A DNA stretch of 64,000 nucleotides from Afipia sp. OHSU_II-C1 (GTDB taxonomy: Bacteria > Pseudomonadota > Alphaproteobacteria > Rhizobiales > Xanthobacteraceae): assembly GCF_000497575.1 (NCBI RefSeq), contig NZ_APJI01000008.1:1-64000 (forward strand), given 5' to 3'. Positions 1 to 64,000 of this stretch are shown in pieces. Position 1 is the first letter of the stretch. Each line of letters opens with the position of its first letter. The notes under the pieces are model-generated. The model saw only the letters and a program-made list of their open reading frames with translations, made no database searches and was not told the DNA's origin. A program made the position numbers and the translations under genes.

Positions 1-13
1 CCAACCATTGCGT

Positions 14-117
14 GCGGAACGCCGGATGCAACCGGCGTGACCGTGGCGACTACGCTCGTGTGCTTTTTCACTTTTGCACACGGGGCTGCGGATGCGCTCG
101 CGCATCCGGCGTTCCGC
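14..117. repeat. 16-bp inverted repeat with internal hairpin
   Basis: GCGGAACGCCGGATGC at 14-29 is exactly complementary to 102-117. A second small hairpin, GATGCG-CTCG-CGCATC, lies at 91-106 and overlaps the right arm. The sequence resembles dispersed intergenic elements of Bradyrhizobium-type genomes (recollection, not checked). Function unknown. Confidence 0.6.
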
Positions 118-166
118 GCGCCCTCATTTTGAGGGAGGAACGAAAAAGAGCTTCGGGCGCCCCCGC

Positions 167-280
167 GCCGTCATAACAACAGGGGTGATGGCGCGTGACC
201 GCTGGTGGCGCGGGTTGTCTTTGGCGCGAACGGGGCAAGCCCCGCGCGCGACGCCGTCACAACAACAGGGGTGATGGCGC
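167..280. repeat. 28-bp direct repeat, two copies
   Basis: The stretch starting GCCGTC and ending GGGGTGATGGCGC occurs at 167-194 and again at 253-280. The copies differ at one base (CATAAC versus CACAAC) and start 86 bp apart. With only two copies and a long spacer this is not a CRISPR array. It looks like local duplication within an intergenic repeat element. Confidence 0.75.
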
Positions 281-354
281 ACATCTGCAAGTGCGAGCTG
301 TTTGAAAACTGAATCCGGAGAAGATGGTGCGCGCGATCGCGCAACACTACCGAT

Positions 355-418
355 GTCGTCCCCGCGAAAGCGGGGACCCATAACCACTAAGCGTTATGAT
401 GACGATCGCGGGGACGAC
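355..418. repeat. REP-like palindrome
   Basis: GTCGTCCCCGCG (355-366) pairs with CGCGGGGACGAC (407-418). The left arm also forms its own hairpin, CCCCGC-GAAA-GCGGGG. Such CCCCGCGAAAGCGGGG elements are common dispersed intergenic repeats in Bradyrhizobium-related genomes (established from memory). Confidence 0.6.
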
Positions 419-616
419 CGGAGAAAGATCGCGGGGCGGACGAGAGAGCGTGCGCGGACACGCCAAGAGGAACCGCGATTGTTCCCCCTGCTTACGCCCG
501 CTTAACCACACTCGCACCCCGATAAATTCGTCACATTGGCGCATGAACCGGATGGTAACGTCCCGCGACTAAGAAGCGGCCTAACCAAGAGACGCTTGAA
601 GTCGCAGGGACGGACA

Positions 617-793
617 ATGCTCAGGGATATTCTGGTGACATCGGACGAGGAAGCGCAGCGTTTGCTCGCCGCGTTCAAGGCCATTCCCAACATGCAGGGA
701 CGCCTGAAGATCGTTGAACTGGCCGAGCGCATGGCACGCGAAAAACGTGCATCGCGGATGATCGAACACGCGCCGGCATACATCTCGCGCTGA
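617..793 (+). CDS. small hypothetical protein (58 aa)
   Basis: I do not recognise a named family. The 58-residue product starts MLRDILVTSDEEAQRLL and is predicted helical and soluble, with a basic C-terminal half. The start at 617 is preferred over the upstream in-frame ATG at 536 because a CAGGGA purine stretch lies about 5 nt before it and the upstream extension is basic and low-complexity like the surrounding repeat DNA. The next gene is 130 bp downstream. It could be a conserved small protein of the Bradyrhizobium group, but that needs a search. Confidence 0.5.
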   Translation: MLRDILVTSDEEAQRLLAAFKAIPNMQGRLKIVELAERMAREKRASRMIEHAPAYISR

Positions 794-922
794 CCGGCGA
801 GGCTTTCGCCGTTTCACGAAAAGGTGACGGCGCGCCCACATAACAACGCCGCCCCGAGAGCATTACCTTTTTGTTACACCGCGCATCACCCGGTTGATCG
901 ATCAACAACAGGAGTGGCCGCA

Positions 923-1345
923 ATGTGTGACTATAGTTTACACGCCGTCGCAAGCCGCCCCGCCAGGCTTGGCGAAAAACTGGTGTCGACGAAATTCCCC
1001 ATGACCGTAACCCGCGGCTTCACCGGCGAAGGTGAGCCGAATGTTGCGGTCTGCGTTCGCCCCGGCACCGAACTCGCCTTCGAGCGGGAGGTCGATTACG
1101 ACGGAGCGTTCTTCAGGAAGAAGGTTCGTCACACCGTCGCACGGTTCCGGACCGTCGATCTCGACAACCCGAACCGGCACCATGACGCGCTGGAATTCCC
1201 CGACGGGCAGCTCGTGCTGCTGACCCAGCTCGATCCCGGTCAGCGCGCCACTGTCCTGCAACTTCCCGCAGTGCCTCTGCATGAAGCACAGCCGGAGGCA
1301 GCAGAACCTGCCGCTGTCCGCGTTGAGGATATGCTGATCCGCTAA
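923..1345 (+). CDS. conserved hypothetical protein (140 aa)
   Basis: The product begins MCDYSLHAVASRPARLGEKL, a start I associate with an uncharacterised Bradyrhizobiaceae family. There is no signal peptide or membrane segment. The start at 923 is chosen because a good Shine-Dalgarno (AGGAGTGG) sits just upstream, whereas the longer frame from 824 would place that site inside the gene. The middle is rich in charged residues and the C-terminus is Ala/Glu-rich. The stop lies 7 bp from the convergent gene's stop, within a short ATCCGC/GCGGAT hairpin. Function unknown. Confidence 0.75.
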   Translation: MCDYSLHAVASRPARLGEKLVSTKFPMTVTRGFTGEGEPNVAVCVRPGTELAFEREVDYDGAFFRKKVRHTVARFRTVDLDNPNRHHDALEFPDGQLVLLTQLDPGQRATVLQLPAVPLHEAQPEAAEPAAVRVEDMLIR

Positions 1346-1352
1346 GGGCGGA

Positions 1353-1700
1353 TTATGCCGCGACGCAGCTCTTCACATAAACACGGCGGGCTGCGCCGCG
1401 CAGCTTCTGGTCGATGGCCTGCTTGAGGCATTCGACGCGCGCCTGCGCCACGCAGAGCTGCATGTGGTCACGCGCCTGATGCCGGGACAGATGCTTGGCG
1501 GTCACCGACTGGCGGCAGACCTCGCGCTTGCCGGTGCGCATCACCGGCGGCGACTTGCTGTCGGTCGGCACCGCGTAGGTGATCTTGCTGCCTTCGGGCT
1601 GAACCGAGGCGATCGCGTTCGGCAGCGGATTCTGCGAGATGGCGAGGTAGATCGCGCCCCCGAGCAGGGCCGCATAGATCGCGGGGGTGATGATGCGCAT
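1353..1700 (-). CDS. small membrane-anchored or exported protein with C-terminal cysteines (115 aa)
   Basis: The product starts MRIITPAIYAALLGGAIYLA, a hydrophobic N-terminal segment that is either a signal anchor or an uncleaved signal. The rest is basic, with four cysteines in the last 50 residues that could form disulfides in the periplasm. The start at 1700 has a strong AGGAGGATCG ribosome site directly before it. The longer frame to 1820 lacks one. It is convergent with the preceding gene. No family recognised; function unknown. Confidence 0.7.
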   Translation of the reverse strand: MRIITPAIYAALLGGAIYLAISQNPLPNAIASVQPEGSKITYAVPTDSKSPPVMRTGKREVCRQSVTAKHLSRHQARDHMQLCVAQARVECLKQAIDQKLRGAARRVYVKSCVAA

Positions 1701-1932
1701 CGATCCTCCTGCTTGGCGATGTGAATGAAGCCGGAACAGACAGGGTGAATGCGACAGCATTGCGGCGATATGGCTGATTCGGGAACCCCTGCCGCAGCGC
1801 TTCGTTGACGTTCCAGTCATGGAACCCGGAAATACAATCCAGACCGCTGCATCATACCGCCCGGCGCACGCTCGCAGGTGCCAAGCCCCGAATCGGGGCT
1901 GGCGCGGATCGTGTATCGGCGCTTGAAGACAG

Positions 1933-2178
1933 TCAGGCTGCGATCGCCGGCTCGTCGCGGGTCACGACTTCAGCCACCGGCGGCTGCTGCGGAACCGGAT
2001 CCTCTCTCATCTCGGACTTCAGAACCGCGACGGTGACAAACTGATAGTCACACGCGCTGCACGACCACAGAAACGAAACGCGATTGCGTTCTCGCTCGGT
2101 CCAGAGCGGCGAAGCAATCGGCTGGCCGCATTGAGCACATGGATGTTTGCTGATGAGAACCCCGGACTCATAAGGCAT
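1933..2178 (-). CDS. small zinc-ribbon protein (81 aa)
   Basis: The 81-residue product carries two CxxC pairs, CAQC near residue 14 and CSAC near residue 40. This is the spacing of a four-cysteine zinc ribbon, and the tail is Pro/Val-rich and acidic. The ATG at 2178 is preceded by GGGAGGTGCG, which decides the start over the longer frame. No enzymatic motif is visible, so a DNA-, RNA- or protein-binding role is an inference from the ribbon only. It stands alone between intergenic regions. Confidence 0.7.
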   Translation of the reverse strand: MPYESGVLISKHPCAQCGQPIASPLWTERERNRVSFLWSCSACDYQFVTVAVLKSEMREDPVPQQPPVAEVVTRDEPAIAA

Positions 2179-2347
2179 GATACGCACCTCCCAGTCCGCG
2201 CAAACTAAAGTCGTATGCACACCTATCGTCAAGCGCATTCGTCGCTGCGTCGCGCAACGCAATGCGTCAGTGGTTCAGACATGTTCTGCGATGAAATTAT
2301 TCACGCAGTGTCGCTGCGATACGTGCATGACAGCGCGATGACGCGAC

Positions 2348-2755
2348 CTACTTCGAGGGCTCCACCGCATATTGTTCGTCAGTCACATGCTCGAGCCATG
2401 TCGCGAAGCTGCCGTTCTCGGACTCCTGCATCGCGAGGTGAGTCATCAGGTTTCCCGGCGCGGCGCCATGCCAGTGTTTCTCACCCGGAGGAATCCACAC
2501 CACGTCGCCGGGACGGATTTCGTGCACCGGCTGTCCTTCCGTCTGCACGCGGCCGGTACCCGACAACACATAAAGTGTCTGACCGACCGGATGGGTGTGC
2601 CAGGCCGTACGCGCGCCAGGCTCGAAGGTCACGCGCGTCGCATTGAGCCGTCCGGGCGCAGGCGTCTCGATCACCGGGTCCTGCCAGACCGTGCCGGTGA
2701 AATAGGATGCGGGCGCGCGCTTGGTCGGCACGGAGCCGGATGGCGTGATCTTCAT
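2348..2755 (-). CDS. cupin-domain protein
   Basis: This 135-aa product is a single small beta-barrel cupin. Cupin motif 1 is seen as [16 protein letters not shown] and motif 2 as [16 protein letters not shown], keeping the histidines and glutamine/glutamate positions that usually bind a divalent metal. The layout resembles small cupins often annotated as quercetin-dioxygenase-like or carboxymuconolactone-decarboxylase-associated. The substrate cannot be read from sequence. The start at 2755 (MKITPSG) is preferred because a purine-rich GGAG precedes it. It is probably monocistronic and cytoplasmic. Confidence 0.85.
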
Positions 2756-2845
2756 GGGAAAACTCCGGAGTGATGAATCGCCGGGACCGGCGTCGAAACA
2801 GACGCTCAGTCTACGTGGCAATCCGGCAACCGGGGAGTTCTTATT

Positions 2846-3136
2846 TCAGCGCGGCGATGACTGCTCGTCATGCGTCTCCTGCGGATAACGTATACCGCGC
2901 AATTGCAGCTCGCGCTGGATGCGGCGCGTCTTGGATCTGGCCAGCGCTTCGACCATCCGATGCAGAACAAAGTCGACAAGATTCACCGCACGGCGCGTAT
3001 GGACGCGCAGCCGCCTCCAGTGGATCGCGGCGGAGTGGTGAACGATCGGCGGCGGATTGCGGCTGATCAGATACGCGCGGTAATCGTCCTCGGCGTAGAA
3101 GCTGCGCTTGTCGTCGCCGGTAAACAGAGCGGCCAT
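2846..3136 (-). CDS. hypothetical basic protein (96 aa)
   Basis: The product starts MAALFTGDDKRSFYAEDDYRAY and is rich in Arg and His, with no membrane segment. An in-frame GTG lies two codons upstream, but the ATG at 3136 has a well-placed GGGAGG. I do not recognise the family. The C-terminal half (RRIQRELQLRGIRYP) is strongly basic, so nucleic-acid contact is possible but unproven. It lies downstream of the glutathione S-transferase gene on the same strand, about 125 bp away. Confidence 0.55.
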   Translation of the reverse strand: MAALFTGDDKRSFYAEDDYRAYLISRNPPPIVHHSAAIHWRRLRVHTRRAVNLVDFVLHRMVEALARSKTRRIQRELQLRGIRYPQETHDEQSSPR

Positions 3137-3262
3137 GGCCACCTCCCGAAAATCGTCGCGACGCAGATGCGGCGTGACAACCGGAAGATGACCGCGAGCC
3201 CATAGGAATTCGAGAAGGCCGCACTGCCTTCGATATAGGAGCGATATAAACGCGTCAGCGCT

Positions 3263-3967
3263 TTACGCATCGAGCGCCTTGTAGTGACGGAAGATGCCGT
3301 CCTCATTGAACGGAATGCGCCGGTCGCTGGCGAGATAAGCCTTGATGTTCGGCCGCGCCGCGACCCGGTCGCGCAGTTCGATCACGCGCGGCACCTTGCG
3401 CTCAAAGCGCTTCATGCTGTTCGGGAACGCATAGCGCAGGCCCTCGACAATCTGGAACAGCGAGAGATCCGTGTAACTAAGCCGCCGGCCGTTGAGATAT
3501 GGCCCGCCACCGACGTCGATCAGGCGTTCGAAGTAGCCGAGGAACTTCGGCACGCGCTCGCTCCAGAATTCGCGGGTGCGCCGCTTGGCGACAGGACGCT
3601 GGTCTTCGTAATAAAGCGTCGGCCCGAGCGGATGATGCGTGTCGTGAATCTCAACGACGAAGTCGGCAATTGTCAGTTGAAGCTGGTGCACCCACAGGCG
3701 CTGCGCTTCGGCCTTCGGCGCAAGCCCGTGACGCGCGCCGAGATAAAGCAGAATGTTCGCGGTCTGCCCGATCACAAGCTTTCCGGCTTTGAGAAACGGC
3801 GGTGCGAATGGCGGCGTCGCCCCGCGCTTCATCATGGCCATCATCCTGCTGTCGCCGCCTCTGCCCCGCGCGGCATCGATGTAGTCGGCGCCTGCGTCTT
3901 CCAGCGCGAGCCGGACATATTCGCCGCGGCCCTGAATGGTCGGCCAATAATAGAGCTCATATCGCAT
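3263..3967 (-). CDS. glutathione S-transferase family protein
   Basis: The 234-aa product has the two-domain GST plan. The N-terminal thioredoxin-like domain starts MRYELYYWPTIQGRGEYVRL, with Tyr at the usual catalytic region and the VIGQTANILLYLG glutathione-contact segment near residues 65-78. The all-helical C-terminal domain contains YLNGRRLSYTDLSLFQ, the conserved N-capping box region. GSTs conjugate glutathione to electrophiles or act as peroxidases in the cytosol. The exact class and substrate are not determinable here. The length is normal. Confidence 0.9.
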   Translation of the reverse strand: MRYELYYWPTIQGRGEYVRLALEDAGADYIDAARGRGGDSRMMAMMKRGATPPFAPPFLKAGKLVIGQTANILLYLGARHGLAPKAEAQRLWVHQLQLTIADFVVEIHDTHHPLGPTLYYEDQRPVAKRRTREFWSERVPKFLGYFERLIDVGGGPYLNGRRLSYTDLSLFQIVEGLRYAFPNSMKRFERKVPRVIELRDRVAARPNIKAYLASDRRIPFNEDGIFRHYKALDA

Positions 3968-4036
3968 GGGACCTCACAAACGCTTTCGGCGCGGAGGTCC
4001 GCGCCGAAAGATGGAGAATAACGCCTCGAACTCCAA

Positions 4037-4696
4037 TCAGTTCGTTGCGAAACAATACAGCAAACCGTCGCCGCCGGTGCTCCGCAGATCTGCCTGCGAG
4101 CACCCTCCCTCCGGCCCGCGCGAGCCGTGCGACGAATTCCAAGACTTCGAAGCATCGTCATCACGCAACCCGATCCGGTCGGAGTGACCGACCACGGCCG
4201 AGCCCTGCGTGCTGCTCGTCCAGTTCTTGCAGGTCTTGTCGTCACCCGCTGCGAAGGCCGTGCCGTCGGGCTGCGATCCGGTGAGAACGTCATGGCGATT
4301 CGGCTGATCGCCGCGGCCGTTGATGACTTCGCCCTTTTCACTCAGAGCGGACTGCTTGGTCAGCGCATTGGGGCCGTGCAGATCGGCCACGTCCTTGGCA
4401 ACCACTTCACCCTTGGCGTTGGTCCATGGCCCCTTCCCGATCCGATCACGTGCATTGATCGCGGGCTTGCCGTCTGCAGCCTGGGTGGAGAGATACGCGC
4501 GCCAGACCTTGGGAGCACCGGCACCCGCGGCCTGCGCCAACGTCTGGCATTGGTTGTCGGCGCCGGCGAGGCCGCCGAGGTTTCCGCCATTGCCGATCGG
4601 CGTGCTGGTGATGAAAAACGTCATGTTCGCCTGCTGCGCCTGAACCGGCGCGGCAAGGAGCAAAAGCGGCGCTGCAATCATGTAAAACTTGAGCAT
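4037..4696 (-). CDS. secreted lectin-like protein
   Basis: The 219-aa product has a clear signal peptide (MLKFYMIAAPLLLLAAPVQAQQ). The mature domain resembles the C-type-lectin or endostatin-like fold annotated 'lectin' in Bradyrhizobiaceae. It has FFITSTPIGNGGNLGGLAGAD near the N-terminus, a paired Cys (DNQCQTLA), a central KVWRAYLSTQ, and a terminal GLLYCFA. Four or more cysteines suggest disulfides. The ATG at 4696 has an AGGAGGACG ribosome site, so the longer frame to 4768 is rejected. Ligand unknown. A periplasmic or surface location is inferred. Confidence 0.75.
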   Translation of the reverse strand: MLKFYMIAAPLLLLAAPVQAQQANMTFFITSTPIGNGGNLGGLAGADNQCQTLAQAAGAGAPKVWRAYLSTQAADGKPAINARDRIGKGPWTNAKGEVVAKDVADLHGPNALTKQSALSEKGEVINGRGDQPNRHDVLTGSQPDGTAFAAGDDKTCKNWTSSTQGSAVVGHSDRIGLRDDDASKSWNSSHGSRGPEGGCSQADLRSTGGDGLLYCFATN

Positions 4697-4797
4697 TCGT
4701 CCTCCTGTGAAGTCTTCTTGAACTATCCGGCGGTGATGCGATGGCCGGCGCGCAAGATCAACACACAAGGCCGCGACTTATTCAGGGACAGCCAAAG

Positions 4798-4830
4798 AAA
4801 AAGGCGCCGCGCAAGCGCGACGCCTTTCTG
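4798..4830 (-). terminator. rho-independent terminator after the Tim44-domain gene
   Basis: AAAGGCG/CGCCTTT arms with internal CGCG/CGCG pairing form a strong hairpin. On the minus strand it is followed by TTTTTCTTT, fitting termination of the Tim44-domain gene that ends at 4853. Confidence 0.8.
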
Positions 4831-4852
4831 TTCTTGAACCGATCCTGCGGGA

Positions 4853-5821
4853 TCAAGTCATCTGAATGGCCGACAGCTCCCACTGGCTGCCCGGACGCCG
4901 CACGAACGTCCAGACATCGGTGACCTCCTGCGGCGCATCGCTGCCCTCGACGATCTTGCCGGTGGCACGCTCGATGGTCTTGTCGATCAGGCTGTAGCGA
5001 AGCGCGACGGTCGCGTAATCGGTGGTGCCTTCGCGCCAGGCTTCAGCAAGGTCGCCCTGCAGCAGCTTGACGTCGGACACCTTGTTGATCACGCCGCGTT
5101 CCTTGTTCGCGTTGAGATCCTCGGTGAAGTACGAGACCATTTCCGGCGTCGCCAGCGTGTGCAGCTTGCCGATGTCCTCGTTCGACCACGCGGTCTGAAC
5201 TTCGCCGAGCAGACGCTCGAACGCATCGTAGTCGTCCGGCTTGATCTCAAGCGGCGCGTCGTTCGAACCGCCGCCCAGACCGAACCCGAAGCCGGATCGC
5301 GCGTTGGCCATCGGTCCCTGATCCTGCTGCGGAGCCTGACCGGGCGCAGCCGATGCATGGGCGTAGGCCGGCGCGTTGCGGCGCTTCCACCACGACATCG
5401 CAAGACGGACCACGAGGTAGATCAGGCCGATCTGGAGAATCAGACCGATGATCGACGACAGGCCGCCGAGGCCGCTGAACAATCCGCCGCCGAACAGCAT
5501 GCCGAGCAGGCCGGCGCCGAGGAAGCCCGCGGCAAGACCGCCGAGCATGCCCATGCCGGGACGGTTGAAGAAGCCGCCGCCTGCGGGCGCCGCTGCCGGT
5601 GCCTTCGCGCCGGGCTGGGTGATGGTGCGATTCAGCGGCTGCGCGGCATTCGGCGCAGTCGGAGTTGATGGCGGCGCGGAGAACGTGCGCGAACCACGGC
5701 TGCCGCCGCTGCTCGGGCGGGCATCCACCGACGATGAAATGGTTACTGCCAGCGGCATGGCGACGGCCATGACGACAGCAAGCGTTTTGATGACTGAGCG
5801 CAAGCGCTGCGACGAAATCAT
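4853..5821 (-). CDS. Tim44-domain membrane protein
   Basis: The 322-aa product starts MISSQRLRSVIKTLAVVMA with a signal or anchor, then has a Pro/Ala/Ser-rich stretch (about 35-85). A Gly/Leu-rich membrane region with one or two segments follows (about 88-145), ending in SWWKRRN. The C-terminal Tim44-like alpha+beta domain (about 195-322) contains FERLLGEVQTAWSNEDIGKL and ends in a VWTFVRR-type strand. The family is related to the mitochondrial import protein Tim44, but the bacterial role is unclear; envelope association is likely. The start at 5821 has GAGGGAACAG upstream. Confidence 0.85.
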   Translation of the reverse strand: MISSQRLRSVIKTLAVVMAVAMPLAVTISSSVDARPSSGGSRGSRTFSAPPSTPTAPNAAQPLNRTITQPGAKAPAAAPAGGGFFNRPGMGMLGGLAAGFLGAGLLGMLFGGGLFSGLGGLSSIIGLILQIGLIYLVVRLAMSWWKRRNAPAYAHASAAPGQAPQQDQGPMANARSGFGFGLGGGSNDAPLEIKPDDYDAFERLLGEVQTAWSNEDIGKLHTLATPEMVSYFTEDLNANKERGVINKVSDVKLLQGDLAEAWREGTTDYATVALRYSLIDKTIERATGKIVEGSDAPQEVTDVWTFVRRPGSQWELSAIQMT

Positions 5822-6035
5822 GTCTGTTCCCTCTCGGCCCTCAAGGGGCATTGATCCCCGGCAAAGGGGACAGGCACATACATGGGCAGCGGCGTGCGAA
5901 AGGGAAGCGGATAGGTACGATAGGGCCTGCGGCCCTCAGTCGCGGTGAGGCGTGCGGTCACATCTGGCGCGCGGGAGCCAAAGCCTTGTTTGGCATGATC
6001 TAATCCGAAAACCGGCTAGGTCCGGGTCATGCCGA

Positions 6036-8597
<2,562 letters not shown>

Positions 8598-8750
8598 CTC
8601 AGCCTGTTCGCGCGTCCGCAAAGGACGCGCAAGTCATTATAATTCGCAGTCGACCGGCCTCTGAGTGCCTGAATCGGGCATCCTAACGCAAGGCACATTA
8701 CGTCTGTGCAAGTGCCCGCGCCAGACTTGGTTCCCCTAGGTCAACAAGGA

Positions 8751-9824
8751 TCAGCCAAGGCCGGAAATCCTGCGCTTGAGCTTCATCACGTAGCCGATCA
8801 CCTCTGCGACCGCGTGATAGTGCTCGACCGGAATTTCGTCGTCGATATCGACGGTTGCGTGCAATGCGCGGGCCAGCGGCACGTTCTCGACAATGGGGAT
8901 GTCGTTGGCGGTAGCAATTTCCCTGATCTTCAGCGCCAGCGCATCGACGCCCTTGGCGACGCAGACCGGCGCCGGCATGCCGCGATCGTACTTCAGCGCC
9001 ACCGCGTAGTGGGTCGGGTTGGTGATAATCACCGAAGCCGATGGCACCGCCGCCATCATGCGCTTCTTCGCGCGCGCATGGCGAAGCTGCCGGATGCGTC
9101 CCTTGATGTGGGGATCGCCTTCCGACTGCTTGTATTCTTCCTTGATCTCCTCCAACGACATCTTCTGCCGCTCGAACCACTGGCGGTACTGGAACAGGTA
9201 GTCGAGTGCGGCCACCAGCGCGAGCGCCGCGACCACCGTGCCCATCAACTGAACCGAGATGGTTTTGGTGACGTTCAGGATCGACATCGGATCGAACCGG
9301 ACCATGGCATCGAGACGGTGCCGCTCGGGCCACAGCACAAGGCACATCACGACGCCGAGCAGGACGACCTTGAAGATGCCCTTCAGGAAGTTCGCACCTG
9401 CCTGCTTGCCGAACAGCCGCTGGAAGCCCGCCATCGGCGAGATCTTGCTGAATTTCGGGCTGAGCGGCTCCGACGAGAAGACCAGCCGGTGCTGGATCAG
9501 GTTGCTGCCGACGCCCGCGATCAGCAGCATCAGCAGCGGAACGCCGAGAACACCGATCAGCATCAGCTCGATCTGGCTGAGCAGCGACAGCAGGCCGGGA
9601 CCGTCGACGCGAATCTGATGCGCGTTCATCATCAGATTGCGCATCGGCACCTCGATGCCCTTGCTGATCGAGCCCGAGAACGAGGACAGCAGCAACGTGG
9701 ATGCGGCGATCACGAACCAGGTATTGACCTCCTGGCTCTTGGCGACGTCGCCCTTCTCCAACGCATCGTCGAGACGTTTTTGCGTCGGGTCCTGTGTTTT
9801 TGATTCCTTGTCCTCGTCTGACAT
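8751..9824 (-). CDS. flhB: flagellar export gate/switch protein FlhB
   Basis: The 357-aa product has four transmembrane helices and a cytoplasmic C-terminal domain with the autocleavage motif NPTH at residues 269-272. FlhB is an export-gate component of the flagellar type III system, and its self-cleavage switches substrate class from rod/hook to filament. The length matches the family. It is the last gene of the minus-strand flgB-flgC-fliE-fliQ-fliR-flhB run, 22 bp after fliR. Its charged N-terminus (MSDEDKESKTQDPTQKRL) is typical. Confidence 0.97.
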   Translation of the reverse strand: MSDEDKESKTQDPTQKRLDDALEKGDVAKSQEVNTWFVIAASTLLLSSFSGSISKGIEVPMRNLMMNAHQIRVDGPGLLSLLSQIELMLIGVLGVPLLMLLIAGVGSNLIQHRLVFSSEPLSPKFSKISPMAGFQRLFGKQAGANFLKGIFKVVLLGVVMCLVLWPERHRLDAMVRFDPMSILNVTKTISVQLMGTVVAALALVAALDYLFQYRQWFERQKMSLEEIKEEYKQSEGDPHIKGRIRQLRHARAKKRMMAAVPSASVIITNPTHYAVALKYDRGMPAPVCVAKGVDALALKIREIATANDIPIVENVPLARALHATVDIDDEIPVEHYHAVAEVIGYVMKLKRRISGLG

Positions 9825-9846
9825 GGCTTGTCCTCAGTTCCTGCCC

Positions 9847-10617
9847 TCAGCGCCGCGGCGCGAGTTCGTGGAGAACGCCGCCGAAGTAATCGAGGTAAGC
9901 ACCCATCATGGTGGCGATGACGAGGGCAAGAATCAGGAAGCCGCCGAGAATCGAAAGCGGCACGCCTACAAAGAACACCTGCATCTGCGGCATCAGCCGC
10001 GCCAGCACGCCGAGGCCGAGATTGAATACCAGGCCGAACACGATGAACGGCGCGGACAACTGGATGCCGATCTTGAAAGCCGTCGCAAAGGCCTTGGTCG
10101 CCAGCGCCGCGACGTCGCCGCTCGACATTAATTCTCCCGGGGCGAATGCGTTGTAGCTTTCGTTCAGCGCCGCGATCACCAGATGATGCATGTCGGTCGC
10201 GAACAGCAGTGTCAGCCCGAGCATGGTCAGGAAGTTGCCGATCAGCGCGCCCTGCTGGCCCTGCGTGGGATCGATCGTGGTCACGAAGCCGAGGCCGAGC
10301 TGCTGGGCGATCACCGAACCGGCCACCGCCAGCGCCGACAGTGTGACGCGCGCGGTGGCGCCGAGCACCACGCCGATGATGATTTCATGAACCATCAGCA
10401 CCAGCAGTGGCGCGATGGAGGTCATGCTGACGGTGTAGGCGTTGCGGTGCAGCGGCAAAATAATGAGCGTCAGCGCCAAGGCGATCGCGAGCCTGACGCG
10501 GACAGGAATATTGGCTTCGCCGAATCCGGGCAGCAGCATCACCATGGCACCGATGCGGGCGAACACCAGCATGAAGGCCGCGGCGAGCGCCGGAAGCAGC
10601 GAGATGTCGATACGCAT
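9847..10617 (-). CDS. fliR: flagellar export gate protein FliR
   Basis: The 256-aa integral membrane product has about six helices and starts MRIDISLLPALAAAFMLVFARIG. FliR forms the core of the FliPQR export channel. Its length and hydrophobic profile are typical, including the VMLLPGFGEANIP segment near residue 30. The gene follows fliQ after a 71-bp gap and precedes flhB by 22 bp, the usual fliQ-fliR-flhB order. Confidence 0.96.
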   Translation of the reverse strand: MRIDISLLPALAAAFMLVFARIGAMVMLLPGFGEANIPVRVRLAIALALTLIILPLHRNAYTVSMTSIAPLLVLMVHEIIIGVVLGATARVTLSALAVAGSVIAQQLGLGFVTTIDPTQGQQGALIGNFLTMLGLTLLFATDMHHLVIAALNESYNAFAPGELMSSGDVAALATKAFATAFKIGIQLSAPFIVFGLVFNLGLGVLARLMPQMQVFFVGVPLSILGGFLILALVIATMMGAYLDYFGGVLHELAPRR

Positions 10618-10688
10618 GGAAGACGTGCCCTGCCCGTGAACGCCGCGTTCGTGAACATTCCGCTCCTGAACCGGCGCCGGATCATGCG

Positions 10689-10952
10689 CTACCCGCCGAT
10701 GATTCGCGACGATATCCGCAGCATCTGGCTGTGCAGCGCGTCAGCCATGAACGGCAGCGCCAGAACAAGTGTGACGAAGATCGCGAGAATCTTCGGCACG
10801 AACACCAGCGTCTGTTCCTGGATCTGCGTCAGCGCCTGCACCAGCGAGATCGCAACGCCGACCACGAGGCCGACGATCAAGAGCGGCGACGACACCTTCA
10901 CGATGGTCCAGATCGCATCGCGCGAGACGTCGAGAACTTCAGCACCTGTCAT
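10689..10952 (-). CDS. fliQ: flagellar export gate protein FliQ
   Basis: The 87-aa product has two transmembrane hairpin helices, a normal size for FliQ. It starts MTGAEVLDVSRDAIW and contains the family-typical LIVGLVVGVAISLVQALTQI followed by QEQTLVFVPKI. FliQ wraps the FliP-FliR channel core. It sits between fliE and fliR. Confidence 0.97.
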   Translation of the reverse strand: MTGAEVLDVSRDAIWTIVKVSSPLLIVGLVVGVAISLVQALTQIQEQTLVFVPKILAIFVTLVLALPFMADALHSQMLRISSRIIGG

Positions 10953-10989
10953 TTCAATCCCCTGCCCGCGGGCATTTCAAAAAGCCAAA

Positions 10990-11310
10990 TCAGATCGGCA
11001 TCCGCATGATGTCTTCGTAGGCCTGAATGACCTTGTCGCGCACCGACACCAGCGTCGACACGGCGACATCGGTTTCAGCGACGGCCGTCACCACGTCCAT
11101 GACGTTGGCCTTGCCCTGCGCCATCGCGATGGTCTGCGCGTCGGACTTGCGGCCCGCATCCATCACGCTGCCCATCGTTTCCTTGAGCAGAGCGCCGAAC
11201 GAAGGGCCGTTCGAATCGCCGGTCTTGCCGAGAGCGCCCGCGCCGCCGGCGGAATCCATGATTTTCGCAAGGCTGGCATAGGCATTGGCGGCGACTGTTG
11301 GCGAAGCCAT
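10990..11310 (-). CDS. fliE: flagellar hook-basal body protein FliE
   Basis: The 106-aa soluble product ends in the helical region DVVTAVAETDVAVSTLVSVRDKVIQAYEDIMRM characteristic of FliE, the adaptor joining the MS ring/export gate to the proximal rod. The length is typical. It is 16 bp downstream of flgC and 37 bp upstream of fliQ in one transcription direction. Confidence 0.95.
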   Translation of the reverse strand: MASPTVAANAYASLAKIMDSAGGAGALGKTGDSNGPSFGALLKETMGSVMDAGRKSDAQTIAMAQGKANVMDVVTAVAETDVAVSTLVSVRDKVIQAYEDIMRMPI

Positions 11311-11326
11311 GAGTTAATTCTCCTTG

Positions 11327-11749
11327 TCAGGCCTTGAGAATGTCGAGGGTGCGCTGGATCATGCGGCGCGTGGCGGAGATGATGTTGAGGTTGGCCTCAT
11401 ACGACCGCTGCGCTTCGCGCATGTCGGTCATTTCGACCAGCGAGTTCACGTTGGGATACTTGACGTTGCCGTTGGCGTCCGCCGCCGGATTGCCCGGCTC
11501 GTGCTTGACGCGGAAATCGGAATTGTCCGGCTTGATCTTTCCCAGCGTAACCACGCGCGAATCGAGCGTGCGGTCGAGTTCGGAGGAGAACGTCGGCACC
11601 TTGCGGCGATAGGGATCGCCGCCCGCGGTCTTTGCCGTCGAGTCCGCGTTGGCGATGTTTTCCGAAATCACCCGCATCCGGCCCGCCTGCGCGCGCAGAC
11701 CGGACGTCGCGATGCTCATCGACCTGAGAAAATCGTTGCCGTCGCTCAT
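11327..11749 (-). CDS. flgC: flagellar proximal rod protein FlgC
   Basis: The 140-aa rod protein has the N-terminal coiled-coil signature LRAQAGRMRVISENIANADS and the C-terminal MTDMREAQRSYEANLNII that pack together in rod and hook subunits. FlgC is exported by the type III system into the proximal rod. It lies between flgB and fliE as in most flagellated proteobacteria. Confidence 0.97.
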   Translation of the reverse strand: MSDGNDFLRSMSIATSGLRAQAGRMRVISENIANADSTAKTAGGDPYRRKVPTFSSELDRTLDSRVVTLGKIKPDNSDFRVKHEPGNPAADANGNVKYPNVNSLVEMTDMREAQRSYEANLNIISATRRMIQRTLDILKA

Positions 11750-11780
11750 GCTTTGGCTCTCCTAGGCGGGATCATGCGCG

Positions 11781-12191
11781 TTACCGCTTTCCGATGGCGG
11801 TCTTCAGCAGTCCGAGGCTGCGGGTGTAGAGCGAGGTCGCCGCCGCATAGTCCATCTGGTTGGCGGAGACCTTCAGCATCTCGTCTTCGAGGTTGACCGC
11901 ATTGCCCGCCGGCCGGGTCGCATAGCCGCCGCGGTTGCTGGAGCTGAAATTCTCGCTCACCCCGCTCGCCTGGATGTGCCCTGCGCTGGTGCGCGCCATG
12001 GCCAGCGACGGCATCGCGCCGGTCACCGGACCCGCGCCGCCACGATCGAACTTGGGTTCCACGAGGTCCCGCGGCTTGAAGTTCGGTGTGTCCGAATGTG
12101 AAATATTCTCCGCAAGCACCCGTTGCCGCTCCTGATGCCACTGCATCTTGGTGCGAAGCGCGGACAACATCGGAAGATCGGTGATCGCCAT
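11781..12191 (-). CDS. flgB: flagellar proximal rod protein FlgB
   Basis: The 136-aa product carries the rod motif QRVLAENISHSDTPNFKPRD near residues 23-42 and a C-terminal helix (AATSLYTRSLGLLKTAIGKR). FlgB is a proximal rod subunit. It is the first gene of a six-gene run ending in flhB. A perfect CtrA-type box lies 61 bp upstream of its start, consistent with early (class II) flagellar expression. Confidence 0.96.
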   Translation of the reverse strand: MAITDLPMLSALRTKMQWHQERQRVLAENISHSDTPNFKPRDLVEPKFDRGGAGPVTGAMPSLAMARTSAGHIQASGVSENFSSSNRGGYATRPAGNAVNLEDEMLKVSANQMDYAAATSLYTRSLGLLKTAIGKR

Positions 12192-12511
12192 TGGCCAGCC
12201 CTCAACCCGAAGCGCAGTGCCTCAGGTAGGCAGAATTTGCCGCGTGTATGGTTAATAAGGGGTTAAGAACCGTCCGGACCCATTTTCGCCATGAATGCCC
12301 TTCAACCGGACAAGCCATTGAAGTACCGGCAGAAGAACTATTTCGGGCCGCCGCGCTTTAATAGGGTACTCATCCGCCGGCGGCAGCATTTGCCGTCAAG
12401 AATTAACCGGTAGCGCGCACTTAGCACTCAATTCGTCCCAAACTGCTTGTTTCGCGGCCAGTGACCTGCGAATCTGGCATAGATGCGAGTGTTGTTTGAC
12501 GGGGACAGGAC
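12192..12511. other. divergent intergenic region, flgB / fliO
   Basis: This 320-bp gap separates divergent flgB and fliO. It holds the CtrA-type box at 12252-12266 and a lone TTAACC half site near 12402. I see no convincing sigma-54 promoter and no gene. Confidence 0.6.
12252..12266. promoter_or_regulatory. CtrA-type box upstream of flgB, divergent fliO
   Basis: TTAA at 12252-12255, seven bases, then TTAA at 12263-12266 match the Caulobacter CtrA consensus TTAA-N7-TTAA exactly. It lies 61 bp upstream of flgB and about 245 bp upstream of divergent fliO. Early flagellar operons are direct CtrA targets in Caulobacter (established). Use here is inferred. Confidence 0.65.
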
Positions 12512-13501
12512 ATGCCGCAAACGCTTTGGTTCTTCATCGCCTTCGTCATCGTTCTTGCGTTGATCGGAGTTGCCGCCTGGCTTGTTCGCCGGTTTGGCGG
12601 AAGCAGTCTCGGCGGCTCCGGAGCCAGCCGGGGGCGCATGCCGCGGCTTGCCGTGATCGATGCCGCAGCGGTCGATGGCCGCCGCAGGCTGGTGCTGGTC
12701 CGGCGCGACAACGTCGAACATCTGCTGATGATCGGCGGCCCCGCCGATCTCGTGGTCGAACCCAATATCGTACGCAGCGTGCCACAGCGTGATCAGGCGG
12801 CACCGCGCGGGCCTGCGGGAACCGAGCTTCCGCCGCGTCTGGCTCCCGACACCGGCTGGTCCGATAGCGAAGTCCCGCATACCGAGGCTTTTGAACATCG
12901 CGAGCCGTCCGCGCCGGAGCTGCCCCATCGTCCGGTGCGCGCTCCTTATAATGACGACACCCGCCGGCCCGCCCCTCCGCTGCCTGAGCGGCACAGCCCG
13001 GATGTCATGCCGAGCTTCACGCCGGAGCCGATGATTCGTCCCGAACCCTCGTTGCGTCCTGAACCGATGCTGCGTTCGGAGCCTCGCGCAATTCCGCGAA
13101 GCGAGCGCAGCGAACCGATGCCGCCGCGCATGCCGCGCTCGGGCGATGTTCCGAAAGCGCCGCCGATGCCGCCCCGTCCGCCGGTACGCCCGGCGCCCGA
13201 TCCTGCTTTGTCATCAGCGGATCAGAACCTCGCCGACATGGCGCAGCGGCTCGAAGCCGCCCTGCGCCGGCCCGGCGGTGAACCTCGCCTCGACACCGCA
13301 CCATCGATCGGCCCGGTCGAGCGGCCGGGCGCACCACCCGTTGCTCCTGAGGCTGCGGGGAATCGGCCCGTGCCGCGCTCCGAAGGCGCCCCGCGCCCGC
13401 CAGTTCCACCGGCGCCGCCGCCGCCCGCGCCAAAGGCTGCGTTCGAGAATCTCGAAGACGAGATGGCCAATCTCCTCGGCCGTCCGAAGCCTCCCGCGTG
13501 A
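12512..13501 (+). CDS. fliO: flagellar biosynthetic protein FliO with long proline-rich tail
   Basis: The 329-aa product has one N-terminal transmembrane helix (about 4-26, PQTLWFFIAFVIVLALIGVA). A FliO-type small beta domain follows (about 40-90) with PRLAVIDAAAVDGRRRLVLV and HLLMIGGPADLVVE. The remaining 230 residues are low-complexity Pro/Arg/Glu, including tandem RPEP-like repeats near 165-185. FliO stabilises FliP during export-gate assembly. The tail is longer than in enteric FliO but is seen in alphaproteobacteria. It overlaps fliP by 4 bp, implying translational coupling. Confidence 0.9.
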   Translation: MPQTLWFFIAFVIVLALIGVAAWLVRRFGGSSLGGSGASRGRMPRLAVIDAAAVDGRRRLVLVRRDNVEHLLMIGGPADLVVEPNIVRSVPQRDQAAPRGPAGTELPPRLAPDTGWSDSEVPHTEAFEHREPSAPELPHRPVRAPYNDDTRRPAPPLPERHSPDVMPSFTPEPMIRPEPSLRPEPMLRSEPRAIPRSERSEPMPPRMPRSGDVPKAPPMPPRPPVRPAPDPALSSADQNLADMAQRLEAALRRPGGEPRLDTAPSIGPVERPGAPPVAPEAAGNRPVPRSEGAPRPPVPPAPPPPAPKAAFENLEDEMANLLGRPKPPA

Positions 13502-14256
13502 GATCCTCGACATCACCGCGTAGAGTTTTATTTTTTGCCAGTCTTGTCGCCGCCGCCGGGTTCCTGATCGAACCGGCGAGCGCGCAGGATATCAGCATCA
13601 ATCTGGGCCAGGGCAACGGCGGCGTCACCGAGCGCGCGATCCAGCTGATCGCGCTGCTGACGGTCCTGTCGATCGCGCCGTCGATTCTGGTGATGATGAC
13701 GTCGTTCACCCGCATCGTGGTGGTGCTGTCGCTGCTACGCACGGCGCTCGGCACCGCGACCGCGCCGCCGAACTCAGTCATCATCGCGCTGGCGCTGTTC
13801 CTGACCGGATTCGTAATGGGACCGGTGCTGCAAAAAGCTTATGACGACGGCATCAAGCCGCTGGTCGCCAACCAGATCACCGTCGAGCAGGCGTTCGAGC
13901 GCGGCACGGTGCCGCTGCGCAGCTTCATGCAGAAGAATGTGCGCGAAAAGGATCTCAAGCTGTTCATGGACCTGTCGGGCGAGCCACCTGCAGCCACGCC
14001 CGAGCAGATGTCGCTGCGCATCCTGATCCCCGCCTTCATGATTTCCGAGCTGAAGCGCGCCTTCGAGATCGGCTTTCTCCTGTTTTTGCCCTTCCTCATC
14101 ATCGACCTTGTGGTCGCATCGGTTCTGATGTCGATGGGCATGATGATGCTGCCGCCGGTGGTGGTGTCACTGCCGTTCAAGCTGATCTTCTTCGTGCTGG
14201 TGGACGGCTGGTCGCTGGTGGCAGGCAGCCTCGTGCAAAGCTACGGCGGCGGGTAA
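13498..14256 (+). CDS. fliP: flagellar export gate protein FliP
   Basis: The 252-aa product begins with a GTG codon embedded in the fliO stop (GTGA). It has a cleavable signal peptide ending near AGFLIEPASAQ, which is typical of FliP. The core motifs are MMTSFTRIVVVLSLLRTALG, and LMSMGMMMLPPVVVSLPFKL near the C-terminus. FliP forms the main ring of the export channel with FliQ and FliR, encoded on the opposite strand nearby. The length is normal. Confidence 0.97.
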   Translation: MRSSTSPRRVLFFASLVAAAGFLIEPASAQDISINLGQGNGGVTERAIQLIALLTVLSIAPSILVMMTSFTRIVVVLSLLRTALGTATAPPNSVIIALALFLTGFVMGPVLQKAYDDGIKPLVANQITVEQAFERGTVPLRSFMQKNVREKDLKLFMDLSGEPPAATPEQMSLRILIPAFMISELKRAFEIGFLLFLPFLIIDLVVASVLMSMGMMMLPPVVVSLPFKLIFFVLVDGWSLVAGSLVQSYGGG

Positions 14257-14280
14257 GTCGGCTCGCGAGACTTTCCGTTT

Positions 14281-14356
14281 CGTCATTGCGAGGAGCGTCA
14301 GCAACGAAGCAATCCAACTTCCTTGTCGCTATGGATTCGCTTCGCTTGCAATGACG
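14281..14356. repeat. REP-like element (CGTCATTGC...GCAATGACG)
   Basis: CGTCATTGC (14281-14289) pairs with GCAATGACG (14348-14356), with inner GAAGCAATCCA/TGGATTCGCTTC arms. It lies between convergent fliP and the TPR gene. The core CGTCATTGCGAGGAGC recurs at 31507, so this is a dispersed family. The palindrome may also act as a bidirectional transcription barrier. Confidence 0.8.
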
Positions 14357-14373
14357 CCTGCAGCGTCCGCCGG

Positions 14374-17300
14374 TCAGCGGGTCGCCTTCACCCGCTTCAG
14401 GCTGCCCGTCGGATTCGGATCGGCCTTGATTTCAGGCGGCAGTTTGGCGCGCGCCATTGCATCGGGGAAGCGGACCTTCATCTCACGCAGGAAGCCATCG
14501 AGCGTGTCGATGGTCGCCGCCATCTTCGCAATCCGCGCGAAATCCGCGCTGTTCGCCGTCGCCGGCTTCGAGGCCACGTCGAACGCTGCGCGGTCGCCGC
14601 CGTCCATCTTCGGACTGTACTTCTCGCGGAAGCGGGCAAGGCCGATGGCATCTTCCGCCAGCGCGTATCCGATCACGGCGCGAATGACGTCGCTCTTCTC
14701 GGTCGGCGACAGCGGCTGAAAATCGCGCCAGCGATCACCGTAAAGCAGTTCGATCTGCTCGGCGGACTCCCGCCAGCGCCGCGACGCCCAGTAGATATCC
14801 GACCGGAGCCGGACCGCCTCGCGGCCGCCGACGTTCGAGATGATGTCGAGCGCCAGATCGTGACGACCGATGTCGGTCTGCGCCCGCGCCTCGAGCAACA
14901 GGCGCTGCTGGCGGATTTCTCCGGCCAGATCGGCGATCCGCGTGGTGCGCAGCGCCGCGATGGCGCGATCGGGCTTGCGGTTCATCAGATAGACCATCGC
15001 CAGCCGGGAGGCGACCTGTGCGCGGGCCGAGCCTTCAAGCCGGTGATCGATTTGGTATTGTAAAAGCTCGCTCGCCTGTTCGAGCAGATCGACGGCGACA
15101 AGACGATCCGCCAGACGCCGGATCATTTCGTCGCCGCGACGGCCGATCGGCGTGAGATCGCGGAACTCATAGAACATCGCAAGCGCTTCGACGGGCGGAA
15201 GATCCTCCCCCTTCGCGCCATTGTAGATCTGCTCGAACAATGCCGACGCCTCGTCCTGCATCTTTCGCGATGCTTCGGAGTTAGGTTGCAGCATGGTCGC
15301 GGTGCGTACGGCTGAGAAAGCTTCCGAATAACGCCCCTTGACCGCGTAGAGCCGGCTCAGCATCTCCAGTGTCTTCACCTCGATGGAGTCGCCCCGCCAT
15401 GTGACCGAGATGGCTTCAAGATCGCGAAGCGCATCGTCGTCGCTGATTTCGCCGCGCTTCTGGCGCAATGCAATCTGACGGACCTGCGCTTCGACCGCCG
15501 ACGGACGATCGGCCGACCCTGCGGCGGTCTGAAACGCCGCCAGTGCATCCTGATCGCGGCCCAGCGCTTCGGCGAGACGCCCGCGCAACAGCGCAATCGC
15601 CGCCGTCTGCTCGGGACCGACGCCGACGACGTCAAGATCGTTGCTCCGCACCGCCGCGCCCGGATAGTCCCTCACCTCAAGCGACGCGCGGAACGCGTCC
15701 GCGATCACAATGCGCTGGAGATCGAGCGGCAGCGCCGTGATGGCGAACTCGACGTTCTTGAATTTCTCGCGCGCTTCCACCCATTTTTCCTGCCGCGCCA
15801 GAGCAAGCGCCTTCCAGAGCTGGGAATCGATATTCGCGGCTACGGCGGGGTTGGCGAGATCCGCCAGCGCAAGCGCGGGATGCCCCGCCAGCGTGCTGGC
15901 GACAGCATGAACCGTCAGCGACGAGGCTTCTTCCTCGCCCGGCTTGATCTCCGAAAACGCCAGATCGAGAATGCCCTTCGCTTCGGGATACAGTCCACGT
16001 GCGAGATAGAACCGCGCAAGGTCGACATGGACAGGCAGGCGCGCCATTCCGGTCGCCAGCGCCGCCTTTGTCAGCAGCTTGTTGCGGGTCGGAATGAACT
16101 CGGCGTTCTGATAGTCGCGCCATTCGGTGACGTCGAAGACTGGACGAATGAGCGCGGCTGCGCGCTCCGGCGCCGCTGTCGCGGTGGACAGCGTCAAACC
16201 TCCGGGCCGCGTCAGGGTCAGCGTATCCGACGAGATGCCCGCGGTGATGTCATCCGACTTCTGCTGGATCACCACACCGTGGATCGATTCGAGCAGCGAG
16301 AACTCGACAAAGTCCTGGCGCTTCATGAACCCGCGCGACGGCGCGCCCGCCGTCATCACCAGCAGCAGATCGCCGGCATCGGGATCGTTCAGCCGATGAA
16401 GCTGTCCGGGCTTTGCGAGGCTGACACTGACGCTGGCGCGTCCGGGATCGGCCATGTTGCGTGTCGCGACCAGTGGCTGCGGCGGTGCGTGTCCCTTGTC
16501 GGCGAGAACGAGAGTCCACGCACGCTCATCCCCCGTCAGGGTTGCAAGCTGCGGACGATTTAGCCGTATCCGCAGCGCGCGGCCTTTCGGCAAATCAACA
16601 GGAACGGATTCTGCGACGATCCATCCGCCCTCACGGCGGACGGCGCTGGCATCGATCGCCTGATCGGTGTCGAACACTAGCCAGATCGAGTCCGAACGGC
16701 GAAACACCGCCGCGGCGGTAGGAGTGCTGAACGGAAACGTCAGGCGGAAATCGTCACTGGTGAGCCTCGCCTCCACCGTGACCTCCGCTGCGGGATTGGC
16801 CGCAGCCTTCTCGGGCGGCGAGGCTTTCACGGCAGGCGGCGATGGCACCAGCGGCGTCTTTACGGGCGCTTCGGCAACCGCTGGAGGAGTCGGCATAGCC
16901 GTCGCGGCGTCCGGCTTCGCAACGGCCGTCTCGGCCTTCGCATCGGTCGACGGCGCGGGCGCAGCCGTTTCCGCCGGCTTGACGTCCGGCGTTTGAATCT
17001 CCGGCAGCTTGACCTGGGCTGTCTTGACTTCAGCCGGCTTGGCGTCCGCCGTCATCTGACGTGCGATTTGTTCAGACGTCGGCGGCGCGATCTCGCTGGC
17101 CTTGTCGCCCGGGATCGGCTTCAACGGTGAATTGACGGTTTTTGGCTTCTGCGCCGGCTCGAAGGCAACGTCGACGACGTAATTCTTGTCCTCGCGGAAC
17201 GAGTGAATATCCGCCTCGCCGATCAGCGCGATCTCGACGCGTGCCCCGTCGCCCGCGATCTTCTGATTGATCGAGGTGATGTTCGCAGGCATCGCGATCT

Positions 17301-18030
17301 TCGCGTCCGCAAGATCGAACATCAGCGGCGCGGTGAACGACAACGTGAACTTCTCCGTCCCCAGCGAGGACGACACATTCACGCCGTCCGGCATTTCAAA
17401 GACAAAGCGGACGAAGGTCGGCTGAATCGATACCCGTACGCGAACCGGCGGACGCTTCGTCGCCTCATCCGCAATCTTCTGCATGCGCAAGGCGCGCTCG
17501 GCGGCCAGCGCACGCTCGGACAGCTCCTTCACAACCTCGGCCGGCAGTGCGGGCGGAAGCCCGGTCCATTTTTCCGGCAACAGATCGATGAACACGCGCT
17601 CTCCCGCGGTCATCACATTGACGCTGACTTTCTGCGTCAGCGCCATGCGGATCGCAGTGCCGTCGGGATCGCGGCGAACCGACCCGACATAGGCGGGAAC
17701 GGAATCCGCAAGCAGATCGATCGGAACGTCGACGGGCTTCTTGAACTGAATGACCAGGATAGCGCCCGCGACAATCACATCGGTCGGAACGTCTTCCTTG
17801 AACTTGAGAATCAGGCGGGCATAACCGGACTGCGCCGTCAGCACTGCCTCGCCTTTGACAGGATCAGCCGGAGCGGCTGTTGCGGCGACCGACAGGCAGG
17901 ACAGCAGGACGGCCAGCGCAAGCGCCGATGACCGCAGGCCACAGCAAAGCCGGCTCGCAAGAGAGCGGGCTTTCGGCCTGGTCCCTCGGGCTGGCTTAAT
18001 TGTGCCGGCGGTCCTGGACATTCCCAACAC
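14374..18030 (-). CDS. very large exported TPR protein in the fliL-fliM-motE operon
   Basis: The 1218-aa product has an N-terminal signal (hydrophobic ALALAVLLSCLSVAATAAPA, about 34-55). A beta-rich AMIN-like region follows (about 60-160, GYARLILKFKEDVPTDV). An Ala/Pro/Lys-rich linker spans about 310-430, and a second similar beta region covers about 430-520. A long helical TPR array runs from about 640 to 1150 (e.g. ALGRDQDALAAFQTAAGSAD). The context (3 bp after motE) suggests a periplasmic motor or stator scaffold. MotC of Sinorhizobium, the partner of MotE, is a possible functional counterpart, but it is much smaller and homology is not shown. Confidence 0.75.
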   Translation of the reverse strand: MLGMSRTAGTIKPARGTRPKARSLASRLCCGLRSSALALAVLLSCLSVAATAAPADPVKGEAVLTAQSGYARLILKFKEDVPTDVIVAGAILVIQFKKPVDVPIDLLADSVPAYVGSVRRDPDGTAIRMALTQKVSVNVMTAGERVFIDLLPEKWTGLPPALPAEVVKELSERALAAERALRMQKIADEATKRPPVRVRVSIQPTFVRFVFEMPDGVNVSSSLGTEKFTLSFTAPLMFDLADAKIAMPANITSINQKIAGDGARVEIALIGEADIHSFREDKNYVVDVAFEPAQKPKTVNSPLKPIPGDKASEIAPPTSEQIARQMTADAKPAEVKTAQVKLPEIQTPDVKPAETAAPAPSTDAKAETAVAKPDAATAMPTPPAVAEAPVKTPLVPSPPAVKASPPEKAAANPAAEVTVEARLTSDDFRLTFPFSTPTAAAVFRRSDSIWLVFDTDQAIDASAVRREGGWIVAESVPVDLPKGRALRIRLNRPQLATLTGDERAWTLVLADKGHAPPQPLVATRNMADPGRASVSVSLAKPGQLHRLNDPDAGDLLLVMTAGAPSRGFMKRQDFVEFSLLESIHGVVIQQKSDDITAGISSDTLTLTRPGGLTLSTATAAPERAAALIRPVFDVTEWRDYQNAEFIPTRNKLLTKAALATGMARLPVHVDLARFYLARGLYPEAKGILDLAFSEIKPGEEEASSLTVHAVASTLAGHPALALADLANPAVAANIDSQLWKALALARQEKWVEAREKFKNVEFAITALPLDLQRIVIADAFRASLEVRDYPGAAVRSNDLDVVGVGPEQTAAIALLRGRLAEALGRDQDALAAFQTAAGSADRPSAVEAQVRQIALRQKRGEISDDDALRDLEAISVTWRGDSIEVKTLEMLSRLYAVKGRYSEAFSAVRTATMLQPNSEASRKMQDEASALFEQIYNGAKGEDLPPVEALAMFYEFRDLTPIGRRGDEMIRRLADRLVAVDLLEQASELLQYQIDHRLEGSARAQVASRLAMVYLMNRKPDRAIAALRTTRIADLAGEIRQQRLLLEARAQTDIGRHDLALDIISNVGGREAVRLRSDIYWASRRWRESAEQIELLYGDRWRDFQPLSPTEKSDVIRAVIGYALAEDAIGLARFREKYSPKMDGGDRAAFDVASKPATANSADFARIAKMAATIDTLDGFLREMKVRFPDAMARAKLPPEIKADPNPTGSLKRVKATR

Positions 18031-18033
18031 GCC

Positions 18034-18795
18034 TCAGTTTCGGACGGGTGCTTGCGGCCTGCCTTCGATCTTGGGCAGGTCGTTCGCGGATGACGATCTA
18101 TCGCCGGTTGAGCGGCGCGCCAGTTCGACCGTCAATCGCTCGGCCGCCTCCGGCTGCATCTGTCCCATGATGTCGGACATCTTGCGCGGCGCGATCTGCG
18201 ACGCGATCTCGAACAGCACCGACAGTTCAAGCCGGTCGAACACCCTCGCCGCATCCTTCGGCTTCATGGCTTCGTACATCGTCACCAGGCCCTTGAAGCG
18301 CGCGGCCTCCTGTTCCTGCTTCTGCTGCCCGGCAACGGACACACGCGCCTCGGTCGCCTTCATCTCTTCGATCTTGCCCTCGATCCGCTTTTCAGCGGAC
18401 TTCATCAGGCTTTCCCGGATTTCGATTTCGCGTGCGCGGGCTTCGATCTCCTGCCGCCGCGCCTGAAGGCTTTCAAGAACCGCACGTTCGGATGCAGTCA
18501 CCGCGCGGTTGGGATCCGGATAGACCACCTTGTCGTCAGGAATTGGCGCGACCTCGGGAGCTGCCACGACCGGCTTGTCATCCTTGGCGGCGACCGAACC
18601 GGTGACATCCGACGAATCCAGCTTGCCCGGCGACGGGAAGTTGAAGGTCTCCTGCGCCCACGACTTCGGCTTCGGCGTATCGTTAAGGATATACCCGCCT
18701 TCAAGCAGAAGGCCCGATACCTTGAGCACGACCAGACAGCAGGTCGCGATCAAAAGTATCGGGATGATCCGGATATCGCGAAGAAGCGTTTTCAT
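18034..18795 (-). CDS. motE: MotE-family flagellar motor chaperone
   Basis: The 253-aa product has one N-terminal hydrophobic segment (about 10-32), a Pro/Asp linker, a coiled coil (about 100-165, rich in Arg/Glu/Lys) and a C-terminal MgtE-N-like domain (about 170-235). That domain carries MKPKDAARVFDRLELSVLF and IAPRKMSDIMGQMQPE. MotE in Sinorhizobium is a periplasmic chaperone for the motor protein MotC (established). The gene overlaps the upstream DUF6468-like gene by 4 bp and sits 3 bp before the giant TPR gene, indicating co-expression. Assignment to the family is secure; the exact partner here is inferred. Confidence 0.85.
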   Translation of the reverse strand: MKTLLRDIRIIPILLIATCCLVVLKVSGLLLEGGYILNDTPKPKSWAQETFNFPSPGKLDSSDVTGSVAAKDDKPVVAAPEVAPIPDDKVVYPDPNRAVTASERAVLESLQARRQEIEARAREIEIRESLMKSAEKRIEGKIEEMKATEARVSVAGQQKQEQEAARFKGLVTMYEAMKPKDAARVFDRLELSVLFEIASQIAPRKMSDIMGQMQPEAAERLTVELARRSTGDRSSSANDLPKIEGRPQAPVRN

Positions 18796-19259
18796 GCAGC
18801 GAGACCGGTGGCCCTTCGCCGTTCGGAGAATGCCTGGGCGGCGGCAAGCAGCGTCTTCGCATTCGACGACTTTTGCACCGGAGCAGCCGGCGTTTCGGCC
18901 TCCGCAGCCATCTCAACCTCGGGGACCGATGGCCGGGCCGCGAGCGCGATCTGGGTCAGACGGTTGAGGATCGCTTCGCCGGCCATCACCTGCTTGCTGA
19001 GTTTCGCTGACAGGGCCGTTCCGGCGGTGAGCTGAGCGCCGAGATTTTCGTCGCACTCCCGCACCGTCAGCTTCAGGCCACCGATCGCACGCTCGGCGAT
19101 TTCGGTCGCCGTGATGAGTTCGGCGATCATGGCGCGCATCGACTGCTCGTCGGCCCGCAGGCGCTTGAGCCGCCGGTTCAGGAGCATGCAGTAACCGATC
19201 GTGAGCAAAAGCAGCACCGCAACCAGGCTCTCGATCACAAGTCCGAATGAGTGACTCAT
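18792..19259 (-). CDS. DUF6468-like membrane protein of the fliM operon
   Basis: The 155-aa product has one N-terminal transmembrane helix (about 8-28). A helical region likely to form a coiled coil follows (about 29-105, with RRLKRLRADEQSMRAMIAEL), and the tail is Ala/Pro-rich. It resembles proteins annotated DUF6468 in alphaproteobacterial flagellar clusters (from memory). It overlaps fliM at its start and motE at its end by 4 bp each, so it is tightly coupled to motor genes. Its biochemical role is unknown; an inner-membrane motor accessory is the simplest inference. Confidence 0.7.
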   Translation of the reverse strand: MSHSFGLVIESLVAVLLLLTIGYCMLLNRRLKRLRADEQSMRAMIAELITATEIAERAIGGLKLTVRECDENLGAQLTAGTALSAKLSKQVMAGEAILNRLTQIALAARPSVPEVEMAAEAETPAAPVQKSSNAKTLLAAAQAFSERRRATGLAA

Positions 19260-20461
19260 TGTGCCTCCATCAGTTTGGTTTGCTCGTCTTGCTTCTCGAA
19301 CATCGCGTAAGTTGTGTGCGGCTTGCGCAGTGGCTTGGTGACACGAATGGCAACGCGATCGCCGACACGCCCCATCCGGCCCTCGCTGAGCGGCACGTCG
19401 CCGCAGCGGACAGTCACCAGTGCATCGGGCCGCACGTTGAGCGGCAGGGTATCGCCGACCTTCAGCATCATCAGTTGCTTGAGCGGCATATTGGCTTCAT
19501 AGAGCACGGCATCGACGGCGATTTCGGCCCGCGCGATCTCGGTGGCAAGATGGCCCTCCCAGATAGGATCACGGCCGAACTTTTCACCCATGAACATCTG
19601 CAACAGCACGTCGCGGATCGGTTCGATGGTGGCGTAGGGCAGCAGAAGCTCGATGTTGCCGCCGCGGTCTTCCATGTCGATCCGCAGGCGGACCAGAATG
19701 GCGGCGTTGGCGGGTCGGCTGATGGCGGCGAAGCGCGGATTGGTCTCCAGCCGGTCGATCGTGAAGGTCACGGGCGACAGCGGCCGGAAGGCCTGCTCGG
19801 CATCGGCGAGAACGACTTCAACGAGGCGCTTGACCAGATTGGTTTCGATGGTGGTATAGGGACGGCCTTCGATGCGCAGCGACGGCTGCCCGCGGCGGCC
19901 ACCGAGCAGCACGTCGATGATCGAATAGATCAGACTCGAATCGACCGTGAACAAGCCGAAGTTTTCCCACTCCTCGGCCTTGAACACCGAGAGCACGCAG
20001 GGCAGCGGGATCGAATTGAGATAGTCGCCGAAGCGCACCGAGGTGATGCGGTCCAGCGAGACTTCGACGTTGTCGGAGGTGAAATTGCGCAGGCTCGTCG
20101 TCATCAGCCGCACCAGGCGGTCGAACACGATTTCGAGCATCGGAAGGCGTTCGTACGACACCATCGCGGAATCGATGATGGCGCGAATGCCGGAATTCTC
20201 GTCGATATTGAGTTCGCCGTCGCTGAAACCGAGCAGGTTGTCGATTTCTTCCTGCGACAGGACGCGCTCGCCGCCGGCCTTGCCGATGTCGAGCGTGCGG
20301 CTGCCGTCGTCGACCATCGCGGCCCACTGCTCCGCCATGGTCTCGGTCAGCGTATTGGCTTCCGCCTCAGCCGCAGCCGCGGCCGGATCTTCGGAATCCA
20401 GCGCGCCTTCCCATTCGGCGGCTAGCGCATCCTGATCGACATCATTATCGCCCGGAGACAT
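19256..20461 (-). CDS. fliM: flagellar switch protein FliM
   Basis: The 401-aa product has an acidic N-terminus (CheY-binding region in this family) and the VLSQEEIDNLLGFSDGEL segment near 70-87. A middle CheC-like domain and a C-terminal SpoA domain (about 320-395) follow. FliM couples CheY-P binding to rotor switching. It is longer than enteric FliM because of an extended Ala/Glu-rich N-terminus. It is second in the fliL-fliM-DUF6468-motE-TPR run, 17 bp after fliL. Confidence 0.95.
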   Translation of the reverse strand: MSPGDNDVDQDALAAEWEGALDSEDPAAAAAEAEANTLTETMAEQWAAMVDDGSRTLDIGKAGGERVLSQEEIDNLLGFSDGELNIDENSGIRAIIDSAMVSYERLPMLEIVFDRLVRLMTTSLRNFTSDNVEVSLDRITSVRFGDYLNSIPLPCVLSVFKAEEWENFGLFTVDSSLIYSIIDVLLGGRRGQPSLRIEGRPYTTIETNLVKRLVEVVLADAEQAFRPLSPVTFTIDRLETNPRFAAISRPANAAILVRLRIDMEDRGGNIELLLPYATIEPIRDVLLQMFMGEKFGRDPIWEGHLATEIARAEIAVDAVLYEANMPLKQLMMLKVGDTLPLNVRPDALVTVRCGDVPLSEGRMGRVGDRVAIRVTKPLRKPHTTYAMFEKQDEQTKLMEAQ

Positions 20462-20478
20462 GTTTCAACTTCCGTCCG

Positions 20479-20967
20479 TCACTGAACGACGATTTCCTTG
20501 AACAGCACAGCGTTTACCTGACTGGGCGAGATCGCAGCGTTGACGCGGCGCGTCAGTTCTTCCTTCAGGCGGAACAACCCGATCGATCCGTTGAGGTCGG
20601 TTGGACGCAGTTCGCGCATGTAGGTCTGAAACAGGTCCATCACGCGCGGCATGGTCGGCTGGATCTGCGCCACCAGCGGCTGATCCTTGACCTCGAGCAC
20701 AACCTTGACCTTGAGATATTGAACCCGTTCGCCCGGCGCATTCGCCAGATTGACCAGCACCTCGGGCACGTCGAGGAACACCGGCGGCTTCGGGGGCGGA
20801 GCAGCCGCGTGCTCCTCCTTGCCGTGTCCGCGCATGAAGAAGAACCAGCCGCCGCCGGCCAGCAGAAGCACCAGCGCTGCGGCGCCGCCAATCATAATGA
20901 GTTTGCGCTTGCTCTTCGGAGCGGCGGCTTCGGCACCGCCCTCTTCGACCTGATCGTCGTCTGCCAT
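20479..20967 (-). CDS. fliL: flagellar basal-body associated protein FliL
   Basis: The 162-aa product has a short charged cytoplasmic N-terminus, one transmembrane helix (about 22-42, followed by FFMRGHGKEEH) and a periplasmic FliL domain. That domain contains LVNLANAPGERVQYLKVKVV and a C-terminal INAVLFKEIVVQ-like strand. FliL surrounds the stators and supports torque. It is first in the operon, and its upstream region is shared with the divergent flgF operon. Confidence 0.95.
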   Translation of the reverse strand: MADDDQVEEGGAEAAAPKSKRKLIMIGGAAALVLLLAGGGWFFFMRGHGKEEHAAAPPPKPPVFLDVPEVLVNLANAPGERVQYLKVKVVLEVKDQPLVAQIQPTMPRVMDLFQTYMRELRPTDLNGSIGLFRLKEELTRRVNAAISPSQVNAVLFKEIVVQ

Positions 20968-21215
20968 TGCCCCCGCCCGTCGTCCTGGGATGGGCTCGAT
21001 GCTGCCGAACTGGCTTTAAATGACGCGATACAAAGGCCGCCGGCGCGTGAGCGCCCTCTACGTCCACCGTACGGACGCAATGGTTAACGAAATCTTTCTT
21101 TTGTCCTTTAGGTGGGAAAAATTTGCCGAGGCAACATGGTCAACAAGAGGTTATTGCCGACCCACGTCACCGCCTCGAAATCATTAAAATACTGAAATCT
21201 CTCGTATTTTTCAGT

Positions 21216-21231
21216 TGGCACGCCCCTCGCA
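21216..21231 (+). promoter_or_regulatory. sigma-54 promoter of flgF-flgG-flgA-flgH
   Basis: TGGCACGCCCCTCGCA has the invariant GG-N10-GC spacing of a -24/-12 promoter and differs from TGGCACG-N4-TTGCA at one base. Expected transcription starts about 12 nt downstream of the GC (near 21242), giving a leader of about 93 nt. Near-identical sites precede flgI and flgE. Middle flagellar genes in Caulobacter use sigma-54 (established). Confidence 0.8.
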
Positions 21232-21240
21232 TTGTAGATG

Positions 21241-21305
21241 GCGAACCGCGGCTTGGGAGAGCCTCCACGGTTCGCACGATCCGCGTCACGCCTTGGGAGA
21301 GGCAC
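21241..21305 (+). promoter_or_regulatory. twin hairpins with identical TTGGGAGA loops in flgF leader
   Basis: GCGAACCG (21241-21248) pairs with CGGTTCGC (21268-21275). Inside it, GGCT/AGCC closes a TGGGAG loop. A second small hairpin, GCC-TTGGGAGA-GGC at 21290-21303, repeats CTTGGGAGAG 40 bp downstream. Both lie between the predicted transcription start and the GGGGAG ribosome site of flgF. GGA in hairpin loops is typical of CsrA/RsmA sites, but no such regulator is seen in the window. Confidence 0.45.
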
Positions 21306-21334
21306 GGCGCGGTTCAACAAGGGGAGATTGGCCG

Positions 21335-22102
21335 ATGGAGAATACGCTTCTCGTCGCTTTGTCGCGGCAGATGTCGCTTGAGCGGCAGATCGACATCATT
21401 GCCAACAACGTGGCCAACACCAACACCAATGGTTTCAAGGCCAATAAGTCGCTGTTCGAGGAATACCTGAACACGGGCGCGCGCGAGGACAACTTCTCGG
21501 CCGGCGACCGCCGCGTCAGCTTCGTTCAGGACCGCGCGGCATATCACGATTTCACGCAAGGCCCGGCCGAGAAGACCGGCAGCCCGCTGGACGTCTCCAT
21601 TGACGGCAAGGGCTTCATTGCGGTGCAGACCCCGGCCGGTGAGCGCTACACCCGCGACGGCTCGTTCCAGATCAATTCCCAGGGCCAGCTCGTCACCACC
21701 GGCGGCAACCTTGTGCTCGGCACCAATGGTCCGATCGTGTTCCAGCCGACCGACAAAGACATCGTGATCTCGAGCGAAGGCACCATCACGGTGCGCGAAG
21801 GCATCGTGACCCAGTTCGATTCCATTCGCGGCAAGCTGAAGCTGGTCAAGTTCGACAATCCGCAGCAGCTCCAGAACGAAGGCGCGAACCTGTACTCGGC
21901 GCCGGCCGGCACCACGGCACAGCCCGACCTCGCCTCGCGCTTCAATCAGGGCTTTGTCGAGAAGTCCAATGTCAGCGCCGTCGCTGAAATGACCCGCATG
22001 ATGGAAGTCATGCGCACCTATCAGTCGGTCGCCTCGCTGATGCAGCAGCAGAATGACCTTCGCAAAACCGCACTCCAGACACTTGCCGACGTTCCGGCAT
22101 AA
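21335..22102 (+). CDS. flgF: flagellar proximal rod protein FlgF
   Basis: The 255-aa product starts MENTLLVALSRQMSLERQID, followed by the rod signature ANNVANTNTNGFKANK. Its C-terminus (MTRMMEVMRTYQSVASLMQQ) pairs with that helix in the assembled rod. FlgF is an exported rod subunit. The ATG at 21335 has GGGGAG upstream; the longer frame from 21215 runs through the promoter and is rejected. It is first of four genes, 12 bp before flgG. Confidence 0.96.
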   Translation: MENTLLVALSRQMSLERQIDIIANNVANTNTNGFKANKSLFEEYLNTGAREDNFSAGDRRVSFVQDRAAYHDFTQGPAEKTGSPLDVSIDGKGFIAVQTPAGERYTRDGSFQINSQGQLVTTGGNLVLGTNGPIVFQPTDKDIVISSEGTITVREGIVTQFDSIRGKLKLVKFDNPQQLQNEGANLYSAPAGTTAQPDLASRFNQGFVEKSNVSAVAEMTRMMEVMRTYQSVASLMQQQNDLRKTALQTLADVPA

Positions 22103-22114
22103 GGAAACTGATCC

Positions 22115-22903
22115 ATGCGCGCACTTTACACAGCAGCGACCGGGATGGCGGCTCAGGAGCTCAACGTCCAGGTCATTTCCAACAACATCGCGAACCTGCG
22201 CACCACCGGCTACAAGAAGCAGCGCGCGCAGTTTCAGGATCTGATCTACGAACACGTCAAGCGCGTCGGCGCGCAGGCGTCGGATCAGGGCACCATCCTT
22301 CCGGTCGGCATCGATATCGGCGGCGGCGTCAAGACCGTCGGAACGCCGCGCCTGATGACACAGGGCACGCTCAATCCGACCGGCGGCGATCTCGACATCG
22401 CCATCCGCGGCGAGGGCTTTTTCAAGATCCAGATGACCGACGGCACTTACACCTACACCCGCGACGGCTCGTTCACGACCGACGGTCAGGGCCGCGTGGT
22501 GACGGCGCAGGGCAATCCGGTACAGCCCACCATCACGATCCCGCAGAACTCGTCGCAGCTCACCATCAACCAGCAGGGCCAGGTCTCTGTGATGACACCG
22601 GGTTCGACAACGCCGACCGTGGTCGGCCAGATCGGCCTGACCCGCTTCATCAACAAGGGCGGCCTGCAATCGATCGGCGACAACCTGTTCACCGATACGC
22701 CGGCTTCCGGTCCGCCGCAAGACGGCCTCGCCAACGCCGACGGCTTCGGCGACATGCAGCAGCGCAATCTTGAATCGGCCAACGTCGAGGTCGTGTCGGA
22801 AATCTCCGACCTGATCGCCGCCCAGCGCGCCTATGAAATGAACGCCAAGGTCGTCAGCGCCGCCGACCAGATGATGCAGTCAACCACCGGCATGTTCCGC
22901 TAA
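22115..22903 (+). CDS. flgG: flagellar distal rod protein FlgG
   Basis: The 262-aa product has the near-universal FlgG start MRALYTAATGMAAQELNVQV and SNNIANLRTTGYKKQRAQFQ. Its C-terminal coiled-coil half is LIAAQRAYEMNAKVVSAADQ. FlgG builds the distal rod that supports the P and L rings, encoded here by flgI and flgH. The length is normal. Confidence 0.98.
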   Translation: MRALYTAATGMAAQELNVQVISNNIANLRTTGYKKQRAQFQDLIYEHVKRVGAQASDQGTILPVGIDIGGGVKTVGTPRLMTQGTLNPTGGDLDIAIRGEGFFKIQMTDGTYTYTRDGSFTTDGQGRVVTAQGNPVQPTITIPQNSSQLTINQQGQVSVMTPGSTTPTVVGQIGLTRFINKGGLQSIGDNLFTDTPASGPPQDGLANADGFGDMQQRNLESANVEVVSEISDLIAAQRAYEMNAKVVSAADQMMQSTTGMFR

Positions 22904-22914
22904 GGGAGAGAGTG

Positions 22915-23946
22915 ATGTTGCGTTCATTTGTCATCGCCGCCGCCCTCCTCGCCGCAACGTCGGGCGCCGTACTGGCGCAGTCGGAGCAGGACTCGCTTGC
23001 CTCTCCCGTCCTGCGCGCGAACGTCACCGTGGGCAGCGACGTCGTCCGCATCGGCGACGTCGTCGAGAATGCCGGAAGCGCAGCACAGATCGCGATCTTT
23101 CGCGCGCCTGACCTCGGCACCACCGGCTCGCTGCCCATCGCGCAGCTTCTTGCGGCGCTGCGCGCACATCAGGTGATCGGCGTCGACACCCGCGACCTCC
23201 GCGAGGTGTCGGTCACCCGTTCGTCGCGCACCCTTGTCTCCAAGGAAATCGAACAGCAGATCGCCCGCGTGCTGGAACGGCGCAACGGCCTCGGCGACGC
23301 CGCCAACATCTCCGTCACCTTCGAGCGTGACCTGCGCGAATTGCAGCTCGATGCCGCCTATACCGGCGACATGCGCGCGACCATCGTGCGGTTCGACCCG
23401 CGCAACGGACGCTTCGACATCACCTTCGAGATTCCCAACGACTTGACCTACAACCCGACCAAGCTGCGCTTCATCGGCACCGCGGTCGAGACCATCGAAG
23501 CAGCCGTGCTGACCCGTGCGGTGGAGCGCAACGAAATTCTGAAATCGTCGGACGTGGTGGTCGAGCGGCGGCCGAAGAGCGAAATCGGAAACGACGTGAT
23601 CAACCGCGACCGTTCGGTCGGCATGCAGGCCCGCAAGCAGATGCGTGCCGGACAGGCGCTGAAAGCGGCGGACCTCGGAAAGCCGGATCTGGTCTCGCGC
23701 GATCAGGGCGTCATGCTGATCTACCAAGCACCGGGCCTCTATCTCACTGGCCGCGGCAAGGCGCTCGACAGCGGCACCGAAGGCGATGTCGTCAACATCG
23801 TCAACCTGCAATCGAAACGCACCGTTCAGGGCGTCGTGACCAGCCCCGGCCAGGTCACCATCACCGCCCCCGGCCCTCGCCTCACCACCGCAGCACTTTC
23901 GAACAGCGAGCCACCTGCCGCTCCCGAATCCAAAAAAGCCGAGTAA
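22915..23946 (+). CDS. flgA: P-ring chaperone FlgA
   Basis: The 343-aa product has a signal peptide (MLRSFVIAAALLAATSGAVLA), then beta-rich SAF-type domains ending in VSRDQGVMLIYQAPGLYLTG and a terminal Pro/Glu tail. FlgA is the periplasmic chaperone for P-ring protein FlgI. It is longer than enteric FlgA (about 220 aa) but normal for alphaproteobacteria. A GTG lies one codon upstream; the ATG at 22915 after GGGAGAGAG is chosen. It sits between flgG and flgH. Confidence 0.93.
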   Translation: MLRSFVIAAALLAATSGAVLAQSEQDSLASPVLRANVTVGSDVVRIGDVVENAGSAAQIAIFRAPDLGTTGSLPIAQLLAALRAHQVIGVDTRDLREVSVTRSSRTLVSKEIEQQIARVLERRNGLGDAANISVTFERDLRELQLDAAYTGDMRATIVRFDPRNGRFDITFEIPNDLTYNPTKLRFIGTAVETIEAAVLTRAVERNEILKSSDVVVERRPKSEIGNDVINRDRSVGMQARKQMRAGQALKAADLGKPDLVSRDQGVMLIYQAPGLYLTGRGKALDSGTEGDVVNIVNLQSKRTVQGVVTSPGQVTITAPGPRLTTAALSNSEPPAAPESKKAE

Positions 23947-23952
23947 TCAGTC

Positions 23953-24711
23953 ATGTCGAAGTCTCACGTGTTCAATCGCCTCATCGTCGCCGGAAGTCTC
24001 CTGGCGCTCGGCACCATGGCCAGCGGCTGCTCATCCCTCGATCGTCTCGCTGCGATCGGCGAAAAGCCGAAGCTCTCGGCGATCGACAATCCGACAACCC
24101 AGGCGGGCTACAAGCCGGTGTCGATGCCGATGCCCGCGCCGCAGCCGGCCTCGTTCAATCCGAATTCGCTGTGGCGAAACGGTTCGCGCGCCTTCTTCAA
24201 GGATCAGCGCGCGCACCAGATCGGCGACATTCTCACGGTGCAGGTCAACATCACCGACAAGGCCAACATCGCCAACGAGACCCAGCGCAGCCGCACCAAC
24301 TCGGAAAACTCCGGCGTCACCAGCTTCTTCGGCATCAACAAGATTCCGCTCACGAATGCACCGATCCCTCCCGGCCGCATGCTGACGGCGGATTCCACCT
24401 CGTCCAGCGACGGCAAGGGCTCGGTCAACCGGCAGGAAGCGTTGCAGACCAACGTCGCCGCCGTCGTCACCCAGTTGCTGCCGAACGGCAACCTTGTTGT
24501 CGAGGGCAAGCAGGAAATCCGCGTCAACTTCGAGGTCCGCGAACTGATCGTGGCGGGCATCGTGCGGCCGGAGGACATCCAGAGCGACAACACCATCGAC
24601 TCCAGCAAGATCGCGCAGGCCCGCATCGCCTACGGCGGCCGCGGTCAGATCACCGACGTGCAGCAGGCCCGCTACGGCCAGCAGGCCTTCGACATCCTGC
24701 TGCCGTTCTAA
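23953..24711 (+). CDS. flgH: flagellar L-ring lipoprotein FlgH
   Basis: The 252-aa product begins with a lipoprotein signal ending in the lipobox-like MASGCSS (Cys near residue 26). FlgH-typical segments follow: LWRNGSRAFFKDQRAHQIGD, and near the end AYGGRGQITDVQQARYGQQ. FlgH forms the outer-membrane L ring around the distal rod. It closes the flgF-flgG-flgA-flgH operon, 6 bp after flgA, and is followed by a strong terminator. Confidence 0.97.
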   Translation: MSKSHVFNRLIVAGSLLALGTMASGCSSLDRLAAIGEKPKLSAIDNPTTQAGYKPVSMPMPAPQPASFNPNSLWRNGSRAFFKDQRAHQIGDILTVQVNITDKANIANETQRSRTNSENSGVTSFFGINKIPLTNAPIPPGRMLTADSTSSSDGKGSVNRQEALQTNVAAVVTQLLPNGNLVVEGKQEIRVNFEVRELIVAGIVRPEDIQSDNTIDSSKIAQARIAYGGRGQITDVQQARYGQQAFDILLPF

Positions 24712-25061
24712 CCGCAACGCCGAAGTATCGTTTCAGCAGGCCCGATTTTCCGGAAAGGATCATGTCGCATCAATAAGAGACGGCTCCCACCGTCTCTCTC
24801 CCAGCTCCCACACCAGGCAGCGAACCTAGGCGCCGCACGGTGTTCACGACACGGCCTGCATCAGCTCCCCTGATGCAGGCCGTGATCGTTTTGAGCAAAC
24901 ATTTCGCCGTGTTCAGCCGGTCGCGGAGGTGATAATTTCCGCCTGCGCAAGCTGCCTACCGTTCAGCGCGGACAATCCTGCTGCTCGGCCGCCTCTGAAT
25001 GGGCGTGATGCAACGTCGCAGCCTTCGCAACCTGAGCAGCCGACCGGTGAAGGAGGGTGTC
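24712..25061. other. intergenic region after flgH
   Basis: Apart from the two hairpins above, this 350-bp stretch holds only the leader of the next small gene, with a strong AGGAGG before 25062. No other gene or repeat is seen. Confidence 0.6.
24777..24890 (+). terminator. two hairpins ending the flgFGAH operon
   Basis: GAGACGG-CTCCCA-CCGTCTC (about 24778-24797) is a first stem. The second and stronger is a perfect 13-bp stem, ACGGCCTGCATCA (24851-24863) with TGATGCAGGCCGT (24871-24883), followed by GATCGTTTT. The second is a good rho-independent terminator. Confidence 0.75.
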
Positions 25062-25355
25062 ATGTACGCCGCTATTCGTCAGGGTAAGGCAAAAGCCGGC
25101 ATGGTCGAGGAACTGTCGCGCAGGATCAAAGAAGGCGCGATCCCGATCATCAGCAACGTCGAAGGCTTCATGGCCTATTATGTGATCTATGCGCCGGACG
25201 ATACGGTGACGGCGATCAGCATCTTCAACAATTTTGCCGGCGCAGAAGAGTCGAACAAGCGCGGGCTGGCATGGATCGAGAAGGACCTCGCGCCGCTGCT
25301 CACCGGACCGGCCACCGCAGTCGCCGGACCGGTCATCGTCCACACCCTGGCATAG
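25062..25355 (+). CDS. small ABM-like (dimeric alpha/beta barrel) protein
   Basis: The 97-aa product starts MYAAIRQGKAKAGMVEELSR and looks like a ferredoxin-like alpha/beta sandwich of the antibiotic-biosynthesis-monooxygenase type. It has a strand, helix, then GFMAYYVIYAPDDTVTAISIF and a terminal VIVHTLA strand. The start is fixed by AGGAGGGTGTC. Such proteins range from monooxygenases to heme-degrading or purely structural dimers; the substrate cannot be inferred. It appears monocistronic. Confidence 0.7.
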   Translation: MYAAIRQGKAKAGMVEELSRRIKEGAIPIISNVEGFMAYYVIYAPDDTVTAISIFNNFAGAEESNKRGLAWIEKDLAPLLTGPATAVAGPVIVHTLA

Positions 25356-25406
25356 CGGCCTCATCCGCAGCGCGCGGCCGGGTGGCGACACGGCGATTGC
25401 GTGCTA

Positions 25407-26510
25407 ATGTCCCGCATACAGCGGGGACAGGGCTTGGAACATTCGCAGCAACGAAACGAAGCACTCGACGGGCTTCGCGGATATGCCGCGCTGGCGGTTG
25501 CGGTCTTTCATACTGTGCTGAATGTCGATCTGAGGCTCATCGCGCGTGTCCAGGAGCAGGACTTTTCCAGCCTCGCCGGAGCCTATGACCGGCTCAACTG
25601 GCTTGTTCTTCGCACATTCAACGGAAACATCGCCGTCGCCATCTTCTTTGTTCTGAGCGGAACGGTTCTGTTCGGCAGCCTGCGCCGCTTGCAGGGATCG
25701 GCGGCAAGCCGGTCGGCAACGTTTCTGATCCGCAGATTCCTGCGGATCTATCCGCCGCTGATTGTATGTCTGGTTGTGATGACCGGCGTCTACGCGGTGT
25801 TCGGTATCCCGGTCTCGGTGCAGGGCTTCATCGAAAACGCCCTGCTCTATTCATTCCCGGTCAACGGACCGACATGGACATTGTCCGTCGAAATGCTGGC
25901 GGCGCCCGCGATGCTGGTCGCGTTCGGCGGCTATCTGATCGGGCGGGAAGCCGGACTTCTCGTCGCGGGTGTTGCCGTCGCCCTCATTCTCAATATCGGC
26001 GGCCTCAACATCGGCCCTATCAAGACCTTCTGGCCCTACTTTCTTGTCGGAATGCTGATACCGACGCGGATCGGCAGCGCGGTGGCCGGCGTCCTGCCGC
26101 ACCATAGCTGGATCGTCATCATGATCGTCCTGCTGTATTTCAGCGGACCGACCACCGAGAAGATTTGCTGCGGCCTCCTGATCGCACTGCTCTATCACCG
26201 CAATGACGGCCTGCTCGGCAACATTCTCCGACGCCCCGTTGCAAGGTTCTTCGGCCGGATCAGCTACAGCTTCTATCTCTACAATGTGATGTTTCTCGAA
26301 ATCATCTGTCTGTATCTGCGCAAGTCAGCACTCGCGACAACCCATCCGCTGGAGATCGGCCTTGCCGCATCGATCGTGGTCATCGTGCTGACGACGCCGA
26401 TTGCCTATCTGTCAGCGAGATGGACCGAAGAACCGGCAAAAAGGTACGGCAGGACGGCGCGCGACACGCGACCCATCGCGCTCGATGAAACGCCCGCCCG
26501 GATTCAGTAA
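25407..26510 (+). CDS. acyltransferase 3 family membrane protein
   Basis: The product (about 367 aa) has about ten transmembrane helices and the family N-terminal pattern NEALDGLRGYAALAVAVFHT, whose histidine is thought catalytic. RRFLRIYPPLI follows near 110. These enzymes O-acylate surface sugars such as O-antigen, exopolysaccharide or Nod-factor-like molecules. The acceptor here is unknown. The start is uncertain: GTG 25401, ATG 25407, or a TTG near 25435 that has a GGGGACAGGG upstream and begins closer to the conserved domain. Confidence 0.85.
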   Translation: MSRIQRGQGLEHSQQRNEALDGLRGYAALAVAVFHTVLNVDLRLIARVQEQDFSSLAGAYDRLNWLVLRTFNGNIAVAIFFVLSGTVLFGSLRRLQGSAASRSATFLIRRFLRIYPPLIVCLVVMTGVYAVFGIPVSVQGFIENALLYSFPVNGPTWTLSVEMLAAPAMLVAFGGYLIGREAGLLVAGVAVALILNIGGLNIGPIKTFWPYFLVGMLIPTRIGSAVAGVLPHHSWIVIMIVLLYFSGPTTEKICCGLLIALLYHRNDGLLGNILRRPVARFFGRISYSFYLYNVMFLEIICLYLRKSALATTHPLEIGLAASIVVIVLTTPIAYLSARWTEEPAKRYGRTARDTRPIALDETPARIQ

Positions 26511-26695
26511 TCAATCAAACACAACTGCGTCCATTACCGCCGATGCCGATTTGCGCCCGCAAGCGGTACCGTGATCCTTTGATTGAACGGAGTAACCATT
26601 TGATCACCCTGAGACGCGAATGAAGCCGGCATCGTTGGTTAGGTAACGATCATTGACCTATCTAGAGGCTCAGGATTGAACCACGGCCTCGTCGC

Positions 26696-27844
26696 ATGAT
26701 CCTTGATCAGCTATCCGTCCTTGTCGCGATCGGCTTTTCGAGCGCCTCGCTCGGCATGACCTTTCTCATGATGTGGGCGATCGGACGATCCGAGACACAT
26801 CTGCTGATCTGGGCGACCGGACTTGCGCTCATCGTCGCCGGCGTCATCGTCTTCAGCACCGTCGTTGAGAACTACAGTTCGGGACTTCTGCTGACGTCGT
26901 TCCTGTTCCTGATCGGGGGATTTGGATTCCTTCACGCCGGCTGCGCCCGGTTTTGCACCGGCCAGACCAACTGGGTTTCGACAGCCGTAGCTGTCGCTCT
27001 TGCCCTCATCCCGACATCGATCGCCTTCGCTCTGGGTTACTCCGGCATCGGAACGATGATCGGGAATATCGCGATCGGTGCGCTTCTTATGCTGATCGCG
27101 CGCCACTATTGGCTGGCGCGCGCCGAATCCCGGCTCCTGATGACGGCAAATGCCCTATGTTGTATCGCCACAGCGGCATCCTTCATCGCATGCGGTTACG
27201 CACTCGCCGTTCAGGGCCAGATCATCCTGACATCCCGGCCGGCCAACTGGGCGGAGGAGATCAATTCCATCATGGCGATCGCCGGATTGACCGGTATCGG
27301 GGCGCTCTCCCTCACCCTCAATCAGATGCGGATCGCAAACCGACACAAATCGGATGCCATGAGAGACGCCCTGACCGGTCTGCTCAACCGGCGCGCGCTG
27401 TTCGACGGCCGGATGGGGATCGCGCCATCTGGAACGGCCGTCGTGATGATGGATCTGGATTACTTCAAGACGATCAACGACCGCTTTGGACACGATTCCG
27501 GCGATCGGATACTGATGGCCTTTGCCGACGTGATCCATTCGAACATCCGCGCAATCGATCTTGCCGCGCGCATGGGCGGCGAAGAGTTTTGCATCATCAT
27601 GCCGGATGCAGGTCCGAAGGCTTCCGCCGCTGTTGCCGACCGCATCAGAACGCAAATCGAGGCGACGACCGTTCAAACGGAGAATGGGCCCGTTCGGGCG
27701 ACTGTCAGCGCAGGAATCGCCGTTCGCTCGGTGGAGCCGGAAACACTACAGGCGCTACTTAGCAGAGCCGATGCCGCGCTGTATGAGGCCAAGGCGTCCG
27801 GCCGCAACCGCGTTCAGATCTCCGGCTTCAGCCTCGCCGCGTAG
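26696..27844 (+). CDS. membrane-bound diguanylate cyclase (GGDEF)
   Basis: The 382-aa product has six or so N-terminal membrane helices (about 8-205) and then a GGDEF domain with DALTGLLNRRALFDGR, MDLDYFKTINDRFGHDSGD and the active-site motif GGEEF. It should make cyclic di-GMP from GTP. No RxxD inhibitory site was obvious just before the motif. The membrane region resembles MASE-type sensors without a recognised ligand. Its location between two flagellar blocks fits a role in the motile/sessile switch, but it is transcribed alone and that link is only inferred. Confidence 0.9.
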   Translation: MILDQLSVLVAIGFSSASLGMTFLMMWAIGRSETHLLIWATGLALIVAGVIVFSTVVENYSSGLLLTSFLFLIGGFGFLHAGCARFCTGQTNWVSTAVAVALALIPTSIAFALGYSGIGTMIGNIAIGALLMLIARHYWLARAESRLLMTANALCCIATAASFIACGYALAVQGQIILTSRPANWAEEINSIMAIAGLTGIGALSLTLNQMRIANRHKSDAMRDALTGLLNRRALFDGRMGIAPSGTAVVMMDLDYFKTINDRFGHDSGDRILMAFADVIHSNIRAIDLAARMGGEEFCIIMPDAGPKASAAVADRIRTQIEATTVQTENGPVRATVSAGIAVRSVEPETLQALLSRADAALYEAKASGRNRVQISGFSLAA

Positions 27845-27859
27845 CCGGAGAATTCCGGC

Positions 27860-28057
27860 TCAGCGCCGCCCATAGTTGCGCACGCAGGTCCCTCCCACAC
27901 CCGATGCCGAAGCCTTGCACTGCTGATAGCTTGCGTATCTGCAGTCGCCGGGGCCTGGCGAACTCTTCAGGCAATACCTGTAACCACGCGCATCGGCCTG
28001 ACCGATGAATGCGAACGACGTCGCCACGAACGCCAGTGCGATCAAAAGTATCTTCAC
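27860..28057 (-). CDS. DUF3551-type small exported protein
   Basis: The 65-aa product has a signal peptide (MKILLIALAFVATSFAFIGQADA). The mature part is short, with four cysteines: YRYCLK, GDCRYA, YQQCKA and GTCVRN. This is the pattern of DUF3551, abundant in Bradyrhizobium-related genomes. It is probably periplasmic with two disulfides; function unknown. It is convergent with the GGDEF gene, separated by an AGCCGGA/TCCGGCT hairpin. Confidence 0.8.
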   Translation of the reverse strand: MKILLIALAFVATSFAFIGQADARGYRYCLKSSPGPGDCRYASYQQCKASASGVGGTCVRNYGRR

Positions 28058-28117
28058 GATTATCCTCCCTTTGTTATTGGGCGCTAATTCGCGAAGGCCC
28101 CTCCTGTTCCGAAACGG

Positions 28118-28153
28118 AACAAAAAACCCGATGGTCTTTCGACCACCGGGCTG
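28118..28153 (-). terminator. rho-independent terminator of dksA
   Basis: On the minus strand CCCGGTGGTC-GAAA-GACCATCGGG forms a 10-bp stem with one mismatch, followed by TTTTTTG. It lies just downstream of dksA, which ends at 28183. Confidence 0.9.
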
Positions 28154-28182
28154 AAATCGGTGAACGCGTACGGCGCGAATTG

Positions 28183-28593
28183 CTATTCGTCGCGATAAAC
28201 CTTCTCGCGCTTCTCGTGGCGCTCCTGCGCCTCGACCGACAGCGTCGCGATGGGACGCGCTTCCAGCCGCTTCAGCGAGATCGGCTCGCCGGTTTCTTCG
28301 CAGTAGCCGTAGGTATTGTCCTCGATCCGCTGCAAGGCGGCATCGATCTTGGAGATGAGCTTGCGTTGACGGTCGCGCGCGCGAAGTTCGATGGCGCGAT
28401 CGGTCTCAGATGAAGCGCGGTCGGCAAGATCAGGATGATTGACATTCTCTTCCTGAAGCTGCTGAAGCGTGGTCTTCGATTCCCGGAGGATCTCTTCCTT
28501 CCAGTCGAGCAACTTCCGGCGGAAATACTCCCGCTGACGCTCATTCATGAAAGGCTCTTTTTCAGAGGGCCTGTAGTTCTTCAACTTTTCCAA
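28183..28593 (-). CDS. dksA: RNA polymerase-binding transcription factor DksA
   Basis: The 136-aa product has the DksA plan: an N-terminal helix, a coiled-coil hairpin (about 30-100, with LADRASSETDRAIELRARDR carrying the tip acidic residues) and a C-terminal globular end. The zinc-finger region reads YGYCEETGEPISLKRLEARP followed by IATLSVEAQE. Only the first cysteine remains, so it probably does not bind zinc as E. coli DksA does. One- or no-cysteine DksA is known in alphaproteobacteria. It binds the polymerase secondary channel and works with ppGpp. Confidence 0.93.
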   Translation of the reverse strand: MEKLKNYRPSEKEPFMNERQREYFRRKLLDWKEEILRESKTTLQQLQEENVNHPDLADRASSETDRAIELRARDRQRKLISKIDAALQRIEDNTYGYCEETGEPISLKRLEARPIATLSVEAQERHEKREKVYRDE

Positions 28594-28804
28594 GTGCGGT
28601 CCATGTCGACGTACAAGGCGGACGGAAAATGCCTGTCCGCGCGGCAGCTTATATAGCTACGACTTGTGACAGACAATATCGCGGATGGGCCGGAAAGCAC
28701 CCGAATTGGGCACTCAAATATGGCCTTCCACAGGGAACCGCACCGCAGCAGAAGCACGGAAACGGCCGGAATTCCGGCCTGTCAGCGATCTTCCGGCGCA
28801 AGCC

Positions 28805-29212
28805 TTATTGTCCGGCCTTGGCGAGTTCGACTTCCACCCGCAGCTCGATTTCCGACAGCACCTGGTCAAGTCCGGGGTCGCCGGAGCTGGCCTTGAGGTC
28901 GGCTGCCGCGGTGCGCAAGCGGGCGACGGTGGCCGAATCGAACGAACCGGCCAGCAGGCCGATCTTGAGATCATCGAGGACATCGAGCGCGGTCCGGCCC
29001 CGCGCCACCGATCGGCGGCGGCGCTCCGTGGAATCTTCAACGCCCTGCATCGCCAGCAAGGCATCGATGCCGCTGGTGGCGCGCGGTGCTGCTGCCGGGC
29101 GGGTTTCCGCTGCCGTTCCGATGTCGCCGAGGGAAAAGGCTGTCGAGCTTGAGCGCCGCGCGTTTGCCGTGGGCGACGCCAGGTTGGCTCCATTCGGTCC
29201 GTAGATTCGCAT
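28805..29212 (-). CDS. fliX: flagellar assembly regulator FliX
   Basis: The 135-aa product starts MRIYGPNGANLASPTANARR, the hallmark FliX N-terminus, and ends in the helical LDQVLSEIELRVEVELAK. In Caulobacter FliX is a trans-acting factor coupling completion of early flagellar structures to FlbD and sigma-54 transcription (established). It is transcribed divergently from flgI, whose sigma-54 promoter lies in the shared gap. The longer frame to 29233 is rejected because of the conserved MRIYGPNG start. Confidence 0.93.
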   Translation of the reverse strand: MRIYGPNGANLASPTANARRSSSTAFSLGDIGTAAETRPAAAPRATSGIDALLAMQGVEDSTERRRRSVARGRTALDVLDDLKIGLLAGSFDSATVARLRTAAADLKASSGDPGLDQVLSEIELRVEVELAKAGQ

Positions 29213-29304
29213 CGTGCCTATCTCGCAAGACAACGGGTCGGGACCACCAGCTCTGCTCTTACACCGGTCCGCGGAACCCCCATGCCCAAAGTGGCCATTT
29301 ATGG

Positions 29305-29320
29305 TTAACGGGAAGTAAAC
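29305..29320. promoter_or_regulatory. near-consensus CtrA box between fliX and flgI
   Basis: TTAA (29305-29308), seven bases, then TAAAC: one mismatch from TTAA-N7-TTAAC. It lies 93 bp upstream of the fliX start. fliX is a CtrA target in Caulobacter, so this placement is plausible though unproven. Confidence 0.45.
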
Positions 29321-29433
29321 AACCCGGCAATTTATGCCGGATGCGGCAAGTTCGGCGCTCTGCGCGACAGGGGCTCGCCCAACGCCTTCAATAATTTATC
29401 AATTGGAACAACATCTTACGGATTATCCCGCTC

Positions 29434-29449
29434 TGGCACGGCCCTCGCA
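29434..29449 (+). promoter_or_regulatory. sigma-54 promoter of flgI operon
   Basis: TGGCACGGCCCTCGCA keeps GG-N10-GC and is identical to the flgF site except at one spacer base (G for C). Expected start of transcription is near 29460, about 60 nt before the flgI ATG. Confidence 0.8.
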
Positions 29450-29519
29450 TAGTTAACTGCGGACTAACCTCGTGGGGAGCATGGGGCTGGGCCGCAAAGA
29501 CCTCAGCGGGGAGCAGAGG

Positions 29520-30629
29520 ATGTTTCGGATTTTTCAGGCTGCATGCATGGCGATCGCCCTGCTGTCCGCCTTCAGCGCACCGGCCCAGGCGACGTCGCGG
29601 ATCAAGGATCTCGCGAACATCGAGGGCGTGCGCCAGAACCAGTTGATCGGTTACGGCCTTGTGGTCGGCCTGAACGGCACCGGCGACACGCTTAACAACA
29701 TCCCTTTCACCAAGCAGTCGCTGCAGGCGATGCTTGAGCGCATGGGCGTCAACATTCGCGGCTCCACCATCCGCACCGGCAACGTCGCGGCTGTCATGGT
29801 CACGGGCAACCTGCCCGCTTTCGGCACCCAGGGCACCCGGATGGACGTCACGGTGTCGGCGCTCGGCGATGCCAAGAGCCTTCAGGGCGGCACGCTTCTG
29901 GTCACCCCCCTGCTCGGCGCCGATGGCAACGTCTATGCCGTCGCACAGGGATCGCTGGCGATCGGCGGCTTCTCCGCCGAGGGCGCGGCCGCAAGCATCA
30001 CCAAGGGCGTCCCGACAGTCGGCCGCATCGCCAACGGCGCGATCATCGAGCGCGAAATCGAGTTCGCGCTGAACCGCCTGCCCAACGTCCGCCTTGCCCT
30101 GCGCAACGGCGACTTCACCACCGCCAAGCGCATTGCGGCCGCGGTCAACGACTATCTCGGCACCAAGACCGCCGAACCGGTCGATCCCTCCACCGTGCAG
30201 CTCAGCATTCCGGCGGAATTCAAGGGCAACGTGGTCGCGCTGCTGACCGAGATCGAACAGTTGCAGGTCGAGCCGGATCTCGGCGCCAAGATCATCATCG
30301 ACGAACGCTCCGGCATCATCGTGATGGGCCGTGACGTGCGCGTCGCCACCGTCGCGGTCGCACAGGGCAACCTCACCGTCTCCATTTCGGAAAGCCCGCA
30401 GGTCAGCCAGCCCGCGCCATTCTCGCGCGGACGCACCGTGGTCACACCGAATACACGCGTCGGCGTTCAGGAGGACGGCAAGAAACTCGCCGTGGTGAAG
30501 GACGGCGTCTCGCTGCAACAACTGGTCGACGGCCTCAACGGCCTCGGCATCGGCCCGCGCGACCTGATCGGCATCCTGCAAGCCATCAAGGCTTCGGGCG
30601 CGATCCAGGCCGACATCGAGGTGATGTAA
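29520..30629 (+). CDS. flgI: flagellar P-ring protein FlgI
   Basis: The 369-aa product has a signal peptide (MFRIFQAACMAIALLSAFSAPAQA at 1-24). Then comes the highly conserved RIKDLANIEGVRQNQLIGYG and VVGLNGTGDTLNNIPFTKQS. Near the C-terminus are GVQEDGKKLAVVK and DLIGILQAIKASGAIQADIE. FlgI forms the periplasmic P ring with help from FlgA. The ATG at 29520 is preferred over 29472, which would put extra charged residues before the signal peptide. It overlaps flgJ by 1 bp. Confidence 0.97.
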   Translation: MFRIFQAACMAIALLSAFSAPAQATSRIKDLANIEGVRQNQLIGYGLVVGLNGTGDTLNNIPFTKQSLQAMLERMGVNIRGSTIRTGNVAAVMVTGNLPAFGTQGTRMDVTVSALGDAKSLQGGTLLVTPLLGADGNVYAVAQGSLAIGGFSAEGAAASITKGVPTVGRIANGAIIEREIEFALNRLPNVRLALRNGDFTTAKRIAAAVNDYLGTKTAEPVDPSTVQLSIPAEFKGNVVALLTEIEQLQVEPDLGAKIIIDERSGIIVMGRDVRVATVAVAQGNLTVSISESPQVSQPAPFSRGRTVVTPNTRVGVQEDGKKLAVVKDGVSLQQLVDGLNGLGIGPRDLIGILQAIKASGAIQADIEVM

Positions 30630-30970
30630 TGAGCATCACCCCGACCACCATGCGCGCTCCCGCCACCTTCACGGGCGGCCGTCCCGATCTCGTGCTGCAA
30701 GACGCACTGACGAAGGTCTCGCCGCAGGCACAGGCGAAAGCCAAAACCCAGGCGCAGGATTTCGAGGCGGTGTTTCTCAACTCGATGTTTTCGCAGATGA
30801 TGAGCGGCATCAAGGGCGATGGGCCTTACGGCAACACCCCGGGAACCGGCATCTGGCGCTCGATGATGACCGAGCAGTACTCCAAATCTTTCGCACAGGC
30901 GGGCGGCGTCGGAATTTCCAGCGACGTCTACCGCTCTCTTATTCTTCAGCAGGCCAACCGCGCCAGCTAA
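30629..30970 (+). CDS. flgJ: rod-binding protein FlgJ (short form, no muramidase domain)
   Basis: The 113-aa product matches only the N-terminal rod-binding half of enteric FlgJ: AQDFEAVFLNSMFSQMMSGI followed by GDGPYGNTPGTGIWRSMMTE. The C-terminal peptidoglycan hydrolase domain is absent, as is usual in alphaproteobacteria, where a separate enzyme cuts the wall. It acts as a rod cap or scaffold. Its ATG overlaps the flgI stop (TAATGA). Confidence 0.9.
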   Translation: MSITPTTMRAPATFTGGRPDLVLQDALTKVSPQAQAKAKTQAQDFEAVFLNSMFSQMMSGIKGDGPYGNTPGTGIWRSMMTEQYSKSFAQAGGVGISSDVYRSLILQQANRAS

Positions 30971-30990
30971 CCGCACCGGAAGAGCATCAC

Positions 30991-31473
30991 ATGACCCTCC
31001 AGCAGCAAACTGCCCAAACGCCTTCGGCCGCAGCGACGCCGGCCGAGGCCCGCAAGCTCGCCGAAGGATTGATGCAGATCATGAGCACCCTGCTCGGGAT
31101 CGTGGAGCGGGAGACCGAACTCGTCCGCGCTGGCAACATCCGAGATGCGATGGCGCTCGAAACCGAAAAGAGCGCAGCATCGCGGCAATACACCGAAGCG
31201 ATTTCCAGGCTGGCGCAAAGCCGCGACTATCTCAAGCAAGCGACGCCCGAACTGCTTACGGCGCTGCACCGTCACCACGACACCTTCCGCGCCATGCTGC
31301 AGGTCAATCTCACCGTACTTGCGACGGCTCACGCGGTCTCCGAGGGCATCGTGCGCGGCGTCAACAGCGAAATGCAGCGGAAAAATCTTCCGAACGGCTA
31401 CACCGCCGGCGGACAGCGCGCGACGCCGGGACCGCGTCAGGTGACGCCGCTGTCCGTCAGCCGTTCGCTTTAG
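30991..31473 (+). CDS. FlgN-like flagellar export chaperone
   Basis: The 160-aa all-helical, soluble product has ARKLAEGLMQIMSTLLGIVE followed by RETELVRAGNIRDAMALETE. This is the FlgN pattern of long helices whose C-terminus binds hook-associated proteins. It follows flgJ by 20 bp, matching the flgI-flgJ-flgN arrangement. FlgN escorts FlgK and FlgL to the export gate; both are encoded downstream in this window. The sequence is divergent, so the assignment rests partly on context. Confidence 0.7.
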   Translation: MTLQQQTAQTPSAAATPAEARKLAEGLMQIMSTLLGIVERETELVRAGNIRDAMALETEKSAASRQYTEAISRLAQSRDYLKQATPELLTALHRHHDTFRAMLQVNLTVLATAHAVSEGIVRGVNSEMQRKNLPNGYTAGGQRATPGPRQVTPLSVSRSL

Positions 31474-31506
31474 CCGCAATTTTTAGAGATCTGTCCTCCT
31501 CCGCAC

Positions 31507-31575
31507 CGTCATTGCGAGGAGCCATTCGCGCGTTCACGCGCGTCTTCGACGCGCTATGGCGACGAAGCAATCCAT
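31507..31575. repeat. REP-like element, second copy
   Basis: CGTCATTGCGAGGAGC (31507-31522) is identical to the first 16 bases of the element at 14281, and CGACGAAGCAATCCAT (31560-31575) matches its middle. The intervening sequence forms its own GCGCG-rich stem. It sits in the gap after the FlgN-like gene. Confidence 0.75.
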
Positions 31576-31761
31576 ACCGAATGGAAGAATGACCTGCTTC
31601 GCGTTCAGGCGCGAAGACACGCCTGCACGCATCGCCGCGATGCGAAATGCAGATACTTTGATTCAATTCCCCGCGGGAACATAAGGACCGGATTCATCCG
31701 GTTCCCCTCATAATCGGCATTGGAGGGTTGGGTTTGACTCAAGGGGGAGCCAGAGGCTGCC

Positions 31762-32124
31762 ATGAGTGCGGATTTCAACATCAAACCGGTGGGGGCATCG
31801 GTTGCTGCAACATACGTCGAGCCGGCATCCAACGGTGCGAAGACGGCTGTCCAGACGCAGCTTCCACCCGAGAAGGCCGTCACCGCGCCCGACCCGTCGC
31901 TTCAGGTCCGCAACAACCCGCAGGCGGACAGCGATAGGCTTTCGAAACAGGTGATTATCGATCGCGCTGCCGCCGAAATCGTCTACCGGACCGTCGACAG
32001 CAGAACGAGCCTCGTGGTGCGCCAGTATCCCGACGAAGCGCGGCTGCGCGCACGCGCCTATCTGCGCGCAATGGACATTGCCCGCGAGGACAACATGCGC
32101 CGGAATACGGATCTGAGGGTTTAA
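31762..32124 (+). CDS. FlaG-like protein
   Basis: The 120-aa product has a variable N-terminus (1-65) and a C-terminal segment, EIVYRTVDSRTSLVVRQYPD. This resembles the FlaG core, where a short beta strand pair ends in VVRQIP, followed by a helix (ARLRARAYLRAMD). FlaG proteins influence filament length and are usually encoded near flagellins, as here. The match is short, so confidence is moderate. A GGGGGAGCC lies upstream of the ATG. Confidence 0.6.
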   Translation: MSADFNIKPVGASVAATYVEPASNGAKTAVQTQLPPEKAVTAPDPSLQVRNNPQADSDRLSKQVIIDRAAAEIVYRTVDSRTSLVVRQYPDEARLRARAYLRAMDIAREDNMRRNTDLRV

Positions 32125-32133
32125 CCGCCGAAA

Positions 32134-32499
32134 TCAGCTCTGCTTGGCGTAAGCCGTCTCGAGCGACTGGGCGCCGGTCGCAGGATTTGTCATTACGGTC
32201 TTGATCTGCGCCGTGCCCTGCTTGGTCAGGGTGAACTTCGAGTCGCCAATCCGGAATGAATTATCGCGGATCAGAACTTCCTGATACTTCATCGTGGCGC
32301 CGCTCTGGTAGCGGACCTTGGCGCGGAAGCCGACCACGTTGGAGACCTGGATGCTGAACTGGTCGTTGTTGGCGTATTTGCCCGTCCAGTTGCCCTCGTA
32401 GCTCGCGGCATCGACGGCCACATACGGGCCCTTCGAATAGTTCACGTTGGAACCGACCGCCACGTAGTTCGATTGCAGGATGCTGTAGATATCGGACAT
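32134..32499 (-). CDS. uncharacterised protein, third gene of flbT-flaF operon
   Basis: No family recognised. The 121-aa product starts MSDIYSILQSNYVAVGSNVN and has no signal peptide or membrane segment. Its alternating polar and hydrophobic pattern (FRAKVRYQSGATMKYQEVLI, SKFTLTKQGTAQIKTVM) suggests an all-beta fold with many Asn, Tyr and Ser. It follows flaF by 15 bp on the same strand and so is likely co-transcribed with flbT-flaF. Possible roles are a type III-exported filament accessory or a flagellin-binding factor; neither is shown. Confidence 0.75.
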   Translation of the reverse strand: MSDIYSILQSNYVAVGSNVNYSKGPYVAVDAASYEGNWTGKYANNDQFSIQVSNVVGFRAKVRYQSGATMKYQEVLIRDNSFRIGDSKFTLTKQGTAQIKTVMTNPATGAQSLETAYAKQS

Positions 32500-32514
32500 C
32501 GCCCTGCTCCGGAT

Positions 32515-32883
32515 TTAAGCGCGGCCGGACAGTCCCGCCGCGAGATTGCAGTTGATGTCGATCAGCGGTTTGAGCTTGTCGCGCTGCGGATTGAGTTGCA
32601 GCTCTGCGGTCTGCGTCAGAACGAATGTCCCGATATTGACGATGTTCTGGCGGACTTCGACGGGCTGAAGGTTGTCGTCGCTGGTGACGGCGCTGAGCAG
32701 GATTGCCCAAAGCTTGCGGTTGAACAGCAGCGCGGCTGCGAACTCATCGTCGGTGCGGCCGAGATTGTTCACGATGTCCTGGAGCTTGTTCGCCGCTTTC
32801 AGCAAGGCCTGCGCCTCGATCTCGCGTGGAGATGCAGTCGTTTGTGCAGTACGAGCGTAGGCCTGGGCAGCAGCGTTGGACAT
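32515..32883 (-). CDS. flaF: flagellin regulator FlaF
   Basis: The 122-aa helical product has AYARTAQTTASPREIEAQAL near the start and DEFAAALLFNRKLWAILLSA in the middle, both typical of FlaF. In Caulobacter FlaF is needed for flagellin synthesis and secretion and acts opposite to FlbT (established). It lies 3 bp after flbT and downstream of the flagellin genes on the same strand. Confidence 0.95.
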   Translation of the reverse strand: MSNAAAQAYARTAQTTASPREIEAQALLKAANKLQDIVNNLGRTDDEFAAALLFNRKLWAILLSAVTSDDNLQPVEVRQNIVNIGTFVLTQTAELQLNPQRDKLKPLIDINCNLAAGLSGRA

Positions 32884-32886
32884 CCA

Positions 32887-33267
32887 TTACCTCGACAAGA
32901 GTTCGTCTTCGCGACCTATCAGTTTCCTGATTTCTCTTAGAGCTTTGTAAAGATAACCGCTTAAAATAAGATTACTTGCGTCTTCAATGTGGCCACGGAA
33001 ACTCGGCACTGCTTCAAGCAGATCCTTCACGAAACCGAGATAGAGATCCTGATATTTCGGGATGTCATCTTCGAGATACATCTGCTGAACACAGAGATAG
33101 ATTCTCTTCACCGGCGTATTCGCCGTCTCCGCTGTCAGAATATCCTTCTCGCGCAAGATCGGTGTCTCGCCATCGATCAGAAACGTCGCGCGTGTTTCTG
33201 AGTTGGTGATGACGCTCTTGCCGATAACGATGCGTTCAAACGGCTTGAGTTCGACTCGGAGGGCCAC
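32887..33267 (-). CDS. flbT: flagellin post-transcriptional regulator FlbT (copy 1)
   Basis: The 126-aa product starts MALRVELKPFERIVIGKSVI, followed by the FlbT-typical FLIDGETPILREKDIL and a helical C-terminus (LILSGYLYKALREIRKLIG). In Caulobacter FlbT binds the flagellin mRNA leader and promotes its decay (established). It is directly upstream of flaF. A second paralog lies at 37940 on the other side of the flagellins. Confidence 0.95.
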   Translation of the reverse strand: MALRVELKPFERIVIGKSVITNSETRATFLIDGETPILREKDILTAETANTPVKRIYLCVQQMYLEDDIPKYQDLYLGFVKDLLEAVPSFRGHIEDASNLILSGYLYKALREIRKLIGREDELLSR

Positions 33268-33348
33268 ATTCTGTCTCCCTTGCGCGGCGCGCGGATCGCG
33301 TCGGGCCGGCGTCTGCCCGTTCAGGGCAATACCGGCAATTTACGGCAC

Positions 33349-33379
33349 AAAAAAAGCGGCGAGGATGCCCCCTCGCCGC
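33349..33379 (-). terminator. terminator of flagellin 1
   Basis: GCGGCGAGG (33356-33364) pairs perfectly with CCTCGCCGC (33371-33379). On the minus strand the hairpin is followed by seven T residues. It separates flagellin 1 from flbT. Confidence 0.92.
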
Positions 33380-33406
33380 CTTTCCTGTTTAAGCCTTAGC
33401 TTTCTC

Positions 33407-35389
33407 TTAAGTCCGGAGAAGCTGAAGCACACTCTGCTGCGACTGGTTGGCGAGCGCGAGCGCGGAGACCGCGATCGACTGGCGGGTCGACAGCGCCTGG
33501 CTGTTCGCCGCTTCCTCGTTGGTGTCGGCGATGGTCAGGTTCGTCGAACCGGTCTGCAGCACGTTGATCAGGTTCTTCGAGAAGTCCTGACGGATCTGCA
33601 CGATCGAGAGGTTCGAACCCAGCGTCGACGCCTGCGAGCGCAGGAAGCTGCTCGCGTAGTTCAGCGAGTCGAGCACCTTGTTGGTCGCGACGTTGTCGAT
33701 GAAGTCCGTGCCGGGGGTCAACGCACCGAGTCCGAGACCGGCAGGATCGAGATTGATGCCGGTGATGTTCAGCGTCGACTTGCCGGTTTCGTTGAAGATC
33801 AGCTTGAGCTGGTCGCCGTTGAGCAGGTTCACACCGTTGAACGAAGCGTCCTGCGACGTCGTTTTGATCTGGTTGATGATGTTGTTGTACTGCGAGACCA
33901 GATTGGCGCGCGTCGCCTGCGAGGTCGGATCGAGGATCGGGGCCGCGATGCTCAGGCCGGCGAACACGCCGCCCGGATTGGTCGCCGTGCCGCCCAGCGT
34001 ACCGATTGTCGAGGACGCCGCGTCATTCGCGGTGGTGATGGTGATGGCGCCGTTCGTCGCGATGCTGGCTTGAAGGTTGTTCGACAGCAGCGCGGCGTTC
34101 AACTGGTTGATCGTTGAAACCTGGCCGACGCCTGTACCGAAGGTGATATTGGTCGGAGTGCCGCCGCCGGTCGAGGTGATGGTCAGGGTGGTGCCGTTGA
34201 GACCGCCGCTGCTCGCTGCGCCCGTTCCGCTGTTCGCCGCGATACCGGTCGTGTTGGTCGCCGCGCCTGTCGCTGTCACAGCGCTGGTCGCGACGGTCGA
34301 GGCTGCGCCGGTTGTGCCCGACGTGAACACGAGGTTACCGCCCGTCACGGAAGCAACCGTGCTGCCGACCTGATAGTTGATGATCGAGGCGATGTTCGCG
34401 GCGCTGAGGCTCGCGGCGTTGAGCGTCGTGCCGTTGGCGGTGTTGTAGGTCGCAACGGTTGCCGCGCTGATCGTCACAGGCGATGGCGCGCCGCCGTCAA
34501 CGGTTACGCTGAACGCCAGCGAGTCGGCAGGCACCGCCGGAACCAGAGCCGTGCCGGTGCTGGTGGTGTTGGCAAGGCCGGTCGAGCCGCCCGCCGCCGT
34601 GCTGGTGTAGCCGGAGATGGTGACCTGCGAGGTCGCGCCCGTGGTCGCCGAGGCGATCTGGAGCTGACCGCCGGAAACTGCAACAGGAGAAAGGCCCGTG
34701 GTCGAGCCGTTGACCTGGAAGTCGATGATCTTGGCGACGTCCTGCGCGGTCAGCGCCGAGGCAGTGCCCGTCAACGTGCCGCCGCCGCCAGTGAAGGCGG
34801 TGACCGCGGCCGCGTCTATCGTGACCGCCTGCGAGGCGCCATCCACGTTCAGGGTAAAGCTGACCGCACCGGTGGTGACGTCGAGGGCCGAGAAGCCCGC
34901 GCCGGTGAAGGTCGTAGCCGCGGTCGCCGGAACGGCGGCCGAACCGGTGCCCGAGACGTTGACCGGGGTGAACGCGCCGGCATTGACGGTGCCGGCGGTC
35001 GCCGGGGTCGAGGTGCCGAGAATGTTCGCGCCGTTCGCGCCTGCCGTCGGCGCGGTGGTCACAACGGACTTGGTGTAGCCGACCTGGGTCTGCAGCGCCT
35101 GATTCGCGATCGACTTCGCGGTATCGATCAGTTTCTGCAGCGAGGTGATGCCGGTGTTGGCCGCCTGCAGCACCTGCACACCGTTGCCGATACCGTCGAG
35201 AAGATTGTTGATGTCACTGGCGCGAGCGTCGAGCCCGGCGGCCGTGAAAAAGTTGGTCGGATTATCGAGCGCTGTGTTGACCTTCTTGCCCGTGGCAAGG
35301 CGGGTCTGAGTGGTCGCCAGAAGGTCTGCCGTTGATTGCAGCGACAACAGGTTCTGGCGAACTGACGCCGAAAGAACGATATCGGACAT
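33407..35389 (-). CDS. fliC: flagellin 1 with enlarged repeat-bearing central region
   Basis: The 660-aa product has conserved flagellin D0/D1 ends (about 1-105 and 480-660: MSDIVLSASVRQNLLSLQST, and ALANQSQQSVLQLLR at the end). Between them are three related repeats of about 70-90 aa (near 177-265, 292-376, 400-470). Each has a strand-turn start such as LNVDG..VTI, a helix (AQDVAKIIDFQ; AANIASIINYQ; INQLNAALLS) and a T/S-rich strand. These resemble Flagellin_IN insertions. The start has GGAAGGTACTCAA upstream. It is closely related to the neighbouring flagellin 2. Confidence 0.95.
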   Translation of the reverse strand: MSDIVLSASVRQNLLSLQSTADLLATTQTRLATGKKVNTALDNPTNFFTAAGLDARASDINNLLDGIGNGVQVLQAANTGITSLQKLIDTAKSIANQALQTQVGYTKSVVTTAPTAGANGANILGTSTPATAGTVNAGAFTPVNVSGTGSAAVPATAATTFTGAGFSALDVTTGAVSFTLNVDGASQAVTIDAAAVTAFTGGGGTLTGTASALTAQDVAKIIDFQVNGSTTGLSPVAVSGGQLQIASATTGATSQVTISGYTSTAAGGSTGLANTTSTGTALVPAVPADSLAFSVTVDGGAPSPVTISAATVATYNTANGTTLNAASLSAANIASIINYQVGSTVASVTGGNLVFTSGTTGAASTVATSAVTATGAATNTTGIAANSGTGAASSGGLNGTTLTITSTGGGTPTNITFGTGVGQVSTINQLNAALLSNNLQASIATNGAITITTANDAASSTIGTLGGTATNPGGVFAGLSIAAPILDPTSQATRANLVSQYNNIINQIKTTSQDASFNGVNLLNGDQLKLIFNETGKSTLNITGINLDPAGLGLGALTPGTDFIDNVATNKVLDSLNYASSFLRSQASTLGSNLSIVQIRQDFSKNLINVLQTGSTNLTIADTNEEAANSQALSTRQSIAVSALALANQSQQSVLQLLRT

Positions 35390-35434
35390 TTGAGTACCTT
35401 CCTTGATAAGCCAAGCCGATTACGGAACGGCGCT

Positions 35435-35450
35435 CGCAATTCGACGGCCG
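35435..35450 (-). promoter_or_regulatory. possible sigma-54 promoter of flagellin 1
   Basis: Read on the minus strand, CGGCCGTCGAATTGCG has GG-N10-GC spacing and a perfect TTGC -12 block, but a poor -24 block (CGGCCG for TGGCAC). Predicted start is about 35 nt before the ATG. Weaker than the flgF, flgI and flgE sites. Confidence 0.4.
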
Positions 35451-35490
35451 TCTTTGCGTTAATCTTTAGAAGGCACGATTTAAATTATGG

Positions 35491-35505
35491 TTAAGAGCGG
35501 ATTAA
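35491..35505. promoter_or_regulatory. CtrA-type box upstream of flagellin 1
   Basis: TTAA (35491-35494), GAGCGGA, TTAA (35502-35505): a perfect TTAA-N7-TTAA about 102 bp upstream of the flagellin 1 start. It could recruit CtrA to this flagellin, or be a chance match in an AT-rich leader. Confidence 0.55.
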
Positions 35506-35586
35506 ATTGTTCCCCTAACAAAAGGTAAAGACGCACCAGCGCCCTGCCGATCTGGCCGAATTCAGCGCGAAAATCGCGCAAAAAGA

Positions 35587-35612
35587 AAACGGCGGGGTTT
35601 CCCCCGCCGTTT
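35587..35612 (-). terminator. terminator of flagellin 2
   Basis: AAACGGCGGGG (35587-35597) pairs with CCCCGCCGTTT (35602-35612), loop TTTC. On the minus strand it is followed by TCTTTTTG. It lies between flagellin 2 and flagellin 1, so they are separate transcripts. Confidence 0.92.
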
Positions 35613-35636
35613 CCGTGTCGGTTTTTGCTTCCGCGA

Positions 35637-37631
35637 TTAGCGGAGGAGCTGAAGAACGCTCTGCTGCGACTGGTTGGCCAGCGACAGGGCGGACACAGCG
35701 ATCGACTGACGGGTCGACAGCGCCTGGCTGTTCGCCGCTTCCTCGTTGGTGTCAGCCAGCGTCAGGTTCGACGAACCGGTCTGCAGCACGTTGATCAGGC
35801 TCTTCGAGAAGTCCTGACGGATCTGCACGATCGAGAGGTTCGAACCCAGGGCCGAAGCCTGGCCGCGCAGCGTGCTGGAGGCATCGTTCAGCGACGCGAG
35901 GACCTTGTTGGTCGCAGCATTGTCGATGAAGTCGGTGCCAGCCGTCAGGCTGCCGAGACCCAGACCAGCCGGGTTGAAGTTCACGCCGGTGATGTTGAGC
36001 GTGGACTTGCCGGTTTCGTTGAACACCAGCTTGAGCTGGTCGCCGTTCAGCAGGTTCACACCGTTGAACGAAGCGTCCTGAGCCGTCGTGCGGATCTGGT
36101 CGATGACGTTGTTGTACTGCGTCACGAGGTTCGCGCGGGTGGTCTGAGCGACAGCGTCAACAACCGGAGCGCCACCCACTGCACCAACGAACGCCTTGCC
36201 AGCGCCAGTCGCCGTACCGGTGATCGCACCGATCGTGGACGAAGCGTAGTCGTTCGAGGTGGTGATGGTGATCTTGCCATCGGTGCTGATCGACGCCTGG
36301 AGGTTGTTCGGCGCAAGAGCGGCGTTCAACTGGTTCAGGGTCTTCACAGTGCCGCCGGTGCCGTCACCGAAGGTGATGGTCGTGGCAGCGCCACCGCCGG
36401 TGGAGGCGATGTTCAGCGTCAGGCCGCCGAGCGCAGAGGTGCCCGGAACCGCAGCCGCACCGGCGGTGCCGGTGGCCGAGGTCACGCCGGTCGAGCCGGA
36501 TGCCGAACCAGCCGAGGTCACCGCGGAGGTCACGACGTTGGAGGTTGTGCCGGTCGAGCTCGAAGTGAAGGTCAGCGCACCGCCGACAACCGAAGCAACC
36601 GCGCCGGTGATCTGGCTGTTGATGACAGCAGCAACATCCGTAGCGCTCAGGGCATTGGCGTTCACCGTGGCCGAGGAGTGAGCGGTGTTGTAGGTCGAGA
36701 TTGCCGCAGCGCTCAGGGTCACAGTCTGGGCAGCGCCGCCGTCAACCGCAACAGTGAAGGTCTGCGAAGCAGCCGGAACAGCGGCAACAGCAGCGGTACC
36801 CGTGCTGCTGGTGTTGGCGAGGCCAGTGGCGCCGCCGTTAGCCGTGCTGGTGTAGCCGGAGATCGTGACCTGCGAGCTTGCGCCCGTCGTGCCCGAAGCG
36901 ATCGAGAGCTGACCGCCGGCAACGGTGACTGTGGTGCCACCGGTCTGGGCGTTGATCAGGTCAGCGACGTCCTGCGCGGTCAGCGCGGAAGCCGTACCGG
37001 AGAGTGTGCCGCCGCCGCCGGTGTAGGCAGTGACTGCAGCCGCGTCGATCGTGACGTTGGTCGAGGTACCGTCAACGTTCAGCGTGAAGCCGACCGAGCC
37101 GGAAGAGACGTCGAGCGCCGAGAAGCCCGAACCGGTGAAGGTCGTCGCAGCGGTTGCCGCCGAACCAGCCGAGCCGGTGCCCGAGACGTCGATGGTCGAG
37201 AACGCACCGGCGGTCAGAACGCCAGCGGTCGCGGCCGTACCAGCCGTCGAGGTACCACGCAGATCGTCAGCGGTCGCGCCGGCAATCGCGGTCGTGGTGA
37301 CCGCCGACTTGCTGGAATAACCGACAGTGGTCTGCAGAGCCTGGTTGGCGATCGACTTCGCGGTATCGACCAGCTTCTGCAGCGAGGTGATACCGGTGTT
37401 GGCAGCCTGCAGAACCTGCACGCCGTTGCCGATGCCATCGAGGAGGTTGTTGATGTCGCTGGCGCGCGAATCGAGGCCGGCGGCAGTGAAGAAGTTGGTC
37501 GGATTGTCGAGAGCTGTGTTGACCTTCTTGCCGGTGGCAAGGCGGGTCTGGGTGGTCGAGAGCAGATCAGCGGTCGACTGGAGCGACAGCAGGTTCTGGC
37601 GAACCGATGCCGAGAGAACGATAGCAGACAT
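35637..37631 (-). CDS. fliC: flagellin 2 with enlarged repeat-bearing central region
   Basis: The 664-aa product is closely similar to flagellin 1 at both ends (MSAIVLSASVRQNLLSLQST start) and shares the three internal repeats (near 180-262, 290-375, 402-472). They contain FTLNVDGTSTNVTIDAAAV, FTVAVDGGAAQTVTLSAAA and LNIASTGGGAATTITFGDG. The middle is Ala/Thr/Ser/Gly-rich, as expected of a surface-exposed D2/D3 region. The ATG at 37631 is chosen by alignment to flagellin 1; a longer frame adds nine residues. Tandem arrangement suggests gene duplication. Confidence 0.95.
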   Translation of the reverse strand: MSAIVLSASVRQNLLSLQSTADLLSTTQTRLATGKKVNTALDNPTNFFTAAGLDSRASDINNLLDGIGNGVQVLQAANTGITSLQKLVDTAKSIANQALQTTVGYSSKSAVTTTAIAGATADDLRGTSTAGTAATAGVLTAGAFSTIDVSGTGSAGSAATAATTFTGSGFSALDVSSGSVGFTLNVDGTSTNVTIDAAAVTAYTGGGGTLSGTASALTAQDVADLINAQTGGTTVTVAGGQLSIASGTTGASSQVTISGYTSTANGGATGLANTSSTGTAAVAAVPAASQTFTVAVDGGAAQTVTLSAAAISTYNTAHSSATVNANALSATDVAAVINSQITGAVASVVGGALTFTSSSTGTTSNVVTSAVTSAGSASGSTGVTSATGTAGAAAVPGTSALGGLTLNIASTGGGAATTITFGDGTGGTVKTLNQLNAALAPNNLQASISTDGKITITTSNDYASSTIGAITGTATGAGKAFVGAVGGAPVVDAVAQTTRANLVTQYNNVIDQIRTTAQDASFNGVNLLNGDQLKLVFNETGKSTLNITGVNFNPAGLGLGSLTAGTDFIDNAATNKVLASLNDASSTLRGQASALGSNLSIVQIRQDFSKSLINVLQTGSSNLTLADTNEEAANSQALSTRQSIAVSALSLANQSQQSVLQLLR

Positions 37632-37939
37632 GTGAGGTACCTTTCTGGTGTGACTCAAAACGCAACGTGTACGAGCGTGCCGCCGATAGCTTCGATCAGC
37701 GAGCCGTCCGACATTGGGGCCAACAATCTAAAAAGGTATGAACCGGGCCCGTCGAAGTGTTCCGATCAAGGACCTGGACGCGCAGCGCAAAAAGCCGCGA
37801 TTTCGCTGATCCCACAAGGGCATCTCGCAATATCGGGCTTCCGCGAGTCGCGCCGGCGTTTACCTCGCGTTAACCATAAAGCGAAAGGATCGCGCCATCC
37901 GCCGGATCAATTTGGAACCGGCCCGCACGGAGAACCGCC
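37632..37939. other. divergent regulatory region, flagellin 2 / flbT copy 2
   Basis: This 308-bp gap contains the flagellin 2 leader and, nearer the second flbT, a near-consensus CtrA box. I found no GG-N10-GC element for flagellin 2. No gene is seen. Confidence 0.55.
37861..37876 (+). promoter_or_regulatory. near-consensus CtrA box before second flbT
   Basis: TTTA-CCTCGCG-TTAAC has one mismatch to TTAA-N7-TTAAC and lies 64 bp upstream of the second flbT start, with flagellin 2 divergent on the other side. Confidence 0.4.
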
Positions 37940-38368
37940 ATGGCTTTGAAGGTCGAACTGAAGCCGCACGAAAAGATCATCGTCGGCTCGTGCGTCATCA
38001 CAAATACTGATCAGCGCGCGAAGTTCCTGATCGAAGGAGAAAGGCTGCCAGTCTTGCGAGAGAAAGATATCCTGACACCGGATAGCGCCGACACGCCGGC
38101 GAAGCTGATCTATCTGGCGGTCCAGCTCATGTATATCTCGCACGATCCGCAGGAACACCATGCGGTGTATTTCGATGTGATGCGCGACTTCCTCAGCGTT
38201 GCGCCGAGCGCGAGCGGCATGATCGACGAGATCAATAACCACATCTTAAGCGGCGACTACTATAGAGCGTTGAAGGAATCGAAGAAACTGATCGCTTACG
38301 AAAAGCAGCTTCTCGACAGCGCCAAAGACGGACAGGCGCGTGAAGCCAGCCTCAGCAGCGCCGCCTGA
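37940..38368 (+). CDS. flbT: FlbT paralog (copy 2)
   Basis: The 142-aa product is a clear FlbT: MALKVELKPHEKIIVGSCVI, LPVLREKDILTPDSADTPAK, and the helical ILSGDYYRALKESKKLIAYE. It is longer than copy 1 by a C-terminal Ala/Ser tail and differs throughout, so the duplication is not recent. It is alone on the plus strand, divergent from flagellin 2, and followed by its own terminator. It may regulate one flagellin specifically, an inference from location. Confidence 0.92.
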   Translation: MALKVELKPHEKIIVGSCVITNTDQRAKFLIEGERLPVLREKDILTPDSADTPAKLIYLAVQLMYISHDPQEHHAVYFDVMRDFLSVAPSASGMIDEINNHILSGDYYRALKESKKLIAYEKQLLDSAKDGQAREASLSSAA

Positions 38369-38391
38369 CACCACACGCAGACCGATTGAGC

Positions 38392-38418
38392 AAAAGGCCT
38401 CCAGAAGGAGGCCTTTTT
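38392..38418. terminator. bidirectional terminator, flbT2 and flgEKL operon
   Basis: AAAAGGCCTCC (38392-38402) pairs with GGAGGCCTTTT (38407-38417), loop AGAA, with T runs on both strands. It can end flbT copy 2 (plus) and flgL (minus, ending at 38459). Confidence 0.92.
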
Positions 38419-38458
38419 CATGTCCGGCAACCGTTGCGGGGCGTGGCGGCCTGATGGC

Positions 38459-39967
38459 CTAGAGAAACTTCACCAGGCTCATCTGATAGAGCGAGGCGGT
38501 CGTCTGGTACGACGCCTGCAACGCGGTCTGCAACGCAAGGATCTTGGTTGCGACCTCGTTGTCATTGATGCCCTGGATCGAATCCAGCATCGACTGGGCG
38601 ACCGACCCCGTCTGCGTCTGCCGATCCTTCGCCTTGTCGATGGCGCCTTGCGCCCCGGCAAAATCGGCCTGGATATCCTGAATCGATTGCGTGCCCGGAT
38701 GCACGGCGAGATTGTCGACAACCCGCGAATTCAGCGCGGTGAGCTGTCCGTTCGCGTTCGGATTGCTCGCGTTGGTCGTCACCGCGGCATAGACCGCGAT
38801 GCTCTTCAGCGCTGCGACGAAAGCATCCTCGTTTGCGCGTGCGCCGTACTGCACGGTAATCGCCTGATCGATACCGACGATAGCCGTTCCGCGCGCGGGA
38901 TCGGTGCCGCTTTCGCCGGTGTACCAGGAAACCGTGTCGGTCGGAGTGCCGTTGCGCAGCGCGACCGGCGGATTGGACGAGGTATCGACCCGAAGCGGCG
39001 GCGATGAACTGAAGAAATTGTCGGATGCTGCCACCGCTGACGCCGCCACCAGCGCTGTATTCGCCAGTGTCCCGACAGCCGTGTTGAGCGCCGAATTGAG
39101 ATTGGCGGCTGTCGCCGCCGAATCGGCGCCGATGGCAAAGCTGCCGACCGGCGTTGGCGTCGCCGACGACGCCGTCAGTTCGATGGTCTCGGACGTGCCG
39201 TCCGGCAGGTTGAACTTGAAACGGAATTTGTCGCCATCGGCCGGATTGGTTGCACCCAGATCGACCGACATTTCAGACGGCGCGCCGGGCGGCGCTGCCG
39301 GAGGTGCCGGACCGGTGACAGTCGCACTCGCAGACGTCGTTGTAATCGCGCTCAGCTTGAGGCCGAACGGTGATCCGGCAACGTCTTCGCCGATTGTCAC
39401 CGACGTCGGCGTCGCCGATGTAATGACCGTCCGGCCGAGGCCCGAAGTGCCGTCGGCCACGCCGCGCTCGTCGATGATCTGCTTCAGCCCGATGCGGGTG
39501 CCGCTGCCGTTGAGAATTACGTCCGCGGATTCGGTCGCTGGCGTGTCGGTCGCGCGACCCGAGAACATGTAGCGTCCGCCGACCTCGGTGTTGAGGAGCG
39601 CAATGAACTGCGTGAAGGACGCCATCGCCGTTTTCTGCCCGGCGGTCTTGCCGTTGCTGTCGATGTTTAGCGTTGCGCCGGCGGCCGCTGCCTTCACCTG
39701 GCTGGCGGAGTCACTCATGCCCTGCAGGGACAGGTTCGCGACATTGATGCGCGTGTTCAGCACCGTGCCGGTATTGGCATAACCGGCAATCGATGAAATC
39801 TGCGCGCGCAGACCCGTTGCGGTGCCCGAGTCGATGCCGAGACCAGCATAGGTCGACGACTTCCTTCCGGAAGCGAGCTGCTGCGTCAGCGTATCGAGCT
39901 GACTCTTGAGGTTGAGAATCGACGAGCCGAGATACGAAGTCCGGCCGCTAACGCCATCGATTGCCAT
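38459..39967 (-). CDS. flgL: hook-filament junction protein FlgL with large insertion
   Basis: The 502-aa product is a flagellin-like hook-associated protein. The N-terminal LKSQLDTLTQQLASGRKSST and the C-terminal ILALQTALQASYQTTASLYQ form the D0/D1 coiled coil. It is well over the usual 300 or so residues because of a central insertion (about 180-360) rich in Ala, Thr, Ser and Pro. It follows flgK by 7 bp. FlgL with FlgK joins hook and filament. Confidence 0.9.
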   Translation of the reverse strand: MAIDGVSGRTSYLGSSILNLKSQLDTLTQQLASGRKSSTYAGLGIDSGTATGLRAQISSIAGYANTGTVLNTRINVANLSLQGMSDSASQVKAAAAGATLNIDSNGKTAGQKTAMASFTQFIALLNTEVGGRYMFSGRATDTPATESADVILNGSGTRIGLKQIIDERGVADGTSGLGRTVITSATPTSVTIGEDVAGSPFGLKLSAITTTSASATVTGPAPPAAPPGAPSEMSVDLGATNPADGDKFRFKFNLPDGTSETIELTASSATPTPVGSFAIGADSAATAANLNSALNTAVGTLANTALVAASAVAASDNFFSSSPPLRVDTSSNPPVALRNGTPTDTVSWYTGESGTDPARGTAIVGIDQAITVQYGARANEDAFVAALKSIAVYAAVTTNASNPNANGQLTALNSRVVDNLAVHPGTQSIQDIQADFAGAQGAIDKAKDRQTQTGSVAQSMLDSIQGINDNEVATKILALQTALQASYQTTASLYQMSLVKFL

Positions 39968-39974
39968 CAGACCC

Positions 39975-41870
39975 TCACATTACCTGCATCAGTGACTGGA
40001 ACATCGAATTGATCGTGGACATCACGCGAGCATTCGCCGAGTAGGCGTTCTGCAGCGCCAGCAGATTGGCCATCTCGGTATCGATATCCACGCCGGACGT
40101 GTCGTCCATTTTCTTTTGCAGCGTGTTCAGTACAACGTCCTGACCATCCGAAAGCTGCTGCGCCGAACTTGCGGCATTGGCCTGCATGTTCGTGAACTGC
40201 TGCGTAAAGCTCAGCAGCGTCCCTTTGTAAGGCGTGCTGCTTGAACCGATCCCGGTGGTCGCCGAATAGCTGTAGGTGCTCGTTGTCAGCTGCGACAGGA
40301 TGAAATCCGATCGCGTGGTATCACCCGCCGGTGTCGCGGGGCTCGTGCTGTAAACGATCAGGCGCGAGGAGTCGGCCAGCAATCCCGAGTTGACGGTGAT
40401 GCGTCCTGCAAGGCCTGTTTGCTGGGAGCCGGACGCCGTGATCGCTCCCGTGTAGGGTCTGCCGCCGTCGGTGAACAATGCGATCTGCGGACCGCCGCCG
40501 GTCAGCGCTGTCGCTGTCGTGGTCACCGACGCCGCGTTGACGTCGGACAAGCCGGACGCGCCGTCATCGACCACGCGCAGCGTCGAGCCCGACGGATTCG
40601 AGAACTGGATGTTCGCGCTGCCCAGCGCGGCATTGAGCTGCGACACAACCGACGCCATGCCGCCGGAGAAATCGACGCCGATCACCTTGTCGTTCGGATC
40701 GATGGTCGTCGTGTCCTTCAGCGGCAGCGCGCCCGGATCGTCGACGCGGATGATCGAAACACTTTTCTGAACGCCGGTAATGCTGTCGGTGTAGGTCAGA
40801 TGAACGACGTTACCGGCCTGCATGTTCGACAGATCAAGATCGAAACCAGCCGGAGTTCCGGGCGGCGGCGCGGGGGTCGCCGGCGGATATGCTGTACCGT
40901 TTGTCGTCGTATCGGACAACGCGCTCGCCATGGCTGCGGCCAGCTGATCGACCTGATCTTGCGCCTGCACCAGCGTCCTGTCGCGCAGCTCGAGATAGGC
41001 CGCGATCGATCCGGAACGAATCGCGCCGCTTGCGACCAGATCGATGCTTCCTCCGTTCGGATAGGAAATCGAGATCGTACCGAGCGTGCTTTTCGACGGA
41101 TCGGCATTCCACTGCGACTCGGGCGTGACCGTGCCGTACGTGTTGAACGACAGCTGCGCGGCATCGGAACCGCCGACAAGTTGCGTGCCCGAGGTCGTGT
41201 AAACCGATACCTGGTTGCCGTCGCCCTTGACGACGCGCACGTCCATCAATCCCGACAGCTGGGTAATGTATTGATCGCGCTGGTCCAGCAATGCGGCGGT
41301 CGCGGCATCCTGGTTGGTGAAGCCCTGAAGCTGCCGGTTGATCTTGGCGATCTGGGTCAGTGCATTGTTCGCCGTCGTCACCGCATTGCTGATTCCGGTC
41401 TCGGCGCTGTTGCGCAGAGCCTGGATGCCTTGCGAGGTCGAATTCAGCTGCTGGGCCAGGGCCTGCGCGGCGTTGAGCACACCGGTACGCGCCGATTGCG
41501 AGTCCGGGCTTGTCGAGAGTGACTGAAGCGCGGTCGTGAGCGAATTGAATGCCGCCTCAATAGTGGCGGAAGAATCCGGATCACCGTAGACGCTCTGGAG
41601 GTTGTTCAGGAAATTCGCACGCGTGCGGGTGTAGGCCGTGCCCGAGGTTTCCGTCCGCAACTGGCTCTGGATGTAATCGTCGAGGACGCGATTGACGCCG
41701 ATGGTTTCGACGCCGGCGCCGTTGCCGACCGCGGTCTGGATCTGGTTGGTCGTCTTACGGACGTAACCCGGCGTTTCCGCGTTCGCTACGTTGGACGAAA
41801 CCAGCGCGAGCGACGCCTGGTTTGCCCGCAAGCCGGCCATCGCGGTTGAAAGAGCTTGGCTCAGACCCAT
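39975..41870 (-). CDS. flgK: hook-associated protein FlgK
   Basis: The 631-aa product starts MGLSQALSTAMAGLRANQAS followed by LVSSNVANAETPGYVRKTTN. It ends with a helical segment containing MANLLALQNAYSANARVMST. Both ends are characteristic of FlgK. It caps the hook as the first junction zone. It is between flgE (48 bp upstream) and flgL. A Thr/Gly-rich centre is normal for surface-exposed domains. Confidence 0.95.
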   Translation of the reverse strand: MGLSQALSTAMAGLRANQASLALVSSNVANAETPGYVRKTTNQIQTAVGNGAGVETIGVNRVLDDYIQSQLRTETSGTAYTRTRANFLNNLQSVYGDPDSSATIEAAFNSLTTALQSLSTSPDSQSARTGVLNAAQALAQQLNSTSQGIQALRNSAETGISNAVTTANNALTQIAKINRQLQGFTNQDAATAALLDQRDQYITQLSGLMDVRVVKGDGNQVSVYTTSGTQLVGGSDAAQLSFNTYGTVTPESQWNADPSKSTLGTISISYPNGGSIDLVASGAIRSGSIAAYLELRDRTLVQAQDQVDQLAAAMASALSDTTTNGTAYPPATPAPPPGTPAGFDLDLSNMQAGNVVHLTYTDSITGVQKSVSIIRVDDPGALPLKDTTTIDPNDKVIGVDFSGGMASVVSQLNAALGSANIQFSNPSGSTLRVVDDGASGLSDVNAASVTTTATALTGGGPQIALFTDGGRPYTGAITASGSQQTGLAGRITVNSGLLADSSRLIVYSTSPATPAGDTTRSDFILSQLTTSTYSYSATTGIGSSSTPYKGTLLSFTQQFTNMQANAASSAQQLSDGQDVVLNTLQKKMDDTSGVDIDTEMANLLALQNAYSANARVMSTINSMFQSLMQVM

Positions 41871-41918
41871 AACATACTGCCCATCTCAGGTCGGATCACG
41901 CGACGATGTGTTCAGCGA

Positions 41919-43739
41919 TTATCGCAGCACGTTCAGCAGATCCTGCGCCATCTGGTTCGCAGTGGTGATGACCTTGGTGTTCGCCGAATAGGCCTGCTGC
42001 GTGACGATCAGCTTGGTGAATTCGTCCGCGATATCGCTGTTGGATCCTTCGAGCGCCGAACCCGTGATGGTGCCGGCCTTTCCGAAAACCGCGTTACCGG
42101 ACTGATCGGTCTCCTCGAACGCGCCGCCATCGAGGCGCTTCAGGAAGTTCGCGCCATTGAAGGTCGCCAGCGTAATCTGCGCCAGATCGATGTTGCGGCC
42201 GTTGGAATAGTTGCCGACCACGCGGCCGTTGTCGCCGATCGAAACCGTCTGCAGCGAACCCGCCGGGAAGCCGTCCTGGTGAATGTCGTTGACCTGCGCG
42301 TTGCCGTTGGCATCGGCGAACGAGGTCAGGCCGCTGACGCCGAAGTTCACGGTGACATTGCCCAGCGTGATGCCGCTGATCGTCGGAGTGGTGAGCGTCA
42401 CCGATGCCACCGCCGGAGTGAGCTGGCCGTTTGCACTGAACGTGAAATCGGTGCCGATGTTCTGCCAGGCCGTCGCGCCACCGGTCGCGTTCGGATCGAC
42501 CTGATAGAACATGTTCCACTTGTCGGTATGGCCTGGGCCAAGCGTCGATGAGTCCATCTTCGCCCAGCGGAACTGAATGCTGACAGGCGAGCCGGAGATG
42601 TCGTAGCCGGTGGTGGCGCCGCCCGCGATCGATTGCGAAATGAATGTCGCGGCGTCGGAGCCGATGACGTGACCGGCGCCCGCCGAACCGCCACCCAGGC
42701 GATTCACGGTGACGGTGCCGGAGAAGCCGAGCGCGGCAAAAGCCGTTGCATTGCTTGAGGTGATAACCAGGTTATTCGCCAGACCCGTATGCAACTGCAC
42801 GGAGCCATTGTTGACGGTCGAGGACAGCGCGGAGTTGCCGCTCAGCCCGTCGATCTTGTCGAGGAGCTGATCGATGGTGCTGCCGATCGGGATATGGGTC
42901 GCGTCATCCTGGTTCGGCGGAACGCTGGATGCGTCGGTGAAAGTAATCGGCGTTCCGTTCACCGTGATCGTGTCGCCAGCCGCAAAGCTCGCCGACAGTG
43001 AGTTGGTGTTCGCCGCGCCCGACAGCGCGGTTGTACCGTTGATCTTGGTCGCGGTGGTCAGCGCGCTGTTCATCGACGCGCCGCTTCCGACGTTGTCGAG
43101 ATAAGGCAGCGGCGGCGTGCCGACCGTGCTCGGGTTGACGGTGAAGTCGCCGACGTTGAGCAGTTCCGAACCCGGAACGGATTTGTCGCTCTTCGTGGTG
43201 ATCGGATACGAGGCCAGGTTGGCGCGATAGGTCACGGTCGAGGTGGGCTGGGCGGGCAGGAAGTCGCCGCCGAATTTCAGAACCTGCGGGTTGCTGCCGG
43301 TGACGTTGCCCGTGGTCGGGTCGATCGGAATGCCTTCGAGATAGTAACCGGCGCCGTTCACGAGATAGCCGTTCTTGTCGAGCGTGAAGTCGCCGCGGCG
43401 GGTGTAGTTGTTCACGCCGTTGAAGACCGGGTTGCTATCGGTGAAGCTGCCGGGCTTCTGCACCACGAAGAAGCCGTCGCCGCTGATCGCCATGTAGGTC
43501 GAAACGGCGGCCTTCTGGACGTCGCCCTGCACCGTGTTGGTTTCACGCGAGTTGGTCGCGACGCTGCCGGCGAGCTGGTTGTTGGTGCCGGTATCGGGAA
43601 TGAGGTCGAGGAAACTCGTATCGATGCGCTTGAACGCCGTCGTCTGCGAGTTCGCGATGTTTCCGGAGATGTTTTCGAGCGCATAGGACTGAGCACGAAG
43701 ACCTGCGACGGACGTGGTGAGTGCGCCAAAGAGACCCAT
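41919..43739 (-). CDS. flgE: flagellar hook protein FlgE
   Basis: The 606-aa product starts MGLFGALTTSVAGLRAQSYA with ENISGNIANSQTTAFKRIDT, and ends with EFTKLIVTQQAYSANTKVIT. Those are the axial D0 helices of hook subunits. Its length exceeds enteric FlgE (about 400 aa) because of enlarged outer domains, common in this group. The ATG at 43739 has a TTGGAGAA ribosome site. It is first gene of the flgE-flgK-flgL run with a sigma-54 promoter upstream. Confidence 0.95.
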   Translation of the reverse strand: MGLFGALTTSVAGLRAQSYALENISGNIANSQTTAFKRIDTSFLDLIPDTGTNNQLAGSVATNSRETNTVQGDVQKAAVSTYMAISGDGFFVVQKPGSFTDSNPVFNGVNNYTRRGDFTLDKNGYLVNGAGYYLEGIPIDPTTGNVTGSNPQVLKFGGDFLPAQPTSTVTYRANLASYPITTKSDKSVPGSELLNVGDFTVNPSTVGTPPLPYLDNVGSGASMNSALTTATKINGTTALSGAANTNSLSASFAAGDTITVNGTPITFTDASSVPPNQDDATHIPIGSTIDQLLDKIDGLSGNSALSSTVNNGSVQLHTGLANNLVITSSNATAFAALGFSGTVTVNRLGGGSAGAGHVIGSDAATFISQSIAGGATTGYDISGSPVSIQFRWAKMDSSTLGPGHTDKWNMFYQVDPNATGGATAWQNIGTDFTFSANGQLTPAVASVTLTTPTISGITLGNVTVNFGVSGLTSFADANGNAQVNDIHQDGFPAGSLQTVSIGDNGRVVGNYSNGRNIDLAQITLATFNGANFLKRLDGGAFEETDQSGNAVFGKAGTITGSALEGSNSDIADEFTKLIVTQQAYSANTKVITTANQMAQDLLNVLR

Positions 43740-43812
43740 TACATTTTCTCCAACTTCGATCCGGGCGGCCCGCCGGTGTGTCCATAGCCATGGCCGTATT
43801 CGAAGAAGAGGT

Positions 43813-43828
43813 CGCAAGCGCCGTGCCA
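43813..43828 (-). promoter_or_regulatory. sigma-54 promoter of flgE-flgK-flgL
   Basis: On the minus strand TGGCACGGCGCTTGCG matches TGGCACG-N4-TTGC exactly, with GG-N10-GC spacing. Predicted start of transcription is about 60 nt before the flgE ATG. This is the best consensus match of the three flagellar sigma-54 sites. Confidence 0.85.
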
Positions 43829-43866
43829 ACAGTATTTATGCCGCAATATCAATGCACTAAAAGAAA

Positions 43867-43890
43867 TGCCCCGGCCAAAAGACCGGGGCA
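43867..43890 (-). terminator. terminator of msrB
   Basis: TGCCCCGG/CCGGGGCA form an 8-bp stem with an 8-nt loop. On the minus strand it is followed by TTTCTTTTA, fitting termination of msrB, which ends at 43925. Confidence 0.8.
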
Positions 43891-43924
43891 CAATTGCCTA
43901 GCGGGCAAGAATTGCCGCGCGAAA

Positions 43925-44437
<513 letters not shown>

Positions 44438-44593
44438 CGTCAAAGCTCCGTGCAAGTCGGGAAACAGGCTGTCCATCACGATCTACGGTCCATTTCGCGA
44501 AAAGTTACAGCAACGCTCCAGCCGCAGGCTCACTTTCCCGCGAGGCCGGAACAGCCTCAGCCCTCATGTTCCAATAACCCCGCCGGCAGAGTG

Positions 44594-45955
44594 TTATTTC
44601 AATCGGGCGGTCTGCGCCCTGGCCGCCGCAATCCGCGCCTCCCGGGCGCGTTCCCGCATCTGTTCGCGGCCGCGGGCGCGTTCGCGATACCGCGACAATG
44701 CGCTGGCCGCATTCGAATAGCCGCGTGACCAGATGTTGAACACCTGCCCTGCGGCGCGGCCTGCCGACCCGCCGGCCCAGACCAGCTCGAACGGCGAAAA
44801 CAGCCGCCAGCGATCATCGCCGTGCAGAATGCTGCGCGCGAGAAGCTGACCGCCCATCGCCGTCGTGTTCAGTCCCTGACGCCCGAAGCCGCTCAGCACC
44901 CAAAGACCCAGTTGCAGTTCGCCGATCTGCGGCATGCCGTGCACGGTCTGCCCGAACATCCCGCTCCAGGCCTCGGCAATTCCGACCGCGCCGAGTTTCG
45001 GGAAAATCGCCGCGATGCGATTCTGGATGCGCTTCGCGTAACGCTGCGGATCGCCCTGCCATGTCGTTTCCGGGCTCGACCACAACAGCCGGTCGCCCTC
45101 GACAATGCGGAAGTGATCAATGTCATGGGTATCGGTCACCGACCCCTGAAACGAGATCGCTTCGGCAAGCCGCTCGCCGAGCGGCTCGGTCAGCACCGCG
45201 TATCGCCATGTCGGCAGCAGCGTTGCCGTGAGACGCCGGCCCGGCGCGCCAAGATGCGCATTGCCCGCGAGCACAACATGGGTGCAACGCAGTTTCGCGG
45301 ACGGCGTGAAGACGCGCTTGCGGATGCCCGCCGGATCGAGACCGATCACGGGCGTGTCCTCGAAAATCCGCACGCCCGCCTCTTCCGCCAGCGCCGCAAG
45401 ACCATGGACATATCGCCGCCCGTCGATCTGAAACGCCTTCGGGAAATGAATCGCATGAAAGTAGCGATCGGTTTTCAGCGTCTCGCGAACGCGGTCGATC
45501 TGCCACCCTTCGATCTCGGTGCCGAAATCTTCTCCGAGCGTCTGCAACCGGCTGATGAGTTCATCGCCGGCATCGACTGTGGAAACTTCGAGCGCGCCTT
45601 CCGTTAATGTCACGCCGGGCATGGCGTTGCCGGTCACGGTGGCGCGGACATAGTCGGCGCCTTCCTGCGCCAGCGACCACAGTTCGCGCGCGTTATCAAA
45701 GCCGACACGGTCGATCAAATCGGACACCGCGATGCCGTAGCCCGGCATGACGGTCCCGAGATTATGGCCCGACGCATTCCACCCGATCTCACGGCCTTCA
45801 AGGAGCGCGACGCTTGCGCCCATTCGCGCCGCTTCCCGCGCCATGGTCAGACCGGCGAGCCCTCCCCCGATCACGCAGATATCGACATCGAGGTCGAACG
45901 TCAGCCGCGGACGGGCGGGCAGGTCCACCGACGAATTCACCGAAGGGTTGTCCAT
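44594..45955 (-). CDS. FAD-dependent oxidoreductase (DAO family)
   Basis: The 453-aa product has an N-terminal FAD-binding Rossmann motif, VIGGGLAGLTMAREAARMG (about 30-48), then LLEGREIGWNASGHNLG. A C-terminal substrate domain carries MFGQTVHGMPQIGEL and GFGRQGLNTTAMGGQLL. This is the D-amino-acid/glycine oxidase or gamma-glutamylputrescine oxidoreductase (PuuB-like) family. The substrate is unknown. It is longer by a basic C-terminal tail (RYRERARGREQMRERAREA). Apparently monocistronic. Confidence 0.88.
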   Translation of the reverse strand: MDNPSVNSSVDLPARPRLTFDLDVDICVIGGGLAGLTMAREAARMGASVALLEGREIGWNASGHNLGTVMPGYGIAVSDLIDRVGFDNARELWSLAQEGADYVRATVTGNAMPGVTLTEGALEVSTVDAGDELISRLQTLGEDFGTEIEGWQIDRVRETLKTDRYFHAIHFPKAFQIDGRRYVHGLAALAEEAGVRIFEDTPVIGLDPAGIRKRVFTPSAKLRCTHVVLAGNAHLGAPGRRLTATLLPTWRYAVLTEPLGERLAEAISFQGSVTDTHDIDHFRIVEGDRLLWSSPETTWQGDPQRYAKRIQNRIAAIFPKLGAVGIAEAWSGMFGQTVHGMPQIGELQLGLWVLSGFGRQGLNTTAMGGQLLARSILHGDDRWRLFSPFELVWAGGSAGRAAGQVFNIWSRGYSNAASALSRYRERARGREQMRERAREARIAAARAQTARLK

Positions 45956-46104
45956 GATCGCAGTTCCAAGATCGCTGTCACAAGCGGGTATTTTCTGGGT
46001 GTAACGGTGTCCCCATCGTCACAATATCGGACGTAAGCTTGTACACTATTCCGCGCCGTGCCCTAGTGTCCCGGTTTTATTCCCCACCGAAACGAGATCG
46101 CGAT

Positions 46105-46638
46105 ATGCGCCGTCTGATCCTGCTACGTCATGCCAAGACCGAGCGGGATGCCCCGTCTGGCAAGGATCAGGATCGCCGCCTCGACGAACGCGGCCAGCAT
46201 GACGGCGCGGAGATGGGCCGGTGGCTCGCTCTCCACGACTACCGGCCTGATCTCGTGCTGGTGTCGACCGCAACGCGCACCCAGGAAAGCTGGGAATTGC
46301 TTCGCGCTGCGATGCCGGCCATGCGGGTGAAACACCTGCCGGCATTGTACGGCGCTGATCCCTCCGAACTGCTCAGGATCATTCACGGCGTCGCAGATGC
46401 CGATCCGCAATGCCTGCTGATCCTCGCACACAATCCGGGGCTGCACGAACTGGCGCTCGGCCTTATCGCCAGCGGCGACCCGGCGGGCCGGCAGGCCCTC
46501 GCGAACAACCTGCCGACAGCAGGTGTCGCGGTGATCGATTTCAAGATCGACAACTGGGAGAAAGTCGGTTTTCGCACCGGGCGGCTCGAGCGCTTCGCAA
46601 GTCCGAAGCTGCTGCGCGAAGGCTCCGAAGGGGCATAG
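46105..46638 (+). CDS. SixA-type histidine phosphatase
   Basis: The 177-aa product begins MRRLILLRHAKTERDAPSGK, where RHAKTE holds the catalytic phospho-histidine of the branch-2 histidine phosphatase superfamily. The partner LILAHNPGLHELAL supplies the second active-site histidine. SixA-like enzymes dephosphorylate phosphohistidine, including on HPt proteins, but many relatives have other substrates. An HPt gene occurs at 61949 in the window but is distant. The start at 46105 is chosen from the conserved N-terminus over the longer frame at 46039. Confidence 0.88.
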   Translation: MRRLILLRHAKTERDAPSGKDQDRRLDERGQHDGAEMGRWLALHDYRPDLVLVSTATRTQESWELLRAAMPAMRVKHLPALYGADPSELLRIIHGVADADPQCLLILAHNPGLHELALGLIASGDPAGRQALANNLPTAGVAVIDFKIDNWEKVGFRTGRLERFASPKLLREGSEGA

Positions 46639-46689
46639 CGATACTAAAGTGAAGCGGCCTTGCATCTTGCCGCCAACGAATTCATCGTA

Positions 46690-46770
46690 AGCCGTCATAG
46701 CGTTTTCAGGCGAAGCCTGCCCTCGGGCTTGACCCGAGGATGGATCCCGGTTCGCGTGAAGGAAACGCGT
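46690..46770. repeat. REP-like element
   Basis: A CCTCGGG-CTTGA-CCCGAGG hairpin (46721-46739) is flanked by imperfect arms, GCGTTTTCAGGCGAA and TTCGCGTGAAGGAAACGC. This is a common intergenic element type in Bradyrhizobium relatives (from memory). It lies between the phosphatase and the universal stress protein genes. Confidence 0.65.
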
Positions 46771-46802
46771 CAAAACAGAATCTGTTGCGACCGGAGAGAC
46801 CG

Positions 46803-47228
46803 ATGTTTCAATCCATCCTCGTACCCATCGACCTTGCCGATACCGATCTCGCAAAACCGGCCATCGAGACAGCGGCGTCCCTGTCGAAATCCTCCGGCGG
46901 ACTGGTACGGCTGGTCAACGTGATGCCGATCACGCCGGTGATGCTGGCGGAATATGTCCCGCCCGATTTCGAGATCCAGCAGCGCCAGTCGTCCGAGGAG
47001 GCTTTGGCGATCGTGGCGCGCGAATCCGGAATCGACAGCAACCGCATCTCGGTCACGGTGCGGCAGGGCGGCATCTATCACGAGGTGCTCGAGGAAGCCG
47101 CCGACATCGGCGCGGACCTGATCGTCATGACATCGCATCGGCCATCGATGCAGAGTTATTTTCTCGGCTCAAACGCGGGACATGTCGTCCGCTATGCAAA
47201 ATGCTCAGTGCTCGTGGTGCGACATTAG
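46803..47228 (+). CDS. universal stress protein (UspA family)
   Basis: The 141-aa product starts MFQSILVPIDLADTDLAKPA, the Usp beta1-helix1 pattern, and has the ATP-loop-like VMTSHRPSMQSYFLGSNAGHV near 110-130 followed by the terminal strand SVLVVRH. Usp proteins of this ATP-binding type help in stress survival. The substrate or partner is unknown. The start at 46803 is set by the family N-terminus. Confidence 0.93.
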   Translation: MFQSILVPIDLADTDLAKPAIETAASLSKSSGGLVRLVNVMPITPVMLAEYVPPDFEIQQRQSSEEALAIVARESGIDSNRISVTVRQGGIYHEVLEEAADIGADLIVMTSHRPSMQSYFLGSNAGHVVRYAKCSVLVVRH

Positions 47229-47383
47229 AGCGCCGAACCGATCACAAAACGGTTTTCGCGTCGGGCTGACTTCTCTCCAGCGTCATCATGGACTAAGTTC
47301 GCGCGCCGCCGGAGGGTTATCCCCATCATCGGGCGGTAAGGTTTGGCCGGGCCGGCCAACGACGCCCGGCCGAGCTGACCTTC

Positions 47384-47442
47384 CGCTACGGCAAGACCCG
47401 TTACGGCAGTCTCGCTATGGCAAGTCTCGCTACGGCAAGACG
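47384..47442. repeat. tandem 15-bp repeat, four units
   Basis: Units CGCTACGGCAAGACC, CGTTACGGCAGTCT (one base short), CGCTATGGCAAGTCT and CGCTACGGCAAGACG run head to tail. The last unit overlaps the 3' end of the minus-strand gene that stops at 47430. A GGCCGGGC/GCCCGGCC stem lies just before it (47345-47371). Confidence 0.75.
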
Positions 47443-48053
47443 TCCTTGGGCAATTCGTCGAACGTGTAGCTGCGCGGCCGGTTGCGGCGCATGAAGCCGC
47501 CGATCTGCCATGCAAACCAGGCAGCAAATCCCGCAAGAAACAGCGCACCGGTCAACTGCGCGGTGATCACCGCACGGATCAGCAGGGCCAGCATGGCCAA
47601 GGCGACAAACCCGAGCACGACCAGCCCGGCCGAATAAATCACGGGATTGATGCCGGCGACCAGAACAGCCTTGCTCCCGATGGCCGCAAGGCGCCGGTGC
47701 AATTCGACAATGAATGCACGATAGCCGTTATCCTGCGGCGACATCAGCGCGACGGTGTGCCATGTCGTTGAATAGATCGTGACGCGCTCACCGCGCGTGT
47801 CTTCGATGTCGGCGCGAAATCGCCGCGACTGCATCGAGACCGGCCGGTATGACAGACGAATGGCCGCGATCTTCTCCAGCGGCCAGATGCCCTGCTTTCC
47901 CCTCATCTGCCAGGACAGCCCCTCGCCGGTGATGTCAAGTTGCGAAGCACTCCCGACAAGAGACGGCTTGAAGACATACTGCGTGCCGTCACCGACGGCC
48001 TCCGGGCCGCTGGCTCCGCTGCGCGATCCGGCGCTGAATATCTGCGAAAGCAT
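47430..48053 (-). CDS. membrane protein of unknown function (207 aa)
   Basis: The N-terminal 125 residues look soluble and beta-rich (LDITGEGLSWQMRGKQGIWP, with RGERVTIYSTTWHTVAL), reminiscent of a PH-like domain. Two transmembrane helices follow (about 128-180). The cytoplasmic end is RNRPRSYTFDELPKDVLP. I do not recognise a named family. It has no tight neighbours and is convergent with the universal stress gene. Its stop-proximal region overlaps a small tandem repeat. Confidence 0.75.
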   Translation of the reverse strand: MLSQIFSAGSRSGASGPEAVGDGTQYVFKPSLVGSASQLDITGEGLSWQMRGKQGIWPLEKIAAIRLSYRPVSMQSRRFRADIEDTRGERVTIYSTTWHTVALMSPQDNGYRAFIVELHRRLAAIGSKAVLVAGINPVIYSAGLVVLGFVALAMLALLIRAVITAQLTGALFLAGFAAWFAWQIGGFMRRNRPRSYTFDELPKDVLP

Positions 48054-48165
48054 GAAAATCCTTCAATCGCCGCGGGCACCCGCGATCCCGACAGCCGCCT
48101 TGCGCAGCAGCCGGCCGTTATTCTACAAGTCATAGCAGCCCATTGCGCCGGGACGAAACACCCTG

Positions 48166-48600
48166 ATGGCCAAGCCTGCCTATTTCTCGCAGCCCATTGT
48201 TCTCTCCGCATCGATCCTGTTCGGCGTGCTGCTCGCGCTTGGCATCCACATCATCATCCAGCGCTTCAATCTCAATCTCGGCGACCTGTGGCGAACGGAC
48301 GTGCCGGAGCTGATCCCTGCGCGCGCGGCGCTGGCATGGTGGCTGATCGCCGCGGTGGCGTTTCTGGCTGGCTTCATTTCCGCGTCGTTGATGCAGAGCG
48401 CGGTGTCCGGCCAGATCTCACTTCGCCTGCGGCAGTTTCTGGTCGCTGTCGGCGTCATCATGCTCGCGGCAGCGGGTCAGGCCGCGGCAGCGCCGAGCGC
48501 GATCCCGACACTGTCCGGCGTGCTCGCAGGTCTCGCCGCACTTGGCCTCGGCGCGGTGATGGCGTTCTGCGGGGCGAAATTCGCACTCCGCCGGTCCTGA
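48166..48600 (+). CDS. small integral membrane protein (144 aa)
   Basis: Four probable transmembrane helices lie at about 10-31, 56-79, 88-108 and 112-138, with short loops. The N-terminus is MAKPAYFSQPIVLSASILFG. There is no catalytic motif, no cysteines beyond one near the C-terminus, and a basic C-terminal end (FALRRS). Unknown function. It is divergent from the 47430 gene, sharing an intergenic region of about 110 bp. Confidence 0.7.
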   Translation: MAKPAYFSQPIVLSASILFGVLLALGIHIIIQRFNLNLGDLWRTDVPELIPARAALAWWLIAAVAFLAGFISASLMQSAVSGQISLRLRQFLVAVGVIMLAAAGQAAAAPSAIPTLSGVLAGLAALGLGAVMAFCGAKFALRRS

Positions 48601-49078
48601 CCGCCGGCATGCACCAGCGCGGCTTTTTGCCTCATTTGGCCCTTAACGATAATCGCAGCCGCGGTAAGCTTGCTGCCCTTGGTTAGTTGCTTCAGCCACC
48701 AGTCCGGATGCCGTCCGTTTTTTTGGATCGGTGGTCTGGCGCCGCATCGATCCCATCCGGCTAAATCGATTCATCAGGAATGCGCGTGAATGTCCTTGAA
48801 AGATCAGCATCGCCGATGGAACGGAATGGCTGTCTCGCCCTTTGCAACAGCATCTTCGTTTCCCATATCCGGCTAACTGATGAATCGCGGCATCCGGCCT
48901 GATATGAAGCGCAGATGACAGTCCAGCCAGCCCCGGTTTCCCAGCAATAACGGCACTTTGCGCCGCACAACGACCTATTTTCCAAGCGTGGGATTTCGCG
49001 TATGAGTACCGCCGCAGCCGCTTGCTCACTGTCGCCTCAATCGGCTTCTATAGGTTACGCGCCCTGCCGGGAGGACGA
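48601..49078. other. intergenic region with repeated ATCCGGC motifs
   Basis: This 478-bp gap shows no convincing gene. ATCCGGCTAA occurs near 48756 and 48867. A 10-bp inverted repeat, GATTCATCAG (48768-48777) and CTGATGAATC (48877-48886), spans about 120 bp. An antisense frame (48643-49029) lacks a ribosome site and family features and is not accepted. Confidence 0.5.
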
Positions 49079-50140
49079 ATGCAACAGTTGTTGAGCACGC
49101 TCAGGCGTGTTTTCAGGGAACGAATTGGCTGGAAACGGGTCGGGATCGTTGCCAGCCTGATTATCGTCACTATTGCGATCATGCATTTGTTCCGCACCCT
49201 CAAGGGCGTGGACACGGCGATCGTTCTCACCGCGCTTGCCGAAAAATCGCAAGGCCAGATCGCGCTCGCCGCAGTGTGCGTGCTGTGCGCGTTCTTCACC
49301 CTGACGTTCTACGACCTGTTCGCGTTGCGCACGATCGGCAAGATGCACGTACCCTATCGCATCGCCGCGCTGTCAAGCTTCACCAGCTACACGATTGGCC
49401 ACAACATCGGCGCCACGGTGTTCACCGGCGGCGCGATCCGTTTCCGCATCTATTCGGACTGGGGGCTGACCGCGATCGATGTCGCGAAAATCTGTTTCAT
49501 TTCCGGCCTGACATTCTGGCTCGGCAACACCTTCGTGCTCGGCATCGGCATGATCTGGCACCCGGCCGCCGCATCATCGATCGATCTGCTGCCCGAAAGC
49601 ATCAACCAGTTGATCGGCGTCGGCCTGCTCGCCGGCATCGGCATCTATCTGACATGGATCGCCACCGGCAAGGGCCGCCGCAAGCTCGGCAAGGACGGCT
49701 GGAAGGTTCATCTGCCGTCCGCGCCGCTCACGGCGCTGCAAATCCTGATCGGCGTGGTCGATCTCGGATTCTGCGCGTTTGCGATGTATCTCCTCGCGCC
49801 GTCGAGCCCCGACCTCGATTTCGTGACGCTCTCCGTCGTGTTCATTCTCGCCACCCTCCTCGGCTTCGCCAGTCACGCGCCCGGCAGTCTCGGCGTGTTC
49901 GATGCGGCGATGCTGGTCGGCCTGCCGATGCTCGGCAAGGAGGAATTGCTGGCGTCGCTGCTGGTGTTCCGCATCCTCTACTTCCTGATCCCGTTCGCCA
50001 CGTCGATCACGATCCTCGGCATCCGGGAATTGTGGCTCAGCGTCATCCTGCCTTGGCAACAGAGCCGAAAACTCCAGCCCGCGCCCGCGGTCGCGCAATC
50101 GTCACCTCCACAGTCGAAGCCTAAGCAAGCCGCGGAGTAA
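49079..50140 (+). CDS. LPG-synthase-like multi-spanning membrane protein (UPF0104)
   Basis: The 353-aa product has about eight transmembrane helices and the flippase-domain pattern of lysylphosphatidylglycerol synthases: SSFTSYTIGHNIGATVFTGG followed by IRFRIYSDWGL, and FASHAPGSLGVFDAAMLVG near the end. The C-terminal aminoacyl-transferase domain of full-length MprF is absent, so this is the UPF0104/YbhN-type single-domain form, probably moving or modifying lipid. The start at 49079 has GGGAGGACG upstream; a longer frame begins at 49022. Confidence 0.85.
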   Translation: MQQLLSTLRRVFRERIGWKRVGIVASLIIVTIAIMHLFRTLKGVDTAIVLTALAEKSQGQIALAAVCVLCAFFTLTFYDLFALRTIGKMHVPYRIAALSSFTSYTIGHNIGATVFTGGAIRFRIYSDWGLTAIDVAKICFISGLTFWLGNTFVLGIGMIWHPAAASSIDLLPESINQLIGVGLLAGIGIYLTWIATGKGRRKLGKDGWKVHLPSAPLTALQILIGVVDLGFCAFAMYLLAPSSPDLDFVTLSVVFILATLLGFASHAPGSLGVFDAAMLVGLPMLGKEELLASLLVFRILYFLIPFATSITILGIRELWLSVILPWQQSRKLQPAPAVAQSSPPQSKPKQAAE

Positions 50141-50238
50141 TCCGCGCACAAAGATGTGGCTTGTGGGGTTCGGGAGCGTGATTTACGCTCAAGCGACATC
50201 CCCACATTTTGGCCTCATCCGTCGGCTTCAAGACCAGC

Positions 50239-52224
50239 ATGATCCAGTCGCGCGTCATCCGCTTATCGCTCCTGATCGCGGCGCTCGGCGGCGCGATGGT
50301 AGGCGCTGCTACGGCGCAGACGCCGCTCGTGCCGCCTTCCGTCGCACAGCCCGTTCCGCAGCTCACGACGGCGATGCAGATTTCGTGGGAAGTCCGCAAC
50401 CGCTTCCGCCTGTTTCGCGAGGAGCGCGATTTCCAGCTTCATATCGCGTCGCTCAGCGGCCGCACCATTCTTGAATCCGAACAGGCACTGGCGACGCAAA
50501 GCGACGGCCGCGGCTGGGCGCGCAACACACTCGGACGCCTGTGCATTGACGCAACGGGCCGCGTCAGCGAGCCCTGCACGCGCGACGGCGTGAAGGAAAG
50601 CTATCTCACGCCCACCGACCATCCGGTGACGATCCGTCTCACCGGCGCGGTGCCGGTCGGCGCGACCTGCGCATGGACATTCGAGGACGGCGATCCGCCG
50701 CGCCAATCGACGCTGGACTGCGCCGAGCCGATCAACCTGCGGGTGCGTTACGGCCGCGCAACGCCGGTGACCGTGGATGTCTCAAGCGGCGCCGACGCGC
50801 CGCAACGGGTCATCACGCAAATCGCAGTGCGCGACATTTTCATCGCGGGCCTTGGCGATTCCATCGCATCGGGCGAAGGCAATCCCGATCGTCCCGTGGC
50901 GCTGACCGACGACGGTTTCTGCTTCCGCTCCTATCTCGGCGGCCCCGCTGGGATGTATTTCCGTCCCGGCCGCGCCGGATTCAAGGGTGCCCGCGCCTGC
51001 GATACGTCCGACGGCACCAGCTTGCAGAACTGGCAACGCGCCGGTGCGCAATGGATGAACCCGGCGTGCCATCGCTCGCTCTACAGCTACCAAACCCGCA
51101 TGGCGATCGCGCTGGCCGCGCAAAACCCGCAGATCGCGGTGACGTACCTGCCGCTGGCCTGCACCGGCGCCACCATCGACGAAGGCATGTTCGGATCGCA
51201 GCGCGCCCGCGAATGCGTGGTCAGCAAGAGCAGCCTGACCTGTCAGGGCACAGTGAACGCGCAGGTGTCCGAATTGCGCGAGGCGCTGACTGCCGCGACA
51301 CGGCGGCAGCCGGATCGCGGGCTCGATCTCATCCTGCTGTCGATCGGCGCCAACGATGTCGACTTTTCAGGCCTTGTCGCCGACGTCATCATTGAGCGGC
51401 AAACCGAGCGCGCGCTGTCGCGGCGCACCGGTGTCCTCAGTTCGGTCGAGGATGCCCGCTCCACCCTGCAGCGGGAACTGCCGCAGGATTTCAACAAGCT
51501 GCGTCAGGCGCTGAAGCCGTTCGTCGGCGGCGATCTTTCGCGCGTCATTTACACATCATACGCGAATCCGTCGCTGGTGAACGGCGCGCCCTGCGCCGGC
51601 GGCCGCGCCGGTTTCGACATTCATCCCTCGTTCAACGCCGACCCGCAGCGTCTCGCTGACGTCACCGAATTTGTGCAGAACGAATTCCTGCCGTCGCTCA
51701 AGAAGCTGGCGACGTGCAGCGGCGGCGTGTTGTGCGGCAATCCCGCGCGCGACCGCATGACCTTCGTCGATCAGCATCAGGCGGCTTTCGCCAATCACGG
51801 CTTCTGCGCACGCGCAGAGACCGACCCGCCGTTCGACCGCGAATGTTTCTCGGCGAAGGGCGACAGCTTCGTTGCGGATATCGTCGATGGCGCAAACAAC
51901 CCGCTCGCCTGCGGCGCGGGCGCCAGCGACTTCCGCGCCTACGCGCCGCGCGCACGCTGGATTCGCGACGCCAACGACAGCTACTTCACTGCGATGACCT
52001 ATCCGCAGGCGCAGAAGGCGCCGAACCAGCCCGGCGATATTCATGACGCGACGTGGGGCGTGCTCTCCGCCGTTTACGGCGGTGCGATCCATCCGACCGC
52101 CGAAGGTCACGCCGCCATGGCGGACGCGGCGCTTCCCGCCGCAATGAGCGTGCTGGGACTTGGTCTGTCGGAAGCACCAGTGGTCAGCGAACCGCTCTCG
52201 CCCGCGACGCCTACAAGACAATAA
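50239..52224 (+). CDS. large secreted SGNH/GDSL-type hydrolase
   Basis: The product is about 661 aa with a signal peptide (VIRLSLLIAALGGAMVGAATAQ). An N-terminal domain of about 200 residues precedes an SGNH core: GLGDSIASGEGNPD (block I Ser), SIGANDVDFSG (block III Asn) and HPTAEGHAAMAD (block V His). Several cysteines (RACDTSD, CHRSLYSY, LACTGA, CSGGVLCGN) suggest disulfides in the periplasm or outside. It probably hydrolyses an ester; substrate unknown. Start choice is weak: ATG 50239 versus an upstream TTG at 50209. Confidence 0.8.
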   Translation: MIQSRVIRLSLLIAALGGAMVGAATAQTPLVPPSVAQPVPQLTTAMQISWEVRNRFRLFREERDFQLHIASLSGRTILESEQALATQSDGRGWARNTLGRLCIDATGRVSEPCTRDGVKESYLTPTDHPVTIRLTGAVPVGATCAWTFEDGDPPRQSTLDCAEPINLRVRYGRATPVTVDVSSGADAPQRVITQIAVRDIFIAGLGDSIASGEGNPDRPVALTDDGFCFRSYLGGPAGMYFRPGRAGFKGARACDTSDGTSLQNWQRAGAQWMNPACHRSLYSYQTRMAIALAAQNPQIAVTYLPLACTGATIDEGMFGSQRARECVVSKSSLTCQGTVNAQVSELREALTAATRRQPDRGLDLILLSIGANDVDFSGLVADVIIERQTERALSRRTGVLSSVEDARSTLQRELPQDFNKLRQALKPFVGGDLSRVIYTSYANPSLVNGAPCAGGRAGFDIHPSFNADPQRLADVTEFVQNEFLPSLKKLATCSGGVLCGNPARDRMTFVDQHQAAFANHGFCARAETDPPFDRECFSAKGDSFVADIVDGANNPLACGAGASDFRAYAPRARWIRDANDSYFTAMTYPQAQKAPNQPGDIHDATWGVLSAVYGGAIHPTAEGHAAMADAALPAAMSVLGLGLSEAPVVSEPLSPATPTRQ

Positions 52225-52247
52225 TCAGCCTGACTATCGGAAAAATC

Positions 52248-52344
52248 GTCATTCCGGGGCGCGCCCTTCGCGCGAACCCGGAATCCAAGGTTGCGACAAA
52301 GAATGGATTCCGGGCCTGCGCCAGGAGGCGCATCCCGGAATGAC
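52248..52344. repeat. REP-like element (GTCATTCCGGG...CCCGGAATGAC)
   Basis: An 11-bp outer stem, GTCATTCCGGG (52248-52258) with CCCGGAATGAC (52334-52344; one mismatch allowed), encloses an inner CCCGGAATCCA/TGGATTCCGGG pair (52277-52287, 52304-52314). It lies between the convergent hydrolase and reductase genes. Confidence 0.8.
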
Positions 52345-52365
52345 AGGTTGAAAAATTCGAACGCT

Positions 52366-53463
<1,098 letters not shown>

Positions 53464-53576
53464 CTAACCAAACCGGCCCCCCGGGGGAAGTCATATTCGG
53501 CCCCGCCCGCTGCCTCCGCGCCTTGTGAGGCGGCGACATTTCCCGCTATGCAGGACCCAAACCGGAGACCGAAGAC

Positions 53577-54020
53577 GTGGATGCACCGACCCGCCCGAAA
53601 CCTCAGTTCAAGCTTGAAAACTACCCGTTCCGCCTGGCCGACAATGTCCGCTACGGCGACCTCGATCCGAACAAGCACGTCAACAACGGGGTCTATTCAA
53701 CCTATTTCGAGACGGCGCGCGTCACCCTGCTGCGCAGCGGCGATCGCGGCCTGATGCCGAAAGGCCTGAGCTGGATGCTGGTGCATCTCGCCATCGATTT
53801 CCGCGCCGAAATGCACTGGCCCGGGAGCTTTGAACTCGGCATCGGCGTCTCGAAGCTCGGGCGGACCTCGGCGACCTTCGCGCAGGTGGTCTTCGCGGGC
53901 GATGTCTGCACAGCCTCGGCGGAAGCGGTCACGGTTCTGGTGGATGCCACGACCCGCAAACCGACCCCGCTGACGCCCGAGATCATCGAGCGATTTCAGC
54001 CTTGGCTGCTGCGCGCATAG
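53577..54020 (+). CDS. hot-dog-fold acyl-CoA thioesterase (4HBT family)
   Basis: The 147-aa product starts at a GTG and has the 4HBT signature NVRYGDLDPNKHVNNGVYST with the catalytic Asp in GDLD and a conserved HVNN helix. The strand AIDFRAEMHWPGSFELGIGV follows. It hydrolyses short or aromatic acyl-CoA thioesters; specificity is unknown. An ACCGGAGACC stretch precedes the start. Cytosolic, probably a dimer or tetramer. Confidence 0.88.
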   Translation: MDAPTRPKPQFKLENYPFRLADNVRYGDLDPNKHVNNGVYSTYFETARVTLLRSGDRGLMPKGLSWMLVHLAIDFRAEMHWPGSFELGIGVSKLGRTSATFAQVVFAGDVCTASAEAVTVLVDATTRKPTPLTPEIIERFQPWLLRA

Positions 54021-54112
54021 CGACAACCTGCCCCGCAATTGCTGTTGCCGCCGTGGCCGTTCGCCTCTAAATCTTTGGGGCGAACTTGCGACAACCGGGC
54101 CAGTCGTCCGTC

Positions 54113-55075
54113 ATGCTCAGCTTCAACACCGACGATCTCCGTCCACAGGATCGGTTTGACTATTGGTGCGAAGTACGTGCCCGCAATCTTTTCGGCGTGA
54201 CAATCTCGCTGAAACCGGACGAGCGGCAGAATTTCAGGGGACGATTTTCGGCAATCCCCGCAGGCGGCGCGATCCTGAGCGAGATGCAGGCGTCATCCTA
54301 TTGGGTGTCGCGCACCACCGCCGATATTGCCCGCGCACCCGGCGACAGTCTCTGCATCTATCAGCAGCTAGGCGGCGCAAGCTGGTTCAAAAGCAAGGGC
54401 GGCGGCGAGTTCGTGGTGGCGGCGAACGACATCGCCATCAGCCACACCGACCTGCCCTATCTGACCCGGCCAGCAACCGCGCACGGCTTCGATCTTCGCG
54501 TTCTGAAAATTCCGTTCACCGGCCGCGAGGACCTCGTCCACGCGGCGCGAGGTCTGTCGCCGGCGCTGCTGAGCGACAATCCGCGCTTGAAAACCGTCAT
54601 GTCCGCTTCGCTGGCAGCACTGGCCGCGGACTGTGCCAAGAATTCCGACAACGATTTCGATCTCGCCGTCGATCACCTCGCGCAACTGGCGCTGCTGGCG
54701 CAAGGCCGCGTTCGGCACGGTTCGCCGGAAAGCCGCGCCGCGCTGCGGTTCGGATTCCTGCATGCGGCCCGCAACATTCTCGCGCGCAACATGTATCGCC
54801 CGAACCTGACACCGGCAGCGGTCGCCGCCGAACTCGGCATCTCGCTGCGGAAACTGCATCTGCTGTTCGAACCGACGGGCATGTCCTGCGCACGCACGCT
54901 GACCGCGATGCGCGCCGAAGAAGCGCTGCGGCGGCTCAGGAACGCCCCGGCACAACCTGTGGCGGAGATCGCGCAGGCGTCCGGGTTCGACAGCTCCGCA
55001 ACGTTCTACCGTGTGTTCCGCAATCTCTATGGCATCACGCCGAGCGATGCGCGCACGGCCGCTGTCCTCGACTGA
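54113..55075 (+). CDS. AraC-family transcriptional regulator (tandem copy 1)
   Basis: The 320-aa product has an N-terminal AraC-binding-like domain (MLSFNTDDLRPQDRFDYWCE and a beta-rich region to about 200). A C-terminal double helix-turn-helix follows (about 215-315) with PAAVAAELGISLRKLHLLFE, then IAQASGFDSSATFYRVFRNL. It is closely similar to the next gene along its length, so a tandem duplication is evident. The ATG at 54113 is chosen from alignment to the paralog over the longer frame from 54086. Effector unknown. Confidence 0.92.
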   Translation: MLSFNTDDLRPQDRFDYWCEVRARNLFGVTISLKPDERQNFRGRFSAIPAGGAILSEMQASSYWVSRTTADIARAPGDSLCIYQQLGGASWFKSKGGGEFVVAANDIAISHTDLPYLTRPATAHGFDLRVLKIPFTGREDLVHAARGLSPALLSDNPRLKTVMSASLAALAADCAKNSDNDFDLAVDHLAQLALLAQGRVRHGSPESRAALRFGFLHAARNILARNMYRPNLTPAAVAAELGISLRKLHLLFEPTGMSCARTLTAMRAEEALRRLRNAPAQPVAEIAQASGFDSSATFYRVFRNLYGITPSDARTAAVLD

Positions 55076-55087
55076 TCGTCTTTTCCA

Positions 55088-56035
55088 ATGCTGAGTTTCT
55101 CCACCGACGACCTTCGTCCGCAGGATCGCTTCGACCACTGGTGCGAAGTGCGCGGCAAGAGTCTGTTCGGCGTCACCATCGAACTGGAGCGTGAGAAACG
55201 CGCCAGCTTTCAGGGCCGGTTTTCCGCGACACCGATTGGAAACGCCGTGCTGGCGGAGATGACAGCGTCGTCCTATCGCGTCAGCCGCACACCGGCCGAC
55301 ATCGCGCGCGTCTCGAGCGACAGTCTGAGCATCGGATTGCAGATCCGCGGGCCGGGCTGGATGAAGATCAAGGGAGACCGCGTGCATCTGGTGCGCGAAG
55401 GCGACGTCACCATCAGCCACTCGAACATGATGTTCGCGGGAACGCCGGAACGATCGGACGGCTTCGATTTCCGCACCTTGAAAATCCCGCTCACGAACGA
55501 TCTCGCGCTCGGCGCGCGGACCCACGATCTCTTTCCTGAACCGCTGATGCAGGGCGCCCGCCTGACTCGGCTGATCAAGGCGACGCTGAGCGCACTGGAG
55601 CAAGACCCGTTTCAGGCATCGGGCGAGATCGAATCCATCGCCCGCCTTGCCCTGATCGCACGAGGCCGCCTTGCGCAAGGCTCACCCGAAGGCCGCGCCG
55701 TGCTGCGCGCGGGATTTCTTCACGCGGCGCGCGAGATCATGATCCGCGATCTGCACCGCCCGGATCTGACATCGGCGACGGTCGCCGCCGAACTCGCGAT
55801 CTCGCTGCGGCAGGTGCATGTGCTGTTCGAGCCAACGGGATTGTCCTTCGCGCGGACGCTGACAGCGATGCGCCTCAATGAAGCGCGCCGGCTGCTCGGA
55901 CTCACACCGGCGCGGCAGGTCGCAGACATCGCCTATGCCTGCGGCTTTGACAGCATCGCGACGTTCTACCGGGTGTTCCGCAGCGCCTACGGTATGACGC
56001 CGGGCGATGTCCGGGCGATGTCTCTCAACGCGTGA
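55088..56035 (+). CDS. AraC-family transcriptional regulator (tandem copy 2)
   Basis: The 315-aa paralog of the preceding gene starts 12 bp after its stop and begins MLSFSTDDLRPQDRFDHWCE. It has the same domain order and a C-terminal ATVAAELAISLRQVHVLFEP followed by IAYACGFDSIATFYRVFRSA. Divergence in the N-terminal ligand domain is larger than in the DNA-binding half, suggesting different effectors. Autotransporter genes follow directly, making them candidate targets (inference). Confidence 0.92.
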   Translation: MLSFSTDDLRPQDRFDHWCEVRGKSLFGVTIELEREKRASFQGRFSATPIGNAVLAEMTASSYRVSRTPADIARVSSDSLSIGLQIRGPGWMKIKGDRVHLVREGDVTISHSNMMFAGTPERSDGFDFRTLKIPLTNDLALGARTHDLFPEPLMQGARLTRLIKATLSALEQDPFQASGEIESIARLALIARGRLAQGSPEGRAVLRAGFLHAAREIMIRDLHRPDLTSATVAAELAISLRQVHVLFEPTGLSFARTLTAMRLNEARRLLGLTPARQVADIAYACGFDSIATFYRVFRSAYGMTPGDVRAMSLNA

Positions 56036-56094
56036 ACCCTGTGGCACCTGGACCACAGGCCTGAAAAGACTCTCTTTTTAAGTCTTGGGGCCGA

Positions 56095-56120
56095 GCGTTT
56101 GCACGCAGTGAGAAGACGGC
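56095..56120. repeat. intergenic AGTGAGAAGACGGC element, copy A
   Basis: GCGTTTGCACGCAGTGAGAAGACGGC-type core preceding autotransporter 1 (reported in parts to keep it short: GCGTTTGC at the left, AGTGAGAAGACGGC at the right). Similar cores occur at 58295 and 58515. Preceding bases contain GAAAAGACT and GTCTTGGGG, which can pair as a hairpin (AAGACT/AGTCTT). Confidence 0.6.
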
Positions 56121-56163
56121 TTTTTCCCGATTTGGTAGGCCAAGGCCGGTTGGGGAGCCGTCA

Positions 56164-58257
56164 ATGGCTAGGGCTGGACTTTTAACGCGTTCACGATGGC
56201 GCGCCGCGCTGCTGGCTGGCACGGCGCTGGCCGCGCTTGCCATTCCGTCCACAGCCCAGGCCGTTGACGGGATGGAGGTCCTCACCGGGCTTGCCAGCGA
56301 TCCCTTCTCGATCTGGGGTATGAGCCGTAACGGGCAATTCCTTGTTGGCGTTACTGACGGCGGCTCCAACAATTATCGCGGTTGGATTTACAGCAACGGC
56401 ACCTTCACCCTGGTGCCGGTGTTCGCCGACCCGACTCTCCAGACCACTGCGTCGGCGATCAACGATACCGGAACGGTCTGGGTCGGTTATGGGCAATTTC
56501 AGGGGCCAGTCTATGTCACCGGCCACGCGATCCGTTATGCGAACGGCGCCTTTACCGACCTTCATACCGGCGCCGCATTCGGACCCGGGGGCTCGCTCGA
56601 GAATTATATCGAAAGCTTCGCCACCGCCATGAGCGCCGACACGAATGTTGTCGCGGGCTTTGCTCAGAGTCACCTCGGAGGTTGGCAGGCCTTTCGCTGG
56701 ACCCAGGCCACGGGCATGACGGGCCTCGGTTTCCTGCCGGGTTATTCGTTGAGCCACGCGACCGCCATTTCCGCGGACGGGACCACAATCGTCGGCTATG
56801 TGGGCAATGCCGGTCCAGAGCAATACCAGGCGATGTACTGGACCACGGCGACCGGCATGGTCGGCCTCGGTTCGCTGCCGACAGCGCCCGGAGGAAAAAG
56901 TTTTGCAAACGCCGTCAGTGCCAATGGCTCCGTGATCGTCGGAGGTGCCGTCGTGGATAGCACTGGGAATCAGCACGCCTTTCGCTGGACGCAGGCTACC
57001 GGCATGCAGGATCTCGGCACGCTGCCAGGTGGCGTCTATTCCAACGCCGTTGCCGTCAGCGCCGACGGCTCGATCGTGGCGGGCGGCTCCAGCGGCACGG
57101 GCGGCGGAGGTTTTGGATTTGCATTTCGATGGACGCAGGCTACCGGCATGCAAAAACTGTCCGATCTCCTGGCCGCGAGTGGCGTAAGTCCGGGACCTGG
57201 CTTCATTCTGGGCCAAACTGCTTACATGTCCGCCGACGGCAAGATCACCGTCGGCCAACTCACCGGTCCAGGTGGGAGCTGGCAAGGGTATTACATTGCC
57301 CGCTGCCAGTCCGTGATCTGTCAGGGGCTGACGACCTACGATCAGATGGCCAGTTCCTACGCAGGCCAGTCCGCCGTCGGACAGACCGCCAACGCCGCGA
57401 TCGGCGGCGTGCTCGGCACCATGCAGGAATACGCCACGCAGGCGTATCAGACTCAGGGCAACCGCAGCACGCCCTATTCTGTTTTTGGCTACGGTGCTTA
57501 CGACAGCGACCCGATTGCATCGGGCACACTCGGCCTCACCGCCGATCTGCCGTTCGGTCTTGTCGCCGGATTCACGGCGTCGGCAAACTACGTGAAGACC
57601 GACATGGTCTATCACGGCAATGCCAAGATGTTCGGCGGCGCGCTGGGCGCATTCATCGCACGCACACCGGACACGGGCCTGCAATGGCTGCTCGGCGGCA
57701 GCCTGATCGCACTGAGGGGCGACATCACACGCGGTTATCTCAACGGCGTCACACCGGCATCATCGACCGGATCAGCGTCGGGCAACGGCTATGGCGCCAC
57801 CGCGCGCATCGGCTGGGGCTTCGCGGTTCTGCCGCAGGTCACGGTGACGCCGTTCGCCTCCTACACGTTCGCAGAAACGCGCTTCGGAGGTTACGGCGAG
57901 ACCAATGGCGTGTTCGCCTCGAACTTCGATGATTTCATTTCGACCTCGCAGGTCTCGCGCGGCGGCGGCGATCTCCGCTACACCTTCGCGCCGAATAGCT
58001 GGGTCTGGGGCACGGCAGCGTGGGGCCATCGCCTCGACAGCGGCAGGGGCGCAAGCATCACCGGCACGCTGATCGATGCGCCATTCGGCTACACCTCGCC
58101 CGGTCTCTCGTCGGCAAGGGACTGGACGGAAGTCGGCGGCGGTGTGCGCCTGCCCGCCTGGACCAATGGCGCAGTCACCGCCTCGGTCACGGCTTCGCTC
58201 ACGCCCGGTCAGGTGGTCACTTACGTCTCCCGTCTCGGCGTCAGTCAGACGTTCTGA
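56164..58257 (+). CDS. autotransporter with HAF repeats
   Basis: The 697-aa product has a signal peptide (MARAGLLTRSRWRAALLAGT then ALAALAIPSTAQA). The passenger (about 35-390) carries at least four HAF-type repeats of 45-60 aa, seen as FRWTQATGMTGLGFLPG, YWTTATGMVGLGSLPT, FRWTQATGMQDLGTLPG and FRWTQATGMQKLSDLL. Each is followed by an AISADGTTIVG-like strand. The C-terminal beta-barrel (about 430-697) ends in the aromatic SRLGVSQTF typical of type V secretion. Surface display is expected; function unknown. It follows the two AraC genes. Confidence 0.88.
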   Translation: MARAGLLTRSRWRAALLAGTALAALAIPSTAQAVDGMEVLTGLASDPFSIWGMSRNGQFLVGVTDGGSNNYRGWIYSNGTFTLVPVFADPTLQTTASAINDTGTVWVGYGQFQGPVYVTGHAIRYANGAFTDLHTGAAFGPGGSLENYIESFATAMSADTNVVAGFAQSHLGGWQAFRWTQATGMTGLGFLPGYSLSHATAISADGTTIVGYVGNAGPEQYQAMYWTTATGMVGLGSLPTAPGGKSFANAVSANGSVIVGGAVVDSTGNQHAFRWTQATGMQDLGTLPGGVYSNAVAVSADGSIVAGGSSGTGGGGFGFAFRWTQATGMQKLSDLLAASGVSPGPGFILGQTAYMSADGKITVGQLTGPGGSWQGYYIARCQSVICQGLTTYDQMASSYAGQSAVGQTANAAIGGVLGTMQEYATQAYQTQGNRSTPYSVFGYGAYDSDPIASGTLGLTADLPFGLVAGFTASANYVKTDMVYHGNAKMFGGALGAFIARTPDTGLQWLLGGSLIALRGDITRGYLNGVTPASSTGSASGNGYGATARIGWGFAVLPQVTVTPFASYTFAETRFGGYGETNGVFASNFDDFISTSQVSRGGGDLRYTFAPNSWVWGTAAWGHRLDSGRGASITGTLIDAPFGYTSPGLSSARDWTEVGGGVRLPAWTNGAVTASVTASLTPGQVVTYVSRLGVSQTF

Positions 58258-58294
58258 GATCACACGGACCGCGCTCGCAGCGCGAAAAAGTTCG

Positions 58295-58320
58295 GCGTTT
58301 GCGCGGAGTGAGAAGACGGC
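58295..58320. repeat. intergenic AGTGAGAAGACGGC element, copy B
   Basis: GCGTTTGCGCGGAGTGAGAA followed by GACGGC; matches copy A at 24 of 26 positions or close to it, with conserved flanking CCC-TTGGTA downstream. It directly follows the stop of autotransporter 1. Confidence 0.6.
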
Positions 58321-58514
58321 CTGTGGCCCTCTTGGTAAAACATGTCCGTTGGAGAGCGTATCGGCGAGGCTTGACGTCACCTTTCATGACGTAAGAATTT
58401 GTTGCGCCCGTATTTTCGCGCTTCCATTTCATCACCAAAAAATTTCTCGCACCGCACGATGTGGCCGCCACGCCACAAGCCGGAAAAGATTCGGATTTTA
58501 GGCATCCGGACAGA

Positions 58515-58540
58515 ACGCGTGCGCGCAATGAGAAGACGTC
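58515..58540. repeat. intergenic GAGAAGAC element, copy C
   Basis: ACGCGTGCGCGCAATGAGAA then GACGTC; more divergent than A and B but keeps GCGC-ATGAGAAGACG, and like copy A is preceded by GGAAAAGATTC. Confidence 0.5.
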
Positions 58541-58620
58541 TCCAAATCGATCTGCCACACGTTTCCTGCTGAGACCTCCGCCGCCCGGTTGGCGACGGAG
58601 CATGGGGTAATGGGTGAGGC

Positions 58621-61311
58621 ATGGGGTGCGTTGAGAGGATCGCGGCGATCAAACGGGCCGCGTTCGCGCTGTTGACAGGTGGCGTTCTGGCGGTCTCAGC
58701 CACGGCAAACGCATGGGCATCGGCAGGCTGCGACGCCGTCAACAACGGCGAACTCGACGTCTCCGCGTCCACTTCAACGCCGATGGCCTCGCATAGCATC
58801 ACCGGCAAGCGTTTCGCCCCCGGCGATGTGCTGACCACGACATCCCGCACCAATGACGGCTCATTGGGCCTGGTCTACCTGGTGTTCACGGATGGCAGCC
58901 AGAGGAGCGCGCAGCGCAGCAATCCTCCGAACTTCTCGACCTTCACGCTGACGGCTGCTGGCAACGAGTCCTCCATCATCGCCTACATCTACAATAATGG
59001 CTCCGGCGGCGGCTCGAACTGGATCACGGTCACCTGTACGCCCGGCCCGGCCAATGCCAGCCTGACGGAAATCCAGAGCAGCGGAAGTCCGAGCATCGCC
59101 GGGCAATCGGTAACCTTCACCGCCACCATGACCGGCACGGCATCCAACGGCACTCCGAACGGCACCGTCACCTTCGACTTCGGCGATGGAACGCCAGCAG
59201 CGCCCGTCACGCTCAGCAGCGGCACGGCATCCATCAGCCATACCTATGCGACAGCCGGCAATAAAACAGTAACTGCGAGCTATGGCGGCGACAGCACCAA
59301 CTATGTCGCAAGCTCGGCCAGCATGACGCAAACCGTCAACAAGGCCACGAGTTCGCCAGGCCTCAACATCACACCCTCGCCTGCTGTTGTCGGTCAGGCA
59401 TCGACATTTTCAGTAACGGTGTCCGGCGTATCGGGCGTGCCAACCCCGACCGGCACGGCGACAATCGATTTCGGCGACGGCTCCTCCCAGGCCGTCCTCA
59501 CGCTCAGCAGCGGCACGGCCAGCACCACGCACACCTATGCGACCGTCGGCAATAAAACCGTGACCCTGACCTACAGCGGCGACCCCAACTACACCAGCAC
59601 GGCGATCACCCCTTCTGTCTCTGTTAGGCAGGGAGCATCGGGCATCAGCATCGGCTCAAGCGCCAATCCGAGTCCGTTCGGACAAACAGTGACTTTCACT
59701 GCGACAGTCACCGGCACAAATCCCACGGGTACGGTGCAATTCCTTGACGGCGCGACGCTGATTGGCTCCGGAATCCTGTCGGCAGGCGCCGCTACCTTCT
59801 CGACATCGGCCCTGTCTGCGGGACCGCATTCCATCATCGCGTTCTATGGTGGCGACACCAACAACGACGATTCGACGTCTTCGACCCTCACGCAGACCAT
59901 CAGCCTGTCCAGCACCACGACAACGCTGGCGTCGTCACAGAATCCAAGCGACGTGGGCAAGCCGGTGACATTCACCGCGACCGTCACCAGCGGCGCCGGT
60001 GCGCCGACCGGCGGCACCGTGACCTTCATGGATGGGGCAACAACGCTCGGCACGACGAGCCTTTCTGCAGGTACCGCCACCCTCACCACCACATCGCTTG
60101 CGCTGGGCAGCCACACCATCACCGCGAGCTATAGCGGCAGTCCTGGTTTTACGAGCGGCACGTCCTCGCCGCTGGTGCAGTCGATCAACATTCCTGCGGA
60201 CAGTCTCAAGCTGCGCGCGCTTCAAGCCATGGTGACGCCCATGGTGAGCCAGTTCTCCGGACAGGCGATCTCGGGCGCCATCGACAACGCAATCTCGGAA
60301 GGCTTCAGCGATAGCGGCGGCTCGCTCGTCGCGCCGAACAATTCCGGCATCCGCTTCAATTTTTCTGCAGACAGCAATGACGATCCGAAAGCCTCCGCGA
60401 AGATCAGCTCCGAAGCCCTCTTCGGCACGGCCCCGGACAAGTCTCGCGTCAACGATGCGTTCAGTGCCCTCGCCTACGCAGCGCCAACCAAAGCGCCGCC
60501 GCGGTTTACCGAAGCGAAGGAGTGGCTGGGCTGGGCCGAAGTGCGAGGCACGACGCTCGACCGCTCAGGCAACAACAGCACCGGCACTTCGGCGCTCTAT
60601 GGCAACCAGATCAATGTGGTTGCCGGTCTTACGCGCAAACTCGCGCCGAACTTTCTGATCGGCGCGTTCGGCGGCTACGAGACATTCGATTATCGTTCGG
60701 ATCAATTGCAAGGGCGCCTCAAAGGCGACGGCTGGACCGCTGGCGGCTATTTCGGCTGGAGGATCACACAGACCATCCGCTTCGACGCAGCGGTCGCATA
60801 TTCCGGCCTCGGCTATGACGGGACTGCGAGCACGGCCGCCGGTTCGTTCAACGGCAATCGCTGGCTGGTGTCGGGCGGATTGACCGGCAGATATGAAACC
60901 TACGGCCTGATGATCGAACCGTCGGCGCGCATCTACGCGCTGTGGGAGCACGAGAATGCCTACACCGACACGTTGGGCACCTTGCAATCGGCGCGCGATT
61001 TCTCCACAGGCCGTGCCAGCGCGGGGCTCCGGCTCGCCTATCCCATGATGTGGTCGTCGGTCGCCATCGCGCCATATGTCGGCCTGTATGGCGACTACTA
61101 CTTCAACAGCGACACCGCAGCCGTTCCGGCCGCCAGCCTCGCAACCGTATCGGCCGCCATTCTCGACGGCTGGTCGGCGCGTGCCGCAGGCGGCGCAAAT
61201 CTGAAGTTCACCAACGGCGCGCAGATCTCGATCGGCGCAGAGCGCGGCGGGATTGGCAGCAGCGGCGCAGCCCTGTGGACCTATCGCGCCCGCGCGTCAG
61301 TGCCGTTCTGA
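58621..61311 (+). CDS. autotransporter with Ig-like repeats
   Basis: The 896-aa product has a signal peptide (FALLTGGVLAVSATANAWA) and a short N-terminal domain with two cysteines. Four or five Ig-like beta repeats follow (about 145-525), e.g. PSIAGQSVTFTATMTGTA, SPFGQTVTFTATVTGTNPTG and PSDVGKPVTFTATVTSG, each with a GTVTF or GTVQF strand. A helical linker (LKLRALQAMVTPMVSQFSGQ) and a C-terminal beta-barrel (about 620-896) end in YRARASVPF. The Ig repeats suggest a stalk-like adhesin on the cell surface. It is the second of two adjacent autotransporters. Confidence 0.88.
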   Translation: MGCVERIAAIKRAAFALLTGGVLAVSATANAWASAGCDAVNNGELDVSASTSTPMASHSITGKRFAPGDVLTTTSRTNDGSLGLVYLVFTDGSQRSAQRSNPPNFSTFTLTAAGNESSIIAYIYNNGSGGGSNWITVTCTPGPANASLTEIQSSGSPSIAGQSVTFTATMTGTASNGTPNGTVTFDFGDGTPAAPVTLSSGTASISHTYATAGNKTVTASYGGDSTNYVASSASMTQTVNKATSSPGLNITPSPAVVGQASTFSVTVSGVSGVPTPTGTATIDFGDGSSQAVLTLSSGTASTTHTYATVGNKTVTLTYSGDPNYTSTAITPSVSVRQGASGISIGSSANPSPFGQTVTFTATVTGTNPTGTVQFLDGATLIGSGILSAGAATFSTSALSAGPHSIIAFYGGDTNNDDSTSSTLTQTISLSSTTTTLASSQNPSDVGKPVTFTATVTSGAGAPTGGTVTFMDGATTLGTTSLSAGTATLTTTSLALGSHTITASYSGSPGFTSGTSSPLVQSINIPADSLKLRALQAMVTPMVSQFSGQAISGAIDNAISEGFSDSGGSLVAPNNSGIRFNFSADSNDDPKASAKISSEALFGTAPDKSRVNDAFSALAYAAPTKAPPRFTEAKEWLGWAEVRGTTLDRSGNNSTGTSALYGNQINVVAGLTRKLAPNFLIGAFGGYETFDYRSDQLQGRLKGDGWTAGGYFGWRITQTIRFDAAVAYSGLGYDGTASTAAGSFNGNRWLVSGGLTGRYETYGLMIEPSARIYALWEHENAYTDTLGTLQSARDFSTGRASAGLRLAYPMMWSSVAIAPYVGLYGDYYFNSDTAAVPAASLATVSAAILDGWSARAAGGANLKFTNGAQISIGAERGGIGSSGAALWTYRARASVPF

Positions 61312-61320
61312 GTTCGGGCC

Positions 61321-61581
61321 ATGCATCATCTGCCCCCGACGCTCGCCATCGCGCTCCGGCTGACCGGCGCAATCTGGATCTTCGGCATCGTTGCGATGCT
61401 GATGCAGGCGGACACGCGTATCGTGGTGGCCGCGTTCGTGGTCGGCCTTGTCACCGCGATCATCGAATGGATTATCGTCAGGAACATCCCGCCGCCGGCT
61501 GGTCCGGCAGAGGATGAAGATACTACGCCTGACGCTCGGGCGTCGACACCACAAGTCCGTCGAGTTCGTCGGTCACCTTGA
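61321..61581 (+). CDS. small membrane protein overlapping the ferredoxin gene
   Basis: The 86-aa product has two probable transmembrane helices (about 7-27 and 32-52) and a charged tail ([13 protein letters not shown]). It starts 9 bp after the autotransporter stop. Its last 59 bp are antisense to the 3' end of the ferredoxin gene. The helices look real, but the tail could be a chance read-through; the protein may instead be shorter. No family recognised. Confidence 0.5.
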
Positions 61582-61843
61582 TCTGGCACGACAGCCGCGA
61601 GTTCGGCCGCACGTCGTAGCCGAAGTCGAGCATGTCCTCTTCCATCGGCGTCGGCGATCCGACCTTCTCGCGCCAGGCTTCATCAACATACACATGGCAC
61701 GTCGCACAGGCGCATGCGCCGCCACACTCGGCTTCGATGCCGGGAATCGCGTTGCGGATCGCGCCTTCCATGACGGTCGCGCCGGCCTCCACGTCCACGG
61801 AACGGGTGGTACCTGCGTGATCGATGAAGTTGATTTTGACCAT
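61523..61843 (-). CDS. [2Fe-2S] ferredoxin (adrenodoxin type)
   Basis: The 106-aa product starts [20 protein letters not shown] and has the cluster motif [11 protein letters not shown] (cysteines near 40, 46 and 49) plus a fourth Cys in SRLSCQIKV near 86. This vertebrate-adrenodoxin / putidaredoxin spacing serves P450s, iron-sulfur cluster assembly or dioxygenases. [16 protein letters not shown] matches the conserved acidic partner-docking region. Its 3' end overlaps a small membrane gene on the other strand. Confidence 0.95.
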
Positions 61844-61948
61844 GATTTGTCGTGCTGCCCGGATAATTCAGTTGGAGACGTCCTATAACGGGTCAATCCG
61901 CCAGATGCCAGCTTTGCCGGGGGATAAAAGCCGCGCGGAAAGACCGGG

Positions 61949-62326
61949 TCAGGACCGGCTCAACATATGGCCGATCGCGGCCCTGGCTTCCTCGACCGCG
62001 TGCTGAAGCAGGGTGATCGCGCCCGCGACGTCGCCATTGTTCTTCATGGCGGCTTCGACACCCAGGGCGGCCTCTGCGACCCGGAATGCGCCAATGGCCC
62101 GCGCGGACCCCTTCAGCGTATGCGCCAGCGCAGCGGCGTCAGCCGGAATTGTCTTGAGCCGGCCGATCAGATCGGCGCTTTGAGCCGAGAAAAGCCCGAG
62201 AACTTCGGCTTCAAGCGCAGCTTCGCCGAGCGTCATGCGCCCGAGATGCTGGACGTCGATGGCGGTCTCTTCTGGAACGAGCGGTGGTGACGGCATCCAG
62301 TTCAACCGCTCCAGGTTAAGTGACAT
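61949..62326 (-). CDS. HPt-domain protein
   Basis: The 125-aa product is mostly one histidine phosphotransfer domain: AHTLKGSARAIGAFRVAEAA has the phospho-accepting His and the usual K-G-S-x-x-x-G pattern. It lacks kinase or receiver domains. It could shuttle phosphate in a relay. The Caulobacter CckA partner ChpT has a different dimeric kinase-like fold, so this is not ChpT. The start at 62326 (MSLNLERL) avoids a poorly supported upstream extension. A TTAA-containing region lies upstream. Confidence 0.85.
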   Translation of the reverse strand: MSLNLERLNWMPSPPLVPEETAIDVQHLGRMTLGEAALEAEVLGLFSAQSADLIGRLKTIPADAAALAHTLKGSARAIGAFRVAEAALGVEAAMKNNGDVAGAITLLQHAVEEARAAIGHMLSRS

Positions 62327-62725
62327 GACCCATCCGAAATTGCTGACGGCGCCGGATCGAATCCGGCCGGAAACACCGTCAGGCAATCACACCAATGGTT
62401 AACGAAATGTATCAGGTATTCGCCCCGATTTAGCCATGTTTTCGCCGCCTCGCCGCCTAGAAATACCAAAGTGCTTTTGAAAACTGTTGATTTCTGAAAG
62501 CGTTAACCGTGCCGGTGTTAACGATGATTAAAAATCTATTAACCCATCCCATTTCATTCGACCCACCGAGCCAATAGGATGTTTGCGGAAGTGCGGGACA
62601 ACCGGCAGGACAAATCGGCGACGTAACTTCGTTTCGTCTACCGGTATCGGGGAACATTCGACGGCGCACAGCCCTGGCTGCGGTGCCACTTGCGGATGCG
62701 TAAAAAATAAAGGCGTGCGGGACAC
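62327..62725. other. divergent AT-rich regulatory region
   Basis: This region of nearly 400 bp separates divergent HPt and coiled-coil protein genes. It is AT-rich for this genome around 62450-62545 and contains three TTAA elements including a perfect CtrA-type box. Short frames within it have no support. Confidence 0.6.
62528..62543. promoter_or_regulatory. CtrA-type box upstream of coiled-coil gene
   Basis: TTAA (62528-62531), AAATCTA, TTAAC (62539-62543): perfect match to TTAA-N7-TTAAC. An overlapping TTAA-N7-TAAA begins at 62518, and TTAACC lies near 62503. It is about 185 bp upstream of the gene at 62726 and 200 bp upstream of the divergent HPt gene. Confidence 0.6.
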
Positions 62726-64000
62726 ATGGCGAAAAATCCGAAGGTCAAGGATCCAACTGAAGCCGCCCTTTCGGCGATCCAGGAAGCTCTGAACATCGGC
62801 GATCTGCCTCCCTCCGACAGCAGTCGGGACAACCTCGCGCGCAACGAACCGTCGCTTGGCGCTGCCAGCCGCGGGGCCGACCTGCGTTCGCCTGCTGCCG
62901 ACGACCTCGGCGTCCCGAGCTTCGACCGCAGTCCCGCCAATGACGACCGCGAAACCATCGGCGCCATTCTCCAGACCATTCAGAAGGGCCGCCCGCGGCG
63001 CAACGCCTATACTGTCGCAACGCTGTTCTCGGGCCTGTGGATCGCAGGCGTCGGCTTCCTTGCGTTCGCTTTCCTGCCTGCACTGGAATCAATCGTCGGC
63101 CAGGGCAGCGCCGGCTTCCTGGCGCTGATCGGCCTGATCGCCGTTCTCGTTTCCCCCCTGCTGCTGTTCTACTTCATCGCCAGCATGGCATGGCGCAGCC
63201 AGGAAATGAGCATGATCGCTCAATCGATGGCGCAGATGGCCGTCCGTTTCTCCGAACCCGAGCATGTCGCCAACGGCGCGATCGTGACCGTGGGTCAGGC
63301 GATCCGCCGCGAAGTCGCCGCCATGGGCGACGGCGTCGAGCGCGCGGTCGCGCGCGCCGGCGAACTCGAAGCGCTGGTCGCCAACGAAGTCTCCTCGCTA
63401 GAGCGCGCCTACAGCGACAACGAAGTGCGCATCCGCGCCCTGCTCCAGGATATCGCCGTCCAGCGCGACAACCTGGTCGGCCAGGCCGAGCAGGTCCGCA
63501 ACGCCATTTCCGGCGTGCAGATCGACCTGCGTCAGGACATCGCTCTCATCAGCGACGCCATCGCCTCGCGCGTCGATGAAGTGGCCAGCAGCATCACCGG
63601 CGCTCTCGAAGAGCGCAGCGAACACATCACCCGCGCCCTCTCCAGCGCCGGCGACAACATGATCATCGCGCTCGGCGAACGCGGCGGCGACCTGCTCGAC
63701 CGGCTCGAGGAAGCCAGCACCCAGACCGCCGCCAGCGTGCTCGACGCCAGCGAAAAGCTGACCGCCAGCCTCAACTTCAAGACCGGCCACGTCCATGAGG
63801 AATTCGCGGACCTCGCCGACCGCGTCCACGACGCCTTGAACGAACGCCTCGACAAGATGACCGGCGAGTTCGAACAGCGCTCGGCGACCATCGTCGACGG
63901 TATCGCCGCGCGTTCCGAGGAAATCATCGCCAGCGTCGCGGACCGTACCGACAAAATCGTCGAATCGATGAGGGTTTCGAGCGAGTCCCTGCTCTCCGAG
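62726..64000 (+). CDS. large membrane-anchored coiled-coil protein (5' part, cut by window)
   Basis: The frame is open from ATG 62726 to the window end (425 codons) with no stop. Residues 1-95 are polar and probably disordered. Two transmembrane helices follow at about 96-120 and 129-155. From about 160 the chain is a long helical, heptad-like region with repeated motifs such as ALEERSEHITRALSSAGDNM, and SATIVDGIAARSEEI. This apolipoprotein/kinesin-like helical pattern recalls very large conserved proteins of Bradyrhizobium relatives whose role is unknown. A cell-envelope or pole-organising role is possible. A perfect CtrA box lies upstream. Confidence 0.8.
   Translation, partial: MAKNPKVKDPTEAALSAIQEALNIGDLPPSDSSRDNLARNEPSLGAASRGADLRSPAADDLGVPSFDRSPANDDRETIGAILQTIQKGRPRRNAYTVATLFSGLWIAGVGFLAFAFLPALESIVGQGSAGFLALIGLIAVLVSPLLLFYFIASMAWRSQEMSMIAQSMAQMAVRFSEPEHVANGAIVTVGQAIRREVAAMGDGVERAVARAGELEALVANEVSSLERAYSDNEVRIRALLQDIAVQRDNLVGQAEQVRNAISGVQIDLRQDIALISDAIASRVDEVASSITGALEERSEHITRALSSAGDNMIIALGERGGDLLDRLEEASTQTAASVLDASEKLTASLNFKTGHVHEEFADLADRVHDALNERLDKMTGEFEQRSATIVDGIAARSEEIIASVADRTDKIVESMRVSSESLLSE

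Follow-up and report, generated by a model that had tools for sequence, protein, structure and literature searches.

A probable Afipia version of the alphaproteobacterial fliL-fliM-pflI-motE-fssB/motK flagellar motor operon

The window, a stretch of 64,000 nucleotides of Afipia sp. OHSU_II-C1 DNA that was analysed as a whole, contains a run of five genes on the minus strand. The first, fliL (20479..20967; 162 aa), matches Pfam FliL (4.6e-19) and, above its cut-off, NCBIfam NF009420, and is followed after 17 bp by fliM (19256..20461; 401 aa), which encodes the C-ring switch protein (Pfam FliM, 8e-64; TIGR01397 above cut-off) and is the single PF02154 match in the whole genome. The DUF6468 gene (18792..19259; 155 aa; PF20072, 9.7e-23) overlaps its neighbor at either end by 4 bp; the motE-like gene (18034..18795; 253 aa) comes next, and the run ends with the gene for an FssB/MotK-like scaffold protein containing TPRs (14374..18030; 1218 aa). 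Two start codons are candidates for this last gene, the GTG used here and an ATG at the fourth codon, and the 3-bp gap between it and the motE-like gene is tied to the choice of GTG. In the initial annotation these five genes, the last encoding an exported 1218-aa protein, had been placed in one run, with the DUF6468 gene overlapping each neighbor by 4 bp and a 3-bp gap before the TPR gene, and the coordinates and Pfam matches confirm this. A CtrA promoter for the run was considered and rejected: the CtrA-like pattern is common across the window, with 15 matches over the two strands, often both strands of a single site, where 0.73 would be expected, but it has no match upstream of fliL.

The DUF6468 protein has an N-terminal membrane segment, as judged by hydropathy, with positive charge following it, and its C-terminal part is probably cytoplasmic. 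Its gene occupies the same site as the small membrane protein PflI, which in Cereibacter is placed between fliL2 and motE (PMC10954123). Among 14 control genomes, DUF6468 was found in Caulobacter vibrioides only. The literature searched does not mention DUF6468 by name. The position of the gene, the distribution of the family and published statements make it a probable PflI orthologue. The MotE-like protein, compared with the MotE/FlgY/FlbB family (COG3334), also begins with a membrane segment (hydropathy 2.59 at residue 13), which in the family alignment is succeeded by a charged stretch and a conserved C-terminal part resembling MgtE_N. Its matches to MgtE_N (PF03448; E 0.0043, 18 bits versus a cut-off of 25.9) and to the FlbB collar model (1.4e-4, 21.8 bits versus a cut-off of 110) are below cut-off, and a comparison with solved structures gave two matches only, with meaningless E values of 0.21 and 0.61.

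The TPR protein is predicted from hydropathy, charge and sequence to carry a Sec-type export signal (approximately residues 1-52; 17875..18030, minus strand, as are all features below), in which a hydrophobic segment follows a net charge of +4; the cleavage site was placed by eye. Its N-terminal half contains three AMIN-like repeats that share profiles and are homologous to one another: b1 (residues 61-168; 17527..17850), b2 (residues 191-297; 17140..17460) and, beyond a Pro/Ala-rich linker that is poorly conserved in a 21-row alignment (residues 298-415; 16786..17139), b3 (residues 416-519; 16474..16785). A TPR solenoid region follows (approximately residues 640-1190; 14461..16113; TPR_2, 3e-9), its limits being judged from the same 21-row alignment. 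Two signatures lie within it: WRGDxxE (residues 878-884; 15379..15399), invariant in the 21-row alignment and invariant or nearly so in a 40-row alignment, and FxxLTPxGxxGDxxxRxLAxR (residues 956-977; 15100..15165), conserved in both. TPR models are found in family members, TPR_2 at E<=0.01 in 23 of 40, and the 51 matches of the TPR profile to solved structures are mainly designed or generic TPRs.

The assignment of AMIN-like domains, made in the initial annotation, is supported for the family, although in the window protein itself no Pfam AMIN model was detected at E<=1. At E<=0.01 the AMIN-like model matches 14 of 40 family members and the AMIN model 7 of 40; five of eight relatives viewed singly have AMIN matches, every one below the Pfam cut-offs, and positions 74-249 of the family profile match PilQ in the PDB (E 0.0051). 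The number of AMIN-like repeats in other members ranges from 0 to 3. Because no repeat was detected in either of two relatives, L337 and L338, wall binding mediated by AMIN, as judged from these sequences, cannot be general in the family.

The complete five-gene order was found in 67 of 80 named loci, the remaining 13 missing one to four upstream genes on the stretch examined. Of 71 loci across the Alphaproteobacteria, 58 carry the TPR family alongside DUF6468 and MotE (53 of these TPR matches exceed 700 bits and 5 are partial), and a TPR match is absent from the examined stretch in the other 13. Given these two counts, the arrangement is beyond chance. Across 241 alphaproteobacterial genomes, 117 of the 120 that are positive for DUF6468 also have the TPR family; the 141 genomes with FliM divide into 117 with both, 2 with DUF6468 only, 11 with TPR only and 11 with neither. 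With DUF6468 scored at 1e-5, 14 genomes are TPR-positive without it and 3 show the reverse, and a custom DUF6468 profile gave a match in place in five of seven TPR-only genomes inspected. MotB-like genes lie between the MotE and TPR genes in at least 4 of 17 loci inspected (L177, L207, L212 and L214), their identity being checked with Pfam in L177, L212 and L214, and also, by eye, in L151. Locus L211 was tried as a Cereibacter type and rejected: FliL, DUF6468 and MotE are present, but the large ORFs listed after MotE resemble neither motA nor motK.

We consider with good confidence that the run is the alphaproteobacterial fliL-fliM-pflI-motE-fssB/motK operon in its Afipia form, the best account of what is established here: the order of the genes, their family relationships, the AMIN-like repeats within the TPR protein, and co-occurrence. 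Orthology to MotK, CC_2058 and PflI is indicated by where the genes lie, how the families are distributed and what has been published, whereas the location, partners and need for rotation of the TPR and MotE proteins are proposed by analogy with relatives. The probable PflI would be a small membrane protein whose cytoplasmic domain is tied to the site of motor building, and MotE, anchored in the inner membrane, would form the E-ring round the MS-ring. The 1218-aa protein would be exported and grip the cell wall through its row of AMIN-like domains, its TPR solenoid linking MotE with the MotB stator units and so holding the stators or switching them on; the protein would stand, in this genome, at the place that MotC has in rhizobia. 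Work on relatives is consistent with a large periplasmic stator scaffold acting with MotE, as had been suggested for this locus. In Cereibacter, MotK, MotE and MotB2 interact mutually in vitro; against the reading, an interaction with FliL2 was not detected there (PMC10954123). CC_2058, whose mutant is stated to be non-motile (PMC10954123), has been called MotK-like or PflA-like (PMC10954123, PMC13023049). The Caulobacter MotE, CC_2059, is a proposed E-ring protein, and CC_2059 and CC_2058 a proposed E-ring pair (PMC13023049, PMC11870540). The companion claim, that the trio and its scaffold were undescribed, has to be withdrawn, as such proteins are described in PMC10954123, PMC7885107, PMC13023049 and PMC11870540.

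One alternative concerns the relationship between the TPR protein and MotC. In keeping with a TPR protein at the place of MotC, the Afipia genome has no MotC match at 1e-10, the window TPR protein itself matches no MotC model (PRK12798) at E<=1, and no motC-like ORF lies beside the genome's one MotB_plug match or the adjoining MotA_ExbB match, one of four. The two could be true homologues rather than analogues, one gene having lost or gained the AMIN array, and we regard this as a possibility falling slightly short of an even balance. Their distribution is reciprocal in the order (no more than 4 of 150 genomes have the TPR family as well as rhizobial MotC), they share the MotE partner family, a structure-based homology is stated in a review, and TPR members in which AMIN-like repeats were not detected are encoded near MotE, directly after it in L338 and, in L337, 1.4 kb further on, past two opposite-strand ORFs. 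Comparison of the TPR and MotC profiles gave E values of 5.5e-4 and 5.7e-5 (reversed-profile controls, 0.25), but that profile is matched better still (1.3e-5 and 1.1e-6) by BamD, a periplasmic TPR protein with no relation to either; the signal is therefore generic, and the match was rejected as specific evidence of homology. All four genomes with both scaffolds have two FliM genes. It is possible, at a little under even odds, that in Alphaproteobacteria the AMIN-array TPR protein and rhizobial-type MotC are interchangeable scaffolds on the MotE ring, each with its own FliM lineage, and that the number of wall-binding AMIN-like domains (0-3) tunes how the stators are held.

That MotE is only a chaperone with the TPR protein as its client, as proposed for Sinorhizobium MotC and carried over to this locus in the initial annotation, is unlikely. 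A review reports that MotC stability in S. meliloti requires MotE, motE adjoins the TPR gene here, and MotE recruitment to the Cereibacter motor is seemingly lower without MotA2 and MotB2 (PMC10954123). However, dependence in Cereibacter runs from MotE on MotK, MotE being unstable without MotK and MotK stable without MotE (PMC10954123), and the review, which favors MotE as a ring component, has it at the flagellum independently of MotK, MotA2 and MotB2. It is very improbable that the TPR gene is a mere neighbor that serves to organize the cell wall or the pole and not the motor: its frame begins at least 400 bp past the end of the MotE frame in 17 of the 67 complete named loci, and other ORFs intervene in all four of those that were inspected, but a FliM match is missing in only 3 of the 131 class genomes (of 241) with the TPR family at 1e-20, and deletion of Caulobacter fssB (CC_2058) leaves filaments present and flagella paralysed (PMC7885107).

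Read as the Afipia version of the motor operon, the locus is mostly ordinary, a copy of a widespread and studied set in which one protein serves positioning, another forms a ring and a third, large and anchored to the cell wall, is the scaffold required for rotation; this set is coming to be seen as an ancient component of flagellar motors. What is new is detail on scaffold variation: the TPR-family profile, matching in 128 of the 141 FliM-positive genomes, tracks the alphaproteobacterial scaffold through most sampled flagellated genomes of the class, and the four dual-scaffold genomes, each with two FliM genes, represent a natural experiment by which the role of the wall-binding domains is opened to gene-removal tests.

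Comparison with known systems, as described in the reports cited, places the Afipia run among several variants. The FlgY-PflA pair of Campylobacterota likewise combines an E-ring protein with an AMIN-TPR spoke protein (PMC11870540, PMC13023049), but PflA is described in the E-ring literature with one AMIN-like domain and 17 TPRs, and the TPR profile's 51 matches in the PDB include none under the name PflA; the sequence of PflA-type proteins is stated not to be conserved across phyla. Sinorhizobium meliloti similarly has MotE and a TPR-rich periplasmic protein, MotC, needed for rotation (PMC10954123, PMC13023049), but there motC follows motB, and AMIN is described for MotK, not MotC. The fla2 system of Cereibacter sphaeroides resembles the present locus in its fliL-pflI-motE-...-motK operon and, as predicted here, in a periplasmic protein combining AMIN and TPRs, whereas motA2 lies between motE and motK, fliM is outside the operon as listed, and MotK has 652 aa and one AMIN-like domain compared with 1218 aa and three here (PMC10954123). 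FssB of Caulobacter crescentus is also an exported TPR protein encoded after the MotE gene, with a reported AMIN-like N terminus; one AMIN-like domain is shown (residues 36-132) as opposed to three repeats in the window protein, and its demonstrated requirement for rotation (PMC7885107) is, with that of the other relatives, the basis on which a comparable role is proposed for the Afipia protein.

The run that the initial annotation had reported on the minus strand of the window (14374..20967), consisting of fliL, fliM, a DUF6468 gene, a motE-like gene, and a gene for a 1218-residue exported TPR protein, was confirmed on the window sequence: each of the genes is present on the stated strand, with the overlaps and gaps given. 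FliL, FliM, and the DUF6468 protein are clearly named by Pfam and NCBIfam, and the naming of MotE and the TPR protein is weak or generic only. The best named matches of the TPR protein, in a search that possibly left out the window's own record, are from Afipia birgiae and Afipia massiliensis (77%); by sequence, the source organism is evidently an Afipia relative. The TPR gene and fliP converge, and the interval separating them (14257-14373) has a predicted fold of −43.2 kcal/mol (z −1.96; 10 of 200 shuffles were as stable) and holds a 19-bp motif with a second copy, differing by 3 mismatches, at 31507; this element is possibly a shared terminator or a repeat element. The CtrA-like pattern TTAA-N7-TTAAC has 15 strand-wise matches in the window against 0.73 expected, with clusters at 12251-12267, 29304-29320, 29452-29468, 35479-35506, 37858-37874, and 62517-62543; the window pattern search found none upstream of fliL.

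Gene order was compared in 71 of 120 DUF6468 matches, hand-picked for family spread and mostly avoiding contig ends. The order FliL-FliM-DUF6468-MotE-TPR is present in 55 of these loci, with a second FliL added in 2 more, and FliL-DUF6468-MotE-TPR occurs in 1; the other 13 of the 71 have no TPR match on the stretch examined. Among the 58 TPR matches, 53 score >700 bits and 5 are partial. The full five-gene order is found in 67 of 80 named loci. Other genes occupy the MotE-TPR interval in some loci; in L177, L212, and L214 they include CheZ, a MotB_plug-only protein, and, directly before the TPR gene, a MotB that has both the plug and the OmpA domain. The two MotB_plug proteins form an adjacent pair (L177, 7002-8389; L212, 10195-11630; L214, 335-1852), the first member of which gives no OmpA match at 0.01 in any of the three. 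At four Bradyrhizobium loci (L084, L079, L096, and L139), about 1 to 5 kb with ORFs separate motE from the TPR gene.

One draw of 241 genomes of the Alphaproteobacteria was searched with DUF6468, FliM, and a profile from a 40-row alignment of the TPR family (A2), and 120 (at 1e-5), 141, and 144 (at 1e-5) genomes were positive, respectively. When the TPR-positive set is defined as the 131 genomes at 1e-20 or better, with 13 weaker matches set aside, DUF6468 and TPR occur together in 117 genomes, DUF6468 without TPR in 3, and TPR without DUF6468 in 14; a FliM match is missing in 3 of the 131. Fisher values for these overlaps overstate independence because the genomes are related. Loci were opened for 7 of the 14 genomes with TPR but without DUF6468, and in 5 of them (L337, L341, L342, L343, and L345) our own DUF6468 profile matches in place (1.9e-6 to 7.6e-25); it gives no match at the L338 locus, and the other four genes of the run are absent from the L346 locus. 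In two further genomes the operon is split, since the TPR gene (L339, L340) is far from the DUF6468 gene, at 1.27 versus 2.59 Mb on one contig in G260 and on different contigs in G343.

Within the Rhizobiales, TPR is found in 87 of 150 genomes (E ≤ 1e-5) and MotC, the rhizobial TPR-rich motility protein, in 30 (E ≤ 1e-10; 2 of the 30 above the model's cut-off); 4 have both and 37 neither. MotB_plug is present in 8 of 20 listed genomes among the 63 Rhizobiales genomes that lack the TPR family, and one MotC-like frame from each of the eight motB regions was aligned. The three frames compared with NCBIfam (L252, L249, and L256) match its MotC models at 3e-38 or better, below curated cut-offs. The MotC-like proteins of L256 (8263-10899), L253 (8085-10421), and L255 (7332-10334) have an N-terminal region that is very long and of low complexity; these frames run stop to stop, and part of the start is possibly untranslated. 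In each of the four genomes with both proteins (G032, G130, G108, and G135), FliM is matched twice, once with a high and once with a low score; the MotC matches of G032 and G130 have a stop inside the matched stretch. Among the other 21 genomes of the same search, all 4 TPR-only genomes have one high-scoring FliM match, the 5 MotC-only genomes have one low-scoring match (2) or none (3), and the remaining 12 have no FliM match. In G032 the TPR gene lies within 6 kb of the high-scoring FliM, and MotC about 16 kb from the low-scoring one. The distribution fits one scaffold type, TPR or MotC, per flagellar system. The window genome has one FliM match, one MotB_plug match, and four MotA_ExbB matches, one beside the MotB_plug match; no motC-like ORF was found adjoining that pair. 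Shared ancestry of the TPR protein and MotC was considered and is unproven, because their sequence match is no better than that of a BamD control.

Three AMIN-like repeats in the N-terminal half of the TPR protein (b1, b2, and b3) match one another in profile-profile comparisons (b1-b2, 1.6e-29; b2-b3, 3.1e-14; b1-b3, 6.7e-13; each E-value for one comparison), with reversed controls at 0.02 to 0.12. At 0.01 or better, 14 of 40 family members match the AMIN-like model and 7 of 40 the AMIN model; in single-member scans 5 of 8 match one or the other, every one below the Pfam cut-off, and positions 74-249 of the family profile match PilQ (0.005). Among 64 TPR proteins the arrangement is b1-b2-b3 in 38, b1-b1-b3 in 2, b2-b3 in 13, b1-b3 in 4 (17 with two repeats), and b3 alone in 4; one has four matches, one of them a 17-bit fragment beside b1. 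Many of the 40 sequences behind the repeat profiles are also among the 64, and these shared sequences match by construction. The repeat-profile search, which may miss diverged repeats, detected none in L337 and L338, which belong to separate families of the class; the TPR gene is directly 3′ of MotE in L338 and 1.4 kb beyond it in L337, with two opposite-strand ORFs in the interval. In our reading, the TPR module of the family is fixed and its wall-binding array varies; that AMIN binds the wall is taken from the cited papers.

By analogy with the characterized proteins, MotE, predicted from sequence to be anchored at the inner membrane, may form the E-ring postulated in the literature. The TPR protein, which carries an export signal in the window sequence, would be periplasmic, a location demonstrated for MotK; its AMIN-like repeats may hold the cell wall, it may bind MotE and MotB, as demonstrated for MotK only, and it would be required for rotation, as demonstrated for fssB and motK. 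By position, the DUF6468 protein probably corresponds to PflI and would act on placement, a function demonstrated in Caulobacter. PflI, presumably CC_2060, was reportedly discovered through a gene-neighbor screen.

The initial annotation took the set to be undescribed, but it is already in print (PMC10954123, PMC7885107, PMC13023049, and PMC11870540). Velez-Gonzalez 2024 (PMC10954123) gives the operon fliL2-pflI-motE-motA2-motK, reports that MotE, MotK, and MotB2 interact in vitro, and names CC_2058 as a distant homologue of MotK; Hershey 2021 (PMC7885107) reports that deletion of CC_2058 (fssB) leaves filaments but no swimming, as in a motB mutant; and both a 2026 review of the E-ring (PMC13023049) and the preprint by Feng (PMC11870540) put forward CC_2059 as the protein that forms this ring and CC_2058 as a PflA-like protein. 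PflI is a pole-positioning protein according to PMC3017070, PMC11236974, and PMC7987155, and enters PMC7064773 by citation only. The five-gene observation is sound, and the system is an already known one, to which some of the comparative detail is new.
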